Source: Ruegeria sp. YS9
Lineage (GTDB): Bacteria; Pseudomonadota; Alphaproteobacteria; Rhodobacterales; Rhodobacteraceae
DNA: 64,000 bases
Reading direction: 5' to 3'
Assembly: GCF_024628725.1 (NCBI RefSeq)
Contig: NZ_CP102410.1
Location: 310,001 to 374,000 of the forward strand
Shown: positions 1-64,000 of the stretch, piece by piece
Position numbering within the stretch: position 1 is the stretch's first letter
How the letters are laid out: every line of letters begins with the position of its first letter
The notes under the pieces: model-generated
What the model saw: only the letters and a program-made list of their open reading frames with translations
What the model was told of the DNA's origin: nothing
The model's database searches: none
Translations under genes and position numbers: made by a program

Positions 1-979
1 CGGAGTAAGGGATGGGGCCGTTGATCACCTGCCGGAGTCCAACCGTGTTGACGACCGGCGTTACCTGACCTGCCAGTTCAGCAAGGGGGGCAAACCGCTC
101 CAGGTTGTCGGGCAACAACTGCCGGACAAACGCGCCCGGAATGCCCCTGTCGCCGAACGGCAGCGTGTTGTCCTCATACCCGCCGATCACAAGCCTCCCG
201 CCTGCATCCGGTTTGTAATACACCAGCCGCTCGGGATCCCGCAGGGTTGGCAGGCGTTTTACAAGATCGGGGTCGGGCAGGGGTTCTGTTACGATGTATT
301 GATGCTCGACGGCGCAGGCCGGGACAACGACCCCGAGTTTGGCGGCCAGTTCGCGGCTCCACATTCCGGCGGCCAGAACGACGGTGTCCGCTTCATAATC
401 CCCTTCCGATGTCATCACTTTGGTGATGCGATCGTTGTGGATTTCAAAATCGGTGACCTCTACGGATTGGCGGATCCGGGCACCGTGCATCCGGGCGCCG
501 GTCGCGATTGCCTGACACAGGCCTGCGGGATCGACATGACCGTCCGAGGGGATAAAGGCCGCGCCTTCCAATCCCTTCGCGTCGATATAGGGAAACAGCG
601 TTTTGGCTTCTGCCGCCGAGATTATCTCCATCTCCAGATCAAAGCTGCGGGCCATTGTCGCCAGACGCTTGGCTTCCAGAAGCCGCTCTTTGGTTGCCGC
701 CAGGCGCAGGCTTCCGACTTTCTTCCAGTCGAACGCCATCCCGGTTTCTTCGGCCAGACGATCATACAGTGCCACGGACCGTTTCAGCATCCGCGTCGTG
801 TTGCGTGATGACCGCAACTGCCCGACAAGCCCCGCCGCATGCCAGGTGGCCCCCTCGGTCAGGGACGCCCTTTCCAAGAGAACAACATCCGTCTCACCGG
901 ACCGTGCGAGGTGATACGCGATGGAGCATCCGATGATGCCGCCGCCAATGATGAGATGTCTGACCGACTGCGTTGTCAT
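1..979 (-). CDS. FAD-dependent oxidoreductase, dimethylglycine/sarcosine dehydrogenase type (3' end cut off)
   Basis: Translating the minus strand from the ATG at 979 gives an open frame to the window edge, about 326 residues of a longer protein. Residues 9-25 form a Rossmann dinucleotide-binding fold with GGGIIG. This is followed by a GATWHAAGLVGQLR stretch typical of the DAO-family flavoproteins that oxidise dimethylglycine, sarcosine or related N-methyl amines, whose His is the usual flavin-attachment region. Such proteins often continue into GcvT-like folate domains, which would lie outside this window. It is divergent from the DeoR regulator at 1130, which may control it. Substrate is inferred, not shown. 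The ORF is incomplete only because of the window edge. Confidence 0.85.
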   Translation of the reverse strand, partial: MTTQSVRHLIIGGGIIGCSIAYHLARSGETDVVLLERASLTEGATWHAAGLVGQLRSSRNTTRMLKRSVALYDRLAEETGMAFDWKKVGSLRLAATKERLLEAKRLATMARSFDLEMEIISAAEAKTLFPYIDAKGLEGAAFIPSDGHVDPAGLCQAIATGARMHGARIRQSVEVTDFEIHNDRITKVMTSEGDYEADTVVLAAGMWSRELAAKLGVVVPACAVEHQYIVTEPLPDPDLVKRLPTLRDPERLVYYKPDAGGRLVIGGYEDNTLPFGDRGIPGAFVRQLLPDNLERFAPLAELAGQVTPVVNTVGLRQVINGPIPYS

Positions 980-1129
980 GCGTTCACTCACTTCAGGTGA
1001 TATGCTGTCATCAAAAATCTCAAAACAACAAAAAGCAACATAAATGTTTGAAAAGTGTTGAAGTAAGTCGCTTGAACAGCGTCATTCTTGCAAGTAACCT
1101 GATGAAATCAACAAATAACGCGGCGCTAT

Positions 1130-1912
1130 ATGTCGAAATACGAGCAAGAGATTCTCAGCACGGTAAACCTGCATGGGCGAATTTCGGTCATGGAACTGGC
1201 GCGCATTCTCCGGGTGTCGGACCAGACAGTAAGGCGAATCGTGAAGCCGATGGTCGCCAAAGGCAGCCTGTCCAAGGTGCATGGTGCATTGGTCAGCACT
1301 CAAAACGTGTTGGATCCACCGTTTCTGGCCCGCATGACAAAGAACCGCGCCGCCAAAGTCGCGATAGCCGATGCCGTTGCGGGGCGGATACCGGACGGTT
1401 CGGCCATCGCCATCGACACGGGTTCGACCTCGGGCTTCATTGCTCAGGCGCTTCGCGCGCGCAAAAACCTCACGGTGGTGACAAATTCGGCCTTCATCGC
1501 CGCCACGTTATCGATGGAAGAGGGCAACAGGGTGTTCATGGCGGGTACACAGTTGCGCAACCACGACGGCGCCGCTTTCGACCGGGCCGCTTATGACGTC
1601 ATCGCAGGGTTCTCGGCCCGAACGGCCATATTGTCGGCATCACTGGTGCATCCCAGCAAGGGCTTCATGGTCTATGATCAATGCGAAGCTGACATGGCCC
1701 GCGCGATGTCCGATATCGCTGACCAGACCTTCATGGCGGTTGATTCAACAAAATTCAACGAGGCCCAGACCAGCCCGGCATTGCGCCTGCCCGGGATGAC
1801 GGAAAAGGACGTGCTTTTCACCGATCGCATATTGCCCGCAGCCTTCCGGTCCTTGCCCGGAGACGCGGAATTGGTGATAGCGGGCGTGAAAACACAAGCA
1901 GACAGCAATTGA
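1130..1912 (+). CDS. DeoR/GlpR-family transcriptional regulator
   Basis: 260 residues. The N-terminal 55 residues are a DeoR-type winged helix-turn-helix: an ILSTVNLHGRISVMELA start, then VSDQTVRRIVKPMVAKGSL and a KVHGALV end. The rest is the DeoR sensor domain, related to sugar-phosphate isomerases, with an AIDTGSTSGFIAQAL ligand-loop stretch near residue 95. These proteins usually repress sugar or polyol genes and are released by phosphorylated metabolites. The ligand here is unknown. The start fits the family N-terminus although no clear ribosome-binding site is visible. It is divergent from the flavoprotein gene at 1-979, with a 150-bp shared upstream region. Confidence 0.9.
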   Translation: MSKYEQEILSTVNLHGRISVMELARILRVSDQTVRRIVKPMVAKGSLSKVHGALVSTQNVLDPPFLARMTKNRAAKVAIADAVAGRIPDGSAIAIDTGSTSGFIAQALRARKNLTVVTNSAFIAATLSMEEGNRVFMAGTQLRNHDGAAFDRAAYDVIAGFSARTAILSASLVHPSKGFMVYDQCEADMARAMSDIADQTFMAVDSTKFNEAQTSPALRLPGMTEKDVLFTDRILPAAFRSLPGDAELVIAGVKTQADSN

Positions 1913-1945
1913 CTTGGTGACGACACTGCCCGGCCCGACGTGACA

Positions 1946-1976
1946 AGCCGGTTCCACCGAAACGGTGGAACCGGCT
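1946..1976. terminator. perfect 14-bp hairpin, shared terminator of convergent genes
   Basis: AGCCGGTTCCACCG and its exact complement flank a 3-base loop. It lies 34 bp after the DeoR stop and just beyond the last gene of the nap operon, so it can end transcription from both sides. The T-run after it on the plus strand is short (gtgttt), so the assignment rests on stem strength and position. Confidence 0.7.
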
Positions 1977-1981
1977 GTGTT

Positions 1982-2239
1982 TCAGGCCGTCGCGCCCTTG
2001 ATGCGAATGGCAGTGCCCAGGCTTCCTGCACAGATGCCGACCACAATAGCGATGATCAGTTCCAGTGGCTCTACACGCGCAAACTGGAAGCCCGCAAAAA
2101 CCAGCGTTTCAAATACGCCGACTGCGCCGCCCAATGCCGCGCCCAGCCACAGCTTGCGGGTCATCATGCCCAGCGCCAGACCGAGTATGCCGGGCAAGCT
2201 CAGGACGTTTCCACCGATGGTTCCAAGTAACTCTAACAT
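1982..2239 (-). CDS. small membrane protein of unknown function, last gene of nap cluster
   Basis: 85 residues, beginning MLELLGTIGGN and rich in Gly, Ala and Leu. Three hydrophobic stretches are visible (about residues 9-25, 29-50 and 60-78), so it is probably a small inner-membrane protein. I prefer the ATG at 2239, preceded by a GGGGGC ribosome-binding-like run, to the in-frame GTG at 2251. It lies 13 bp downstream of napC on the same strand and probably belongs to the nap transcript. I do not recognise the family. It does not look like NapE, which has a single helix and sits at the other end of nap operons. Confidence 0.6.
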   Translation of the reverse strand: MLELLGTIGGNVLSLPGILGLALGMMTRKLWLGAALGGAVGVFETLVFAGFQFARVEPLELIIAIVVGICAGSLGTAIRIKGATA

Positions 2240-2252
2240 CTCTGCCCCCACA

Positions 2253-2945
2253 TCAATTCGAGCTGTTGTTCAGGAAATCGCGGATGTCGTCACCCGTGGC
2301 AGCAGCGTGCTCCTGCGCATCTTCCTCTTCCAGTGCAGCAGTCACCTTTTCGTATGTTTCCAGGTAGTTGGGTGGCAGGCTGTGGGCGATGCCCTGGTGG
2401 CAATCGATACAGGTCATGCCGCTGTCAATGGCGCGTTGGTGTTCCGACGCGGCGCGTGTTTCCTGAATGGTGAAGTCCATGTAGTCAAAGTTGTGACAGT
2501 TGCGGCACTCGCGGCTGTCAGACGCTTTCATCTTCTTCCACACGGCCGAGGCCATCGCCAGGCGATGTTCCTCGTACTTCTCGGGTGTGCTGATCGTGCC
2601 CGCCAGTTCATGATAGACGTCCTTCACGGCCATGATCTTGGCTTTGATCTTGTGGTTCCACTCATCCGGAACGTGGCAATCGGAACAAATCGCACGCACG
2701 CCCGAGTGGTTGTTGTAGTGGACCGTCTCGCGATACTCGCCCAGGTTCGTTTCCATCGTGTGACAGGACACACAGAACTCTTCGGTGTTGGTCAGTTCCA
2801 GCGTCCAGTGAAACCCACCCCAGAACAGGATACCGGCCAGAAAACCGGCGAGGATCAGAAAGCCCGAGCTGAACATCACTGCCGGTGTCCAGATCGCGTT
2901 CCAGAGGCGACCAAGCAAGCCGCGTTTTTCAGGGGAGTCTGCCAT
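2253..2945 (-). CDS. napC: NapC, membrane-anchored tetraheme quinol dehydrogenase
   Basis: 230 residues. One N-terminal membrane anchor (about 22-45) is followed by a periplasmic NapC/NirT domain with four c-type heme sites: CVSCH 58-62, CSDCH 87-91, CRNCH 147-151 and CIDCH 179-183. It passes electrons from the quinol pool to NapB and NapA. The start at 2945 is chosen because an AAAGGAG ribosome-binding site lies upstream and the anchor then sits at the usual place; a longer in-frame extension overlaps napB. It is the last canonical gene of napFDAGHBC, 29 bp after napB. A second NapC-like domain is fused in the protein at 25510-27294. Confidence 0.97.
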   Translation of the reverse strand: MADSPEKRGLLGRLWNAIWTPAVMFSSGFLILAGFLAGILFWGGFHWTLELTNTEEFCVSCHTMETNLGEYRETVHYNNHSGVRAICSDCHVPDEWNHKIKAKIMAVKDVYHELAGTISTPEKYEEHRLAMASAVWKKMKASDSRECRNCHNFDYMDFTIQETRAASEHQRAIDSGMTCIDCHQGIAHSLPPNYLETYEKVTAALEEEDAQEHAAATGDDIRDFLNNSSN

Positions 2946-2974
2946 GTCGGTGCTCCTTTCAGTCTTGCGTTGGA

Positions 2975-3412
2975 TCAGTTGCCGGCGGAGGGCTGGAACA
3001 CGTTGTCGACCAGCGGCGGTGCGTCCGCCTGCGGTACGTGGCACTGATTGCAGAAGTACCGGGTTCCGGCAATCTTATCCAGTTCGTTGCCATCGCGATC
3101 CAGGTAGTGGGTCATCGACAGGGTCGGTGCGTTGCGCTCGCCGGCCTTGGTCCAGTCATGACAGGACAGGCATTGGTTGGTCCGAATGTCGATCTGGTAT
3201 TGTTCGACCGAATGGGGGATCAACGGTGGCTGCTGGCGATAATTGCGCTGCTGCCGCCCTTCGGCGTTGCGGTGGATCTGATCCAGTGGCACCGGCTCGT
3301 CAACGCCGGCCCCGCGCAGGGATTCGACCTGTGCGGATTGCGCAAGGGCCCATCCGCTCAGCAACACTACGGGTAGAAGGGCAATTCCGCCTGTAACGAT
3401 TGTTCTTTTCAT
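2975..3412 (-). CDS. napB: NapB, diheme cytochrome c subunit of periplasmic nitrate reductase
   Basis: 145 residues. It has a Sec signal peptide (cleavage near WALAQ, residue 25) and two heme c sites, CLSCH 81-85 and CNQCH 121-125, with the conserved PPLIPHSVEQY region between residues 61 and 72 that supplies a distal heme ligand in NapB proteins. It is the small electron-transfer subunit that binds NapA in the periplasm and is reduced by NapC. It lies 12 bp after napH and 29 bp before napC, inside one transcription unit. Length matches the family. Confidence 0.97.
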   Translation of the reverse strand: MKRTIVTGGIALLPVVLLSGWALAQSAQVESLRGAGVDEPVPLDQIHRNAEGRQQRNYRQQPPLIPHSVEQYQIDIRTNQCLSCHDWTKAGERNAPTLSMTHYLDRDGNELDKIAGTRYFCNQCHVPQADAPPLVDNVFQPSAGN

Positions 3413-3424
3413 CTTGGCACTCCC

Positions 3425-4342
3425 CTAGATAGGTCTGGCAGCGCGCGGCTCAGGCGCGGCAACTGGATCGGAAGGTTGAACGACATGGTCGTCGAACCGG
3501 TGAGTAAAGTTGAAGACGTCGACTGCGCAGACATCGATGCAGCGTCCGCAGTTTGTGCAGTCAGGTGACAGGATCAGGGGCGAGCTTCCCGGCTTGCCTT
3601 TCAGCGCGGGTGAGATCACCTGGTTTTCAGGACAGACCGCATAGCAATCCATACAGTCATCACAGGCCGTGCGATTGGCTGCACTGACCCGCAGCAGGCT
3701 TTTCGACCCGATCAGCCCGTAGAACGCGCCCACGGGGCACAGATGGCCGCACCAGCCATGGCGTGAGACGAATACGTCAAACACGAAGATGGCCGCGATC
3801 ATGGCCCAGACAAAGCCCATGCCGAATACCAGCCCGCGATGCAGCATGGTGATCGGGTTGACCAGCTCCCACGCGATGACGCCACTCAGGCCCGAGACCA
3901 GCAGCACGGTTGCCAGAATCCACAGCCGGGTGCCGCGCTTGGGTTGCCAGCCTTTCGGCAGGTCCAATTTGCGATGCACCCAATTGGCCGCGTCCGTTAC
4001 CGGATTTATCGGGCAAACCCAGGAACAATAGACACGCCCGCCAATCAGGGCATAGACCACCAGAACGATCAGCCCACCGATCAGCGCGGTCACCTCGGGC
4101 CAATGGCCCGCGACGAAGCTTTGCAACAAGATGAACGGATCGGTCAACGGCAACACGCCAAGCGTCAGTGACCCCGCCAAAGTGCCCTCTACAATCCAGA
4201 TGCCGAACCATGGGCCCAGCAGAAACAGAACCAGAAAGAACAGCTGACTTGCACGACGCATCAGCAAAAAACGATGCGCCCCGATCCACCCTTTGCCTTC
4301 AACGGCCTCCTGACCTACGGGCATATGTGTGCGGGCACTCAT
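3425..4342 (-). CDS. napH: NapH, membrane ferredoxin-type quinol dehydrogenase subunit
   Basis: 305 residues with about four to five membrane helices (around 30-50, 75-95, 140-160 and 175-195). Two cytoplasmic CX3CP motifs (CSWVCP, CGHLCP) are present, and the C-terminus has two [4Fe-4S] ferredoxin sites ([12 protein letters not shown] and [11 protein letters not shown]). NapH works with NapG to feed electrons from quinol to the nitrate reductase in parallel to NapC. Its start codon overlaps the napG stop by four bases (ATGA), indicating translational coupling. NapGH is less usual in alphaproteobacterial nap operons, which more often have napEFDABC. Confidence 0.96.
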
Positions 4343-5157
4343 TGTCCCACCCCCGGCAGATCATATTCCGGCGCAAACCCGCCGGGTGCGGCAAGATTGT
4401 CGGTTCCCGGCCCCGGCAAACGGTCGGGCAGATCGATGATCCCCTCGACGACCGGCGCACCTTTGGCGGCCTTTTCCTCCCACCCCTTACGGTAATGCTC
4501 TGCCGAGCTGCCGCGCGCCAGCCGGGCAGGCAGAACCTTGATGGCGGCCTCGGGCAGAACACAGCTTTTTTCGCACATGCCGCAACCCGTACAGTGGTCG
4601 GCATGGACGGTGGGAATGAATAACGCATGATGACCCGACCGGGTATTGTGCGCCGTCTCCAAAGTGATCGCCTCGTCAATGACGGGGCAGACGCGGTAAC
4701 AGACGTCGCAACGCAGACCGAGGAAATTCAGGCAGTTTTCTTGGTCGACCAGTACGGCAGTCCCCATTTCGGCGTCGTCTATATTCTCCAGCCCGGGGTC
4801 AAGTGCCCCCGTTGGACATGCAGCGACACACGGAATGTCGTCGCACATTTCGCAGGGAACATCCCGGGCGGTGAAGAATGGTGTTCCCGTCGCCACCGCA
4901 TCCGAGCCGAGCTCGGCCAGTTTCAGGGTATCGTACGGGCAGTCCCGCACGCATAGACCGCAACGGATGCAGGCTGACAGGAACTCTTTCTCCGGCAATG
5001 CGCCGGGCGGGCGCAAGGCATCGGCCGGCAGGGCGCGGGCGTCGCGGGCCAGATAGGCCAGCAACGATCCGGCGACCACGCAGCCGCCCGCCGCCCGCGC
5101 CGAGTCCTGAAGGAACCGGCGCCGCTGCGGCGAAAGGGGTTTATCGACAAGAGACAT
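4339..5157 (-). CDS. napG: NapG, periplasmic ferredoxin-type electron-transfer protein
   Basis: 272 residues. The N-terminus has a Tat-type signal ([14 protein letters not shown], residues 12-25). Four [4Fe-4S] ferredoxin motifs follow: [35 protein letters not shown] and [11 protein letters not shown]. NapG takes electrons from the membrane partner NapH and passes them toward NapB/NapA. It starts 27 bp after napA ends and overlaps napH by four bases. The last roughly 50 residues after [10 protein letters not shown] are low in motifs. Length is within the family range. Confidence 0.96.
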
Positions 5158-5184
5158 GGGAACGACCCCTACGATCCTTTCTGG

Positions 5185-7677
5185 TTACGCGCGCTCGACT
5201 TTACATGCGCACTTCTTGAAATCGGTCTCTTTCGACAGCGGGCAGGTCGCATCCAACGTCAACTTGTTGGTCAGCTGGCTTTCGTCGAACCAGGGCATGA
5301 AGACCAGACCGCGCGGCACCTTGTTCCGGCCCCGGGTTTCGACACGGCTGGTGACCTCGCCGCGACGGGTTGACAGAACAATCTCCTGGCCCCGGCGCAA
5401 GCCGCGATCCTTGGCGTCCTGCGGATGCATGTAGACCACGGCGGCGGGGTAGGCGCGGTGCAGTTCCGGCACCCGGCGTGTCATCGACCCTGAATGCCAG
5501 TGTTCCAGCACGCGACCGGTGCACAGCCACAGATCGAACTCTTCGTCCGGCTCTTCTGCCGCAGGTTCATAGGGCGCAAAGATGATCTTGGCCTTGCCAT
5601 CCTTGTGGCCATAGAATTCCACGCCGGCACCCTCGGACACGTAGGGGTCGTAACCCTCGCGGAAACGATAGAGCGTTTCCTTGCCGTCCACGACCGGCCA
5701 GCGCAGACCGCGGGCCTGGTGATAGGTTTCGAAGGGTGCCAGATCGTGCGCATGGCCGCGCCCGAAGTTGGCGTATTCCTCGAACAGACCTTTCTGCACG
5801 TAAAAGCCGAAATGCTCGGATTCGTCATTGTCAAAGCCTTCGGCGGTTTCCGACAGCGGGAACTTGTCGACGCTGCCATTGGCAAACAGGACGTCATACA
5901 TGGTCTTGCCGCGGTGCTCGGGCATGGTGGCCAGCAATTCTTCGCCCCAGACCTCTTCGACGGTGAAGCGCTTCGAGAACTCCATCACCTGCCACAGGTC
6001 CGATTTGGCCTCGCCCGGGGCCTTGACCTGTTGCCGCCAGAACTGGGTGCGGCGCTCGGCGTTGCCATAGGCGCCTTCCTTCTCGACCCACATGGCGGTG
6101 GGCAGGATCAGGTCGGCGGAAACAGCAGTGACCGTCGGGTAGGGGTCTGAAACAGTGATGAAATTTTCCGGGTTGCGATAGCCCGGATAGCCTTCCTCGT
6201 TGATGTTCGGCGCAGCCTGCATGTTGTTGGTGCACTGAACCCAATAGGCGTTCAGATCGCCATCCTTCAGCTTGCGGTGTTGCAGCACGGCGTGGAAACC
6301 GGGCTTGGCCGGAATGGTGCCCGCAGGCACATTCCAGGCGGTTTCGCAAATCTCGCGGTGCTTGTCATTCATGACCACCATGTCGGCGGGCAGGCGGTGC
6401 GCAAAGGTGCCAACCTCGCGCGCGGTACCGCAGGCCGACGGCTGGCCGGTCAGCGAGAAGGGCGAGTTGCCGGGTTCCGAAATCTTGCCCACCAGCAGGT
6501 GCACGTTGTACATCAGCGAGTTCACCCAGGACCCGCGGGTATGCTGGTTGAAGCCCATGGTCCACAGGCTCATCACCTTGCGGTCGGGGTCGGCATATTG
6601 CTTGGCCAGACGCTCCAGCTTGTCAGCCGGAACACCGGACAGCTCCGAGGTGTATTCCAGCGTGTATTTCGAAACGGCCTCGGCATATTCCTCGAAGCTG
6701 ATCGGCTCCAACTTGCCCGAGTTCGGGTTTTCAGCCTCTTGTTGCAGGGGGTTGTTCTCCCGCAGGCCGTAACCGATATCGGTGGCGGTTTTGGTGATGT
6801 TGACGTGGTTCTTGACGAACTCTTCGTTCACCGCACCATTCTGGATGATGTAATTGGCGATATAGTTCAGGATCGCCAGATCGGTTTGCGGTTTGAACAC
6901 CATGCCATTGTCGGCCAGCTCGAACGAGCGGTGTTCGAAAGTGGACAGCACATGCACTTCGCAACCCGGTTTCGTCAGGCGGGTGTCGGTCAGGCGCGAC
7001 CACAGGATCGGGTGCATCTCGGCCATGTTCGATCCCCACAGCACGAAGGTATCGGCGTGCTCAAGGTCGTCATAGCACCCCATCGGCTCGTCAATGCCGA
7101 AGGTGCGCATGAAGCCCACAACGGCCGAGGCCATGCAGTGACGCGCATTGGGATCAATGTTGTTCGACCGGAACCCGGCCTTCATCATCTTGGCGGCGGC
7201 ATAGCCTTCCCAGACCGTCCACTGCCCCGAGCCGAACATGCCCACGCTGGTCGGGCCTTTCTTGGCAAGGGCCTCTTTCCATTTGGCGGCCATCACGTCG
7301 AAGGCTTCATCCCAGCTGACCGGTTCGAACTCGCCATTTTTGTCGTATTCGCCGTTGGTCTTGCGCAAAAGCGGTGTGGTCAGGCGGTCTTTGCCGTACA
7401 TGATCTTGGACAGGAAATAGCCCTTGATACAGTTCAGGCCCCGGTTCACCGGTGCGTCCGGGTCGCCTTGCGTGGCCACCACGCGGCCGTCCTTGGTGCC
7501 CACCAGAACCGAACAGCCTGTACCGCAGAACCGGCAAGCAGCCTTGTCCCAGCGAATATCGGGCGCGCCGACCTGGGCGTTGGCCTGACCTGCGGCCATG
7601 GGAATGCCCGCAGCCGAGGCAGTGGCTGCCGCTGCGGACGCTTTCAGGAATGTACGACGGGATTCAGAGATGGTCAT
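5185..7677 (-). CDS. napA: NapA, catalytic subunit of periplasmic nitrate reductase
   Basis: 830 residues. It reduces nitrate to nitrite at a Mo-bis-MGD centre in the periplasm. A twin-arginine signal ([13 protein letters not shown], residues 6-18) shows export as a folded protein. The [4Fe-4S] cluster cysteines are C48, C51, C55 and C83. The molybdenum ligand is C181 in [12 protein letters not shown]. The C-terminal molybdopterin-binding domain is intact. The start overlaps napD by four bases and napG follows 27 bp later. NapD binds the Tat signal during assembly. The protein needs molybdenum cofactor; moeA is also in this window. Confidence 0.98.
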
Positions 7678-7967
7678 TGCATGGGCCTCCTGCTGGACGG
7701 TTGGCTTGGAGCATCAGGACGCGGAGCCGTCTCCGCGAGATCTTCGAAATGGTGATAAGTCAGTGACAGTGAGATCACTCCGGGGATCTGGTGCAGATCC
7801 ATGATGGTGTCCGAGGCCAGCCGGTCGGCCGTATCCTCGACAACAACTACAAAACGGCCGTCCTCGGCTTCGGCATGAAGCTCGACGCCCTGGGTTCCGG
7901 CCATCGCCGCGCGTGCGGCATCGGTGTAATCGGGGGCGATGTGGACCAGGCAGCCACAGATGTTCAT
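7674..7967 (-). CDS. napD: NapD, chaperone for NapA Tat signal
   Basis: 97 residues. It is a small ferredoxin-like-fold cytoplasmic chaperone that binds the NapA twin-arginine signal and holds back export until the cofactor is inserted. The N-terminus [12 protein letters not shown] and the SLTYHHFED strand near residue 72 match the family; the last roughly 18 residues are a Pro/Ser-rich tail. It overlaps napF upstream and napA downstream by four bases each, so the three genes are probably translationally coupled. Confidence 0.95.
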
Positions 7968-8479
7968 TGGTTCACCTCCGGGTGTTGTAGGGTGGGGCGG
8001 TGCATCACGATCGCCCCGGCGGGGCAGGCGGCGGAACAGCTTCCGCAGCCGATGCAGGTTTCTGCTTCAAGCGCCGGTTCCGCGCGTCCGCCCAGTTGCA
8101 GGCGAAAACGGATGGCATCCTTTTCGCAATTGTCCTGACACAGACGGCAGCTTACCCCGTTCGTCGACAGGCAGCTTGCGTCGTCGATCTGCGCGCGCCA
8201 TGGCCACTCGGCAACGCGTTCGGGCAGCAACGCAGGGGTCGGGCAAATGTCAGCGCAGTCACCACACAAGGTGCAACCGCCTGCGGACAGGTCCAGAACG
8301 GGGAAACCGCTGTCGTCGAATGTGATGATGTCTTCAGGACAAGCCGCGGCGCAATCTTCGCAACGCGTGCACAAATCGCCGAAACCAGTTGCGACTGCCC
8401 CCGGCGGACGGATCGCATCTGGGTCCTTCCGCAGGACACGCGCGCTCAGAAAAGCGCGTCTGCTTGTCAACTGGCTCAT
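7964..8479 (-). CDS. napF: NapF, cytoplasmic iron-sulfur accessory protein
   Basis: 171 residues from the ATG at 8479. Ferredoxin motifs are CTRCEDCAAACP (37-48), CTLCGDCADICP (69-80), a shorter CRLCQDNC (111-118) and CIGCGSCSAACP (142-153). NapF interacts with NapA before export and is thought to help its iron-sulfur maturation. The N-terminus SRRAFLSAR is typical. An in-frame GTG at 8521 would add 14 residues, but it lies only 29 bp from the upstream FNR-like box, leaving little room for a promoter, so 8479 is preferred. It is the first gene of the nap operon; no napE or napK precedes it. Confidence 0.93.
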   Translation of the reverse strand: MSQLTSRRAFLSARVLRKDPDAIRPPGAVATGFGDLCTRCEDCAAACPEDIITFDDSGFPVLDLSAGGCTLCGDCADICPTPALLPERVAEWPWRAQIDDASCLSTNGVSCRLCQDNCEKDAIRFRLQLGGRAEPALEAETCIGCGSCSAACPAGAIVMHRPTLQHPEVNQ

Positions 8480-8549
8480 GGCTGGCGACTCGAAATTCGA
8501 TTGATAGGTTCGCGTCTTCACTTCCTAGCTGCCTTCAGCAGCGCACGAA

Positions 8550-8563
8550 TTGACCTATATCAT
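8550..8563. promoter_or_regulatory. FNR/DNR-like box upstream of napF
   Basis: TTGAC-CTAT-ATCAT, 8 of 10 matches to TTGAC-N4-GTCAA, with the TTGA/TCA core of FNR-type sites. It is centred about 78 nt upstream of the napF ATG at 8479. It is closer to a general FNR box than the other sites in this window, which would fit oxygen control of nap. Assignment is by pattern only. Confidence 0.6.
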
Positions 8564-8608
8564 ACTTTTTCGGATTTTTTTGATCGGGCTGAGATTTCTA
8601 CCTCTTCG

Positions 8609-9505
8609 TCATACGTTCAACTCGATACGGGCGTCGTGGAAGAACGTCAGGATCTCTCTGGCTTTGTCGGCGGATGCCGCGCAAAGTGCAGTGGACAGCC
8701 CATCCGCGAGTGCCGCTTCCGGGGCAGAAACCGAAACGGTCCTGTCGTGGCTTGAGGGCCCATCCAGGGTAATGATGTGCCCGACCCCCGGGCTGAGCTG
8801 AGTCGCCAGCGTTGAAGATGTCGCCACTGCCCGATCGCTCAATTCAATTCGTTTCAGAACCGTTTGGTCCGGCGCCGCCAATCCAACTTTCCAGGGCGCA
8901 CCGTCGCCACGCGCGCCCAGGGCGGCTATTTCCCCCATATCAACCATAACATCACGCAGACCATGGCCACGCAGCAGGTCGGCGATCCGGTCGGTGATCG
9001 CGCCCTGCGCAATACCGTTCAACGTCAGCGCGGATTTTCCGGGCACCGGAAGGCGAATGGCCGAGACGTCGAAAGATACCCTTTCCCAGCCTATTGCCTG
9101 TTGAACTTCAACCAGATCGTCAGCGCGCGCGCCCGTAGCCAATGCATACCAAAGGGGCTGAATGCTCGGATCAAAGGCGCCATCCGATGCCTGATGCAGC
9201 GCGGTGCAGAGACTCAGCACGTTCAACAATTCAGGAGCAGGCGCCGTCAGAACACCGTCGCGATTCAACCGGCTGAGCTGCGATTGCGGGCGATACAGGC
9301 TGAAAATGTCTTCCAGCCGGGCAACCTCGGTCTCAACGGCGGCTATGATGGGTGCAGCTTCGACATCCGTCAGCCCGACCAAACGCAGGCTTGCAGCGGC
9401 ACCCAGCGCGGTGCCGTGCCAACGCGCGTCAGAGGCTGCGGCCGGTGTGGCCGCAGCGCAGGCGGCTGAGATGATCAGAAATCGGCGGCGGGACAGGGCG
9501 GTCAT
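8609..9505 (-). CDS. nosX: NosX, ApbE-type FAD:protein FMN transferase
   Basis: 298 residues with a Tat-like signal (SRRRFLIISAACAAA, residues 5-19). This is the ApbE fold: a DPSIQPLW motif near residue 117, IAQGAITDRIADLL around 165-180 and ADGLSTALCAAS near the C-terminus, where ApbE binds the metal/FAD. It attaches FMN to a threonine of periplasmic flavoproteins, in this operon NosR. It is the last gene of nosRZDFYLX and overlaps nosL by four bases. Confidence 0.95.
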   Translation of the reverse strand: MTALSRRRFLIISAACAAATPAAASDARWHGTALGAAASLRLVGLTDVEAAPIIAAVETEVARLEDIFSLYRPQSQLSRLNRDGVLTAPAPELLNVLSLCTALHQASDGAFDPSIQPLWYALATGARADDLVEVQQAIGWERVSFDVSAIRLPVPGKSALTLNGIAQGAITDRIADLLRGHGLRDVMVDMGEIAALGARGDGAPWKVGLAAPDQTVLKRIELSDRAVATSSTLATQLSPGVGHIITLDGPSSHDRTVSVSAPEAALADGLSTALCAASADKAREILTFFHDARIELNV

Positions 9506-10017
9506 ACGGGGGTCTCCAATGAGAGTTCAAGATCGACAGGGCCAAGCACTTCGGTATCCGGGATGTCCGGAAGGCCCAGTGCCGTCCCGCCGTAAATCTC
9601 AATGAATGCCTGAGCATCGGCAGGATCGGCAAATGGCACCACTTCGCGCGCACCCATGCCGCCCGCCACATTGGCGCCAACCACAAAGGTCGCGTCATCC
9701 GCGGCGATCCAGTTCGAGATACCCGGCTGCCGCCAGCTTGGCGCAATGCCCATGTCGCTGACATAGACGGCTGTGATGTCGGCATCTCGCTCAGGGCTTT
9801 TGAGATATGCCACCATGTCGCGCACCTGCGCGAAGAACAGCGGTGCGGGATATCCCTTCAGATGGATCTGGCCCTTGGGGCCGCCGTGCTCGGCGATGTT
9901 CATCTGGCAGAAATAGCTCAGCGCGTCCGGGGTCAGATCCACCGGATCGGGGGCTTCGGCCAGGTCTTCCTTGCAGGCCGCCAACGCGATCAGGGCAACC
10001 AGAACGAGAGGTTTCAT
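9502..10017 (-). CDS. nosL: NosL, copper-binding lipoprotein for N2O reductase maturation
   Basis: 171 residues from the ATG at 10017. The first 18 residues are a lipoprotein signal ending in LIALAAC, so the mature protein is lipid-anchored and faces the periplasm. YFCQMNIAEHGGPKGQ (about 38-53) contains the conserved Cys/Met copper-binding region of NosL. It delivers copper to NosZ together with NosDFY. It overlaps nosY by four bases and nosX by four. The longer in-frame upstream extension is coding sequence of nosY in another frame and was excluded. Confidence 0.95.
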   Translation of the reverse strand: MKPLVLVALIALAACKEDLAEAPDPVDLTPDALSYFCQMNIAEHGGPKGQIHLKGYPAPLFFAQVRDMVAYLKSPERDADITAVYVSDMGIAPSWRQPGISNWIAADDATFVVGANVAGGMGAREVVPFADPADAQAFIEIYGGTALGLPDIPDTEVLGPVDLELSLETPV

Positions 10018-10835
10018 GGCTCGACCCTCCGGAATGCCAGCCGCGCGAGGGCAAAACCGATCACTGGCCAGATCAACAAAGATGCCGGCGCGGCCCACAC
10101 AGGCAGGGCCTGCGCGGCCCCGGTCATGCCCGAAGCCATTGCGACTCCTTCGGTCGCGGCGATGTTCCACAGACGGAATGCGTCGGCCGGGTTGGCCACC
10201 ATCACCCATGGAAAGACGGATTGGGTAAAGGTGCCGCCCTTGTCCATGACGACAGCCCCCAACAGGCCCAGATCATAGAGGACAACAAAAACCAGCCAGA
10301 GCCCGGCCGACAGACCTGCCGCCGCCGTAGCCCCCTTAGCCAGGGCAGACAGCAGGTATCCCAGCGCCAGAAACACGGCGCCCAGAAGGATGGATGTGAG
10401 GATGAGACGGACCAACGCCATCAGGCTTTCCGGCCCGGCACCACCAAAGAAGGCCGCCACCGCGCCGGCGGTACCGAAACCGACCGTCATGGCGAAGGCC
10501 AGCGCTGCAAGGTGTGCGGTGAATTTGCCCAACAGGATTTCTCCGCGCCCTGCAGGGTAGGACAACAGCAGTGACAGGCTGCCCCGGTCCACGTCACCGG
10601 CGATGGCATCGAACGAGATCATCAGCGCCAGAAGGGGCGCGAGGTAGACCGAAAGCGTGGTCATCGACGCAACCGAAACGGTCAGCATGTCAACGCCCAG
10701 CGTGCCGGTAGGCGCGCTGCCCGCAAAGGTCAGCGCCAATGCGAACAGCACCATGATAACCGTGGCGACCAGCAACCAGCGGTTGCGGCGCAGGATCAGC
10801 ATTTCGGTACGGGTGATGGCGAGAAAGCGGGTCAT
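10014..10835 (-). CDS. nosY: NosY, ABC-type permease of the N2O reductase copper-site assembly system
   Basis: 273 residues with about six hydrophobic segments, starting with a helix at 17-38. It is the membrane partner of ATPase NosF and periplasmic NosD. The complex is required to build the tetranuclear copper-sulfide (CuZ) site of NosZ. It overlaps nosF and nosL by four bases on either side. Length matches the family. Confidence 0.95.
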   Translation of the reverse strand: MTRFLAITRTEMLILRRNRWLLVATVIMVLFALALTFAGSAPTGTLGVDMLTVSVASMTTLSVYLAPLLALMISFDAIAGDVDRGSLSLLLSYPAGRGEILLGKFTAHLAALAFAMTVGFGTAGAVAAFFGGAGPESLMALVRLILTSILLGAVFLALGYLLSALAKGATAAAGLSAGLWLVFVVLYDLGLLGAVVMDKGGTFTQSVFPWVMVANPADAFRLWNIAATEGVAMASGMTGAAQALPVWAAPASLLIWPVIGFALARLAFRRVEP

Positions 10836-11725
10836 TGCAATCCCTCCTGCGCGTAGTGACGATAAAGATCTTCAAGCTTGGGCGGGGTCATTTCCACATC
10901 CGCGACCGCGTCGCCCATTCCGGCGATGCGGCGCAGAGCCTCCATCTTGTCAGCGGGGGTGCAAAGCAGTTCCACCAACGCACCGTTGATCCGGTTGCCA
11001 CCCAGTTCAGCAGCCAAGGCATCGGCGTTGGCGCTAGCACGCACTTTCAGACGGATCGGCAGGCCTGCAAGGGCCGACAGATTGTTCAGCGTGTCATCAG
11101 CTACCATCCGGCCCTTGCGCATGATTGCGATCCGGTCGGTACGGGCCTCGACCTCGGTCAGTGCGTGGCTGGCGATCAGCACGGCGATGCCCTGCGCGGC
11201 CAACTCGTCGATGATGGCATAGAGGTCCTGGCGCGAGATCGGGTCCAATCCACTGGTAGGTTCGTCCAGCAAAGCCACTTTCGGTTGACCCAGCAGCACC
11301 TGTGCCAGACCCAGACGTTGTCGCATCCCTTTGGAATAGGTGCCGATCCGGCGATCCAGCGCATCGCTCAGACCTACGCGCTCCAGCAGACCGGCTACAT
11401 CCGCCCTGGCACCGGACAATTTCGCAAACAGTGTCAGTTGCTCGCGCCCGGTCAGGGCCGGGTGGAACGAGACCGCCTCGGGCAGATACGCCGTTTCCCG
11501 CCGCGCCTGGGCGCTGCCGGGGGTGGCGTCTCCGATCCGAATTGCTCCGCCTTGGATCGGCGTCAGGCCAAGGATGGATTTGATCAGGGTCGACTTGCCT
11601 GCGCCGTTATGGCCCAGCAGCGCAACGCGCTGACCGGGGGCAAGAGACAGGGTGATATCGTCAAGAACGCGGGTTTTGCCCCGGTCCTTGCTGACATGGT
11701 CAATAGTCAGGGCCTTATCCGTCAT
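10832..11725 (-). CDS. nosF: NosF, ABC-type ATPase for N2O reductase maturation
   Basis: 297 residues. Walker A is GHNGAGKST (about 38-46), the ABC signature is YSKGMRQRLG, and Walker B is VALLDEPTSGLDP. It supplies ATP-driven motion to NosY and NosD for copper/sulfur handling in CuZ assembly. The start overlaps nosD by 11 bases and the end overlaps nosY by four, so nosDFY is tightly coupled. Confidence 0.96.
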   Translation of the reverse strand: MTDKALTIDHVSKDRGKTRVLDDITLSLAPGQRVALLGHNGAGKSTLIKSILGLTPIQGGAIRIGDATPGSAQARRETAYLPEAVSFHPALTGREQLTLFAKLSGARADVAGLLERVGLSDALDRRIGTYSKGMRQRLGLAQVLLGQPKVALLDEPTSGLDPISRQDLYAIIDELAAQGIAVLIASHALTEVEARTDRIAIMRKGRMVADDTLNNLSALAGLPIRLKVRASANADALAAELGGNRINGALVELLCTPADKMEALRRIAGMGDAVADVEMTPPKLEDLYRHYAQEGLQ

Positions 11726-12971
11726 GAGGCACCTTTTTCATAGCTGGGGGTTCAGGGGGTTGCATCAATGGATTGCTGTCCATCACGCCACCGGGCAACA
11801 GTGCCGGAAAGGCGGATTGCGACCAGCGCACCAGCTGCACGGCAGGAGAGCCGAGCAGCAGTTTGGCTGCGGGTTGGGTCCACAGCACATGGTCCATCGA
11901 GTCATTAGGGCGATAGGGGGCATCGGCGATGCCGTTGCCATCCACATCATAGGCGGCAAAATCGGACCAGTAATTGCCGCGCCCGTCTTCCGACCACTCG
12001 ACCCATTTGGTCGAGACGTATTTCACCTGTGTCCGGTTCCCGATGAAGGAATTGCCAACGATGCGGTTGCGTTCGCTGCCGGCGGTGAAATGGATTCCGA
12101 TGCCGCATCCCTGGAACCAGTTGTCGGTGAATTCGTTCTTGTTGGAGTTATAAAGGAAGGTGCACTTTTCCTTGGCGCCGATCACCACGTTTCCGGTGAT
12201 CTCACTCTTGTTGGCGTAGTTCAGCATCACGCCATGTTCACGGTCACTGATCGAGACGTTGTCTGCGACCTTCACATTGGTCGTGAACATGACCGCATAG
12301 CCCAGATCGTTGCCGATCGAGACATTGTCGCTGACCACTGAATTGTCGGCATACATGTAGTGCACCGCGAACCGAAGGTCGCGGAACAGGTTGCCTGTAA
12401 AGGTGTTCTTCTTGGACGAGTTCACGAAGATCCCGTCGCGCCCATAGCGGATGTCATTGCCCTCGACCACCGCGCCCGGTGCATTCCAGACATAGACGCC
12501 ATTGCCGCGGTCATTCATCCGCTGGTCCTGACGCCCTTCGATCCGGTTGCCGCGCACGATGCTGTCCTTGGCACCGTGAATGTCGATGCCGTAAAGATTG
12601 CCCAGCAGCACATTGTCTTCTACCACCGGCGCTTTTGACGTTTTGGTCAGTTGGATTCCGCTGTCGATCCCGTCATGACTTGAGCCCGAGCCGATCACAG
12701 TCAGACCGCGCACGGTCACGCCCGGGCCGGTCACGGTGATGACGCTGCCGGTGCCTTGCCCGTCAATGGTGGCCTGTCCCAGCCCGTCGATCGTGACGGG
12801 CCGGTCCAGAATCAGATGTTCGGCATAAACACCGGGGCTCAGGCGGAGGGTATCTCCGTCCGCCGCCTGAGCCAGTATTTCATTGATGGCCCCCGCCCGG
12901 TTGGGCACATCCCAGTCCGCCGCCCAAAGGGGCGAGCCGAGCAGGAGCGGTATGAGCAGGGGCCAGCGCAT
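11715..12971 (-). CDS. nosD: NosD, periplasmic beta-helix copper-site assembly protein
   Basis: 418 residues. A Sec signal peptide (RWPLLIPLLLGSPLWAA, residues 2-18) leads into a right-handed parallel beta-helix with repeated G-x-N-I/L rungs, for example VVEGNDIRYGRDGIFV and SEITGNVVIGAKEK. NosD sits on NosFY in the periplasm and takes part in handing copper (with NosL) to NosZ. It starts 3 bp after the nosZ stop and overlaps nosF by 11 bases. Confidence 0.96.
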   Translation of the reverse strand: MRWPLLIPLLLGSPLWAADWDVPNRAGAINEILAQAADGDTLRLSPGVYAEHLILDRPVTIDGLGQATIDGQGTGSVITVTGPGVTVRGLTVIGSGSSHDGIDSGIQLTKTSKAPVVEDNVLLGNLYGIDIHGAKDSIVRGNRIEGRQDQRMNDRGNGVYVWNAPGAVVEGNDIRYGRDGIFVNSSKKNTFTGNLFRDLRFAVHYMYADNSVVSDNVSIGNDLGYAVMFTTNVKVADNVSISDREHGVMLNYANKSEITGNVVIGAKEKCTFLYNSNKNEFTDNWFQGCGIGIHFTAGSERNRIVGNSFIGNRTQVKYVSTKWVEWSEDGRGNYWSDFAAYDVDGNGIADAPYRPNDSMDHVLWTQPAAKLLLGSPAVQLVRWSQSAFPALLPGGVMDSNPLMQPPEPPAMKKVPHDG

Positions 12972-12974
12972 GGG

Positions 12975-14882
12975 TCAGGCTCCTTGCGGTTCGACCAGCA
13001 TCCGGCCGCGCATTTCCATGTGCAGCGCATGGCAGAACCACTGGCAATAGAACCAGTGCACGCCCGGACGGTCGGCGGTGAAGGTGACCGAGGCGGTTGC
13101 CATCGGTGCGACTTCCATCGCGATTCCGTAGTTGCCCAGGCAGAAGCCGTGGGTCACGTCGTCCACATCATCCAGGTTGGTGATGTAAACCGTGACCTCG
13201 TCGCCCTGTTTGACGGTGAACTTCTCGAGGCTGAAGGTCGGGGCCTGCGATGTCATGTAGACCCGCACCTTGTTGCCATCCCGGATCGGTTCCTCGGCAC
13301 CTTCTTCCAGATCGATGCCATCGGCTTCGGCCTGTTTGCGGGCGTCTTCCCATGTGACGTCGTTGCGGTCCCACACGTTGACCGGGTTGACGATGTCACT
13401 GCGAACGATGATCGAGTCATGCGGCTCGGCAAAAGTCGGGCCGTCGTGAACCACCTTCATCTCATCCGACGAGATGTCGATCAGCTGTTCGTTTTCAGGC
13501 TTCAGCGGACCCACATTCAGGAAGCGGTCTTTTGAGAACTTGTTCATCGAAATCAGCCACTTGCCGTCGGCATCCTTGGTTTCACCCATCGATGTCGAGT
13601 TGTGGCCCGGCTGATAATGAACATCGACCTTCGAGATGATCGGATCGACATCCTCACCCGCGTAGGCGCGGATCGCCTTGTCCATGTTCCACTTCACGAT
13701 CTGGCTGTCCAGGAACAGCGTGGTGAACGCGTTGCCCTGACCGTCATAGGCAGTGTGGAGCGGACCAAGACCCAGCTGTGGCTCACCGACGATGCAGGAC
13801 CGTGGATCGGCATCGCTTTCGAACAGGGCGTCCAGCTTGGTCACGTCCATGATCGACACGGTGGGCGACAGCTTACCGTTGATGCAGACATGCTTGCCGT
13901 CAGGCGCGGTGTTGATGCCGTGGGGCGAGTTCGGGATCGGGATGTAGCGGGTGTATTTCTTGTTCTGACCCTTACGTCCATCCAGAACCTTGACGCCTTT
14001 CAGTTCCTGATAATCACCAGCCTCGATGCCTTTTTCGATTTCCGCGAGGTTGAAAACAACCACGTGGTCCAGCTCGTTCTCGGTCATCTCGGCCAGGTTC
14101 ATGCCCATTTCCGAGTTGTACGAGGTCGAGAAGGCGTATTTGCCCTGATAGTCGCAGTCGGTGTTGTCGAGGTTGCCCGACACGATCACCTGCCACGCCA
14201 CTTCCATGGTGTCGCCGTCCAGCGCGGTGAAGATGTTCACGTATTGCGACGGATCGTCCAGCACGCTGCCATCATTGACCAGCGGCGTTTCATCTTCGCC
14301 GTTGGCAAAGACATAGCCGGTGCGCGGGAATTTCTGCGGACGCAGACCGTGGATCGCCTTGGCATTCGGGATCTCGGTGATCTTGTCGCATTTCATCACA
14401 TCGCAACGCACACGGGCGACACGGGTGTTGGCCTTGTCGTTCATGAACAGGTAACGGCCGTCATAGGTGCCGTCGGTGAACGACATGTGCGGGTGGTGCA
14501 GGTCGCCGTTGTCATAGGTTTTCATGCCACGCTTGGCGAGGAATTCCTTGGTTTCCGGCAGCAGACCATCGGTCATGATCTTCAGTGACTCGTTGGTCTG
14601 GCCCCAACCGGTGGCCGAGCAGCGGTTGAACACCGGAACGCGCATCAGCTCGCGCATGGACGGGAAGCCCAGGATGCGCAGCTCGCCGGTCTGACCCGAA
14701 GACCAGAAACCGTAATACTCGTCCAGCTCGCCGGGCTCGAGATTGGCATTGGCCGCGGCGCTCGCCTGTTTCGCGGTCATCAGGGTCGAGCCCAGACCGG
14801 TCCCGGCAAGCACGGCGCCGGTTGCAGTTGCACCCAGCATCCCGCGGCGTGTGACGGTTAGCTTGTTGTCATGTTCCGACAT
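12975..14882 (-). CDS. nosZ: NosZ, nitrous oxide reductase (Tat-exported clade I)
   Basis: 635 residues. It reduces N2O to N2 in the periplasm. The N-terminal twin-arginine signal ([18 protein letters not shown], from residue 10) marks the Tat-dependent clade I form. The central seven-bladed propeller carries the His ligands of the CuZ site. The C-terminal cupredoxin domain has the CuA ligands C613, W615, C617, H621 and M624. The start at 14882 has a strong AAGGAGG ribosome-binding site; an in-frame extension to 15065 is nosR sequence in another frame. It is 14 bp after nosR and 3 bp before nosD. Confidence 0.98.
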
Positions 14883-14896
14883 GTTCGTTCCTCCTT

Positions 14897-17074
14897 TTAG
14901 GAAACGGATTGCGGTTTGGCGTTCGGATGGTTCGCCGGTGGTTGTCCGAGTGGGGTCTTCATCTGGACCGACCCTGTCTTGGCCCGCCGTTTCAGTTGGC
15001 GGATAACGACGGGACATTTGTCCTCGGACTGGTAGAGCACCTGACAATGCAGGCAGGTGACGCACTCGTTCGGATTGATCTCACCGGTGGGGTGGATCGC
15101 CTGAACGGGGCATTCGTTGGCGCAGGTCTGACAGGGGGAGCCGCAATCCTTGTAGCGGCGCAGCCAGTCGAACATGCGGATACGGGCAGGGATCGCCAGT
15201 GCTCCACCCAGCGGGCAGAGATAGCGGCAGTAGAACCGTTCGATGAACAGCCCGATTCCCAGCAGGGCCAGCGCAAAGACCACAAAGGGCCAGTCGCGCA
15301 TGAATTTCAGAATGATCGCCGTTTTGAACGGCTCGACCTCGGCGTATTTCTCGGCCAACGGGATCGAGACAAAGCTGAGGCCGAAGAGACCGAGGAAGAT
15401 CATGTATTTTGCAGGCCACAGGCGCTCGTTCAGTCCCCAGGGCAGCGTCCATTGCGGTACTTTCAGCGCGCGGGCGATCTTGTTGGTCAACTCCTGCAAC
15501 GCGCCAAACGGGCACAACCAGCCGCAATAGGCGCCTCGCCCCCAGAACAGCAGCGCGGCAGCGACAGCGAACCACTGGATAAAGACCAGCGGGTCCAGCA
15601 GGAACGCATCCCACGAGAATCCTGTGCGCAAGCTGCCCGCCAGCGCCATCAGATTCACCACGCTCAGCTGCGCGTTGGCGTACCAGCCGATGAAGAACAG
15701 GGTCATGGTCAGATAGCCGATGCGGAACCAGTAGAAGACCCGCGCATTCATCGTCGCGTGGAATTGAAAGAAGAACGTCGCGGTCAGGACCAGCAGCATG
15801 ACGCCGAGAATGGCGATTTCGACGGTGCGATCCTTCCAGATGCGTTGCCACAGGGCGGCCTTGGCGGCGGCTTCGCCGGTTGCATCCTCGACAACCGTTG
15901 GGGCTGCAACGGGCAGCAGGTAGTGGTCGGGCAGTTTGTAGCCCAGATCGAATGTCAGAAAGGTTTTCTCAACGGCACCCACGGCACGCTGTACCAGCAG
16001 TTGCAGGCGGAACGGCTCGGTCGGGTCAAACTCGGCATCGGCGGGAATCTTGAAGATGTCCAGCTCGGTGAAACTGGGCGCATCCGGGGCTGCAACCTTG
16101 CCAAGGCGCACTTGCTGTTTGTCGAAGAACCGGACCGAGTTGTCGCCCTGGATCAACTGGATCCGATCGAAGATCCCGCCGCGCACATAGCCTGATCCCT
16201 TGAAGCTGTAGGATCCGCGACCCAGCACCAGAATGGCCTGTTCGCCCTCGTCCAACCAGTTCACAAGGTTCCGGTATTCGGCGTCGCCCAGCAGTGACTT
16301 GCCGATCGACGGAACCGAGACAAGCGCCATATGCATGTCGATGAAGGTGTCATCCGGTTCGCCCGGTTCGGGGCGCTTGATCGCGCGCTGGTCGCCGGTG
16401 GCCTCAAAGGCGGCGTTGACCTGCCCGACATCCAGCGTCAACCGCCGGATCGAGCCGTCACCCGACAGGGTCGACCAGTCATAGACCGCATTCTGCGCCA
16501 TATCGACTTCGCGCTTTGGCCCGTCGGCCTGCAACGGCGACAAGCCGCCCAGACCCAATGCACGCGCCACTTTGATGCCGCCACGCACAAGGCTGTCGTC
16601 GATCACCATGATCGTGACGGTCGCGCCCGAGATGATGTCGAGGTCGTGCCCCTCACCCCCGGTTTCAGCTTCAACCTTCAGGTCAAGGCCGGCATAGCCT
16701 TCGGTCAATTCAACCATGCGGGAATTGGGGATGCCGATCAGCACGATGGGTTCCGAGTGCTTGACCAGTTGCACTCCGGTCAACACGGCATTGTTATCGA
16801 TGGCGGCAACGACATGGATCGGCTTGCCGGAATAACCGGTCGTGCCAACAAAGTCCGAGGTCAGGAATGCCCAGGCAACGGTCTCGCCGCCCTTCAGGAC
16901 GGGGGCGACCTTGACGTCATCGCGTACCGGGCCAAAGGCATCGGCACCGGGGGCCAGATCGGCAGGTTCGATGTCGGGCAGGAAGCTGGCCAGGCTGTCG
17001 GCATGGGCGCTGATCGCCATCAGGCAGGACAGGGTAAAAGCCAGCAGGAAATGGATTGCGCGACTTACGACCAC
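14897..17074 (-). CDS. nosR: NosR, membrane flavo-iron-sulfur protein needed for N2O reduction
   Basis: 725 residues. After a signal peptide, a periplasmic FMN-binding domain contains SGATVT (149-154), the site for covalent FMN added by the ApbE-type NosX. About five to six membrane helices follow (from roughly residue 415), with two CX3CP motifs (CGWLCP, CRYLCP), and the protein ends in two ferredoxin clusters ([13 protein letters not shown] and CVTCLHCQ...CP). It is thought to pass electrons to NosZ and to support nos expression. It overlaps the leader gene at 17065-17529 by 10 bases. Confidence 0.97.
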
Positions 17075-17529
17075 GGCGCACCTCCGTTTACTTGAGTGAA
17101 CGCCACGGACGCGCGCAGGGCGCGTTCAGATTTTTCTTGGGTCGCAACCGGGGGCCCTCGGGTTTCGGGCCACAGTCGCCTTGAGTTGTACAAAATGCAC
17201 AGATCCCCGATTGCAGCGGGTACAATCTGTACATTTCCGGATTGCGTCAGCAGCGGCAGGTCTGGCAGCGGGGCTGCCACTGTCACCGCGCACAGCGCGC
17301 AATCGGCGCATTTCGGGCAAGGTGCGGTCGGGTCATCAGTGCCTTCCTCAAGGTCCACTTCAACCCAGACCGCCCCTGCCTCCGAGCAGATCTCGATCCA
17401 CATGCTGTCCCCGGGACTCGCCAGCACCGGGCCAAGCATCTGCAAAAGCAACAGGAAAACACCCACCAAACCGCACACCGCGCGGGACACGCGATCAAAC
17501 AGGCTATGCGGGGGGCGGACGGTGGGCAT
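17065..17529 (-). CDS. Cys-rich membrane or periplasmic protein, DUF2946-like, first gene of nos operon
   Basis: 154 residues from the ATG at 17529. One hydrophobic segment (about 17-38) looks like an anchor or signal. Then comes EICSEAGAVWVEVDLEEG and a CPKCADCALC motif with cysteines at 71, 74, 77 and 80, a likely metal (perhaps copper) site. The layout resembles the DUF2946 family of small periplasmic proteins. It overlaps nosR by 10 bases and is preceded by a DNR-like box, so it is probably co-transcribed and translationally coupled with nosR. A role in copper handling is an inference. The longer in-frame extension to 17832 is antisense sequence and was rejected. Confidence 0.72.
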   Translation of the reverse strand: MPTVRPPHSLFDRVSRAVCGLVGVFLLLLQMLGPVLASPGDSMWIEICSEAGAVWVEVDLEEGTDDPTAPCPKCADCALCAVTVAAPLPDLPLLTQSGNVQIVPAAIGDLCILYNSRRLWPETRGPPVATQEKSERALRASVAFTQVNGGAPWS

Positions 17530-17586
17530 TGAGAATCCAGCTCGGCGTTCTTTTCTGAACCGTAGGGGATTCTTCCAGGCGAAGAC

Positions 17587-17600
17587 TTGACTTAGGTCAG
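17587..17600. promoter_or_regulatory. DNR-like box upstream of the nos operon
   Basis: TTGAC-TTAG-GTCAG, 9 of 10 matches to the TTGAC-N4-GTCAA palindrome. It is centred about 65 nt upstream of the leader gene start at 17529, so a -41.5 activator position would leave a short untranslated leader. It is the only such site between the nir and nos operons. Confidence 0.7.
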
Positions 17601-17618
17601 GTGCCTGAAAATTTGAAT

Positions 17619-17882
17619 CTACCCGTCGGCCTCGTCCATCAATCCGCGCAGCCACCGACCGGCCAGCCATGCCGCAGGAATGCCCAGCGGAATCGACCAG
17701 AGGAGAGCCGGCACCGGTTCGATTGCACCGAACCCGACGCTGTGCAGGATAAGCCCGAGCAAAAACAGGTTGATGGCCACGGTCAACGCCGTGGCCGGAT
17801 ACAGCAGAATGGCCAGTTTCCAAACCGGCCATTTTCCCTCAGTGGCTGGTTCCTTCCGAGAAGGTGATCTTGTTCCAGACAT
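17619..17882 (-). CDS. small two-helix membrane protein overlapping the nirN 3' end
   Basis: 87 residues from the ATG at 17882. A polar N-terminus (SGTRSPSRKEPATEGKW) is followed by two hydrophobic segments (about 23-46 and 55-75) and ends LMDEADG. The start lies inside nirN, giving a 44-base overlap in another frame, which suggests translational coupling at the end of the nir operon. I do not recognise a family. It could be a small membrane partner for the nir cytochromes, but nothing in the sequence proves that. Confidence 0.6.
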   Translation of the reverse strand: MSGTRSPSRKEPATEGKWPVWKLAILLYPATALTVAINLFLLGLILHSVGFGAIEPVPALLWSIPLGIPAAWLAGRWLRGLMDEADG

Positions 17883-19362
17883 TGTATTTCCCCGAAGGTT
17901 TGCGCATCGGCAGGCGGCGGATTTCTTCCAGCGTCTGCGCGTCATAAACGATCACCGCGCCGTCATCTTCCCAGATCGAAACCAGCGCGTGGCTGCCATC
18001 CCTGGTGAACTCGACATGGGCCACGGTTTTTCCGGGAGCGGGGCGCAGGGTCTTTACGATTTCAAGGCTTTGCTTGTCGATGACGTGCATTGCGTCCTTG
18101 TTGGGGCCAAAGAAAACATCGGCCCAGACATAAGGCGAGTTCTCATGGCTGCGCATGAAGAACCCGGGGCCCTCGGTCTTGATCCGTTTGACGGTTTCCC
18201 AGCTTTCCATGTCGATCACCGACACGGCGCCGTCTGTCAGGTGCGGCGTGGCCATCACGGTCGTATCGCCGTGTTTCCATGTGATGCCCGAGCCCAGATG
18301 CGGCATTCCGGGCAAATCCAGATCGGCCACCTTGTGCCCGATCACCAGATCAATCACTTGTCCGCCCTTGCCATCGCGGGACGCTCCCATGACATATTCA
18401 TAACTCTGGTCGAAAAAGAAATCGTCCAGATAGTCAGGTGTGGTGATCTTGCGCACCGGGAAGGGGTCGGGGTTCTTGAACTGGCCTTCGATGCGGAAAT
18501 CATGACCAAGCCCGGATTGCGGGGGATTGGCACCGTAGAACACTTCCCAAATCTCGGGCACATCCTTCAGCGCCAGAACAAAGCTTTCCCGCGGAGGGGC
18601 CTGATAGACAGCCGAAACGCGGCTGGGCACGCCCTTCTTGCTTTTGACCTCGATGACCTTTGCGACTGAAAGGTCTTCGGTGGACAACACCGTCAGGCTG
18701 TTGGGCAGATAGTTGGCTACAGCCACCCATTTGCCATCGCCGGACATGGCGATGTTACGGCTGTTCAGGCCGGCACGCACACGGCCCACCTGCTTCAGGG
18801 CCCAAATGTCGTACTTCTGGACCCATCCGTCGCGGGACATGATGAAGACATACCGCCCATCCGGGCTGAATTTTGGACCGCCATGCACGGCGAAGGGGGT
18901 TTCGAACCGGTCCAGAACCTCGAACGTGTCGCCATCCAGAACGCTGACATGGTGATCTCCGGTTTCCACCACCAGCGTGATGTTCATCGGGTCGCTGTCC
19001 CAGACGGGCGCATCCACCGGCACATATTCCTCGTCCAGCATCCGGCTGGTCAATATCTCGGCCTCGCCCCATTCGGGGTCGGATTCCAACGGCGATTTCA
19101 ACCAACCGGCCAGCTCTTCGATTTGCAGAGCATCCAGCTCGTGCGAGAAGGCCGGCATTTGTGTCGCGGCGCGCCCTTCCGCGATTACCGCGGCAACCCG
19201 GGGACCCCGCATGCGTTTGAGCGTTTCAGGGATCAACGCGGGGCCAACACCGCCCAGACGGTTCTCGCCATGACAGGATGCACAATGCTCCGCATAGTCC
19301 GAAGGCGCGTCGGCCCAGGCGACACCCGCGCCAAGGATCGAGCATAATGCCCCAATCTTCAT
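17839..19362 (-). CDS. nirN: NirN, cytochrome c and d1-binding protein of heme d1 synthesis
   Basis: 507 residues from the ATG at 19362. A Sec signal peptide (about 1-18) is followed by a c-type cytochrome domain with CASCHG (heme site 27-31) and an eight-bladed propeller homologous to the d1 domain of NirS. NirN catalyses the last step of heme d1 formation, dehydrogenation of a propionate side chain of dihydro-heme d1, and interacts with NirF and NirS in the periplasm. The frame is open much further upstream, but earlier starts lack a signal peptide at the N-terminus. It lies 76 bp after nirJ. Confidence 0.93.
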   Translation of the reverse strand: MKIGALCSILGAGVAWADAPSDYAEHCASCHGENRLGGVGPALIPETLKRMRGPRVAAVIAEGRAATQMPAFSHELDALQIEELAGWLKSPLESDPEWGEAEILTSRMLDEEYVPVDAPVWDSDPMNITLVVETGDHHVSVLDGDTFEVLDRFETPFAVHGGPKFSPDGRYVFIMSRDGWVQKYDIWALKQVGRVRAGLNSRNIAMSGDGKWVAVANYLPNSLTVLSTEDLSVAKVIEVKSKKGVPSRVSAVYQAPPRESFVLALKDVPEIWEVFYGANPPQSGLGHDFRIEGQFKNPDPFPVRKITTPDYLDDFFFDQSYEYVMGASRDGKGGQVIDLVIGHKVADLDLPGMPHLGSGITWKHGDTTVMATPHLTDGAVSVIDMESWETVKRIKTEGPGFFMRSHENSPYVWADVFFGPNKDAMHVIDKQSLEIVKTLRPAPGKTVAHVEFTRDGSHALVSIWEDDGAVIVYDAQTLEEIRRLPMRKPSGKYNVWNKITFSEGTSH

Positions 19363-19438
19363 CTTTTCAAAAATACTCCCGCCGGAGGTTCCCGCACGCG
19401 CCACAGGCGCAGCGGTTGAAAGCCTCGCACTTACGGTG

Positions 19439-20653
19439 TCAAAAGAACTGATGCGCCGGATCATGGCTTTTCCCCCGAAACGGTGTGACCTGAAGGCGTT
19501 CCCCTGCTTCATCCACACCGATTTCCTGGTTGGACAGGTAACAGGCCGGATCCTCGGCCCATGGATCACCGGTCAATTGCAAGGCGCGGATGCGGGTATT
19601 GCCGCCGCACACGTCCTTGAGTTCGCAGGTTCCGCAGCGCCCCTTCAGCGGGCGTGGGCGGGTGCGGAGCATCGCAAGCATCGGATCATCGCTGGTCCAG
19701 AGTTCGGAAAACGATTTGGTCTTTACGTTGCCCACCGTGTAATCGGACCAGTAAGTGTCTGGATGGACCCGGCCAAGGTTGTCGATATTGGCGACGCCCA
19801 AACCACTTGAGTTCCCGCCCCACGCGGCCAGGTGCGCGCGCACATGTGCCGCTTTTTCGGCGTCGAAATGCGTGCGAATCCAGTTCAGGAAATACCCGGC
19901 ATCAGCGTCATTGTTCCCCGTCACGATATCCAGCGGACGACCGCCCGATGCGGCTTCCCAGGCGCGTTCCAGCAACAGATCCAGGCCTTTGCGCGTGCGC
20001 TGATGCGCGGCATCTTCGCCCCGGTTCTTGTCGCCGCGTCCCGCATAGACAAGATGCGACAGGTAGAACTTGTCGACACCTTCATCATCACAAAGGCTCA
20101 GCAAGTCAGGCAAGTGATGTTGCGTGCCTTCGGTCAGGCAGAACCGCAGGCCAACCTTGATGCCGCGCTTTTTGCATTCTCGCACGCCGCGCAAGGCGTC
20201 TGCAAAAGCCCCTTCGACGCCACGGAACCAGTCATTCGTCGCTCCGATCCCGTCCAGCGAGATGCCGACATAGTTGAAGCCCACATCCGCAATCATATCG
20301 GCGGTTTCGTCGTAAATCCGGGTGCCGTTGGTCGACAAGGCCAGCATTGGCACCAGATCACGGGCCCGTTTTGCGATGTCGAAGAAATCGAACCGGTCCA
20401 GCGGTTCCCCACCCGAGAGGATCAGGGCTGGGACGCGAAATTGGCCCAGATCCTCAAGGGTTACCATGGCTTGCTCATGGCTGAGCTCCCCCGGGAACGC
20501 GACATCCGCCGAGACGGTGTAGCAATGGCGGCACTTCAGGTTACAGCGCCGCGTCAAATTCCAGATCACAACCGGCTTTACCGGGCCGGGGCGACGCTTG
20601 CGCACCGGAGTCGGTTTGACCAGTTGATGCATGTATTCGGTCAGGCGGAACAT
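19439..20653 (-). CDS. nirJ: NirJ, radical SAM enzyme of heme d1 synthesis
   Basis: 404 residues. The radical SAM cluster is CNLKCRHC (C37, C41, C44), followed by the GGEP motif (about residue 81). A C-terminal SPASM-like region supplies more cysteines ([12 protein letters not shown] and a later Cys). NirJ removes the two propionate side chains from didecarboxysiroheme and leaves the oxo groups typical of heme d1. It follows nirH by 3 bp and precedes nirN. Only one nirJ is present. Confidence 0.96.
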
Positions 20654-20656
20654 GTC

Positions 20657-21139
20657 TCAGGCTTTCTGTCTCAGGCGCAGCCCGGTCTTTTTCAGGATGC
20701 GCGTGGAATAGAGGATATCGCTGCCCCGGCAGGCCGATCCCAGAATCGCGGCGATCTGGCCGCGTTTCTCTTCGACCTCGTCGCGCGAGCTGCCATGAAC
20801 CATGGCGAACAGGTTGTAGGGCCAGTCGGGCAGGGCACGGGGCCGTTCATAACAATGGGTGACGAAGGGCAGTGCCCCGATATGAGCGCCCAGTTCGGTG
20901 ATCAGGTCATCCTGAACATCCCAGACGGTCATGCCGTTCGACGTCATGCCCAGCTTGTAATGATTGGGGGCTGCGGCGATCCGTCGGATCACCCCGCGCG
21001 CTTTCAGCGCGGCCAGCCGGTCCAGCAGGGTGGCTTCGGTCAGGCCCAGATCGGCAGCGACCTGCGCATAGGGCGCGGACACCAGGGGCAATCCCCCCTG
21101 GAGCGACTCGATAATCTGTCTGTCTGTTGCGTCGATCAT
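20657..21139 (-). CDS. nirH: NirH, siroheme decarboxylase subunit
   Basis: 160 residues from the ATG at 21139. It has an AsnC/Lrp-like helix-turn-helix at the N-terminus (about 3-55) and the catalytic-type motif VTHCYERP. With NirG and NirDL it decarboxylates siroheme to 12,18-didecarboxysiroheme in the cytoplasm. It overlaps nirG by four bases. The in-frame extension upstream is nirG sequence and is excluded. Confidence 0.94.
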   Translation of the reverse strand: MIDATDRQIIESLQGGLPLVSAPYAQVAADLGLTEATLLDRLAALKARGVIRRIAAAPNHYKLGMTSNGMTVWDVQDDLITELGAHIGALPFVTHCYERPRALPDWPYNLFAMVHGSSRDEVEEKRGQIAAILGSACRGSDILYSTRILKKTGLRLRQKA

Positions 21140-21585
21140 GCCGCCACCCGGAAGCCGATGAAAAATTCCTGAAGTTTGGGGAAACGGAGAACACTGATCC
21201 CCGTTTCCCGTTCGATGGCATCGGCGGCGGCCTCGATCCCCTCGGGTGTTTCGGTGGCCAGCACGAACCACATGTTCAGCCGGTGCGTGCGTTCATAATT
21301 ATGGGCCACCTCGGGATGTGCATTGACTTTGGTCAGGACGGTTTCGAAATCTTCGGCTGGAACGGCCATTGCGCAAAGGCAGAAAGCCCCACCCATGGCC
21401 GCGGCGTCGAAAAATGGACCGAAGCGCGTAATGGTGCGGTCATCTTTCATACGGCTCAGACGCGTCAGCAATTCGGCCTCGGACAGGCCAAGCTCTGCGG
21501 CGACGGTTGCGTAAGGGTGCGAAGTAAGCGGCAGATCCTCTTGCATACGATTCAGGATCGCGCGATCCGTTTGGTCCAGCGTCAT
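21136..21585 (-). CDS. nirG: NirG, siroheme decarboxylase subunit
   Basis: 149 residues. The N-terminal winged helix is DQTDRAILNRMQEDLPLT onward, and the VAHNYERTHRLNMWFVL motif is the conserved His/Tyr/Arg signature of siroheme decarboxylases. It acts in a complex with NirDL and NirH. It overlaps both nirDL and nirH by four bases. It is paralogous to the two halves of NirDL and to NirH, so these genes arose by repeated duplication. Confidence 0.94.
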   Translation of the reverse strand: MTLDQTDRAILNRMQEDLPLTSHPYATVAAELGLSEAELLTRLSRMKDDRTITRFGPFFDAAAMGGAFCLCAMAVPAEDFETVLTKVNAHPEVAHNYERTHRLNMWFVLATETPEGIEAAADAIERETGISVLRFPKLQEFFIGFRVAA

Positions 21586-22571
21586 GCGGCAGCCTCCTTG
21601 GCCTGAATCAGCGCGCCGGTCTGCTTGAAACAGCGGGTTGAGAAGAGAACCTTGTGTCGCGCTCCGGCCAGTTCGGGCAATGCAATCGCGCCGGCCAGAA
21701 CATCCAAAGCCTCATTGCGTGTGCGGGCGTGGATCATGGAATACAGGCGATATGGCCAGACATCGGGAACCGGATTGCGCTCGTAGCACAAAGTCACCCC
21801 CGGGAAGGCCGCCAAAGCGGGACCAGCGGTTTCAATCTGTTCTGCCGGCAGATCCCAGACCACCATCGCATTGGCCGACCAGCCAAGCGCCCGGTGACGC
21901 ACGATGACGCCGAGCCGCGAGATTATTCCGGCTGCATGCAAAGCCTCGACCCGCTCCATCACGTCGGTGACATCCCGTTTCAGCGAACGAGCCAGAGCGG
22001 CGTAGGGTTCTGAGACCAAAGATAGCCCGGAACTCAGAGACTGTAGCAGGCAACGATCGCCCTCGCGCATGACGGATGCATCGACCTTTCGCGCTGTGGG
22101 CACGTTCTTGATGCCTCCAGTCATGCGAAAGCCAAGATCCACGTTGAAAGGACGCACCAGCCGCAGGTCCAGCACTTGCAATCCGGTGGATCGACTGATC
22201 CGTGAAAGGGTATCGTTGACATGCGCGCGATCCGGCCCGGTCGCGACAAACCACAGGTTCCAGGCGTCTTCGCGTTGATAATTGTGATTCACGCCGGGTT
22301 CGGCATCGATCAGGGCGGCAACCTCCTCCAACCGATCTTCCGGAGCCGCCACGGCAGCCAAAGTGCTGGCCGTCACCGCGCCGGGTGTGATGGTTGCGCC
22401 AACCCGTGTAATGCGGCCTGTGGCGCGCATCCGGGACAGGCGATGAATGACTTCGGCTTCGTCCAGCCCGAGAGCGTTACCCAGTATCTGAAACGGTCTT
22501 TCGGTGATCGGGAAGTCGCGCTGAAACTCGTCCAGCAGGCGGCGGTCGATCGGGTCCGTGATATGTCGCAT
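21582..22571 (-). CDS. nirDL: NirDL, fused siroheme decarboxylase subunits D and L
   Basis: 329 residues made of two homologous halves. The first (about 1-150) has a winged helix and the GVNHNYQREDAWNLWFV motif. The second (about 170-329) has another winged helix and TLCYERNPVPDVWPY. This is the single-protein NirD-NirL fusion known from Paracoccus; in Pseudomonas the two are separate genes. Together with NirG and NirH it removes two acetate carboxyl groups of siroheme. It starts 3 bp after nirF and overlaps nirG by four bases. Confidence 0.94.
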   Translation of the reverse strand: MRHITDPIDRRLLDEFQRDFPITERPFQILGNALGLDEAEVIHRLSRMRATGRITRVGATITPGAVTASTLAAVAAPEDRLEEVAALIDAEPGVNHNYQREDAWNLWFVATGPDRAHVNDTLSRISRSTGLQVLDLRLVRPFNVDLGFRMTGGIKNVPTARKVDASVMREGDRCLLQSLSSGLSLVSEPYAALARSLKRDVTDVMERVEALHAAGIISRLGVIVRHRALGWSANAMVVWDLPAEQIETAGPALAAFPGVTLCYERNPVPDVWPYRLYSMIHARTRNEALDVLAGAIALPELAGARHKVLFSTRCFKQTGALIQAKEAAA

Positions 22572-22574
22572 CGG

Positions 22575-23720
22575 TTACAGCCCTGTTCTGTGGGCGCGAG
22601 CAGTGAAGAAAATGCCGGACGGGCTGTCCGCGTCGATCTCGCGCAGTTTTTCAAAACTATGCGTGTCGTAGACCATGACCTTGTTGGCATCGCGCACGCT
22701 GATCCAGACCTCATGTCCGCGCGGCGTGAACTCCATGTGCAACACGGCCGGGCCGGGTTTGAATTCGTGGATGATCTCTTTGCTGACGCTGTCGATCACC
22801 TGAATGGTGTCATTCAGCGGGTGGGCGAAATTGACCCAGACCTGCCGCCCATCCGGACGCGCCATTGCAAAGACCGGTTGCCCGTGGGTTTTGGTCCGGC
22901 CCGTTTCGGACAGGGTATCGGCGTCGATCCACAGAACCTCGTGATGACCGACAGCGGGCAAAACGAATTCGCGGCCCGTCAGCGCCCAGCCTTCCAGATG
23001 AGGCATCTTATAGACCGGCATTTCTTCCTGCCCGCGCCCGTAATCGGGCAGAACCCGGATCGGTTCGGGTGTTTCGGCCCACAGATCCAGTGCGGTCAGG
23101 CCGTCCTCGCCAAACAGGCCGGTGATATAGGTGCGGCCATTGGCAGTGATCAGCGCGTCATAGGGGTTCTTGCCCATGTCCGGGATCTTGGTGATCTCTG
23201 GTGCGCCCTTTGCGAAATCGGCAATCCAGGTTTCCCCAGTGTCCCACATCGTGAAAACGAACCGCCGACCCGGCGCATCGACCAGGCCGATGGTTTTGCT
23301 GCCGGTCGGGATGTCAGCGACCATTTCAAGCGTGTCCGCATCGAATACGCGCACGCCACCGGGTTCATAGTTCGACACCGCCACAAGCTTGCCATCGTCC
23401 GAAATCGCCCCGCCAATGGCGTTGCCGGCCTGCACGACGCGGTTCACGATCTGGCGGGTCACGATGTCGATCTTGGTCAACCCTCCGTCGCGGCCAAACA
23501 CATAGGCAAACCGTTCATCGGGTGAATAGACCAAGGACGCGTGCGACAGATCACCCAACCCCTCGATCCGGGCCAGAGCTGCACGGTCGGATTGATCCAC
23601 CAGCAGAACCGAGCCCTTGGCGCGTTCGATGACCAGACCAAGGTCGCCTGTCGCAGTTGGTTCAGCCTGGGCGGTGGACATCATCAATGTGGCTGCAAGG
23701 CCAAGGATAAAGTGTTTCAT
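22575..23720 (-). CDS. nirF: NirF, heme d1 biosynthesis protein
   Basis: 381 residues from the ATG at 23720. A Sec signal peptide (HFILGLAATLMMSTAQA) is followed by a beta-propeller related to the d1 domain of NirS but without a cytochrome c domain. NirF binds heme d1 intermediates and cooperates with NirN in the last steps. SHASLVYSPDERFAYVFGR, near residue 60, is a typical blade. The start overlaps nirC by four bases and nirDL follows 3 bp after the stop. Confidence 0.94.
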   Translation of the reverse strand: MKHFILGLAATLMMSTAQAEPTATGDLGLVIERAKGSVLLVDQSDRAALARIEGLGDLSHASLVYSPDERFAYVFGRDGGLTKIDIVTRQIVNRVVQAGNAIGGAISDDGKLVAVSNYEPGGVRVFDADTLEMVADIPTGSKTIGLVDAPGRRFVFTMWDTGETWIADFAKGAPEITKIPDMGKNPYDALITANGRTYITGLFGEDGLTALDLWAETPEPIRVLPDYGRGQEEMPVYKMPHLEGWALTGREFVLPAVGHHEVLWIDADTLSETGRTKTHGQPVFAMARPDGRQVWVNFAHPLNDTIQVIDSVSKEIIHEFKPGPAVLHMEFTPRGHEVWISVRDANKVMVYDTHSFEKLREIDADSPSGIFFTARAHRTGL

Positions 23721-24100
23721 TGTGACTCCTGTTCCAGCAGGTAACGGGCGATCCACTCGGCTTCTTCTTCACTGATCAGAGGCCGCCACGGGGGCATCGC
23801 GGTGTCAGGGATGCCGTCAAGGATGACGCTGGTCAAAACATCCGCGTCGTAGTGTTCAAGCGTCTCACTGCGCAGATCGGGACCAAGGCCGCCCTTCAGG
23901 GACAGTCCGTGACAGGAACCGCAATCCTGATGCACAAGTCTTTTCAGGGTATCGGGATCGATGACATCCGCCGCGAAGGCGGAGGTCGCGGCCAGAACCG
24001 CAATGGTCAGACAGGTTCGCGCCACCCATCCCGAACGCCCCGGCGACCTGTCGGTGTGTGTTGGGTCAATCCCTCGGTCTCGTCTTCCCAGCTTAGCCAT
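23717..24100 (-). CDS. nirC: NirC, small periplasmic cytochrome c
   Basis: 127 residues from the ATG at 24100, which overlaps the nirE stop by eight bases. An unusually long polar N-terminus (1-23) precedes the signal-peptide core (ARTCLTIAVLAATSAFA). One heme c site is CGSCHG (C60, C63, H64), and MPPW near residue 104 may give the Met ligand. NirC is a monoheme cytochrome thought to act in heme d1 maturation or as an electron donor to NirS. Longer in-frame starts lie inside nirE and are unlikely. Confidence 0.9.
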   Translation of the reverse strand: MAKLGRRDRGIDPTHTDRSPGRSGWVARTCLTIAVLAATSAFAADVIDPDTLKRLVHQDCGSCHGLSLKGGLGPDLRSETLEHYDADVLTSVILDGIPDTAMPPWRPLISEEEAEWIARYLLEQESQ

Positions 24101-24854
24101 GGGCCTGTTCCAGAAGCTCGGCCACAGGCCGTTCGGCATAAAGCGAAACCACCTTGCCAATGATAAACAGCGTCGGCGCCTTCAGGTCGGCTGCGCGCAC
24201 ATCCGTGGCCAGCTGGTCAAGCCGTGACACAAGACGACGCTCATCAGGTGTCGTGGCCTTGCCCACCGCCAGAACCGGCGTCGAGCCCGGCAGGTTTTCG
24301 GTCATCAACCCCATGGCGATCTGACCGATATTGCCAACGCCCATATAGACCACCAGCGTCGAGTCCGGGTCGGCAAGGCGTTTCCAGTCCAGATCCAGCA
24401 CTTTGTCGGCCTGCCGATGCCCGGTGACATATTGAACCGAGGTTGCCAGCCCGCGATGGGTCAGCGGCACACCCGTCGAACAAGACGCCCCCTGGGCTGC
24501 AGTAATGCCCGGTGCGTGTTCAACAGCAACACCGCGGGCCATCAGATAGGCAGCCTCTTCCGAGCCGCGACCAAAGATCATGGGGTCGCCACCCTTCAGC
24601 CGGGCAACCGTGTGACCAGCGCGGGCTTCTTCCAGCAGTATTTCGTTGATGCGGTCCTGCGGAACGGTGTGGCATTTGGGCGCTTTGCCGACAGGGATCA
24701 GGCGGGCGCCTTCCGCGTGCAAGTTCAGAATGTCGGCGGACACCAGCCGGTCATAAACCACGACATCCGCTTCTTGCAGCATCCGCAGTGCGCGCAAGGT
24801 CATCAGCTCGGGGTCGCCGGGGCCTGCGCCAATCAGAAAAACCTTACCGCTCAT
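24093..24854 (-). CDS. nirE: NirE, uroporphyrinogen-III C-methyltransferase
   Basis: 253 residues from the ATG at 24854. It is a SUMT-family enzyme that makes precorrin-2, the precursor of siroheme and heme d1. It has the N-terminal LIGAGPGDPELMTLRAL motif, VVYDRLVS, and the central LKGGDPMIFGRGSEE motif. The frame is open to 24968, and an ATG at 24950 would add 32 residues with no family character; this alternative start cannot be excluded. A DNR-like box lies upstream at 24985-24998, so nirECFDLGHJN may have its own promoter. Confidence 0.93.
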   Translation of the reverse strand: MSGKVFLIGAGPGDPELMTLRALRMLQEADVVVYDRLVSADILNLHAEGARLIPVGKAPKCHTVPQDRINEILLEEARAGHTVARLKGGDPMIFGRGSEEAAYLMARGVAVEHAPGITAAQGASCSTGVPLTHRGLATSVQYVTGHRQADKVLDLDWKRLADPDSTLVVYMGVGNIGQIAMGLMTENLPGSTPVLAVGKATTPDERRLVSRLDQLATDVRAADLKAPTLFIIGKVVSLYAERPVAELLEQAHG

Positions 24855-24984
24855 GTGCAAACTCGCTTGGTCTGAAAGTCTTCGAGATCCGGTATCCCAT
24901 GCAGATCGATTGCGTTTGCAAGACGTTGCTGGGTGAGCCGGGCGTGTCATGGGGGAAGATTGGCCCAATCGAAAACCAACCTCC

Positions 24985-24998
24985 TTGACATAAGTTAA
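24985..24998. promoter_or_regulatory. DNR-like box upstream of nirE
   Basis: TTGAC-ATAA-GTTAA (reverse complement TTAAC-TTAT-GTCAA), 9 of 10 matches to the palindrome. It lies 131 bp upstream of the nirE ATG at 24854, farther than at the other operons, which allows a leader of about 95 nt or a more upstream start codon. Its left end touches the hairpin at 24997-25027. Confidence 0.65.
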
Positions 24999-25027
24999 GG
25001 AGCGCGGGATTTGCGCCCGCGCTCCTT
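24997..25027 (-). terminator. 12-bp perfect hairpin between the cupredoxin gene and nirE
   Basis: AAGGAGCGCGGG pairs exactly with CCCGCGCTCCTT around a 7-base loop. On the minus strand it begins 25 bp after the cupredoxin gene stop. There is no following U-run, so it could be a terminator, an attenuator or a stabilising 3' end for nirS-side mRNA. Confidence 0.6.
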
Positions 25028-25052
25028 CATCTTGCCTGTATTGTGCCTTGTT

Positions 25053-25454
25053 TCAGGGTTCGACGGTGATCATTCCGATCATGTTCTGTGTCTCCCAATG
25101 CGGGCCGCACAGATAGTCCTGTGGACCGGGCGTGAGAAAAGTCAGTTCAACGGATTCCTCGGGGAACAGGCGATCACTTTCAGGTTGGCTGCCATCCTTC
25201 AACAGAACGGAATGGCTGGTGCGTTTGTCGACATTCACCCACCGGACAGTTGTGCCTGCCTTTACGGTCAATTCGGCTGGGCAGAAATTGTATTTGTACA
25301 TCAGCACCACTTCAGCGTCTTCGACGGCCGACGAAGGCTGACCGAACAACTCGACATAGCGCTCTTCGGCCTCGGCGCAGATTTCGGCGGTTTCGTCCGC
25401 CCAGGCGGGCGCGGCCAGAAGCAGCAGCGCGGGAAGAAGGCGTTGGGGTTTCAT
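25053..25454 (-). CDS. periplasmic cupredoxin, probable electron carrier of the nir operon
   Basis: 133 residues from the ATG at 25454, with an AAGGAG ribosome-binding site. A Sec signal (MKPQRLLPALLLLAAPAWA) is followed by a type 1 copper domain: FCPAELTVKAGTTVRWVN (57-74), then His81 in TSHSVLL, Cys116 and His119 in YLCGPHW, and Met125 or Met128. This is a plastocyanin/pseudoazurin-like protein, unusually short in its ligand loop and with an extra N-terminal segment containing Cys26. It lies 55 bp after the fused cytochrome gene and likely shuttles electrons to NirS. The exact subfamily is not clear. Confidence 0.85.
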   Translation of the reverse strand: MKPQRLLPALLLLAAPAWADETAEICAEAEERYVELFGQPSSAVEDAEVVLMYKYNFCPAELTVKAGTTVRWVNVDKRTSHSVLLKDGSQPESDRLFPEESVELTFLTPGPQDYLCGPHWETQNMIGMITVEP

Positions 25455-25509
25455 GGTCCATGTCTCCTTTCCAAAAGTGGCCGGGGCCGGTTGACCCGGC
25501 CCCGATCCG

Positions 25510-27294
25510 TTATTGTTTGACCACGTTGATGAGCGCGCTGTCATCATCCAGCGCCAGGCTGGTATTCAGCGTCACGTGGTGGAACCTTGCGGCAGCAAAA
25601 TCGTCGTGGATGGCAAAGCCAACGGTATAGGTCTTGCCTGCCTCCAAAGGCACATCACCGGGCGCACCCGAATTCAGGGGGCGCGTAAACACCACGGTCC
25701 ACATGCCACCGGACAGTTCGGCCGATGCGGCGATTTCACCATCATTGACCACGCGCTGCTCCAACAGATAGCCATTGGTGGCGCTTCCGTCGGCGTAGAC
25801 ACGCATCAGGTCAAGATAGGTGCCGTCGACCAGATACTGCTCGATCTGTTCCTCGGCCTTCAGCTTGTCCCAGCCACCCAGGGCCTTGCCGCGGCGACCT
25901 TTGACCTCAACATCGGTGCGGCTTTCGCTGATGTATTTGGTAATGGTGTCCGTGGCATTGAGGCGACCGGCAACATCCGCATTTGCCGCGATCGCATCCG
26001 CTTCGGGCGCAAAAGGCATATAGGTGTTGTCGGCGTGGCACGAGGCCCAGCAGCCCACCTGATCGCCGAGCTCGATACCAGTGCCGGTAATCATCATGGC
26101 AACCTTGATCTGGTTGTCCGGGTCCATCTTGCCGCCATCGACGAACGGGGCAGGGTTGTGACCCGCGTCCGGCCATTGCAGACGAATGTAGAGGTTTTCG
26201 TCGTCATGTGCCGCCTGAACGGTTGCGTCGATGACACCGCGTTTGCCCGGAATGGGAGTCGGTTCAAGATCGCCACCTGCAACGATCTTGTTGCCGATGG
26301 TGTCCAGTTCCTTGGCGTGGCAGGTGGTGCACTGATCCCCGCCTTTGGTCAGGGGGCGTGCGCCACCATGGAACTTGCCGTTCTGGACCCATTCGAAAGA
26401 GGCCTGACCGGGGTAGAACAGCTTCAGATCCGCCGCGGCCACTGCGTTCCAGTCAATGTTGGACGCAACGTCGCTCGCTCCGCCAGAGGGCGCTGCGGCC
26501 TCTTCACCGGAGGCTTTTGCGCGTTCTTCCTCCAAAGCAGCGTCAACAGCCGCTGCGATCTGGGCCTGAACGGCCTCTTGCTGAGCCTTCTTGGCGGCTT
26601 TTTCTGCTTCTGCTTCAGCGGCCTCTTTGGCTTCGATCTTTTCAAGGCTGGCCAGGTATTCCGGGGGTATCGGCCGGATGAAGTCCGGGTTCGGTGCTTC
26701 AAGCTTTTCCAGATACTCTTCGTCCGCCCGGTCGCGTGCATCCGAGTGTGCAATCCCCTTGTGGCAGTCGATACAGGTCTGTCCGACGGTCATCGCATTG
26801 AGGTGCTGCTGACGGGCGCGTGGCTTCTGGAATTCGGGCATCATCGATTCGAAATCGTGACAGTTGCGGCATTCGCGCGAATCGGTGGCCTTCATCCGCT
26901 CCCACTCGTTCATGGCCAGATGCACACGTTTGGCTTCGAACTTTTCGCGGGTGTTGATGGTGCCGACCAATTTGCCATAAAGCTCTTTGGACGCCTTGAT
27001 CTTGCGGATCATCTTATGGGTCCAGTCTTTGGGTACGTGGCAGTCGGAACAGACAGCCCCCACGCCCGACCGGTTCACGTCGTGAATCGTGCCGGTATAT
27101 TCTTCGTAGACAAAATCACGCATCTCGTGACACGAGATACAGAATTCCTTGGTATTCGTAGCTTCCATTGCGGTGTTGAACCCGCCCCAGAAGATGATGC
27201 CGGCGGCAAAGGCCGCGGCGATACCGGCCACAGGCATTCCCCATAGGAAATACCGGCGCCAGATCGGTTTTTTCTTATCCGGTTCGGAGGTCAT
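25510..27294 (-). CDS. NapC/NirT tetraheme domain fused to a second heme-binding domain
   Basis: 594 residues from the ATG at 27294. Residues 17-38 form a membrane anchor. A NapC/NirT domain follows with hemes CISCH 52-56, CSDCH 82-86, CRNCH 142-146 and CIDCH 174-178. Residues 214-268 are a charged Ala/Glu/Lys helical linker. The C-terminal half (about 283-594) has CTTCH 322-326 and CWASCH 415-420 (a CX3CH spacing), and resembles the heme-binding domain of ethylbenzene-dehydrogenase-type enzymes, an assignment made by eye. It lies between nirS and the cupredoxin gene, so it probably carries electrons from quinol to NirS. The longer frame to 27471 lacks family character. Confidence 0.87.
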
Positions 27295-27418
27295 ATCCGG
27301 GCTCCGTTTTGGCTGTATTGTCTGGCCCTTGGTGGCAGGCCGGTGAGTTTGGCTGATGCCTCGAACAAGGAAAGGGCGGGCGAGGGGCCCGCCCTTTCCT
27401 GTGATGGTCTCACCCTCG

Positions 27419-29095
27419 TCAGGTGACGTGGTTCGACCGGTTGTAGACGTTGAACTTGCCGGTCGGGGCATAAAGCCCGTCGATGCGGCCGATCTCTTCC
27501 AGCGTCTTGGCGTCGAAGATCACGATCTGACCGTTGGGTTCTTTCGAGTCCGACAGGTTCCACTTGGAGACCCAGACCTCGGTGCCGTCGGCGTTGAATT
27601 CGAAGTGAACAGCAGCGCTGCCTTCGTCTTCGGTGATCTGGATCGTTTTCACGATCTCGCCGGTTTCTTTCGAAATGACCTGTACGGATTGCTGCACTTC
27701 CGGTTCCGGATGCTTGGTCTGGTCAGCCCAGATGTAATCCGAGTTCGGGTGGGTGCGGACGAACAGGCCGGGGCCGTCGGTTTCCACTTCGTAGCAGACT
27801 TTCCAGGCGTCATCCGGACGGTTTTCAGGATCGTTGCCCCAAACGGTCACGGTACCGACACCAAGGTGGGTCGTGCCGGCCACAGGGCCACAGTTCGGGT
27901 CGACCCAGTTGGCGCCCGGACCCGGGTGCGGCAGGGCGGCGGTGTCGATCATCGCCTCAAGCTTGTGGGTTTCGGTATCGACAACCACCATCTTGTTCGA
28001 CGCGTTCGCGGCGATCTGGAAATAGCGGCCCGTCGGGTCAAAGAACCCGTCATGCAGGAACTTGGCGCTGTCGATCTTGTCGATCCGAAGGTTGTCCAGA
28101 TCGGTGTAATCGACCTGCCATAGCTGTCCCAGCTCTTTCACGGCGACGATCCAGGTCGGTTCGTTCGGCGTGGTGTAGATGGCGGCCACGCGGCTTTCTT
28201 CGACATACTCGCCGTCCACGTTCACGCCGCGGGTCGATACGACCTTGAGCGGTTCCATGGTTTGCGCATCAACGATTGCAAAGTGCGGCGGCCAGTAGCC
28301 ACCACCGATGACGTATTTGCCATCGCCGGACACGGCAACGTCGCGGGCGTCATAGGCGATCTTGACTTCGGATACCAACATCTTGTCCGGCGTCTGCCAG
28401 AGGTCGATTTTGGTCATCTTGCCGTCGCGGCCCATGGTGTACCAGAAGCGCCCGGGTTGTTCCGGCTCTTCCAGCGAGTGGTGCTCGGATGCTTTCAGAA
28501 CGTGCACCGCATAACCGGTCGGAATGTGGGTCAGGACCTCTTTGGTGTCACCGTCGATCACGGCCACCTTGCCTACGTCACGTTCGATGACGACAAAGAA
28601 GTTTTCCCAGTTGCGGCCGTGCAGCGGCTCGGTCGGATAGTCCTCTTCTTCGACGTAAACCTTGCGGGTCGCCTTCATCTGTTCCAGCGACATTTCAGGC
28701 GGTTTCGGCGGCTCCATCATGATGTAGGTCGCCATGTCCTTGATTTCCTGCTCGGTCATGATGTCCGAGAAGTTGTTCATGCCGCCTTCGGTTCCCCAGG
28801 CGATAATCTTTTCAAGGCGTTCCTGCCCCAGTTTAAGGGTGCCGCCTTCGGTGACCGTGCCGTCGGCTGCGGTCTTCTTCCAATGCGGTTCCAGGTTTTT
28901 ACCCGTGGCCCCTTTGCGCAAAACGCCGTGGCAGCCTGCGCATTGTTCGAAATAGAGCTGTTTAGACGATTCAAAGGCTTCTTCGCTCAAAGTTGGCTCT
29001 TCGGCGAAGGTCGGAGCAGCGACGCTGCCCAACAACATTGCCAATCCGACCCCAAAGGCGCGGCCGGGTTTGTTGTAGCTGATTCCAAGTGACAT
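27419..29095 (-). CDS. nirS: NirS, cytochrome cd1 nitrite reductase
   Basis: 558 residues from the ATG at 29095, with a GGAGAG site upstream; a GTG two codons earlier is also in frame. It reduces nitrite to NO in the periplasm. A signal peptide (to about residue 31) is followed by a cytochrome c domain with CAGCHG (heme at 52-56) and an eight-bladed d1 propeller. Likely d1 ligand and active-site histidines are H198 (TGYAVHV), H390 (ALPHPGPG) and H410 (GTTHLG). It is the first gene of the nir region, preceded by a perfect DNR-like palindrome at 29158-29171. The fused cytochrome gene begins 124 bp downstream. Confidence 0.98.
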
Positions 29096-29157
29096 GATCA
29101 CTCTCCATATGCGTGGTGAGGCGCTGCCGAGAGTGAAACATCACGTGGATGTCATCC

Positions 29158-29171
29158 TTGACCAAAGTCAA
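29158..29171. promoter_or_regulatory. DNR-like box of nirS (perfect palindrome)
   Basis: TTGAC-CAAA-GTCAA, 10 of 10 matches, centred 69.5 nt upstream of the nirS start. It is the best site in the window and the reference for the consensus used here. Confidence 0.8.
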
Positions 29172-29263
29172 CGGGAAGGGCGCAGACCAGGCACTTTGGA
29201 CAGAAAACACGGATCAAAACCCCCAATAAAACTTGTGTTTTTCACACATGTTTAAGCCCGGTC

Positions 29264-29277
29264 TTGATTTTGGTTAA
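29264..29277. promoter_or_regulatory. DNR-like box of nnrS
   Basis: TTGAT-TTTG-GTTAA, 8 of 10 matches, centred 70.5 nt upstream of the chosen nnrS start at 29341. It shares the nirS/nnrS intergenic region with the nirS box but lies 106 bp away, so each divergent gene has its own site. Confidence 0.65.
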
Positions 29278-29340
29278 GGGCGCCGGGTCGTGAAGGAACT
29301 ACACATTGCTCAACGGCGGGAAAAGCTATGGAGAGCAGGC

Positions 29341-30537
29341 ATGACAGCTGTAATCGCACGTGTTTTCAGTGAGGGGTTCCGGGTCTTTTTCCTTTCGGCG
29401 GGTCTTTACGGAGTGTTTGCAGGGGTCGCGTGGGGCGTGTGGTTGGCGTCGCTCGACGGCCTGATGCCTTACATGGACCAAAGCTATGCGATGCCCCCGG
29501 TCATGTGGCACGCGCATGAGATGATTTTTGGGTATGCAACGGCCGCCTTGGGGGGGTTTTTTCTGACCGCCGTGCCGAACTGGACCGGTGCGCCCGAGGC
29601 GCGGGCCCGCTTTATCACGCTTGTCGCATTGATCTGGATGGCCGGGCGTCTGGCGGTCTGGTTTTCCGGAGTGTTGCCTCCCTTGTTCGTCGCAGTTGTG
29701 GACCTGATCTTTGTTCCCATTCTGGCGCTGAAGATTGCCAGTCAACTGGTTCGTCGACCCAAGCCCCAGAATATGGTGTTTCTGTATCTTTTGGTTCTGA
29801 TGCTGGCCTCGAACGTAATGGTCCATTTGGAATGGATGGGGGTCACGGTGGATACGTTGAACACCGGCATCCGGGCCGGGCTTTTGACATTGTGTTCGAT
29901 GATCGCGATCCTGGGCGGCCGGATTACGCCCGCTTTTACTCGCAATGCCATGAAAAGAGCGGGTCAACCCGAAGCATCGTGGCCGGTAACCGTGGCCTGG
30001 CTGGACAGGGCGACGATGATTCTGGCGCTGCTGCTGCCCCTGCTTGTGCTTGCACTTGATGTCGGGCCTGTTGCGGGAGCCGTAGCTTTGGTGATGGGCT
30101 TTGTTCAACTGATACGCATGGCGCGTTGGAGAACAGGCTGGGCTTTGCGTCAACCGATCCTGATCGCCCTGCATCTGGGCCTCGGGATGCTGGCCCTGGG
30201 TCTGGTTCTCTGGGGGATGGCTGCCATCGGAATGGGAAATGAGATCGGCGCGCTCCACGTTCTGGGCATTGGTTGCGTTGGCGGCATGACCCTGGCCGTA
30301 ATGAGCCGCGCCGCCTTGGGCCATAGCGGTCGACCCCTTGTCGCGCCAAGGCCCATGGCGATTGCCTATGGCTTGATGGCGGTTGCTGCGCTTGTGCGAT
30401 GGTTGGGATCCGACATGGCAGCAGGTTACATGGCGGCGATGCTGACTGCGGATGGATTTTGGATCGCGGCAATGGGGCTGTATCTGTTCGCCATGTGGCC
30501 TGCCCTGACCGGCCCTCGCGCCGTGCAACAGACCTGA
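29341..30537 (+). CDS. nnrS: NnrS-family heme/copper membrane protein
   Basis: 398 residues from the ATG at 29341, with GGAG upstream; an in-frame GTG at 29290 would put the start within 13 bp of the DNR-like box and is unlikely. About twelve hydrophobic segments span the protein. Conserved features include PPVMWHAHEMIFGYATAALGG (split as PPVMWHAHEM near residue 53 and GFFLTAVPNWTG after it) and the GGRITPAFTRN loop near residue 200. NnrS proteins relieve nitric oxide stress during denitrification. It is divergent from nirS. Confidence 0.94.
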   Translation: MTAVIARVFSEGFRVFFLSAGLYGVFAGVAWGVWLASLDGLMPYMDQSYAMPPVMWHAHEMIFGYATAALGGFFLTAVPNWTGAPEARARFITLVALIWMAGRLAVWFSGVLPPLFVAVVDLIFVPILALKIASQLVRRPKPQNMVFLYLLVLMLASNVMVHLEWMGVTVDTLNTGIRAGLLTLCSMIAILGGRITPAFTRNAMKRAGQPEASWPVTVAWLDRATMILALLLPLLVLALDVGPVAGAVALVMGFVQLIRMARWRTGWALRQPILIALHLGLGMLALGLVLWGMAAIGMGNEIGALHVLGIGCVGGMTLAVMSRAALGHSGRPLVAPRPMAIAYGLMAVAALVRWLGSDMAAGYMAAMLTADGFWIAAMGLYLFAMWPALTGPRAVQQT

Positions 30538-30556
30538 CGCCTGTTCGGGCGGCGTC
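30536..30556. terminator. short hairpin between convergent nnrS and Hint-protein genes
   Basis: GACGCC and GGCGTC flank a 9-base loop and overlap the two stop codons. The stem is only six pairs and has no T-run, so this is a weak candidate for a shared terminator. Confidence 0.3.
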
Positions 30557-31668
30557 TATCGTCCAGCGATCAGAGGCCGCGCGTTCTTGATATGACGATG
30601 GACCAAAGCCCGAGCGCGTTTCCCTTTTTCCGGGATCCGTCTTGCGGCCAGCGGAACGTAATTGCGCTGATCCAATTCAGGGAACAGTTCAAGAATTTCC
30701 GCCCTTGCGTCCGGGTGAACACTGGACAGGGCCTGTGCGCCGGTGAGCAGGCTTTCGGAAGGTGCACCTTCCGCATAGATGATTTCATGACGGTCGAACA
30801 AAAGATGAACATAGGTCACCGCACGGGTGTCATCAGCGATTGAAATGCCAGGCACGCCGACAAGAATGTGAGCAGGAACAAGAACCTCTTCGGCGTCGAA
30901 CATTCTGACGGCAATCGGCGACCGGACCAGCATGCGGTGTTGCGGTGACACGAACAGATCACGCTCGGGCAACTGATCGCCCAGTGAACCGGCCTCGATC
31001 CGGATGGGCTTCAGCCTGGGACGGGCGCGAAGCGCCGCTTGGTCCAGATGTCGCGTGCCAATCCAGCGTATGTGTTGCGGCCCATTGTCCGCGGTCAAAA
31101 CGACATCGCCAACTTTCAGATCCTCGATCGGAGTTGGACCGGTTGGGGTCATGATCCGTGTTCCGGTAACAAAGCAGGGTACATCGACAATCGTGGTGGG
31201 GTCCGTCGTGTCAGGGGCGTTGGTCGGGGTAACGTTCGAAACCTGGAACGTATAGGTCAGGCCCGGAACCAGGGGCTCGGACGTGATGTATCCGACCAAT
31301 GTGCCCTCGACTTCGACCCGAAACACATCGATCGTTCCGCCCGATGGATTGGTCAGGGAATAGGATTCTTCAAGGTAGATGTCTCCGTTGGCAAAAGTGG
31401 TCGATCCGTCCAGGTTGGTCACCACACCTGTTTGCGTGGCGTCGTCACCGTTTTCGTTGTTGAATCGGTCACCATTGAACACAGTGCCGGTATCGGGCAG
31501 AGGGTTCGCCCCGTTCAGGATCGTTCCGCCAGCTGCATCGGTTACATCAAATACACGACGGTCTGTTGCGGGGTCGAAATTGGGGTCAAGCGTAATGAAA
31601 TCGGGGCCGAGGTTGAAATCGACCGTAATGACCCCGGGGGCGTAACCAATATAGGAATAGTTTGCCAT
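30556..31668 (-). CDS. Hint-domain protein (Hedgehog/intein-type module)
   Basis: 370 residues. The N-terminal half (1-165) is acidic, rich in Asp, Asn, Gly and Thr, with no signal peptide, and resembles repeat-rich secreted proteins. From VPCFVTGTRIMTPTGPTPIEDL (split: CFVTGTRI near 168, then PTGPTPIEDLKVGD) it is a Hint domain with an SPQHRML motif near residue 245. Such proteins are common in Rhodobacterales; the Hint part may cleave itself from the N-terminal part. It sits between nnrS and norC on the opposite strand and has no evident role in denitrification. Confidence 0.85.
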   Translation of the reverse strand: MANYSYIGYAPGVITVDFNLGPDFITLDPNFDPATDRRVFDVTDAAGGTILNGANPLPDTGTVFNGDRFNNENGDDATQTGVVTNLDGSTTFANGDIYLEESYSLTNPSGGTIDVFRVEVEGTLVGYITSEPLVPGLTYTFQVSNVTPTNAPDTTDPTTIVDVPCFVTGTRIMTPTGPTPIEDLKVGDVVLTADNGPQHIRWIGTRHLDQAALRARPRLKPIRIEAGSLGDQLPERDLFVSPQHRMLVRSPIAVRMFDAEEVLVPAHILVGVPGISIADDTRAVTYVHLLFDRHEIIYAEGAPSESLLTGAQALSSVHPDARAEILELFPELDQRNYVPLAARRIPEKGKRARALVHRHIKNARPLIAGR

Positions 31669-31994
31669 ATTCGTACCTTTTAACCATTGGCGCTACCGAG
31701 GCACCGGAAATCTTGCACACAGCAAGGAAAGTGCGCTGACTTTCCTTCCTTCCATACTGCTTGGCAAATACTTGCGTCAATTCAATGGCCATTCAATGGA
31801 GAGAAGACTCAATACGGAAATGCTGTTCGCAAATTGACTGGCAGCTCTTCTTCTCCTGACGATCAGCCGGTCCAAATCGTTCAATTCTGAACCGTCCGGT
31901 TGATCTCGTGACAGGTCTTGACTTTCGTTAAGGCACTACCGCGTCCCGCCCGTCATGTTGCTGACACTAGCTAATCTGCGCAAAGGAGAGCGCA
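31669..31994. other. 326-bp intergenic region between the Hint gene and norC
   Basis: No gene is supported here. It holds the start region of the Hint gene (minus) on the left and the norC promoter with its DNR-like box on the right. Short plus-strand frames at 31687-31890 lack a ribosome-binding site and family features. Confidence 0.6.
31918..31931. promoter_or_regulatory. DNR-like box of norCBQDEF
   Basis: TTGAC-TTTC-GTTAA, 9 of 10 matches, centred 70.5 nt upstream of the norC ATG. It is the only such site before the six-gene nor operon. Confidence 0.75.
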
Positions 31995-32444
31995 ATGCGA
32001 GACGTCATGACAAAGAGCATGGCCCGCAATATTTTTTATGGCGGGTCACTGTTCTTCATTCTCATCTTTCTGGCCCTTTCGGCCCATTCCCACTGGTATA
32101 TCGTCAATTCTGAAAATGCCGCGAAACTCGATGACAGTGTGGTTCGGGGTAAACATGTCTGGGAAAAACACGCCTGTGTGAACTGTCATTCGATTCTGGG
32201 TGAAGGGGCCTACTTTGCCCCCGAAGTCGGCAACGTGATGACCCGCTGGGGCGTGCTGGACGACCCGGAATCAGCCTTTGAATCCCTCAAGGGCTGGATG
32301 GAAGCACAACCGACCGGCATTCCCGGTCGTCGGCAGATGCCCAATTTCAACCTCAGCGACGAAGAACTCCGTGACCTGACCAACTTCCTGATCTGGACGG
32401 ACAATATCGACGCGCAGGGCTGGCCGCCCAACGAGGCAGGCTGA
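31995..32444 (+). CDS. norC: NorC, cytochrome c subunit of nitric oxide reductase
   Basis: 149 residues. One N-terminal membrane anchor (about 12-33) holds a periplasmic cytochrome c domain with CVNCHS (61-66). A Met ligand is likely in RRQMPNF near residue 115. NorC accepts electrons from periplasmic donors and passes them to the heme b centres of NorB. The start has an AAAGGAG site. norB follows 16 bp later. Confidence 0.97.
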   Translation: MRDVMTKSMARNIFYGGSLFFILIFLALSAHSHWYIVNSENAAKLDDSVVRGKHVWEKHACVNCHSILGEGAYFAPEVGNVMTRWGVLDDPESAFESLKGWMEAQPTGIPGRRQMPNFNLSDEELRDLTNFLIWTDNIDAQGWPPNEAG

Positions 32445-32460
32445 GAAAGGGAACGAAACA

Positions 32461-33828
32461 ATGAAATACGAATCCCAAAAAATCGCCTATGCCTACTTTG
32501 CGGTAGCCATGGCGTTGTTCGCGATACAGGTGATTGGCGGCCTTCTGGCCGGTTTCATCTATGTATTCCCCAATTTCCTGAGTGAGCTTCTGCCGTTCAA
32601 CATCGTGCGGATGCTGCACACCAACTCTCTGATCGTCTGGCTGATCCTGGGCTTTTTCGGTGCGGCCTACTTCCTGATCCCGGAAGAAGCCGAGCGCGAG
32701 ATCCACTCGCCCAAGCTGGCCTATCTGCAACTGATCATCCTTGTTGTCGGTACGTTGGGCGTGGTCGTCACGTATGTCTTCAACCTGTTCGAAGGCAACT
32801 GGCTGCTGGGCAAAGAGGGGCGCGAGTTCCTTGAGCAACCCAAATGGGTCAAGGCCGGCATCGTCGTGGCTGCATTGATCTTCCTTTACAACGTGTCGAT
32901 GACCGTTCTGAAAGGCAAAAAGACAGCCATTACCAACATCCTGCTTCTGGGCCTTTGGGGTCTGGCGCTGCTGTTCCTGTTCGCCTTCTACAACCCGGGC
33001 AACCTGTCGCTGGACAAGCAATACTGGTGGTATGTCGTCCACCTGTGGGTCGAAGGCGTGTGGGAGCTGATCATGGCATCGATCCTGGCCTATCTGATGC
33101 TCAAGCTGACCGGTGTTGACCGTGAGGTGGTCGAAAAATGGCTCTATGTCATCGTCGCCGCCGCGCTGTTCTCGGGCATCCTCGGCACCGGCCACCACTA
33201 TTACTGGATCGGCACGCCGGCATACTGGCAGTGGATCGGGTCGATCTTCTCTAGCCTCGAGGTGATCCCCTTCTTCGCGATGATGGCCTTTGCCTTCGTC
33301 ATGGTCTGGAAGGGCCGCCGGGACCACCCCAACAAGGCCGCGCTGCTGTGGTCGCTGGGCTGTGCCACGCTGGCCTTCTTCGGTGCCGGTGTCTGGGGCT
33401 TCCTGCACACGCTGCACGGGGTGAACTACTACACCCACGGCACGCAGATCACCGCAGCCCACGGGCACCTGGCCTTCTACGGCGCCTATGTCTGCCTCAA
33501 CCTTGCGATCTTCAGCTACGCTATGCCGATCCTGAAGAACCGTGATCCCTATAATCAGGTTCTGAATATGGGTTCGTTCTGGCTGATGACCAGCGGCATG
33601 GTCTTCATGACCTTCGTGCTGACCTTCGGGGGAACCGTGCAGACTCACATGCAACGTGTCGTCGGAGACTACTTCATGGACGTGCAGGACCAGATCGCGA
33701 TCTTCTACTGGATGCGTCTTGGCTCTGGTCTGGTCGTTGTCCTTGGGGCGCTGCTGTTCATCTACTCGATCTGGGTTCCTCGCAAAGAGGTCATTGAACC
33801 CGGCGCAGCCGAAACCCCAGCGGAGTGA
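32461..33828 (+). CDS. norB: NorB, catalytic heme-b3/non-heme-iron subunit of nitric oxide reductase
   Basis: 455 residues with twelve predicted membrane helices, a heme-copper-oxidase-superfamily member that reduces 2 NO to N2O. The non-heme iron (FeB) ligands are H194, E198, H245 and H246, all offset by 13 from the Pseudomonas numbering. H53 is a likely low-spin heme ligand. It is a short cNOR form that needs NorC. The stop overlaps the norQ start by one base. Confidence 0.98.
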   Translation: MKYESQKIAYAYFAVAMALFAIQVIGGLLAGFIYVFPNFLSELLPFNIVRMLHTNSLIVWLILGFFGAAYFLIPEEAEREIHSPKLAYLQLIILVVGTLGVVVTYVFNLFEGNWLLGKEGREFLEQPKWVKAGIVVAALIFLYNVSMTVLKGKKTAITNILLLGLWGLALLFLFAFYNPGNLSLDKQYWWYVVHLWVEGVWELIMASILAYLMLKLTGVDREVVEKWLYVIVAAALFSGILGTGHHYYWIGTPAYWQWIGSIFSSLEVIPFFAMMAFAFVMVWKGRRDHPNKAALLWSLGCATLAFFGAGVWGFLHTLHGVNYYTHGTQITAAHGHLAFYGAYVCLNLAIFSYAMPILKNRDPYNQVLNMGSFWLMTSGMVFMTFVLTFGGTVQTHMQRVVGDYFMDVQDQIAIFYWMRLGSGLVVVLGALLFIYSIWVPRKEVIEPGAAETPAE

Positions 33829-34643
33829 TGGATATGGATGGCTCCATGAACCTGAAAGAGGGGGCGGCAAACGCCCCCTTCTACCTGGCCCAGGGCGATG
33901 AATGCGATGTCTTCACCGCCGCTTACAACAACGATCTGCCGGTTCTGCTGAAAGGTCCGACGGGTTGCGGCAAGACCCGGTTTGTGGCCCACATGGCCGC
34001 GAAACTTGGCCGCCCGCTCTATACCGTAGCGTGCCACGACGATCTCGCCGCCGCCGACCTGATCGGACGCTATCTGCTGAAGGGCGGCGAAACCGTCTGG
34101 GTCGATGGCCCCCTGACCCGCGCGGTGCGCGAAGGCGCGATCTGCTATCTCGACGAGGTGGTCGAGGCGCGCAAGGACGTGACCGTGGTGCTGCACCCGC
34201 TGACCGACGACCGGCGCATCCTGCCGATCGATCGCACCGGAGAAGAGCTTGAGGCCGCGCCCGGCTTCATGCTGGTGGCCTCGTACAACCCCGGCTATCA
34301 GAATATCCTGAAAACCCTCAAACCCTCGACCCGGCAGCGGTTCATCTCGCTGGAGTTCGACTTTCCCTCGCCTCAGATGGAAGCCGAGGTGGTCGCGCAG
34401 GAAAGCGGCCTGCCGCTGGAACGCTGCAAGCCGCTGGTGCGGCTGGCGGGCAAGCTGCGCGGGCTCAAGGGTCAGGACCTCGAGGAAGGCGTGTCCACCC
34501 GGCTGGTCGTCTATGCTGCGACGCTGATCGCGCAGGGCATGTCCACCGACCGCGCCATCCTTGCCGCCATGATCGAACCTCTGACCGATGACGAGGATAT
34601 CAAACGCGGGCTCCTCGATCTTGTCACCGCCGTCTTTGGGTGA
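33828..34643 (+). CDS. norQ: NorQ, MoxR-type AAA+ ATPase for NO reductase activation
   Basis: 271 residues from the ATG at 33828 (TGATG overlap with norB; a GTG at 33825 and an ATG at 33834 are alternatives). Walker A is GPTGCGKT (43-50), Walker B is ICYLDEVVEA, and a sensor-1 Asn lies in ASYNPGYQ. It works with NorD to insert the non-heme iron into NorB. CbbQ/NirQ proteins are close relatives, but the position between norB and norD identifies it as NorQ. Confidence 0.95.
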   Translation: MDMDGSMNLKEGAANAPFYLAQGDECDVFTAAYNNDLPVLLKGPTGCGKTRFVAHMAAKLGRPLYTVACHDDLAAADLIGRYLLKGGETVWVDGPLTRAVREGAICYLDEVVEARKDVTVVLHPLTDDRRILPIDRTGEELEAAPGFMLVASYNPGYQNILKTLKPSTRQRFISLEFDFPSPQMEAEVVAQESGLPLERCKPLVRLAGKLRGLKGQDLEEGVSTRLVVYAATLIAQGMSTDRAILAAMIEPLTDDEDIKRGLLDLVTAVFG

Positions 34644-34651
34644 GGCCGGTG

Positions 34652-36574
34652 ATGGTCAGGATCGACTTTGAGCCATGGGAACCCGAAGAAACGATCGGGA
34701 AACTGTGGCACACCCTTGCCAGCCGCCTCGATGCACCCCAGGTGCATGTTGGAGCCGCGGTCGACCTTTCCGAGGTCGCGGGGCGGCTGGCAGTCCTCTT
34801 TCGGGGGCTTGGGGGTAGTCCGGGCGTTGAATTGCGCCCGGTCTCACCCGAGGTTTCGCGTCACCGCCTGAGTTGGCGCCGCAAACTTGCAACCGAAGTG
34901 GAATTGATGCCGCGCGCCTCGTTCGATGGCGAGGTTTTGCGCCTGCCCGACCGTCTGGCTGTATTCCCGGCGCGCGAAGCTAATGGCGCGCTCTATGTCT
35001 GGTTGGCCGCCGCCGCTGCCCATGCCGGAACCCGAATTGACGAAGACGATCCACTGCGTGCCGACCTGCGTGCCTTGGTTGCTGCCCGGCACATGGTCGA
35101 GGCGACTCTGGACGACGCGCCTGGCTTGCGTCCGCTTTACACCGAACTTTGCAAGGGCGTGCTGTATCAGCGCGATATCCCCAGTCTGCCGCCTGCCGAG
35201 GCTGCGGTCGAAGAACTGATCCGTCATATGTTGGGCGATCCCAAACCCTTGTCGGATCAGGCCGAGCAACTTCTGGCACTTGACGACGACCTGATCGCTC
35301 CGCGCGGCTATCAGCCGATGCGCCCGGTTCCCCTGTGGCCGGAATTGCGGGCCGTCGGGTTCTCGGAACACAACGAGGTTGAAAACCCCGATACTGAAGG
35401 CCCGCCAGAGGAATCCGGCGAAAAGACACACCGCGCCCGACGCCGCAAATCGGATCAGGCCGAGCGCAGCGACAGTTTCATTCTGCACAAATTCGAAGCC
35501 ATCCTCAGCTGGGCCGAATTCCTGAATATCAACCGTCGCATCGATGACGACGATCCCGACAACGCCAAGAAGGCGGCTGACGATCAGGAAGAGATTGGTC
35601 TTGGCCAGATCTCAAAAGCGCCGCCTACCAAGTTGAAGCTTCACCTTGACCTGGCGCCCGAAGACGTCAACCGCGAACGCCTGTCAGGCCGTATTCTATA
35701 TCCCGAATGGGATGTGCGGACGGGTCAGTACCTGCCGGATCATGTGAACGTTCTGCTTTCGGATGCCGATATCCGCGACGATGCCGCCGAGTTCGGCAAG
35801 GATCCGGCCACTGCGCGGCGCATTCGTGCCGTCAAGCGCCAATTCGAGGCGTTGCGCCCGGGGCGTGTGATGACCCGGGGCCATCTGGACGGAGACCAGC
35901 TGGATGTGGAAGCCGCCGTTCGGGCGCAGGTTGACCGCTGCGCAAATGGTGAAGGGACGGAACGCGTCTGGTTGCAATCCCGCCCCGAGGCCCGCGATCT
36001 GGCGGTCTCGATCCTGCTGGATGTCAGCCGCTCGACTGAAAGCGCCGTTACTGGTCGCGCCGTGATCGATATCGAACGCGAGGCGCTGGCGGCCTTGGCC
36101 TGGGGCCTGAACGCTTGTGGCGACGATTTCGCCATTCATGCATTCAGCTCCCTCAAGCGTCAGCGCGTCTATGTGCAACGTTGCAAACGGTTTGACGAAC
36201 CGATGGGAACCAAAGTTGAACAGCGCATCGCGTCGCTGCGCCCCGGACATTACACAAGGTTGGGCGCGGCAATCCGGCACTGTTCCGCAGATCTGGCAAG
36301 CCAGTCCCGCAAGCGCCGATTGCTGCTGGTCATAACGGACGGCAAGCCAAACGACCTGGATCACTACGAGGGGCGCCACGGCATCGAAGATACCTGCATG
36401 GCCATACGCGAGGCGCGTCGGGCCGGACAGTCAGTGTTCGGCGTCACCATCGATAAAACCGGCAAAAGCTGGTTTCCGCGCATGTTCGGGCAGGGCGGTT
36501 TCGCCGTCATTCCAGATCCGCATCGCCTGACCATGGCCCTGCCGCAGATCTATCGCCAGTTGGTCGGCGCATGA
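34652..36574 (+). CDS. norD: NorD, von Willebrand factor A protein for NO reductase activation
   Basis: 640 residues. The N-terminal 430 residues are alpha-helical with an acidic, Arg-rich middle (about 260-310). The C-terminus is a VWA domain with the MIDAS motif DVSRSTES and a later TDGKPND. NorD pairs with the AAA+ protein NorQ to load the FeB site of NorB. I prefer the ATG at 34652, which has GAGG six bases upstream; a GTG at 34640 would overlap norQ by four bases and add four residues. It overlaps norE by four bases. Confidence 0.94.
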   Translation: MVRIDFEPWEPEETIGKLWHTLASRLDAPQVHVGAAVDLSEVAGRLAVLFRGLGGSPGVELRPVSPEVSRHRLSWRRKLATEVELMPRASFDGEVLRLPDRLAVFPAREANGALYVWLAAAAAHAGTRIDEDDPLRADLRALVAARHMVEATLDDAPGLRPLYTELCKGVLYQRDIPSLPPAEAAVEELIRHMLGDPKPLSDQAEQLLALDDDLIAPRGYQPMRPVPLWPELRAVGFSEHNEVENPDTEGPPEESGEKTHRARRRKSDQAERSDSFILHKFEAILSWAEFLNINRRIDDDDPDNAKKAADDQEEIGLGQISKAPPTKLKLHLDLAPEDVNRERLSGRILYPEWDVRTGQYLPDHVNVLLSDADIRDDAAEFGKDPATARRIRAVKRQFEALRPGRVMTRGHLDGDQLDVEAAVRAQVDRCANGEGTERVWLQSRPEARDLAVSILLDVSRSTESAVTGRAVIDIEREALAALAWGLNACGDDFAIHAFSSLKRQRVYVQRCKRFDEPMGTKVEQRIASLRPGHYTRLGAAIRHCSADLASQSRKRRLLLVITDGKPNDLDHYEGRHGIEDTCMAIREARRAGQSVFGVTIDKTGKSWFPRMFGQGGFAVIPDPHRLTMALPQIYRQLVGA

Positions 36575-37119
36575 GTGATACCTCTCTGATAGACGAACTG
36601 CCGGGCGAGTTCCTGATGTGGGTTCTGATCATTTCGGAACTGCTGGTTTTTGGCGCGGGGATGATCGCTTTCATGGGGGTGCGCCTGACGGATCCGGCAG
36701 GTTTTGCCGAGGCGCAGTCGCATCTGCATCGCACGGGTGCGGCCTTGAACACGGCGGTTTTGGTGACATCCGGCTATCTGGCCGCACAGGCGCTGCATTG
36801 GCGGCGGAACATGCAACGTTTGCGGGCCCGCTTGGCGCTGATCCTTGCCGCGCTTCTGGGTGTCGTGTTCCTGATCATCAAGGGTGCGGAATATGCCGAC
36901 AAGGCGTCTCAGGGGATAGGATATGAAACGCATCCATTCTTCCTGTTCTACTATATGCTGACCGGCTTTCATGCTGCGCATGTCCTGGCCGGGGTTGGTA
37001 TTCTGTTGCTGGTGGCCTGGCGCGACGACCCCAGTAGCGTCGAAGCGGGCGCGCAGTTCTGGCACATGGTGGACCTGGTCTGGATCATGCTGTTTCCAGT
37101 GATCTATCTGCTGGGATAG
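36571..37119 (+). CDS. norE: NorE, cytochrome oxidase subunit III-like protein
   Basis: 182 residues with five hydrophobic segments and the ELPGEFLMWVLIISELLVFG start characteristic of NorE. The late FHAAHVLAGVG and WHMVDLVWIMLF motifs are those of heme-copper oxidase subunit III. NorE supports full NO reductase activity but is not catalytic. The start overlaps norD by four bases (ATGA) and norF follows 4 bp after the stop. Confidence 0.94.
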   Translation: MSDTSLIDELPGEFLMWVLIISELLVFGAGMIAFMGVRLTDPAGFAEAQSHLHRTGAALNTAVLVTSGYLAAQALHWRRNMQRLRARLALILAALLGVVFLIIKGAEYADKASQGIGYETHPFFLFYYMLTGFHAAHVLAGVGILLLVAWRDDPSSVEAGAQFWHMVDLVWIMLFPVIYLLG

Positions 37120-37123
37120 TCAG

Positions 37124-37411
37124 ATGGCCCAACCTTCATCTTTGACCAACATTTCACGTCAGAGGTCGTCGAACCCTTTGATCCAGGCGTGGCTTGCGCT
37201 CTTGGGCCTCAGCGTGGGATCCGCGCTGCTGACCCTGATTGGGGCGCCAAGCGCGATCATTGCTGGCGGTATCCTGTTGCTGGCGCTGATCAAGGCCCGC
37301 GTGATCCTGAAACACTACCTGGATTTGGAAAACAGCCAAAGCTGGCTGCGTGGGTTCACCATGGTGTTGACCGGGTTTTCGGTTGTGGTTTTTGCGCTCT
37401 ATCTGGTCTGA
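37124..37411 (+). CDS. norF: NorF, small membrane protein of NO reductase operon
   Basis: 95 residues. A polar start (to about 17) is followed by three hydrophobic segments (about 19-35, 40-56 and 75-95). It is related to small subunit IV-type proteins and works with NorE. LIKARVILKHYLDLE, near residues 55-69, is the conserved family stretch. It is the last gene of the nor operon, and a shared hairpin follows. Confidence 0.88.
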   Translation: MAQPSSLTNISRQRSSNPLIQAWLALLGLSVGSALLTLIGAPSAIIAGGILLLALIKARVILKHYLDLENSQSWLRGFTMVLTGFSVVVFALYLV

Positions 37412-37412
37412 A

Positions 37413-37441
37413 GAAAAAAAATGCCGCCCCGAGAGGCGGCA
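37413..37441 (-). terminator. intrinsic terminator of hemA (shared hairpin with norF)
   Basis: TGCCGCC and GGCGGCA (37422-37441) flank a 6-base loop. On the minus strand the hairpin lies 25 bp after the hemA stop and is followed by eight T residues, a textbook Rho-independent terminator. On the plus strand it follows norF by 10 bp but has no T-run. Confidence 0.85.
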
Positions 37442-37466
37442 GTATTCAAGCAAAGGGGGGTCCTGA

Positions 37467-38690
37467 TTACTGAGCGGCCTGTGGGATCCGCGCGATCTGA
37501 CAACGCTGCCAGAGCGCCGACAAGGCACCGACCAGATGATCGATATCCTCATCCGTGTGGACCGGGGACGGCGTGATCCGCAAACGCTCGGTGCCCTTGG
37601 GAACAGTGGGATAGTTGATCGGCTGGATGTAGATGCCGAATTCTTCAAGAAGCGTATCCGAGATAAACTTGCACTTCACCGGGTCGACCACCATCACAGG
37701 GATGATATGGCTGGGGTTCGGCAGATGCGGTATCCCTTCCGCATCCAGCCGGGTGCGCACCTGTTCCACACGGGCCTTTTGCAGATCACGCTCGGCGCTT
37801 GACTGCTTCAGATGTTGGATGGATGCGGCGGCACCTGCGGCGATCGAAGGCGGCAGGGCAGTGGTGAAGATGAAGCCGCTGGCAAAGCTGCGAACGAAAT
37901 CGCACAGCGCTGCCGAGGCTGCGATGTAGCCACCAACCACGCCGAAGGCCTTGCCCAACGTGCCCTCGATCACGGTCAGGCGATCCATCAGGCCCTCGCG
38001 CTCGGCAATGCCACCGCCGCGCGGGCCATAGAGGCCGACGGCGTGAACTTCGTCCAGATAGGTCATCGCGCCGTATTTGTCGGCCAGGTCGCAGATTTCC
38101 CTGATCGGCGCGATATCACCATCCATGGAATACACGGATTCAAAGGCGATCATCTTGGGCGCGTCGGGGTCGGCGGCAGCCAGCTTGGCCTCCAGATCCG
38201 CAAGGTCGTTGTGTTTCCATATCACCTTCTGCGCCCGTGAGTGGCGGATGCCTTCGATCATCGAGGCATGGTTCAGCGCATCAGAGAAAACGATCAGACC
38301 GGGGATCTTCGCAGCCAGCGTTCCCAGAGCGGCCCAGTTGGACACATAGCCCGAGGTGAACAGCAGAGCGGCCTCCTTGCCATGGAGATCTGCCAACTCT
38401 GCCTCAAGCAGAACGTGGTCATGCGTCGTGCCCGAGATGTTGCGCGTTCCGCCTGCACCGGCGCCACAACGTTCCAGCGCATCGTGCATGGCGTTGATGA
38501 CCGCAGGGTGTTGCCCCATTCCCAGGTAGTCATTCGAGCACCAGATGCGAACATCCCGCTGGATTGACCCATCGGTCTGGCGTGCGTTCGGGAAAGCTCC
38601 GCAACGTCGCTGCAAGTCGATGAAAACCCGATAGTTCCCTTCCTCTTTCAAAGCGTCGAGGCTCTGGCTGAAAAATCGCTCGAAATCCAT
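37467..38690 (-). CDS. hemA: HemA, 5-aminolevulinate synthase
   Basis: 407 residues from the ATG at 38690 (GGGGAG upstream). A PLP-dependent enzyme of the C4 pathway that condenses glycine and succinyl-CoA, the first step of heme and heme d1 synthesis. It has [12 protein letters not shown] (51-62), the [14 protein letters not shown] stretch, and the PLP lysine K247 in EGTLGKAFG. It is convergent with norF and divergent from the DNR-type regulator. A DNR-like box sits 69.5 nt upstream, which would raise heme supply when the nir, nor and nap cytochromes are made. A second ALA synthase could exist elsewhere in the genome. Confidence 0.97.
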
Positions 38691-38752
38691 CTGACATGCT
38701 CCCCGGATAACTGGCTGTGAACCGACCCTAGGGCAGCGACGGGCGCTACGAC

Positions 38753-38766
38753 ATGACAATTGTCAA
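38753..38766. promoter_or_regulatory. DNR/FNR-like box of hemA
   Basis: ATGAC-AATT-GTCAA, 9 of 10 matches, centred 69.5 nt upstream of the hemA start. It also lies 118 nt upstream of the divergent regulator gene, so it might act on both. Confidence 0.7.
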
Positions 38767-38877
38767 GTTGATCTTCAAGAAAAAGACTGGCCCTGACACG
38801 CCGACTTTGGCATAGCAGGGCATTGGGGATGATTACCCGGGCCATCGCCCGGACTGGATGAAGAAGGGAGTGCCTTC

Positions 38878-39570
38878 ATGCCACACGAGGCACAAAAGGC
38901 GATTGCGCGGCAGTCTCTGCTTCTGCGCAGCCTGCCGGATCAACATGTGGATACTTTGCTGCGGCAAGCGATTTGGCGGCAATATGACCGTGGCGAGACG
39001 ATCTTTCTGCAAGAGGAAGAAGCCAAGGCTGTACACGTTGTCCTGGCCGGATGGGTCAAGCTGTTCCGCATCTCTCCGACCGGGGCGGAGGCGGTGGTGA
39101 GCGTTTTCACCCGTGGAGAAAGCTTTGGTGAGGCCGTTGCGCTGCGCAACGTACCGTATCCCGTGTCCGCCGAAGCCGTTTCAGCCTGTGAAGTGATGCA
39201 TATTCCCAGCCCTGTGCTGTTGTCCCTTATGAAGGAAGACCCGGAAATCGGCGTTTCAATTCTGGCTGCGACGTTCACGCATCTGCATGCTCTGGTGGCG
39301 CAGCTGGAGCAATTGAAAGCGCAAACCGGGGCGCAACGCGTTGCAGAGTTTCTGTTGAACCTGTGCGATTGTGATTCCGGTCGGTGCGAGGTGGAACTGC
39401 CCTACGACAAGATGCTGATCGCCGGACGTCTGGGGATGAAGCCCGAAAGCCTGAGCCGCGCGTTTTCGCGATTGAAACCCGTTGGCGTCAAGATCGACAG
39501 GAACCACGCGGATATCGCCGACATGGACGATTTGCGCAACTACGCCGAAAGCGACACCAGCGAGAGGTGA
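38878..39570 (+). CDS. dnr: Crp/Fnr-family regulator, DNR/NnrR type (nitric oxide-responsive)
   Basis: 230 residues. A cyclic-nucleotide-binding fold (about 18-130), a dimerisation helix, and a winged helix (about 150-220) whose recognition helix reads EslSR (E190, S193, R194), the residues that contact TTGA half-sites. The four N-terminal FNR cysteines are absent, so it is not an oxygen-sensing FNR; relatives of this class sense NO through heme. It sits at the end of the denitrification island, divergent from hemA, and is the likely activator of the boxes listed here. An unusual CDCDSGRC motif lies at 163-170. Start ATG has a GGGAG site. Confidence 0.9.
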   Translation: MPHEAQKAIARQSLLLRSLPDQHVDTLLRQAIWRQYDRGETIFLQEEEAKAVHVVLAGWVKLFRISPTGAEAVVSVFTRGESFGEAVALRNVPYPVSAEAVSACEVMHIPSPVLLSLMKEDPEIGVSILAATFTHLHALVAQLEQLKAQTGAQRVAEFLLNLCDCDSGRCEVELPYDKMLIAGRLGMKPESLSRAFSRLKPVGVKIDRNHADIADMDDLRNYAESDTSER

Positions 39571-39728
39571 TTGATCACCGGCGGCCGGCCCGCTTCAGCA
39601 AGGGGTTCAGTCGGGCGCTTTTGCGCGTGACCGGCTGTCTTTCACGCTTTCCAAAACCTCATTATCCTGATCAGCAGTGCCATCCATCGGCACGAGTCGT
39701 TTGCATGAAAATGAAGGGCACCTGGTCC

Positions 39729-40736
39729 ATGATAGACGCAGCGCTTTCAAACTATCCCCGCGCAAGGTTGATGACATCGGTCACACCGGTCGAACGGCTA
39801 GAGCGACTTTCTGACCAATTGGGGCTGGATTTGTGGATCAAGCGCGACGACCTGACCGGGCTCAGCTTCGGCGGAAACAAGACCCGTCAGCTGGAATTTT
39901 ACATGGGGGAGGCGCTGAGGCAGGGGGCGGACACCATCCTGATCACGGGTGCCGTGCAATCCAATTTCGTGCGCACTGCGGCGGCAGCGGCGGCAAAACT
40001 GGGAATGTCATCCGTTCTTCAATTGGAAGACCGCGTGGCGCATATGGGAGAATTCTACCATCGATCCGGAAATGTTCTTCTGGCCCAGCTTCTGGGGGCT
40101 GAACACATGAGCTACCCCAAGGGTGAGGACGAGGCGGGCGCCGACAACGCTCTTCACGAACGCGCCGACCAACTGGTGGCTGAGGGCCGAAAACCATACG
40201 TGATCCATCTGGGCATCGATCACCCTCCGCTGGGGGCATTGGGCTATGTGGCGGGGGCGGCCGAGTTGCATACTCAGGTCAGCGATTTCGACGCGGCGGT
40301 GGTGCCGTCTGGCAGCGGGTCTACCCATGCGGGGTTTTTGGCCGGATTGCGTTTGGTCGGGCAGTCTGCACCAGTCTACGGCATATGCGTGCGTCGCGAT
40401 CAGAACCAGCAGAAAGCGCGTCTGCAAAAGGTCCTGGGGCGATTGGCAACCATGATGGGTTTCGACCCTGCCTTGGTCATGGAAGACATCTGTACCTGGG
40501 GCGGCGCTTTGGCTCCCGGATATGGGCGGATCGGTCGGGCAACCCGCGAGGCGTTGACCCTGATGGCGCGCTCCGAGGGCATCTTTCTTGACCCTGTTTA
40601 TTCCGCCAAAACCTTTGCAGGTCTTCTTGGACTGCTTGAACAAGGCGTCATCGAAAAAGGCCAGAAAGTTGTTCTGCTGCACACAGGTGGCCAACCGGCG
40701 TTGTTCGGATATCAGGACGAGTTGCAACCGAGTTGA
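39729..40736 (+). CDS. PLP-dependent desulfhydrase/sulfo-lyase family (D-cysteine desulfhydrase-like)
   Basis: 335 residues from the ATG at 39729; an ATG at 39705 is also possible. It is a fold-type II PLP enzyme of the ACC deaminase / D-cysteine desulfhydrase family, with the Schiff-base lysine K51 in FGGNKTRQLE, the GAVQSNFVRTAA substrate loop and the SGSGSTHAGFLAGL phosphate-binding loop. Members release sulfide or sulfite and ammonia from D-cysteine or L-cysteate (CuyA). The substrate cannot be decided from sequence, though L-cysteate use is common in marine relatives. It starts 158 bp after the regulator and is convergent with the adenylyl cyclase gene. Confidence 0.85.
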   Translation: MIDAALSNYPRARLMTSVTPVERLERLSDQLGLDLWIKRDDLTGLSFGGNKTRQLEFYMGEALRQGADTILITGAVQSNFVRTAAAAAAKLGMSSVLQLEDRVAHMGEFYHRSGNVLLAQLLGAEHMSYPKGEDEAGADNALHERADQLVAEGRKPYVIHLGIDHPPLGALGYVAGAAELHTQVSDFDAAVVPSGSGSTHAGFLAGLRLVGQSAPVYGICVRRDQNQQKARLQKVLGRLATMMGFDPALVMEDICTWGGALAPGYGRIGRATREALTLMARSEGIFLDPVYSAKTFAGLLGLLEQGVIEKGQKVVLLHTGGQPALFGYQDELQPS

Positions 40737-40821
40737 CGCAGCGAAGCATAGCGCGTGGGGTCCTACGGAGCGACGGGATGGATGGAAGGCTGTTGCCCGC
40801 CGAACTGGCCGGGAAAGTACT

Positions 40822-43800
40822 CTACGACGCTTTCGAGTGATTGAGCAAAGACATGGCTTGCACGACATCGCGGGATTGCGCGCCATCAACGATCGTGGCC
40901 AGAATCTTTCCAAGATCAGGCGGCGAGGCCGGTGTGCAGCCAAGTTGGCCGCAGGTTTGCACGTAATCCACCGCTGTGCGCAGTTCGAACATTCTTGCCC
41001 GCTGTTTGCGCGCGGTTTCCAGAGCCTCCGCGAACAGATCATCTGCGGCAGTTTCCATGGACCGCGCCAACGCCTGTATCCGATCTGTTTCCGCTTGAGC
41101 CCACCCTTCATGGGTCAGTGCCTGCTGTTCACGTGCTTCATCCAGCAGGCGCTGCGCGGCCTTCGGTTCGCCCGCTTTTAGTGACGCTTCGGCAAGGGCC
41201 GTCAGGAACACCGGCTTGTAGTTTCCAGCCCCGCTGGCCCACCAGGCTTCGGACGCCTCGCGCATTGCTCGGATCGTTTCCGGGCCAGGCGTGATCTGCG
41301 CGTCTGCCCAGCATCGCCAGACATTCGCCGTCAGTATCATGAAGGGGAAGGTGTGTTTGGTCGCCACTTCTTCAAGGCGGGCGACAACGTCGTAAACCTG
41401 TTCCGGTTCACGCCGCAACAGGTGCAGCATACACAGATAGGTCAGGGTCTGGGCCAGACTATGCGCGTGATTGAGTTTCCGCGCCGCCGAGATCGCCCGC
41501 TGCTGGATTTCGAGCGCGCGGTCCGGTTCTCCGCGCAACCAGGCCGTTATGCTCAGGAAACAGGATGTAATGGCGGCATGATCCGTTCCATAGACATAGG
41601 CGAGGCGGCTGTGCTGCTGTGGATCATACAAGTGCAGCGCTTGCAGCAGATGATCGTGGGCCGCGTCCAGATGTCCGATATGCAACATGACGGCACCCAT
41701 GGCCCGGAGCGCAATCATAGTGTGATGCGTTTCCCCGGTCAGATTGGCCAGCTCCAACAACTGCGCCGCGACGTCCTTGGCAAGGTCGTATTCACCGCGG
41801 ACAAGATGATACGCGTAGAGCCCATTGAGCACAGGAAACAATTGTTCCGTTTCACCCAGCCGATTGCACAAGTCGCGGATCCGGGCATATACGGCTCCCG
41901 TTTCGTCGGCCGCGATGCCAGCGGTCGAACGAAGAACGCCAGCCCGCAACGTTTGAATTCTGGTTTCCTTGCGATCGCGGTCAACCGAGTCTTCCTGCCG
42001 TTCCAACAGCGCGATGGCACGCCCCAGTTGAGTGGCCGCTTCGATCCCGGCTGAGCGTTCTACGGCACGTTGTCCGGCCAGATACCATTGTTCAATCGCT
42101 TCATCCGGTAAATCTGCCATCGTGTAGTGATGAGCCAGAATTTCCGGTTCGGCGAAATCGTCATGCAATGACGAAGAGTTCAGTGCTTCGACCACACGCG
42201 CATGAAGCGTTCGCCTCTCGCGTTTCAGCAGGCTGTTGTAAGCGGTGTCACGAATGAGTGCGTGACGGTAACTGAACGTTTCCTCGGGCTCTGAAGCTGA
42301 GACAATCACGATCCCGGCATCCACCAATGAATCCAGGCCGGAACGTAACGCCCCCTCATCGAAACGGGAAACGCTTGCAATCATCGGATAAGAGAATTGC
42401 GGGCCAATGACAGCACCAATCTGTGCGACTTCCTTGGCCGAGCTCAGTCGGTCAAGACGAGCCATCAACGCGTCATGCAGTGTTTTCGGCACAGTTGGTG
42501 ATGGCGTGGACCGGTCGATCGTATAGGCGTCGGCGCGTTCAGTCAGAAGATCGGATTCCAGCAGATCTTTCGTCACCTCTTCTACGAAAAGCGGGACACC
42601 GTTGGATCTGGCAGCAATCAGTTGGTGAACTTCGTCCGGGACGGTTTTGCCTTTGGCAACGTCGTTCACGATCTCTTTGACCTGCGCAAAGTCCAGTTGT
42701 TGGAGTGCGACGTGCACCAGGTTGTGTGATTGTGGCCAGCCCGGATCAAAGCCTGTCCGAAAACTCGTGACCATCAGCAGGCGCGCGTCCTCTATCCGGG
42801 TCACAAGCTGATCAAGCAGAGTCTTCGTCGTTGGATCGATCCAATGTGCATCTTCAAACAGCAAGAGGGTCGGGGTTTCCTGCGCCAAGCCGATCACATG
42901 ATTGACCAGCATGTCCAGCGTCTGCTTCATGATCTGCTCAGGCGTCAGATCCAGCGGGCCAAGCCTGTCTTCAAACGGGATCGACAACAGTGCCGCAGCC
43001 AGTTTCAGTGACCCTTCAGAAGGATCGCCCAGGACGCTGTGGATCTTGTCCAGTTTTTCGTTCGCACTGTCACCGGCCCGCAGGTCGGCCGCGCTTTCAA
43101 GCTGGCGAATGATCGGGTAGAGCGCACTTGCGTCATGGAAGGGTGAACACTGAAATCGAAGCTGTCGGTGTTTTGCGCCCGGCATCGTACGGCAAAGCTC
43201 TTCGATCAGCCTGGACTTTCCTATGCCCGCCTCGCCCGAGACCAGCACCACCTGACCTTGACCCTGGCGGGCCAGCCTCCACTTGCTTTGAAGGGTTTCG
43301 TGCTCCTGCGCGCGCCCGACCAATGAACTCATCCGGGCGTCGTCTGCCGCGAGGAAGCGGCTGAGAGTCTGGCGCGTGCCAGTGACCTGCCAGGCTTCGA
43401 CCTCTTTGGCAAAGCCTTTCAATTGAAAAGTGCCACGGCGCACATATTCGAACGCATCACCCGCCAGTTCCCGTGTCGTCGGCGCGACGATCATAGTCCC
43501 CGGATCAGCCATCGACTGGAGCCGTGCGGCCAGGTTCGGGGTCTCGCCCATGGCGGTGCCGTCTTCGAACATCTTCTCTCCCCGCAGGTCACCGACGACA
43601 ACCAAGCCAGTCGCGACCCCGATGCGGACTTCAAGATGTGCATGCGTGCGGATTTCCGGAATTTCACGAACGATCCGAAGACCTGCATGAATGGCGCGTT
43701 CCGGATCGTCCTCGTGCGCGTGCGGAAAGCCAAAAAACACCATGATGCCATCGCCATAGTAACTGGCGACATGCCCGTCAAAAGCGGCGACCGCGGCGGC

Positions 43801-44142
43801 GCAGGTTTCCTTGAACAGTCTCAGAACGTCGGCCAGATCTTCAGGGTCCAGCTTCTGCGATATCGCTGTCGACCCAACAAGATCGATGAACATGACCGTC
43901 AGCTGTCTGCGCTCGGCAACGATGTTGGGTTCCTGACTTGCGCGTTGTGTTGCTGCGGGCCCTTGGTTTTCTTCCCGCATGGCTTTCAGAAAGCGGCGTC
44001 TGGGTCCCAGGGGCAGGCCGATCGTGACGAGGTCATCGTCACTCAGTTCCGGAAGATCGCCCAGCTCGATCTCGTGCCGAGAAAAGGCATCGACATATTT
44101 GGACAAGCCGTGCCTGGCCAGCCAGTCCTTAATATCAGTCAT
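40822..44142 (-). CDS. SAM-domain class III adenylyl cyclase with AAA ATPase and TPR regions
   Basis: 1106 residues from the ATG at 44142. The order is a SAM (sterile alpha motif) domain (5-57), a class III nucleotide cyclase domain (about 80-255) with metal-binding Asp87 (FIDLVGST) and Asp131 (YGDGIMVFFG), then a large STAND-like ATPase with P-loop GEAGIGKS (303-310) and LLFEDAHWID, and a C-terminal helical TPR-like region (about 650-1100). Such proteins make cAMP under control of the ATPase and TPR scaffold; the signal is not known. The gene is single and flanked by convergent and same-strand unrelated genes. The frame is open to 44238, but residues before the chosen start are not family-like. 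Confidence 0.9.
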   Translation of the reverse strand: MTDIKDWLARHGLSKYVDAFSRHEIELGDLPELSDDDLVTIGLPLGPRRRFLKAMREENQGPAATQRASQEPNIVAERRQLTVMFIDLVGSTAISQKLDPEDLADVLRLFKETCAAAVAAFDGHVASYYGDGIMVFFGFPHAHEDDPERAIHAGLRIVREIPEIRTHAHLEVRIGVATGLVVVGDLRGEKMFEDGTAMGETPNLAARLQSMADPGTMIVAPTTRELAGDAFEYVRRGTFQLKGFAKEVEAWQVTGTRQTLSRFLAADDARMSSLVGRAQEHETLQSKWRLARQGQGQVVLVSGEAGIGKSRLIEELCRTMPGAKHRQLRFQCSPFHDASALYPIIRQLESAADLRAGDSANEKLDKIHSVLGDPSEGSLKLAAALLSIPFEDRLGPLDLTPEQIMKQTLDMLVNHVIGLAQETPTLLLFEDAHWIDPTTKTLLDQLVTRIEDARLLMVTSFRTGFDPGWPQSHNLVHVALQQLDFAQVKEIVNDVAKGKTVPDEVHQLIAARSNGVPLFVEEVTKDLLESDLLTERADAYTIDRSTPSPTVPKTLHDALMARLDRLSSAKEVAQIGAVIGPQFSYPMIASVSRFDEGALRSGLDSLVDAGIVIVSASEPEETFSYRHALIRDTAYNSLLKRERRTLHARVVEALNSSSLHDDFAEPEILAHHYTMADLPDEAIEQWYLAGQRAVERSAGIEAATQLGRAIALLERQEDSVDRDRKETRIQTLRAGVLRSTAGIAADETGAVYARIRDLCNRLGETEQLFPVLNGLYAYHLVRGEYDLAKDVAAQLLELANLTGETHHTMIALRAMGAVMLHIGHLDAAHDHLLQALHLYDPQQHSRLAYVYGTDHAAITSCFLSITAWLRGEPDRALEIQQRAISAARKLNHAHSLAQTLTYLCMLHLLRREPEQVYDVVARLEEVATKHTFPFMILTANVWRCWADAQITPGPETIRAMREASEAWWASGAGNYKPVFLTALAEASLKAGEPKAAQRLLDEAREQQALTHEGWAQAETDRIQALARSMETAADDLFAEALETARKQRARMFELRTAVDYVQTCGQLGCTPASPPDLGKILATIVDGAQSRDVVQAMSLLNHSKAS

Positions 44143-44329
44143 TCGACTGCCATGCATGTCGGCGGTGGCGCGATGCCATGCAGCCCCCATTTCTTTTTGG
44201 CCAGTACAATTTACCCGGGAGTAATCAGGAGAAATCAAACCCTATCAAGGACTACCCAGCAATTCGGGTCAAGTCTTCAAATTGAGAGAGAAACTGTTTA
44301 CTGGCCAGAAATACCGGCGACTTTCGCCC

Positions 44330-44707
44330 TTATTCGTCAGCCGGAAAATCGATGTGGATATGATTGCCGTCCGGATCCCAGACATTCAACTGCACTATAT
44401 CGACTGCCGTCAGATCCGCACGATGATAGCGAACATCGTTTGTTTTGAGGTGAGCTTCGAAACTGTCCAAACCGTTCGCCGAAAAGGCGAAATGCTCGAG
44501 CTTCAACTCGGTCTCCGATCCCGCGGCTGCGGTCTCGACACCGACCAGATGCACGTACGCGTGTTCACCGACATAAAGCCAGGCTCCGGGAAAGGGGAAG
44601 GGCGGGCGTGGACCGACCCGCATCCCCAGCACGTTGCAGTACCATTCGATCATCTCATCCAAACGCGTGGTGCGCAGGTTGACATGATCCAGTGAAGCGA
44701 TCCCCAT
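44330..44707 (-). CDS. VOC-superfamily protein (glyoxalase/dioxygenase fold)
   Basis: 125 residues with one vicinal-oxygen-chelate fold. The start SLDHVNLRTTRLDEMIEWYCNVLG contains the conserved His and motif of the family. LEHFAFSANG and HIHIDFPADE give further metal-ligand positions near residues 71 and 117. The substrate is unknown; the single-domain type covers glyoxalase, dioxygenase and resistance enzymes. The stop of the upstream thioredoxin-like gene lies 3 bp before its start, suggesting co-transcription. Confidence 0.8.
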   Translation of the reverse strand: MGIASLDHVNLRTTRLDEMIEWYCNVLGMRVGPRPPFPFPGAWLYVGEHAYVHLVGVETAAAGSETELKLEHFAFSANGLDSFEAHLKTNDVRYHRADLTAVDIVQLNVWDPDGNHIHIDFPADE

Positions 44708-44710
44708 GAC

Positions 44711-45259
44711 CTAACCTCGGGTCCACTTGATCGAACATCCCATTGATGGAATCTGGTCCTGGGGACCTTGTCCGGTCTCGGCAATTTGCAGCATCGCATT
44801 GACCAGCTCCGGTTCGCGCTCGCCTGTCTGGCCGCGGCCGAGATTGTCCAGACGGCCCCGGTACTGCAACTTTCCATCCGCATTCAACCCAAAGAAATCG
44901 GGTGTGCAAACAGCACCATAAGCCTTGCCTACGGATTGATCTTCGTCCACGAGATAGGGAAAGTTGAAGCCATTCTGCCTTGCGAATTCCAGCATGTTCT
45001 GCGGTGAATCTTCGGCGTAATCGCGATAGTCGTTCGACATGACCGCCAACACGCCGATCCCTTTGGACATCAGCAGATCCGTGTCCTGCGCAAGCCGATC
45101 CGTGATCGTTTTGACATAGGGGCAATGATTGCAGATGAAGGCGATCAGCAACCCGTTTTGCAGGTGATCGGACATCGTGAACGCCTGACCGTTCGGGTCT
45201 TTGAGCGTGAAGTCCGGGGCTTTCCAACCGAAATCGCAGACTGGAGTGTCGAGCAGCAT
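44711..45259 (-). CDS. thioredoxin-fold (AhpC/TSA/redoxin-like) protein
   Basis: 182 residues. The N-terminus DTPVCDFGWKAPDFTLKD and the FICNHCPYVK motif (about 42-51) place it in the AhpC/TSA-like redoxin family with a CNHC pair. Relatives are often described as thiol-disulfide or peroxide-handling proteins. YGAVCTPDFFGL and GCSIKW near the C-terminus are conserved. No signal peptide is visible. It precedes the VOC gene by 3 bp. Confidence 0.85.
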   Translation of the reverse strand: MLLDTPVCDFGWKAPDFTLKDPNGQAFTMSDHLQNGLLIAFICNHCPYVKTITDRLAQDTDLLMSKGIGVLAVMSNDYRDYAEDSPQNMLEFARQNGFNFPYLVDEDQSVGKAYGAVCTPDFFGLNADGKLQYRGRLDNLGRGQTGEREPELVNAMLQIAETGQGPQDQIPSMGCSIKWTRG

Positions 45260-45380
45260 GATTATCCTTTTTTGTGACCAATTTGCGTGTTCAGACCAGC
45301 TTAGCTGACGGGCACCGATAAGTAGAGCGTGATTTCCGGCGCCATGTCTGCGACGGAATGCGCCTGCAAACGCATCTGAC

Positions 45381-46640
45381 TCAGATCAGCAGCGTTGACA
45401 GGCTTGGGTAATAGCTGAGCAGAAGCAACACCAAAGTTACCGCGATCAGGAAAGGCCAAAGCGATTTCAGGATTGAACCGGGCGATGTGCCGCTCATGGA
45501 TGAGGCGATGTACAATCCGATCCCGACCGGGGGCGTCAGCAGCCCAAGCACAAGGTTCAGGCAGGCAACAATGCCGAACTGATAGGGGCTGATATCGTAT
45601 GAACCGGTTGCAATCGGCAGCAGGATCGGCGTGATCAGGATGATCGCGGCGATGCCATCGATCACCATTCCAACCAGCAAAAGCGCAAGGTTCACGATCA
45701 GCAGGAACACGAACGGGTCCGAAGTGACGGAGGTGATCAGCCCTGCCAGTTGCTGTGGTATTTCCTCATAGATGATGACCCAGCCGAACACGCTGGCGGC
45801 CGCGATCATGAACAGGATCATCGAGGCATTGGCCGCCGTGCGTTTGAACATCTGTGCCAGGTTGCTCGGCTTCAGATCCCCGTAGACCAACCAGCCCACC
45901 AGAAACGCGATCAGGGACGCGATTGCGGCGGATTCGGTCGGTGTGGCGATCCCGAACAGAATACCGCCTATGATCGACATCGGGATCAGCAGGGCAGGGG
46001 CGGCGCTGATCACGGCCTGAACGGCTTCGGCACGCGTCATCCAATGCCCTTTCGGAAAGTTCTGCCACCAACCGATCAGGGTGATAACCGATGCAAATGC
46101 CCCAGCCAGGATCAAACCGGGCAGGATTCCTGCAATGAACATGTCACCAATCGGGATCTGAGCCAGAACACCGAAGATGACAAACATCATCGACGGCGGG
46201 ATGACCGGAGCCAGCAGTCCGCCCGCGGCCGTCGTGGCAGCGGCGAAACCCTTGTCATAACCTTCTTCCTCCATCGCGGGGACCATGGCGCGCGACATCA
46301 CCGCGATCTGCGCCGTCGCAGACCCGATGATTGCCGCCATGAACATGTTTGCCAGCAAGTTGATATAGGCCAGCCCGCCGCGAAATCCGCCGACAAACAC
46401 CCGCGCCAGCGCGACAAGGCGCCGGGTCATGCCGCCTTCGTTCATCAATTCCCCGGTCAACATGAACAGAGGAATTGCCAGCAGGCCGTAATTCTCAAGA
46501 CCGCCGAACATCTTCTGCGCGAAGCTGTCATAAAGAACCGTGTTGCCGCTTTCCCAGATGTACCAGATGGCCGTGATTGCCAGCACGATCGCCACGGGCA
46601 CGGACAGAAGTAAAGTGGCCAGAAAGACGATGGGGCTCAT
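45381..46640 (-). CDS. dctM: TRAP transporter large permease (DctM type)
   Basis: 419 residues from the ATG at 46640 with about twelve hydrophobic segments. The N-terminus PIVFLATLLLSVPVAIVLA and GVLAQIPIGDMFIAGILPGL are typical DctM stretches. It moves small acids into the cell using ion gradients, together with the DctQ and DctP proteins. It overlaps dctQ by four bases. The upstream in-frame extension is dctQ sequence and was dropped. Confidence 0.94.
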   Translation of the reverse strand: MSPIVFLATLLLSVPVAIVLAITAIWYIWESGNTVLYDSFAQKMFGGLENYGLLAIPLFMLTGELMNEGGMTRRLVALARVFVGGFRGGLAYINLLANMFMAAIIGSATAQIAVMSRAMVPAMEEEGYDKGFAAATTAAGGLLAPVIPPSMMFVIFGVLAQIPIGDMFIAGILPGLILAGAFASVITLIGWWQNFPKGHWMTRAEAVQAVISAAPALLIPMSIIGGILFGIATPTESAAIASLIAFLVGWLVYGDLKPSNLAQMFKRTAANASMILFMIAAASVFGWVIIYEEIPQQLAGLITSVTSDPFVFLLIVNLALLLVGMVIDGIAAIILITPILLPIATGSYDISPYQFGIVACLNLVLGLLTPPVGIGLYIASSMSGTSPGSILKSLWPFLIAVTLVLLLLSYYPSLSTLLI

Positions 46641-47170
46641 GGCTGTGCCTCTTGCTCTGGGGTGCTCAGCAGATGCATGGTGGAATGCAGCGTTGCACCC
46701 AGTGCGAAAAGCCACATCACCAACCAGAACAGGTACTTCGGCAGGCCCAGGGTCAATGTTGGCTCGGCATAGATGAAATTGAATGTCTGACCTTGAAACG
46801 CCGCCACATCAAATCCGTTGCTGGCAATGTCCAGCGGAAGGAACCAGCGCCAGCAGAACCACAGCATCGCAAGGGAAAAAGCAAACACGACCACGTCCAC
46901 ACTCTTGCGGATCAATCGTTTCGCGCGCTCCGGCACGTTGTCGGAAACGATGGAGATCGACACCGAACTGCGATGATGCAATGCGGAAGACGCGCCCAGA
47001 AAGGTCATCCAGACCATCGCGTAGATCGCCAGCTCATCGACCCAGAACAGGGCGTTGCCCGCCGTGCGCGTCACGACATTCAGCAAAATCAAAACCGTTA
47101 TGCAAACCGCCAGAAAGGCAGCGCACCACAACTCGACCCGCGCCAAGCCTGCCGACAGCCGATACAACAT
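46637..47170 (-). CDS. dctQ: TRAP transporter small permease (DctQ type)
   Basis: 177 residues with four hydrophobic helices (about 12-36, 45-63, 90-110 and 140-162) and the family motif LFWVDELAIYAMVWMTFLGA (residues 41-60). It partners with DctM. It overlaps dctM by four bases and follows dctP by 63 bp, a spacer that contains a hairpin. Confidence 0.92.
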   Translation of the reverse strand: MLYRLSAGLARVELWCAAFLAVCITVLILLNVVTRTAGNALFWVDELAIYAMVWMTFLGASSALHHRSSVSISIVSDNVPERAKRLIRKSVDVVVFAFSLAMLWFCWRWFLPLDIASNGFDVAAFQGQTFNFIYAEPTLTLGLPKYLFWLVMWLFALGATLHSTMHLLSTPEQEAQP

Positions 47171-47185
47171 CGCTGTTCTCCCGCG

Positions 47186-47214
47186 AAAAAGGGCGCAGGA
47201 TCGAGCTGCGCCCC
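47186..47214 (-). terminator. hairpin with T-run between dctP and dctQ
   Basis: GGGCGCAG and CTGCGCCC (47191-47213) form an 8-bp stem with a 7-base loop. On the minus strand it is followed by TTTTT and lies 20 bp after the dctP stop. A partial terminator here would let the binding protein be made in excess over the permease. Confidence 0.6.
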
Positions 47215-47233
47215 TTTCGTCATGCCGTTTTCG

Positions 47234-48828
<1,595 letters not shown>

Positions 48829-48879
48829 TTATCAGCATCTCGCTATCCGATTTCCTTATACTGCCGGGCCTCACCCGGC

Positions 48880-49833
48880 TCAGACGCGCAGACCGCTTTC
48901 ATCAAATGCTTTGCGAATGATCGCTTTTTCCGCGTCGGTCAGTTCCAGCATCGGCGGGCGCACACGGCCACCGACCTGACCCAGCAACTCTTGCCAGTAT
49001 TTTCCGAATGCAGTGGGTTTGCCCGCGGGACGCGCGCGTTTCATCGCATCGCGGACAGGGTTCAGGCTGTCAAAGACACGCCGCGCTTCATCGGCCTGTC
49101 CCGCAAAGGCCAGGCGCGTGTATTCGTTCATCCGCTGATCGACCTTGCTTTGCAACTGATAGGGCGGGGACGAACAGAGATACAGCTTCCAGTCCAGTTC
49201 CAGTATGTTGTCCAGCCATTCATGTTCGGCCGAGGTCGAGACGTGGATCCTGTCGCCCACCATATGGGTCAGCTTCACGTACATCTCACGCGGAACCGAG
49301 TACTTAATGGCGACGATATTCGGCAAATCCGCAATGCGGGCGCATTCTTCAGGTTGCATCAAATAGCCGCTGTCAGGATGGCTCCACATGGCGATGCCGA
49401 TATCCAACTCATCGCAGAAGCGCTTGTAATACTGGTACAAGACCTCGCCACGATCCTGTACGAAGCTCAGAACCGGGGCGTGAAGTACGATGTAATCGGC
49501 ACCGCAATTCTGAGCGTGATGGGCCAGTTCCAAGGCCGTATTCATGTTCTGATCCGAAACCGAGACAATTACTCCGGCTTTGCCCGCGCATTCGTCAACG
49601 GCAATTTCGAAGTTGCGTTTGCGCTCTTCGATGCTCATTGAAAAAAACTCGCCCTGTTTGCCGGCGACGAAGAGGCCCTGAATATCCAGATCGTCGATCC
49701 AATGGCGGATGTTGGCGCGCAGTCCCGATTCATCCAGAGTCAGATCATCTTTGAACGGGTTCAGTGCCGCTGCCCATATCCCCGTCATATGTTCGCGGGC
49801 ATAGGCCTTCGCGTCGTGTTTTGAGTATTTCAT
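48880..49833 (-). CDS. DapA-family (dihydrodipicolinate synthase-like) lyase with atypical active site
   Basis: 317 residues from the ATG at 49833. A TIM-barrel aldolase-like protein with the Schiff-base lysine K177 in NIVAIKYS. The usual Thr-Thr pair is replaced by GKQGEF (58-63) and the usual catalytic Tyr position by HAPVLSF (118-124), so it is not a lysine-pathway DapA. Members of this superfamily do retro-aldol or hydration reactions on 2-oxo acids. Its reaction here is unknown but likely belongs to the catabolic module with the dioxygenase. It is divergent from the dehydrogenase at 49980. Confidence 0.86.
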   Translation of the reverse strand: MKYSKHDAKAYAREHMTGIWAAALNPFKDDLTLDESGLRANIRHWIDDLDIQGLFVAGKQGEFFSMSIEERKRNFEIAVDECAGKAGVIVSVSDQNMNTALELAHHAQNCGADYIVLHAPVLSFVQDRGEVLYQYYKRFCDELDIGIAMWSHPDSGYLMQPEECARIADLPNIVAIKYSVPREMYVKLTHMVGDRIHVSTSAEHEWLDNILELDWKLYLCSSPPYQLQSKVDQRMNEYTRLAFAGQADEARRVFDSLNPVRDAMKRARPAGKPTAFGKYWQELLGQVGGRVRPPMLELTDAEKAIIRKAFDESGLRV

Positions 49834-49979
49834 TTCCAACGTGGTCCCCGTGGCTTCATCAGGAACAAAACACACCAGGCGGGTCGGTCCAGTGCCATTT
49901 CAGGGAAATGGCTATCGGAAAAAAATATACCACCAAGTTACCAATTCAGATTTCTTCAATGCTGGTCTAGGGTCCAGAC

Positions 49980-50753
49980 ATGAAGATCGCAGTCATCGGA
50001 ACCGGCGCAATCGCGCAATATGTGCAGCGCATGTTGCCAGAACATGGGCATGAGTTGGCAGCCATTCTGGTCAGGCCAAAGCGCGTTGATCCTAAATCGC
50101 CCAAGTCAGTTGGTTCGGTTGATGACCTGCCGGCCGGAATCGAATTGGTTCTGGATTGCGCGGGGCACGAGGCATTGGCCGGGTTGGGTCCGGACATTCT
50201 GGCGCGAGGGCTGGATATCATCAGTGTCTCTGCCGGTGCGCTTGCGGATCAGCAGGTCAGTGACCGGCTGGACAGGGCCGCGCGAAAGGGTGGGGGGCGG
50301 CTGCATCTGGCAAGCGGCGCCATAGGCGGGCTGGACTGCCTCAGCGCCGCAGCGGTCGGTCCGCTCAAATCCGTCACATATGTGGGGCGCAAGCCGCCGG
50401 CGGGTTGGAAGGGATCACTTGCTGAACACAGTCTTGACCTCTGCAGTATCACCGCGGCTGAAACTCATTTTCTGGGTTCCGCGCGAGAGGCGGCGCTTGC
50501 CTACCCCAAGAACGCAAATGTCGCCGCTGCCGTCGCCTTGGCAGGTGTGGGGTTCGACAGAACGCAGGTTCGTCTGATCGCCGATCCGACGATCCACAAG
50601 AACATTCACGAGGTCGAGGCCGAAGGTGATTTCGGCACTTTTCAGTTCCGGATCAGCGGCACCGCGCTGCCCGACAACCCAAGAAGTTCGGCGCTTGCGG
50701 CCATGAGCGTGCTGTCCAAGCTGGATCAGCTTAGCAAGCCGATTGTGCTGTAG
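49980..50753 (+). CDS. nadX: aspartate dehydrogenase-like NAD(P)-dependent oxidoreductase
   Basis: 257 residues. The N-terminal Rossmann fold starts MKIAVIGTGAIAQYV, then LDCAGHEALAGLG and SVSAGALAD; the C-terminal catalytic domain contains LASGAIGGLDCLSAA and YPKNANVAAAVALAG, conserved in L-aspartate dehydrogenases. It could release or add ammonia on an aspartate-like compound; the actual substrate in this module is not proven. The LysR gene starts 2 bp after the stop. Confidence 0.9.
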   Translation: MKIAVIGTGAIAQYVQRMLPEHGHELAAILVRPKRVDPKSPKSVGSVDDLPAGIELVLDCAGHEALAGLGPDILARGLDIISVSAGALADQQVSDRLDRAARKGGGRLHLASGAIGGLDCLSAAAVGPLKSVTYVGRKPPAGWKGSLAEHSLDLCSITAAETHFLGSAREAALAYPKNANVAAAVALAGVGFDRTQVRLIADPTIHKNIHEVEAEGDFGTFQFRISGTALPDNPRSSALAAMSVLSKLDQLSKPIVL

Positions 50754-50755
50754 CC

Positions 50756-51721
50756 ATGGTGGGGCGTCATTCTCGCATCGTGGACCGCGCCTTGACCCGC
50801 CTGAAACTGCGACAGCTGCGTCTGCTGGTTGCCGTGGGTGCGCATGGAAACATTCAGAATGCCGCGCGTGAGCTGGGAATATCTCAGCCAGCGGCAACCA
50901 AGATGATTCAGGATCTTGAACTGGACTTCGAAGTCAAGCTGTTCACGCGCACCAACCGAGGCGTCGTGCCAACGGTTTTTGGCGAAACTCTCATACGTCA
51001 CGGGAAGCTGATATTTGCGCAGGTGTCGAATGCCGCGCAGGAACTGGACGATCTGAACGAAGGAAATTCCGGCCGCGTCGTGGTGGGAACACTGCTTGCA
51101 GCGTCAACCAGCTTGCTACCTGCCGCCATTGAACTGCTGCTGAAAGACCGCCCGAACGTTGCAGTCAAGATCAGCGAAGGTACCAACGAGGTGCTCATGC
51201 CCCGGCTGCTGTCGGGTGAGATCGACATGGTTGTAGGGCGGCTGCCGTCGCACCGGCATCGCGACAAGATACGACAGGAAAAACTGTTCGAGGATCGGAT
51301 ATTGGCAATTGTCGGCCCTCAACACCCGCTGGCTGGGCGGGACGCCGTGACCTTTGCGCAAACCAAACCGTTTGGCTGGATCCTGCCCCCGCAAGAGACC
51401 ACGTTGCGACGTCAGGCGGATCATTTTTTCGTCGGTCAGCAGCAATATGTGCCACCGGTCGCCATTGAATCCGTGTCCTACCTGACGAACCGGGCGCTGC
51501 TGCAATCCCGTGACCTGATCGGCCTTATGCCTGCCGAGGTCGTCGACCAGGATATCGAAAACAACCATCTTGCCCAGCTTGCCTGGGAGGTTCCGTTCGG
51601 GCAGGGGCCAATTGGAGTGTCCTTCCGCGCCGACGGCGATCTGTCGCCTGCGGGGCGCGCTTTCAAAACGGCTCTGCATCGGGCGGCACAGAGCAGACAG
51701 ACCAGATATTCGCCGATTTGA
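50756..51721 (+). CDS. LysR-family transcriptional regulator
   Basis: 321 residues. The N-terminal winged helix-turn-helix (about 17-75) reads LKLRQLRLLVAVGAHGNIQN and ISQPAATKMIQDLE, followed by a type 2 periplasmic-binding-like effector domain. It lies between the aspartate dehydrogenase-like gene (2 bp) and the aldehyde dehydrogenase gene (82 bp) on the same strand, so it probably controls this catabolic module in response to an intermediate. Confidence 0.93.
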   Translation: MVGRHSRIVDRALTRLKLRQLRLLVAVGAHGNIQNAARELGISQPAATKMIQDLELDFEVKLFTRTNRGVVPTVFGETLIRHGKLIFAQVSNAAQELDDLNEGNSGRVVVGTLLAASTSLLPAAIELLLKDRPNVAVKISEGTNEVLMPRLLSGEIDMVVGRLPSHRHRDKIRQEKLFEDRILAIVGPQHPLAGRDAVTFAQTKPFGWILPPQETTLRRQADHFFVGQQQYVPPVAIESVSYLTNRALLQSRDLIGLMPAEVVDQDIENNHLAQLAWEVPFGQGPIGVSFRADGDLSPAGRAFKTALHRAAQSRQTRYSPI

Positions 51722-51803
51722 TATCCGTATTCGCGCAATGCGCTTGAACTCATACGAGGCATCGCGCGATCAAAAAAGCAAGGCAAACGGAGGCGCCGGT
51801 TTC

Positions 51804-53234
51804 ATGTATCCAGAACTCAAGCTGTTCATCGGTGGCACGTGGCGAAAAACCGGGCGCGATATCCCGGTTGTCAACCCGGCGACCGAGGAAGAACTCGGCC
51901 GATTGCCTTGCGCATCGGTGAAAGACCTGGATGACGCTCTGCAATCGGCTGTCGAAGGCTTTCGGCTGTGGCGCCGCACATCGCCGCGGGAACGCGCGGA
52001 TACGATTTTGCGGGCGGCAGCCCTCATGCGCCAGCGACAGGAAGAGATCGCGCAGTCTATAACTCTCGAACATGGCAAGCCCCTGAAACAGGCCCGGCTG
52101 GAGGTCATTCGCGGCGCCGAGTTTTTTGAATGGGATGCGGGCGAGGCGATGCGGACCTATGGACGGATCATTCCGGCCGCTCAGGGCCACAAGTTTGCAG
52201 TTCATCACCAGCCCGTCGGCGTTGTTGCGGCATTTTCGCCGTGGAACTTCCCCATGAGCCAACCTGCCCGGAAAATCGCCGGTGCTTTGGCCTCTGGCTG
52301 TTCGGTGATTCTGAAAGCGGCAGAAGAAACGCCTGCCGGAGCTTTGCACATAGCAAAAGCGTTCGAAGATGCCAGTCTGCCAGCAGGGGTTCTGAATTTG
52401 GTGTTCGGTGAACCGTCCGAGATATCCGGCCACCTGATCCCGCAGGACCCCGTTCGCTTGGTGGCCTTCACGGGCTCGACGACCGTCGGGCGCCATTTGA
52501 CCACTTTGGCGGCCCGGCACGACACCCGTGTGCTCATGGAGTTGGGCGGCCACGCGCCGGTCATTGTTTGCGAAGATACGGATGTGCAATCGGCGGCTGT
52601 TTCAGGCGCGGTCCGCAAAATGCGTAATGCCGGTCAGGTCTGCACGTCGCCAACCCGTTTCTTCGCGCATGAGAGTATTTTTGGCGCCTATGCGGCCGGG
52701 TTTGTTGCAAGGGCCAAAGCCACGGTCGTCGGCAATGGGCTTGACGCAACCGTTGAAATGGGCCCAACGGCCAACGACCGGCGCGTGCCGGCCTTGTCAG
52801 ATCTGGTTGAAGACGCGGTGGCACAGGGGGCAACGCTTGCCACAGGCGGATCGCGGCTTGGTGAACGGGGATATTTCTTTGAACCCACGGTTCTATTGAA
52901 CGTTCCCGAAACGGCGCGGATCATGCGCGAAGAGCCGTTTGGACCGGTTGCGGTGATAAACTCGGTGGCTTCGCTGGATGAGGCGATCGATCTGGCGAAT
53001 TCAGTTCCCTACGGGCTGGCGGGTTACGCTTTCACCAACCGGGCGGATTACATCGACCGTCTGATCGACGAGGTCGAGGTCGGCAATCTGTCGATCAACA
53101 CACTTGAAGCATCCATGCCTGAAACGCCTTTTGGGGGCGTGAAATCCAGTGGTTACGGCCGGGAAGGCGGAACCGAAGGCCTTGAGAATTACATGACGGT
53201 CAAGAACGTCTGGCATTCGGCCGGGATCTGCTGA
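51804..53234 (+). CDS. NAD(P)-dependent aldehyde dehydrogenase, succinate-semialdehyde type
   Basis: 476 residues from the ATG at 51804 (GGAGG upstream). Oxidises an aldehyde to an acid. Key residues are N148 (PWNFP), K171 (KAAEETP), E246 (MELGGH) and C280 (NAGQVCTSPTRFF). The motifs look more like succinate-semialdehyde or 2-oxoglutarate-semialdehyde dehydrogenases than like 2-aminomuconate-semialdehyde dehydrogenase, so its role in hydroxyanthranilate breakdown is uncertain. The in-frame extension upstream overlaps the LysR gene in another frame. Confidence 0.93.
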   Translation: MYPELKLFIGGTWRKTGRDIPVVNPATEEELGRLPCASVKDLDDALQSAVEGFRLWRRTSPRERADTILRAAALMRQRQEEIAQSITLEHGKPLKQARLEVIRGAEFFEWDAGEAMRTYGRIIPAAQGHKFAVHHQPVGVVAAFSPWNFPMSQPARKIAGALASGCSVILKAAEETPAGALHIAKAFEDASLPAGVLNLVFGEPSEISGHLIPQDPVRLVAFTGSTTVGRHLTTLAARHDTRVLMELGGHAPVIVCEDTDVQSAAVSGAVRKMRNAGQVCTSPTRFFAHESIFGAYAAGFVARAKATVVGNGLDATVEMGPTANDRRVPALSDLVEDAVAQGATLATGGSRLGERGYFFEPTVLLNVPETARIMREEPFGPVAVINSVASLDEAIDLANSVPYGLAGYAFTNRADYIDRLIDEVEVGNLSINTLEASMPETPFGGVKSSGYGREGGTEGLENYMTVKNVWHSAGIC

Positions 53235-53926
53235 AAAAGATCCCGACATCTGCACTTGTCGACTTTTTCGCGGCCAAGCCAGCCTATTTCCTTTCGAAAC
53301 CGACCAAAGGGCCAGCGCAACGCTGCGGGTGTGATTTCAATACCTGCGGAACCAACAGAAACTGCGGAACCAACAGAGGCGGCAATGTACCCTTCCCGAT
53401 GGAGCGCCCGAACAGCGGATCATGACCTATGTCAATGACAGTTAACCCGCCGTGCTGTCCATTGGCCGGGAATTTCCGGCCGGACTGTGCGACAAAAGCC
53501 ATCGCTTCCTTTTGCCGGTGATGATCAGCGTTTCGGCTGACCTGCTGGGGGGGTCCCGCCGGGCGGCCTGAACTCCGGAGGGACGGATGAACACTTGGCT
53601 GACGCTATCTGCACCAATCCCTGCCTGGGATACCGTGGGCTTCAAGAGGTCGTCGAGAGGGCCCACCGCAACGTCCACCCCTGGCATGGGCTCTGACTGC
53701 GCGCGCGTATTTGAGCTTTGCGGCCAACCCGAGCCGGATTTGTCGTCCGGAAAAGAAGGCGGCGACGGCATAGGTCGCGCCGCGCATGGTCTGCATAACA
53801 TGGGTACGCTGCCGGTCGTTGGTGATCCCAACTCGGATTTGGAAGCGGTCAAGGCCGGTCTGCCCAATCTCGATCCGGCCGAACAGCCGGGGTTCGCAGG
53901 ACCCTTTATGTTTTCGGAGACTCAAA
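53235..53926. other. 692-bp region without a supported gene, upstream of moeA
   Basis: Frames open on both strands (plus 53587-53934, minus 53442-53867 and 53605-53964) overlap each other, lack recognisable motifs and cannot all be real. The region holds two 18-bp tandem copies of TGCGGAACCAACAGAaac/ggc (53345-53380), a DNR-like box at 53422-53435, and several short hairpins, for example GGCCGG/CCGGCC at 53464-53481 and TCAGC/GCTGA at 53525-53540. It could be a long leader of moeA, a small RNA, or a decayed gene. Confidence 0.55.
53422..53435. promoter_or_regulatory. isolated DNR-like box far upstream of moeA
   Basis: ATGAC-CTAT-GTCAA, 9 of 10 matches, the same half-site pattern as the hemA box. 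No start codon lies about 70 nt away on either side, unlike at the denitrification operons. In random sequence about two one-mismatch hits would be expected in a window this size, so chance remains possible. Confidence 0.4.
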
Positions 53927-55171
53927 ATGGCTGATGGATGCGCCTGTGACCGCCACGCCCACATGTATCTGACTGTAGATGACGCCCTTCAGCGCGGTCT
54001 TTCCGTCGCCGATCCTGTTGCCGAAACCGAGATTTTGCCGCTGGAACAGGCGATAGGCCGGGTTCTGGCCGAGGATTGCGCCAGCAAGGTCGACATGCCT
54101 GCCTTCGACAACTCGGCCATGGATGGCTATGCCATCTGCACCGGTGATCTGGGTGACGGGCCGGTGTTCGAGCTGCCCATCGCCGGGCGCGTGGCTGCGG
54201 GTGACTGTGGCGACCATGATGCCCCCGAAGGCAGCGCTTTGCGCATTTTCACGGGCGCTCCGGTGCCGCCTGAATTCGATGCCGTGTTGATGCAGGAAGA
54301 CTGCGATCTTCTGAACGACAGGATTCGCTTCAGCCGACGCCCGAAACCGGGCCAGCATATCCGGCGCGCGGGAGAAGATCTTTGTGCCGGGGGGCTGGTC
54401 CTGCGAGGCGGCTGTGAAATTGGACCGCGTGAGGTGGCAGCCCTGGCATCCGCCGGGTACGGCGAGGTCCTGGTGTTCCGAAAACTGAAGGTCACGATCT
54501 TTTCGACAGGCAGCGAACTGCGCCAACCGGGTGAGCCCCTTGGCCCCGGCCAAATCTACAACTCGAACCGATATATGCTGCTGGCGCTGTTGCAAAAACC
54601 CTGGATCGAACTGACCGACCGGGGGCCGGTCGTGGATGACCCGACCCGTCTGGAACAGGTTCTGCGCGAGGCGTGCGATGCCTCGGATCTGATCGTTACA
54701 ACCGGGGGGGTGTCTGTTGGGGATGAAGACCACATGCCCAGACTGTTCAGTGAGATCGGCGGCGAAACCGATGTCATGAAAGTGGCGATGAAGCCGGGTA
54801 AACCGGTCATGTTCGGGAGGCGCGGGCATGCTCTCTATGTTGGTCTGCCGGGCAACCCTGTTTCGGCCTATGTGACATGGCAGATAATCGGATCGCAGAT
54901 GATGGCGCGCCGTGCGGGTCTGCGCCACAGGCCTCAGATACCTGTTCAGGCCGTGCTGGCTGAACCCGCGCAGCGCCACGCGGGCCGGCAGGAATACCGT
55001 CCGGTCCAGATTGACGGCACCTCGCCCGATGGCCTTCCCAAAGTGCGTCTGATGGCACCATCCTATAGCGGCCGTGTTGCCTTGCTGGCGCAGGCAGACG
55101 GGTTGGCGATCATACCCGCTGAGATCGAAGACCTGCCCGCCGGGCATACGCTTGAATTGTTGCGGTTCTGA
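53927..55171 (+). CDS. moeA: MoeA, molybdopterin molybdenumtransferase
   Basis: 414 residues from the ATG at 53927. It inserts molybdate into adenylylated molybdopterin to make molybdenum cofactor, which NapA in this window needs. MoeA features are the DMPAFDNSAMDGYAI stretch (about 63-77), FTGAPVPPEFDAVLMQED near 110, the GGVSVGDEDH motif, and KPGKPVMFG followed by GLPGNPVSA. The N-terminus carries a Cys/His cluster (ADGCACDRHAH), an unusual extra. It stands alone between the aldehyde dehydrogenase and sox genes, after a long non-coding stretch. Confidence 0.94.
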   Translation: MADGCACDRHAHMYLTVDDALQRGLSVADPVAETEILPLEQAIGRVLAEDCASKVDMPAFDNSAMDGYAICTGDLGDGPVFELPIAGRVAAGDCGDHDAPEGSALRIFTGAPVPPEFDAVLMQEDCDLLNDRIRFSRRPKPGQHIRRAGEDLCAGGLVLRGGCEIGPREVAALASAGYGEVLVFRKLKVTIFSTGSELRQPGEPLGPGQIYNSNRYMLLALLQKPWIELTDRGPVVDDPTRLEQVLREACDASDLIVTTGGVSVGDEDHMPRLFSEIGGETDVMKVAMKPGKPVMFGRRGHALYVGLPGNPVSAYVTWQIIGSQMMARRAGLRHRPQIPVQAVLAEPAQRHAGRQEYRPVQIDGTSPDGLPKVRLMAPSYSGRVALLAQADGLAIIPAEIEDLPAGHTLELLRF

Positions 55172-55455
55172 TCCCCGCTAGACAGGTGCGTTGCCTTTAT
55201 TCCTGCAACTGCAACGCCGCGGTCATGGTGGGCAACCGGAGATCGGCCGGATGGTTGGCATCGCGTTCTTCGCGCGATGGCTGTGCCGGCCCGTGATGCA
55301 TGCACCGGAAAACCGTCAGGTGGCGCGACAATCAAACCGAATACCGGCCTGAAAATTGTCGCAACCGATAAACTCCGTGACGGATTACGTCGTGACTGGG
55401 GCTTTCCCGGCGGCACATGATACTTCGGCGCACTGAGGGTTAAGGACACAAATTC

Positions 55456-56706
55456 ATGCGGTATTCGGCACTCGCGATTATGCGGCAGGTTTTGAACGGG
55501 CATCGGGGCTGGAAACCGGCATGGCGCGATCCCGAGCCTCAATCAAGCTATGATTTCATCGTGATCGGCGGCGGCGGTCATGGCCTTGCGACGGCATACT
55601 ATCTGGCCAAGGAACACAACGCCGCCAGGGTGGCGGTTCTGGAAAAAGGCTGGATCGGTGGCGGCAACGTCGGGCGGAACACAACGATCATTCGCGCCAA
55701 TTACCTGTTGGATGGCAACCAGCCATTCTATGAGCTGTCGCTGAAGCTGTGGGAAAACCTTGAACAGGACCTGAACTACAATGCGATGGTCAGCCAGCGC
55801 GGTATTCTGAACCTCTGTCATACGGACGCGCAGCGTGACGCGTATCGTCGCCGCGGCAACGCGATGATGTTCACCGGCTCTGGGGCGGAACTGCTGGATG
55901 CAGAGGGCGTTCGCGCGATGTATCCGTTCCTGAACTTTGACGATGCGCGGTTTCCGATCAAGGGCGGTCTGTTGCATCGCCGCGGTGGTACGGCGCGTCA
56001 TGACGGTGTGGCCTGGGGCTATGCCCGTGCCGCGGATCAACGGGGGGTCGACATCATCCAGAATTGCGAAGTCACCGGGTTCCGCATCGAAAACGGAAAA
56101 CTGCTGGGCGTTGAAACCACACGGGGTTACATCGGCGCCAAGAAGGTGGGCGTGGCGGTTGCCGGGTCTTCCGGGCGCGTGATGGCAAAGGCAGGGATGC
56201 GCCTGCCGATCGAAAGCCACGTGCTCCAGGCCTTTGTGACCGAAGGGCTGAAACCGGTGCTTGACGGGGTGATCACTTATGGTGCCGGACATTTCTATGT
56301 CAGCCAATCGGACAAGGGCGGTCTGGTCTTTGGCGGCGATATCGATGGCTACAACACCTATGCGCAACGCGGCAACCTGCCTGTGGTCGAGGACGTGGCC
56401 GAAGGCGGTATGTCCCTTATGCCGATGATCGGTCGCGCGCGTCTGCTGCGAATGTGGGGCGGCGTGATGGATATGTCGATGGATGGCTCGCCATTCATAG
56501 ATCACACCGGAATTGACGGGCTCTACTTCAATGGTGGCTGGTGCTATGGCGGGTTCAAGGCAACGCCGGCATCTGGTTTTTGTTTCGCGCATCTGATGGC
56601 CACCGACCGACCGCATGACGTTGCAACTGCCTATCGGCTGGACCGGTTCAGAACCGGCCGGATGATTGACGAAAAAGGTGTGGGCGCACAGCCCAACCTG
56701 CACTGA
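55456..56706 (+). CDS. soxB: SoxB, sarcosine oxidase beta subunit family
   Basis: 416 residues. A DAO-family FAD protein with IGGGGHGLATAYYLA (about 35-49), KGWIGGGNVGRNTTIIRANY and a C-terminal GWCYGGFKATP region. In heterotetrameric sarcosine oxidase the beta subunit holds covalent FMN and FAD and oxidises N-methylglycine to glycine. The order soxB-D-A-G is the standard operon. The N-terminus MRYSALAIMRQ is characteristic of this subunit. soxD starts 12 bp after the stop. Confidence 0.95.
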   Translation: MRYSALAIMRQVLNGHRGWKPAWRDPEPQSSYDFIVIGGGGHGLATAYYLAKEHNAARVAVLEKGWIGGGNVGRNTTIIRANYLLDGNQPFYELSLKLWENLEQDLNYNAMVSQRGILNLCHTDAQRDAYRRRGNAMMFTGSGAELLDAEGVRAMYPFLNFDDARFPIKGGLLHRRGGTARHDGVAWGYARAADQRGVDIIQNCEVTGFRIENGKLLGVETTRGYIGAKKVGVAVAGSSGRVMAKAGMRLPIESHVLQAFVTEGLKPVLDGVITYGAGHFYVSQSDKGGLVFGGDIDGYNTYAQRGNLPVVEDVAEGGMSLMPMIGRARLLRMWGGVMDMSMDGSPFIDHTGIDGLYFNGGWCYGGFKATPASGFCFAHLMATDRPHDVATAYRLDRFRTGRMIDEKGVGAQPNLH

Positions 56707-56718
56707 GGAGGCCCGCAC

Positions 56719-57006
56719 ATGATCATCAATCATCCACTGCTTGGCCCGCGAGACGCGTCCGAATTCACCTATCTGGGCGACGCGAGCCTGATCAATCGGC
56801 CCGACTGGCAATCCGACACGGCCGCCGCTGAGTTTCACGACTATCTCTACCTGCGCGACAACCCGGCAGGAACCCACCGCGAGTTGTGGTTTCACGAGCA
56901 GGGCGACCGCTCGTGGCTTGTTGTGACACGCGACACGCTGACCCATGAAATTCTGGCAACAGAACTGGCGCGGGATGTAGCCCGCAAGACGGGGCGGGGA
57001 AAATGA
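56719..57006 (+). CDS. soxD: SoxD, sarcosine oxidase delta subunit, lacking the zinc-site cysteines
   Basis: 95 residues. The family pattern is kept (HPLLGPRDASEFTYLGDAS, then WFHEQGDRSWLVVTRDT), but the three zinc-binding cysteines of well-studied delta subunits are changed: the first to His5, the second to Leu8 and the last to Asp, leaving only the later His. The protein probably folds without zinc. It overlaps soxA by four bases, so the two are coupled. Confidence 0.92.
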   Translation: MIINHPLLGPRDASEFTYLGDASLINRPDWQSDTAAAEFHDYLYLRDNPAGTHRELWFHEQGDRSWLVVTRDTLTHEILATELARDVARKTGRGK

Positions 57007-59957
57007 CCCAGAACAATCGTTTGCAGGGCGGTCTGATCGACCGGTCCAAAAAGCTGCGCTTTACCTTCGATGGCAAATCCTACGAAGGCTATCAGGGTGA
57101 TACGCTGGCCTCGGCTCTGCTGGCCAATGACGTGCGGTTGGTTGGCCGCTCGTTCAAGTACCACCGTCCACGCGGTGTGCTGGCCTCGGGCTCGGAAGAG
57201 CCCAACGCGCTGGTCGAGCTGCGCACGGGCAACCGTCAGGAGCCCAACACACGCGCGACCACGGTCGAGTTGTTCGACGGGCTCGAGGCGACATCGCAGA
57301 ACCGCTGGCCCTCGCTCACCTTCGATGCGCTGTCGATCAATGATCGCCTCTCACCGTTTTTGACGGCGGGTTTCTATTACAAGACCTTCATGTGGCCCAA
57401 GGCGTTCTGGGAAAAGCTCTATGAACCGATGATCCGCAAGGCGGCCGGTCTGGGCAACCTGACGCAGGAGGCCGACCCGGATATCTACGACAAGGGCTAT
57501 TTGCATTGCGATGTCCTGGTTATCGGTGCCGGTCCTTCCGGCCTGATCGCGGCGTTGACGGCGGCGCGGTCTGGCGCGCGGGTCATTCTGGCCGACGAAG
57601 ACAGCCGGATGGGTGGGCGTCTATTGTCTGATTGTGACCGGTTCGAGGGCATATCGAATGCCGATTGGGTCGCGCAGACACTGGGAGAGCTGGCGTCGAT
57701 GGACAATGTGCGCCTTCTGACGCGCACCACCGTGTTCGGCGCCTATGATCACGGCATTCACGGCGCGCTTGAGCGGGTCTCGGATCACCTTGCGGTGCCC
57801 GAGGCGGGGAAACCACGCCAGATTCTGTGGCGCATTTACGCGAAACACTCGGTGCTTTGTGCCGGCTCTACCGAACGTCCGATTGCTTTCGAAAACAACG
57901 ACCGACCGGGCATAATGCTGGCGGGCGCGATGCGGGCCTATGCAAACCGCTGGGCTGTGACGCCGGGCCAGCGCGTGGCGATCTTCACCAACAACGACGA
58001 AGGACACCGCGCTGCTCAGGATCTGATCAAAGCCGGGATCAAGGTTGTTGCCGTGATCGACCCGCGCCGCGATGCTCCGCGCATCGCCGAGTGTGAGTTG
58101 CTGGCCGGGGCGCATGTGACCAACGCGCAGGGTCGTCTGGGGCTGAAATCGATCACCGTGCAGATGGCCGATGGTCAGACCCGCCCCATCGAAGTCAGCG
58201 GTCTGGGCGTTTCGGGTGGGTGGAATCCGAATGTGCAACTGACATGCCACCAACGCGGCCGCCCGCAATGGTTCGAACCGCTTGCAACCTTCATCCCGCC
58301 GGCCGAACTGCCGAAGGGTATGGTGGTCGCCGGTGCCGCCGCTGGCAACCTGACCAGCCACGGGGCGGTCGCCTCGGGCACCAATGCGGCACTTGCGGCG
58401 CTTGACGGGCTGGGGATCAGGGCCTGCCCGGTCGACCTGCCGAAAGCTGAGGATGATGTGATCCGTATCACCCCGCTGTGGCACGTGCCCGGCAAAGGCC
58501 GCGCCTGGCTGGACTTCCAGAATGACGTGACCGTCAAGGACGTCAAACTGGCCGAACAGGAAGGCTTCCGCAGTGTCGAGCATCTGAAACGCTATACCAC
58601 CCTTGGCATGGCGACCGATCAGGGCAAAACCGCGAATGTCGGCGCGCTGGCCGTGATGGCCGAGATCACCGGCAAGAGCATTCCCGAAACCGGCACAACC
58701 ATCTTCCGGCCACCTTACACGCCGGTGGCGATGGGGGCCTGGGCCGGGCGCTCGGTCGGGACAGAATTCAAACCGACGCGACTGACGCCCAGCCACCAAT
58801 GGGCCGAAGAACAGGGCGCGGTATTCGTCGAGGTGGGCCCCTGGCTGCGTGCGCAGTGGTTCCCCAAGGCTGGTGAGACCCATTGGCGCGAATCCGTGGA
58901 TCGCGAAGTTCTGGCCGTACGCAGCGGTGTCGGTGTCTGCGACGTGACCACGCTGGGCAAAATCGACGTGCAGGGCGCGGATGCGGCAGAGTTCCTCAAC
59001 AAGATCTATTGCAACGGCTTTGCCAAACTGCCGGTGGGCAAGACCCGTTATGGTCTGATGCTGCGCGAAGACGGTATTGCCATGGATGACGGCACCGCCG
59101 CCCGCCTGGCCGAGGATCACTTTGTGGTCACCACGACAACCGCAAACGCGGTTGGTGTCTATCGCCACATGGAGTTCGTGCGCCAATGCCTGTTCCCGGA
59201 CATGGATGTGCAGATGATCTCGACCACCGACGCCTGGGCACAATATGCCATAGCGGGCCCGAAATCCCGTGAGTTGCTGCAAAAGGTCGTTGATGACGGC
59301 TATGACATCAGCAACGAAGGTTTCCCCTTCATGGCGTGTGGCGAGGTGACCATTGCCGGGGGGATCCCGGCGCGGCTGTTCCGTATCTCGTTCTCGGGTG
59401 AACTGGCCTATGAGCTGGCCGTGCCGACCCGGTACGGTGACGCGCTGATCCGACATTTGATGGCGCTTGGGGAACCCTTTGGCGTAACGCCGTATGGCAC
59501 CGAAGCGCTTGGTGTTCTGCGGATCGAAAAGGGGCACGCCACCGGAAACGAACTGAACGGAACCACCAGCGCCCACAACCTGGGTATGGGGCGCATGGTC
59601 TCGGCCAAGAAAGACAGTATCGGTGCGACGCTCAGCGCACGCGAAGCTCTGACGGATCCGGATGGCCTGGCTTTGGTCGGCATTCAGCCGGTCAACACTG
59701 CCGATACCGTGCTGGCCGGTGGCCATGTGTTCGACGAAGATGCGCCGCACGTGCCGGAAAACGATCTGGGCTATGTCACATCGGCTGCCTATTCGCCGCA
59801 CCTGTCCAGCAGCATCGGCCTGGCCTTTGTAAAACGCGGGGCGCAGCGATTGGGCGACACCGTACAGATTGTCAGCCCGGTGGATGACACCAACATCAAA
59901 GCGACGCTTGTCAGCGCGCATTTCCTTGACCCCGAAGGAGAACGGCTCCGTGCGTGA
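57003..59957 (+). CDS. soxA: SoxA, sarcosine oxidase alpha subunit family
   Basis: 984 residues. The N-terminus is a ferredoxin-like domain (FTFDGKSYEGYQGDTLASAL) followed by an NAD-binding Rossmann fold (VLVIGAGPSGLIAALTAARS, about 170-190). The C-terminal third is GcvT/aminomethyltransferase-like (folate binding), with a SGELAYELAVPTRYGDALIRH-type stretch near 800 that carries the formaldehyde to tetrahydrofolate. It overlaps soxD by four bases and soxG by eight. Length is typical for the alpha subunit. Confidence 0.96.
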   Translation: MTQNNRLQGGLIDRSKKLRFTFDGKSYEGYQGDTLASALLANDVRLVGRSFKYHRPRGVLASGSEEPNALVELRTGNRQEPNTRATTVELFDGLEATSQNRWPSLTFDALSINDRLSPFLTAGFYYKTFMWPKAFWEKLYEPMIRKAAGLGNLTQEADPDIYDKGYLHCDVLVIGAGPSGLIAALTAARSGARVILADEDSRMGGRLLSDCDRFEGISNADWVAQTLGELASMDNVRLLTRTTVFGAYDHGIHGALERVSDHLAVPEAGKPRQILWRIYAKHSVLCAGSTERPIAFENNDRPGIMLAGAMRAYANRWAVTPGQRVAIFTNNDEGHRAAQDLIKAGIKVVAVIDPRRDAPRIAECELLAGAHVTNAQGRLGLKSITVQMADGQTRPIEVSGLGVSGGWNPNVQLTCHQRGRPQWFEPLATFIPPAELPKGMVVAGAAAGNLTSHGAVASGTNAALAALDGLGIRACPVDLPKAEDDVIRITPLWHVPGKGRAWLDFQNDVTVKDVKLAEQEGFRSVEHLKRYTTLGMATDQGKTANVGALAVMAEITGKSIPETGTTIFRPPYTPVAMGAWAGRSVGTEFKPTRLTPSHQWAEEQGAVFVEVGPWLRAQWFPKAGETHWRESVDREVLAVRSGVGVCDVTTLGKIDVQGADAAEFLNKIYCNGFAKLPVGKTRYGLMLREDGIAMDDGTAARLAEDHFVVTTTTANAVGVYRHMEFVRQCLFPDMDVQMISTTDAWAQYAIAGPKSRELLQKVVDDGYDISNEGFPFMACGEVTIAGGIPARLFRISFSGELAYELAVPTRYGDALIRHLMALGEPFGVTPYGTEALGVLRIEKGHATGNELNGTTSAHNLGMGRMVSAKKDSIGATLSAREALTDPDGLALVGIQPVNTADTVLAGGHVFDEDAPHVPENDLGYVTSAAYSPHLSSSIGLAFVKRGAQRLGDTVQIVSPVDDTNIKATLVSAHFLDPEGERLRA

Positions 59958-60513
59958 TTTTGTTGCCAAGACCGCCATTGGCGGCAGTGAACCCAAACGG
60001 GACGTGGTCGGAACTCTGACCTTTCAGGAACGGGAGGATGTGGCGCTGGCATCCGTCTCGGCCCGGTTGGGGCAGGAGGAAACCGTCAAAGCCAAACTTC
60101 AAACCGTTTGCGGAATCCCGGCGCCTGAGGCGGGGCGGTGGGAAAAGGGCGAATCCAGCAGCCTGCACTGGCTGGGCCCGGATCAGTACCTGTGCGAGGA
60201 AGCTTTTGCAGGCCCGTTGGAGTTGGCCAGGCGTATGGAGGCTGAGCTGGCCGGCATGGCGTCGGTGACCGATCAGTCTGACGCGTTCACACGCATCGAC
60301 ATGACCGGGCAGGGTGCCACAGGCTTGCTGCAACGCCTGACCGTTCTGGATGTCGAGCAGATGCAGGCCGGAGCTTTCAACCGCACTGCAATCCACCATG
60401 TGGGGTGCCTGCTGCGCTGCAATGAGGCGGGAACGGATTTTTCGGTCTACGCGCCACGCAGCTATGCGATTTCAGTTCACCACATGCTGATCGAGGTGGC
60501 CAAGGCCCTGTGA
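59950..60513 (+). CDS. soxG: SoxG, sarcosine oxidase gamma subunit family
   Basis: 187 residues starting with GTG at 59950, eight bases before the soxA stop ends; AAGGAG lies nine bases upstream. The family pattern is the late SSLHWLGPDQYLCE stretch and the TDQSDAFTRIDMTG motif, which sits against the alpha subunit. The longer in-frame ORF to 59869 is soxA sequence in another frame. Its 3' end overlaps the convergent regulator by 42 bases. Confidence 0.9.
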   Translation: MRDFVAKTAIGGSEPKRDVVGTLTFQEREDVALASVSARLGQEETVKAKLQTVCGIPAPEAGRWEKGESSSLHWLGPDQYLCEEAFAGPLELARRMEAELAGMASVTDQSDAFTRIDMTGQGATGLLQRLTVLDVEQMQAGAFNRTAIHHVGCLLRCNEAGTDFSVYAPRSYAISVHHMLIEVAKAL

Positions 60514-61503
60514 AGGACGGTGCCCAAAGGACAAAGCCGCGTGTCTGGCACCGCGGCTTCGTTCCTTGCGTTCCTGTGTCGGCGGCAGACCGAATTCGCG
60601 CCGATAGTTGCTTGAAAACGAACTGGCGCTGTCATACCCGACCGAAAGCGCGATTTCCTGCAAAGACTGGTCGGTGTAAAGCAGCTTCTGCCGCGCCGCA
60701 TCCAGTCGCAGCCTGCGATAGTACCCTCCGGGACTGATCCCGGTTTCCTTCTTGAAATGCCGTTCCAATTGCCGGATGGACATGCCAACGCGTTTCGAAA
60801 CCTGCTCGATCGAGATCTTGTTTTCGATGTTGTTTGCAAACAACTCGATGGCCCGTCGAACCGGGCGCGGCAGGGCATTGCGGGTCTGATTTTTGCTGTA
60901 GCCCGGCAAAACCTGCAACGTATCCGCATCGCGCAAAGTCGCGTATTGGAACCAGCAGGCGGTTTCGACGGCAACTGCATCAGACACCTCGTCCGAAATC
61001 ACGCCCAGCATGAATTCAAACACCGCTGAAGTCCCAGCAAAGGACATTCGGTTGCGATCTATCGTATAGAGCGTGTCACACAGGTTCACCCTGTCGAATT
61101 GTTCCTTCAAAGCAGCGGTATAGCAGAAATGTGCGCTACAACTGTAACCATCGAAGAACTTTTCTTCCGCCAGCGCAAAAAGTGAGCCGCTGACCGAACC
61201 GATCCGCGCGCCACGGGACAAAAGCCGCCGCAGCGCTCCGCCCGAAGCCTTGCGATCCTTCAACCGGGCCGAGGCCCCGGCAAAGACCAGCACGACGTCG
61301 GTTTCCTCCACCTCGGACAACGCCTTGTCAGGGTTGATGCTGAGGCGTGAGCTGGACATGACCTGTTGTCCATCTTCCGATACGACAGTCCAGCCAAGAC
61401 CATCGCTGCGGCTGATCTCATTGGCCACGCGCAGCGGGTCGATGGCCATGGACAGGGCCGCAAGCGGGAAATCTTCGAGGCACAGAAAGGTGAAATGGGT
61501 CAT
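60472..61503 (-). CDS. GlxA/GbdR-type AraC-family transcriptional regulator
   Basis: 343 residues from the ATG at 61503. The N-terminal 200 residues are a class I glutamine amidotransferase-like (DJ-1/PfpI) domain beginning THFTFLCLEDFPLAALSMAI. The C-terminus (about 225-320) is an AraC helix-turn-helix with ISIEQVSKRVGMSIRQLERH and LQEIALSVGYDSASSFSSNY. GbdR of Pseudomonas, same architecture, activates glycine betaine and sarcosine catabolic genes. It is convergent with soxG and probably controls the sox operon and the nearby oxygenase. Ligand specificity is inferred. Confidence 0.9.
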   Translation of the reverse strand: MTHFTFLCLEDFPLAALSMAIDPLRVANEISRSDGLGWTVVSEDGQQVMSSSRLSINPDKALSEVEETDVVLVFAGASARLKDRKASGGALRRLLSRGARIGSVSGSLFALAEEKFFDGYSCSAHFCYTAALKEQFDRVNLCDTLYTIDRNRMSFAGTSAVFEFMLGVISDEVSDAVAVETACWFQYATLRDADTLQVLPGYSKNQTRNALPRPVRRAIELFANNIENKISIEQVSKRVGMSIRQLERHFKKETGISPGGYYRRLRLDAARQKLLYTDQSLQEIALSVGYDSASSFSSNYRREFGLPPTQERKERSRGARHAALSFGHRPSQGLGHLDQHVVN

Positions 61504-61548
61504 GCTTTGTCTCTTTGCCAGCACGATACCCCAACTACACCGATTTCG

Positions 61549-61788
61549 TCAGAACACCAAACGATGGACGCGGCCGCGTTCGTACAGTTTTCGGTTCAAC
61601 TCATCCGCTTCGGGCGCACCGTATTCCAGCGCGAACACAAACGCATGTGTAAGGTAAAAACAAGCAGCGTCGAGATCCTGATTTTGTTCGGCCCTGTCGG
61701 CTGCTTCGTGGTACAGCCGGATCAGCGCAGGCACATCATTATCCGCATGAGCCTGCAACAGTTGCTTGTCGAGTTCTCGCAGATCCAA
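61549..61788 (-). CDS. small helical protein of unknown function
   Basis: 79 residues, almost entirely helical, with a TPR-like pattern (DLRELDKQLLQAHADNDVPA, then LIRLYHEAADRAEQNQDLDA and FYLTHAFVFALEYG). No signal or membrane segment. It lies 45 bp upstream of the regulator at 60472-61503 on the same strand and might be co-transcribed. Genes of this kind are seen near N-methyl-compound catabolism genes, but I cannot assign a function. Confidence 0.65.
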   Translation of the reverse strand: MDLRELDKQLLQAHADNDVPALIRLYHEAADRAEQNQDLDAACFYLTHAFVFALEYGAPEADELNRKLYERGRVHRLVF

Positions 61789-62044
61789 GGTCAGCCTCTT
61801 ACCGGAAACGCGAAGTGTGTTGGTTTGTACGCAATCATTTGCTTTCTACCTTTTTGCGCCTGAATCCTGATTTTTCGACGCCATCAACGATGCGAACCGT
61901 CCCTTGATTAACCCATCACACGCAGCCGCATGCGTCTTTCCGCAATCGCGGAACATCGCCTGCATCTGCGATGTTCCTGATTGCAAATGACAGAGCAGGG
62001 CGCATCCGTGGCGCCCTCAACCCATGGTCCGGCCGGAAAGCCGC

Positions 62045-63202
62045 TCATGCCTCGGCACGGGCTTTTTCGATCTGAGTGGCCACCCAGTGGTGGAAACAAT
62101 GCGTTGGGCCATCCATCGCGGGCGAAAAGCGACCACCGTCGAATTTGACGCCATGACGGCCTTTCTGCATGCCCTCGACCACGAATACATCCTCTTCGAA
62201 AACGGTTTTCCAAAGCTGCGCGTTCTTTGCGCGCAACGCTTCGTGCTCGGGTGCGTCTTCCGGTTTTTTGGCGTAGTACAGCTCGATCCTTTCGTTCGAC
62301 CGCTCATGGGTGATCGGATCGATGATGAAGGCAAAGCCATGGTCGCGTTGAACACCCAGCAAGGTGTTCGGGTACACGACGATGTATTCCGCCCCTTCAT
62401 TCCACTGTTCGCTCAGGTTCTGGAAGTCATCCAGCTTCTCGCCGTTCTGACCTTCGAACTGACGATAGACGTAGGTGCCCTGACCCGAGTACTTGCCCAG
62501 TTCATTGATGTTGTAGTGGTCTTCCAGACGCGAATAGCTGTTAAGGCCCGGGTGAACCCAAGGCAGGTGATAGCTTTCGCAGAAGTTTTCGACCGCCAGT
62601 TTCCAGTTCGACTCCAGCTCGAGCCGGACAGACGCGCCCGCACCGCCATGATACATGGGCTGTTCAAAATCTTTCCAGCGTTCCATCAATTCGCGATGGA
62701 CCTCTTCGAACTCCGGGGCGTTGCCATCCACATTTACGAAGACAACGTCGCGCCAGACATAGGAACGTATGCGGATCAGGCCCAGTTCAGCAAAGTCCAG
62801 ATCTTCATGCGTGTTCTGTCCGGGGCCACCGACATGCGGCGCAGTGCGCAGCTCGCCATTCAGGCCGTAACACCAGCTGTGATAGGGGCAACGAATCGCG
62901 CCGCGGATTTTCTGCGGCTTGTCGACCAAGATCATTCCGCGATGGCGGCAGGTGTTCTGGAAAACGCCGATCTGTCCGTCACGGTCGCGAACCATCAGAA
63001 GCGGCATGCCGAGAAAGTCGATCGGAAAGGCATCTCCCGCTTCGGGAATGTCCTTGCCAAAACCGATGCCCGACCAGTTCGCGAACAGGACCGCCTCCCG
63101 TTCCTCGGCAAAGACAGCGGGATCGACATAATGCTCGTTCGGCAGGCCCTTGGCGGTGTTTACCGGGGTCAGAACAGACGAAAGCGCTGAATGCTTGTTC
63201 AT
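62045..63202 (-). CDS. Rieske oxygenase alpha subunit, glycine betaine/carnitine monooxygenase type
   Basis: 385 residues from the ATG at 63202, with CAGGAG upstream. The N-terminal Rieske [2Fe-2S] site is CRHRG and CPYHSWCYG (C85, H87, C105, H108). The C-terminal mononuclear iron site is NFCESYHLPWVHPG. GbcA and CntA share this layout and hydroxylate N-methyl groups of glycine betaine or carnitine. Here the linked sarcosine oxidase and GbdR-like regulator point to glycine betaine, giving dimethylglycine. No reductase partner (GbcB) is visible in the window. Confidence 0.88.
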   Translation of the reverse strand: MNKHSALSSVLTPVNTAKGLPNEHYVDPAVFAEEREAVLFANWSGIGFGKDIPEAGDAFPIDFLGMPLLMVRDRDGQIGVFQNTCRHRGMILVDKPQKIRGAIRCPYHSWCYGLNGELRTAPHVGGPGQNTHEDLDFAELGLIRIRSYVWRDVVFVNVDGNAPEFEEVHRELMERWKDFEQPMYHGGAGASVRLELESNWKLAVENFCESYHLPWVHPGLNSYSRLEDHYNINELGKYSGQGTYVYRQFEGQNGEKLDDFQNLSEQWNEGAEYIVVYPNTLLGVQRDHGFAFIIDPITHERSNERIELYYAKKPEDAPEHEALRAKNAQLWKTVFEEDVFVVEGMQKGRHGVKFDGGRFSPAMDGPTHCFHHWVATQIEKARAEA

Positions 63203-63305
63203 CGGTTGCTCCTGAGTAATTCGGAATGTGTTGAACGTTACTCCCATTGGCCGGTCGAGCCGGCTTCATTCAATACCAAAAAACCTCATGGCGGATTGAG
63301 GCAGA

Positions 63306-64000
63306 CTAAACCGAACCCCCGGACAATTCATCCAGCAACCAGTTTTTCAGCGCCAGGGCACCTTCTGTCAGCTGGTCGTCCGGGCGACCGACGAGGTAAA
63401 AATTGTTCGGGGCAGGGAGGCTGAATTCTTCCAGCGCCACAAGTTTTCCTGATGCCAGCATGGGCTGGATCAAGCGTTTCCACCCCAATGCAAGCCCGGC
63501 CCCTTTGCGGGCCAACTGCAACGCCAGGGCATAGCTGTTTACACGCGACTGCACCGGTACAACTCCGGTATATCCGAGGTCGTGAAACCAAGATGGCCAG
63601 GTGGTCCAGGTGTTGTCCTGCGTTTCAAGGTGGATCAGGCGACGTTCGACCAGGTCTTCCAGGCTTGCCCCCTTCAGTTCCATGGCCATCTCGGGGCTAC
63701 AGACCGGCGTCAGAGTATCACGGTACAGTTTAGTATGGTTCAGCTGCGAGTTCACGTCACGACCGTAGCGGATGAAAAAGTCGATATCCGGCCTGTCCGA
63801 GAATGGCTTGTCCTGTGCCATCTGGTTCACTTTCACGTGCGGGTAGTCCTGCCAGAACCGGATGACCGACGGGGAAAGCCACAACGCCGCCACAGCGGTA
63901 GTGGACCCGACCGTCACCGGATTTTCTGAATCGCCGCTGCGAATCTTTTCAAGCACCTTCGAAATCTGCCGGAACGACGAACCGAGCACCTCGAACAGGT
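63306..64000 (-). CDS. LysR-family regulator, 5' end cut off
   Basis: Reading minus from the window edge gives at least 230 residues, all from the C-terminal effector domain (GcvA-like), with GSTTAVAALWLSPSVIRFW, DFFIRYG and RKGAGLALGWKRL. The helix-turn-helix lies beyond base 64000. It is 103 bp upstream of the Rieske oxygenase gene and may control it. The frame continues past the tool-visible start at 63989 to the edge. Confidence 0.85.
   Translation of the reverse strand, partial: LFEVLGSSFRQISKVLEKIRSGDSENPVTVGSTTAVAALWLSPSVIRFWQDYPHVKVNQMAQDKPFSDRPDIDFFIRYGRDVNSQLNHTKLYRDTLTPVCSPEMAMELKGASLEDLVERRLIHLETQDNTWTTWPSWFHDLGYTGVVPVQSRVNSYALALQLARKGAGLALGWKRLIQPMLASGKLVALEEFSLPAPNNFYLVGRPDDQLTEGALALKNWLLDELSGGSV

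Follow-up and report, generated by a model that had tools for sequence, protein, structure and literature searches.

A fused NirT-NirB protein encoded beside nirS in Ruegeria sp. YS9: a likely quinol-fed electron donor to cytochrome cd1 nitrite reductase

The nirTB gene, its domains and its neighborhood

The window, that is, the whole stretch of 64,000 nucleotides analyzed here, carries within its nir cluster a gene for a two-domain protein, nirTB (Table 1). Its frame lies on the minus strand, opening with an ATG at 27294 and closing with a stop at 25510-25512, and translates into 594 residues with zero internal stops; the coordinates and length given in the first-pass annotation therefore hold, and the strand, absent from it, can be added. 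A plus-strand open frame (25513-27246, 577 residues) gives no Pfam match at E 0.001 and was discarded as a gene. Also, an assembly artefact is ruled out by 80 named loci, retained out of 283 relatives counted in a contig scan, being the two-domain protein nearly full length in all 80. A search of the own genome with nirTB returned one full-length copy and one further match, corresponding to a separate NapC (window 2373-2855).

Table 1. Features of the nirTB locus and related gene pairs. Coordinates are those of the window, except in the last row, where they are those of each locus.
Feature	Position	Strand	Basis
nirTB, fused NirT (tetraheme quinol dehydrogenase) and NirB (diheme cytochrome)	25510..27294	-	Translation, Pfam, 80 named homologous loci
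NapC/NirT domain, residues 25-184, four CXXCH	26743..27222	-	PF03264, 2.7e-69
Linker, residues 185-280, Ala/Glu/Lys-rich, predicted helix about 211-261	26455..26742	-	Structure model and linker comparison
NirB domain, residues 281-594	25513..26454	-	PF09459, 6.3e-34, and homology to unfused NirB
Heme attachment motif CTTCH, residues 322-326	26317..26331	-	Cys, Cys and His kept in 104/104 aligned domains
Heme attachment motif CWASCH, residues 415-420	26035..26052	-	Cys, Cys and His kept in 104/104 aligned domains
Cupredoxin	25053..25454	-	PF00127, 1.9e-07; signal peptide and His-Cys-His-Met type-1 copper ligands (by eye)
nirS, cytochrome cd1 nitrite reductase, likely electron acceptor	27419..29101	-	PF02239, 8.8e-118, and cytochrome c domain
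FNR/Dnr-like palindrome TTGACCAAAGTCAA between nirS and nnrS	29158..29171	.	Single TTGAN6TCAA match in the window
Separate napC of the nap operon	2253-3044		NapC match at 2373-2855
NapC and NirB-type pairs by sulfide dehydrogenase genes	L210:3546-7259, L211:2843-6549, L238:3950-7454, L237:4238-8060 (fused)		Pfam

The N-terminal half matches PF03264 with 232.8 bits, above the curated cut-off of 24.1, and the four CXXCH sites that had been placed within a NapC/NirT domain at 52-178 are found in the translation at residues 52-56, 82-86, 142-146 and 174-178. An N-terminal membrane helix overlaps the start of this domain and appears as a helix at 11-46 in the low-confidence structure model. The NCBIfam model TIGR02161 (185 positions) aligns over residues 22-180 with an E value of 2.5e-79 and 265.5 bits, below its whole-protein cut-off of 310.6; the domain is there, yet the protein falls outside this model.

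Following this domain, the charged helical linker of the earlier reading is predicted as a helix by the low-pLDDT model, with block pLDDT values of 62-75 for residues 211-250 and 55 for 251-260. The gap occupied by the linker ranges from 82 to 121 residues (median 103) in 107 ORFs, counted one per locus, with some genes entered as two loci and one being the non-nir fusion L237; the linker of nirTB has about 95 residues. The mean pLDDT was 50.7 for the full-length model, built with 36 close sequences, and 59.9 for the NirB-domain model, built with 49.

The C-terminal half, which had been likened by eye to the heme-binding part of ethylbenzene-dehydrogenase-type proteins, is covered from residue 283 to 574 by PF09459 (EB_dh), with 118.5 bits against a cut-off of 33.3. 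The profile search confirms the likeness and, since the fold search also gives EB_dh, an unrelated non-heme fold is ruled out. Both heme motifs expected in this half are present, the second being a CX3CH and not a CX2CH motif, and both are retained in 93/93 fused and 10/10 other NirB-type domains of an alignment that omitted exact duplicates, pieces under 250 residues and copies of the window's own gene, and whose ten non-fused rows include L204, which is truncated where its contig ends and could belong to a fusion. Because both motifs are kept in all the aligned domains, the CX3CH motif is not a chance occurrence. In the same alignment His 563, His 572 and Lys 453 are invariant and Met 401 is nearly invariant, these four residues being candidate axial ligands only. 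Judged from its attachment motifs, then, the NirB domain would hold two c hemes.

Upstream of nirTB, nirS ends 124 nt before the nirTB start; downstream, the cupredoxin starts 55 nt away, if the Met before its signal peptide is the start. The cupredoxin is followed by nirE, nirF, nirD/L, nirG, nirH, nirJ and nirN, named from their Pfam domains and order, and the nir-operon setting proposed for nirTB is thus borne out, with nirS on its 5' side and the cupredoxin and d1-type genes on its 3' side. Beyond the nir genes lie a nosR-type gene, further nos genes and nap genes, and on the other side of the cluster nnrS, norC and further nor genes; nosZ, nosD, norB, norQ, norD and the nap genes except napC were named by order and length. 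Also, an ORF of 370 residues with a Hint_2 domain (6.2e-57) is located between nnrS and norC (window 30556-31668, minus strand). The number of TTGAN6TCAA matches is at chance level, with a shuffle mean of 0.77 and at least one match in 59/100 shuffles. The palindrome TTGACCAAAGTCAA is kept as a lead to a possible nirS regulatory site because of its position and because a like FNR/Dnr site drives nirS in Dinoroseobacter shibae (PMC5398030). The operon of that species is given in the text of the same source as nirSECFDGHJN, a listing without nirT or nirB.

Split relatives, fusion point and fusion history

Seven clusters from other genomes (L110, L111 and L232-L236) contain nirS, nirT and nirB as separate genes, with a two-heme cytochrome sitting between nirS and nirT in L235. 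The seven split NirT proteins share 58-69% identity with the N-terminal half of nirTB, and all eight unfused NirB proteins compared (L239 included) share 31-43% identity with the C-terminal half over nearly its whole length. Because the seven clusters align with both halves, the C-terminal half is assigned, on alignment grounds, to NirB, the diheme cytochrome encoded after nirT in split clusters; the comparison behind this identity is with the NirB of those clusters. As for variants in gene content, L239 (genome G846) shows nirS, nirB and a cupredoxin without nirT, and L233 and L234 each contain two nirS-type ORFs, with nirT, nirB and a cupredoxin in between.

In the split form, the signal peptide of NirB, identified by eye, stops right before A-PDWSKV or a similar sequence. 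Where the mature split protein begins with this PDWSKV-type sequence, the fused chain has IDWNAV. In the alignment, the fusion joins NirB at its mature N-terminus and the linker replaces the signal peptide of the split form; the split NirB has a signal peptide of its own, whereas the fused one is without it.

Regarding the history of the fusion, the tree of NirT domains requires two changes for 30 fused rows, with one change in 8% of the bootstrap trees, and a single fusion event for these rows was not recovered in it. The same 30 fused domains are on one side of a branch in the NirB tree (SH-aLRT 92; a quick tree with no bootstrap). Moreover, a second NapC-NirB fusion was found in L237, a protein of 603 residues matching PF03264 and PF09459, being a single case from a draft genome. 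It clusters with split pairs of another kind, with a support of 97 on a starred branch in the NirB tree and of 100/100 in the NirT-domain tree. Because L237 groups apart from the 30 nir fusions in the NirB tree, the joining of a NapC-type with a NirB-type protein has probably happened on two or more occasions, as judged from the trees. The linker of L237 is Ala/Pro-rich, whereas a charged helix is present in most nir fusions. The genes of flavocytochrome c sulfide dehydrogenase adjoin L237 and likewise three split pairs (L210, L211 and L238); they comprise an ORF for a cytochrome c and one for a flavoprotein (PF21706 and PF09242), the latter confirmed by Pfam in the four cases. In this setting, the NapC and NirB pair may link sulfide oxidation to quinone.

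Association of the fusion with one NirS lineage and with a cupredoxin

In 80/80 named loci (80 of the 283 relatives) nirS is upstream of nirTB. This adjacency bears on the idea that NirTB serves the periplasmic nitrate reductase NapA, like the NapC+NapO pair of Azospira. Homology to that pair as described in PMC5845722 and the nap operon in the window speak for it; however, this operon has its own separate napC (Table 1) and the named loci place nirTB by nirS, making this role barely credible and the least probable one considered.

The fusion follows one kind of NirS. Where NirS is at least 59% identical to the one in the window (near NirS), the fusion follows nirS in 18 of 19 distinct sampled genomes, own included, a count that pools the family, the phylum and two order samples. 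For distant NirS (<59% identity) it is found in 0/87 rows; the sequence available downstream is shorter than 3.5 kb in 12 of these and shorter than 1.9 kb in 8. The own-family sample comprises 149 genomes, own included, 32 of them with NirS: the seven whose NirS is 84-100% identical all carry the fusion, and the 25 with only a 45-48% identical NirS give no NirB match at E 1e-10. Two further matches to the NirB query appear in the family, one being a partial NirB at the beginning of a contig, with a cupredoxin, nirE and nirF after it (G506, L204), and the other a different EB_dh protein of 473 residues (G500, L216). In the phylum sample, NirS is present in 50 of 398 genomes; six have a NirS at least 59% identical and five of these carry the fusion, the exception being G103 (L108), with the cupredoxin present and NirTB absent. 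Among the other 44, a split nirT-nirB occurs in two (G364 and G023). Moreover, G479 and G683 each hold both kinds of NirS, and the fusion is found only beside the near one.

A NirS tree was built with 121 rows: the one from the window, all 105 nirS rows of the samples and 15 taken from the 80 named loci. NirS was trimmed to its last 575 residues where longer, the NirS of L232-L239 were left out, and six rows with less than 900 nt of downstream sequence were labeled as edge; long branches, including L108 and L109, drew a warning from the program. A starred branch sets apart 34 rows, of which 33 are fused. When a hand-picked set of 60 NirS was rooted with 10 NirN sequences, the base was left behind branches of length 2.76, and hence no direction of gain or loss of the fusion is claimed.

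Fused rows span several family codes and, by kinship code, are also found outside the own class, so that the fusion goes with the NirS lineage and not with the taxonomic family. Clade patterns of this type have been described: in Stutzerimonas, clade 1b is the NirS clade that nirT and nirB accompany (PMC13086519), and the nirBEFJNT content varies among NirS clades (PMC10999283). The link found here extends these patterns. In another deep NirS clade, a NapC-family protein of 219-249 residues with five CXXCH is encoded near nirS (L117, L118, L122, L126, L134 and L135), and further downstream of nirS in L120, which suggests that another type of quinol dehydrogenase is also associated with NirS. 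As to the replicons, relatives 78-98% identical to nirTB are located on plasmid records of 179-811 kb from Ruegeria sp. THAF33, AD91A and B32 and from Aliiroseovarius sp. M344, and therefore the gene is extrachromosomal in some strains; also, a plasmid of Azospirillum brasilense carries a relative with 52% identity over 77% of the query.

The same counts weigh on a possible role of NirTB in making NirS, through the chemistry of heme d1 or through assembly, and not in supplying electrons for catalysis. For this role, nirTB is placed between nirS and the d1 genes, and nirT and nirB are listed among the genes for heme biosynthesis and assembly of NirS in PMC10999283. Nonetheless, in 80 of the 105 sampled nirS rows no nearby NirT, NirB or NapC was detected (for 12 rows the downstream sequence is shorter than 3.5 kb), many of these 80 still have nirF and other d1 genes, and the homologous pairs of Azospira work for reductases of nitrate and perchlorate (PMC5845722). 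We regard such a role as very improbable.

The second element associated with the fusion is the cupredoxin. It was detected on the nirS strand within 3.5 kb downstream in 95/97 fused rows (80 named and 17 sampled, with the same gene twice in some, as for L062 and L157 with identical NirS), and was not detected for L058 and L106; the result was the same 95/97 when only the first four labeled ORFs were considered. Among the rows labeled 'none' with enough sequence, it was found in 1/68, this one being L108, itself a near NirS. A same-strand cupredoxin is present in 0/6 rows with a NapC nearby (L122 has one on the opposite strand), in 0/2 split rows and in 0/12 edge rows. Of the split clusters, a cupredoxin was labeled beside nirB in L233, L234, L235 and L239 and was not detected beside the pairs of L110, L111, L232 and L236; the query was the window's own protein, so divergent cupredoxins may be missed. 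The cupredoxin may shuttle electrons from NirB to NirS, or it may work in parallel as a carrier fed by bc1. This leads to a variant of the quinol-fed reading with another last step, where NirTB would reduce the adjacent cupredoxin and this protein would diffuse to NirS, NirB never touching NirS. The frequencies just given for fused and 'none' rows, together with the cupredoxins beside split nirB, favor this variant, but the fused and split cases with none detected do not, and bc1 could equally feed a cupredoxin that serves NirS in parallel, L108 having a cupredoxin without NirTB. We consider it a plausible route, although its chances fall somewhat short of even.

Electron flow and comparison with known systems

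NapC/NirT proteins oxidize quinol at the membrane and pass the electrons to periplasmic partners. In line with its domains and neighbors, the protein is very likely a NirTB that feeds NirS with electrons from the membrane quinol pool. In this mechanism, the membrane-anchored tetraheme NirT domain would oxidize quinol, its four hemes would pass the electrons to the two c hemes of the NirB domain, and this domain, held in the periplasm on the helical tether, would deliver them to NirS, directly or via the adjacent cupredoxin; we infer both the direction of electron flow and the contact partner of NirB. Published data fit several of these steps. For example, Stutzerimonas perfectomarina ZoBell requires NirT to reduce nitrite, and a fused NirTB has been taken to suggest a functional pair (both in PMC13086519), and the route from NirT to NirB and then to NirS is implied in PMC8954225. 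Also, the chromate fitness screen of P. stutzeri RCH2 includes Psest_0817, a gene named 'ethylbenzene dehydrogenase' whose number is two above that of nirS (0815) and whose fitness values are similar (PMC5554334). In Azospira suillum, NapC+NapO and PcrQ+PcrO are described as redundant electron carriers to NapAB and PcrABC; strains deleted for napC or napO no longer grow on nitrate, and those lacking pcrQ or pcrO still grow on perchlorate, only more slowly (PMC5845722). On the other hand, NirB is also made by Rhodocyclus species, which have no denitrification genes (PMC8954225), and NirB can thus have other roles.

Most likely, the fusion carries electrons from quinol to NirS without bc1. However, bc1 is present in the own genome, as judged by its cytochrome c1, and L108 has a near NirS with no NirTB, for which reason we infer, and do not observe, independence from bc1; by the same locus, NirS of the near lineage can do without NirTB. 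A different view would be NirTB as an auxiliary or activating donor, with bc1 and either cytochrome c or the cupredoxin carrying the bulk of the electrons, in one of two modes: NirTB would activate NirS reductively, or it would drain quinol when the bc1 branch is limiting. The presence of cytochrome c1 in 25/26 genomes examined (it is missing from G576, 83% complete) and the near NirS of L108 agree with this view, as does the proposal that NirT may catalytically activate cytochrome cd1, for which PMC13086519 cites Zajicek 2004 on Paracoccus NapC. Against it stand the need of NirT for functional nitrite reduction in strain ZoBell, according to the same source, and the near-complete retention of NirTB with this NirS lineage, and we find it rather unlikely. 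Moreover, the linkage could reflect shared inheritance of NirS and NirTB in a single operon, with no tight functional bond between them.

Schemes of NirS usually show bc1 and a small cytochrome as its donors. Going further from the quinol-fed reading, the deep-lineage NirS, NirTB and the cupredoxin would constitute a dedicated quinol:nitrite oxidoreductase unit that replaces bc1 and cytochrome c as the main donor; such a replacement would conserve less energy than in classical NirS denitrifiers, in marine Alphaproteobacteria and some other Proteobacteria; and the NapC and NirB module would be plugged into other systems, among them the second fusion beside flavocytochrome c sulfide dehydrogenase genes, where electrons may run in the opposite direction, into quinone. 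These three statements are offered jointly as a speculation, doubtful as a whole. Kept beside NirS throughout a lineage, NirTB and the cupredoxin would change the energy that these bacteria gain from nitrite, and would also affect the competition of nitrite and nitrate for electrons, a question raised for Stutzerimonas in PMC13086519. In any case, the fusion is fusion-protein evidence for NirT and NirB acting as a pair, and with both heme parts in one chain it provides a handy single-gene target for the route from NirT through NirB to NirS.

Many denitrifiers make NirT and NirB separately, and a fusion of both is already in print (PMC13086519), this being the only paper retrieved by a literature search for NirTB. 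The search for nirT, nirS and a cupredoxin together retrieved only papers on Bacillus and Thermus. The tie of the fusion with one NirS lineage and a cupredoxin was not found in print, nor were the fusion point at the mature NirB end and the second fusion, for which the searches were not specifically worded. What is added here, namely the NirS-lineage link, the cupredoxin link, the fusion point and the second fusion, amounts to useful details on a known kind of protein.

The closest published case is Halomonas sp. 2A, a nitrite-accumulating denitrifier whose fused NirTB is named in PMC13086519 citing Li et al. 2018. There, NirTB is also one chain, a likeness by description, whereas the present one is found in a Ruegeria-type genome with a cupredoxin downstream. 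The pairs of Azospira suillum, NapC+NapO and PcrQ+PcrO, likewise combine a NapC-family quinol dehydrogenase with a diheme EB_dh-family cytochrome and are also likened by description, but they are separate proteins and work for nitrate and perchlorate reductases (PMC5845722).

With respect to the heme b gamma subunits EbdC (2ivf_C) and Kuenenia NXR-C (7b04_C), the NirB domain has the same fold. However, these subunits bind one b-type heme each and are paired with a molybdenum enzyme (PMC8387239), whereas the NirB domain has two c-type attachment motifs and a nir operon setting. Identity as a molybdoenzyme gamma subunit was rejected, as TIGR03477 gives 39.4 bits against a cut-off of 169.85. A TorC-type pentaheme protein was also rejected, with TIGR02162 reaching 235.5 bits against a cut-off of 478.2 and covering only residues 15-225. 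TorC/DorC proteins have a NapC-type domain followed by an extra heme domain, this C-terminal domain not being known as EB_dh.

Finally, the nirSTBM cluster of Pseudomonas stutzeri, reportedly described by Jungst in 1991, also encodes NirT and then NirB after nirS, but as separate genes, with a signal peptide of its own on NirB. L111, with the order nirS, nirT, nirB, small cytochromes and nirF, and with norC and norQ-like genes upstream, has an arrangement that we take to be like that of P. stutzeri. In L111 it is small cytochromes that come after nirB, whereas in the window the cupredoxin is found instead.
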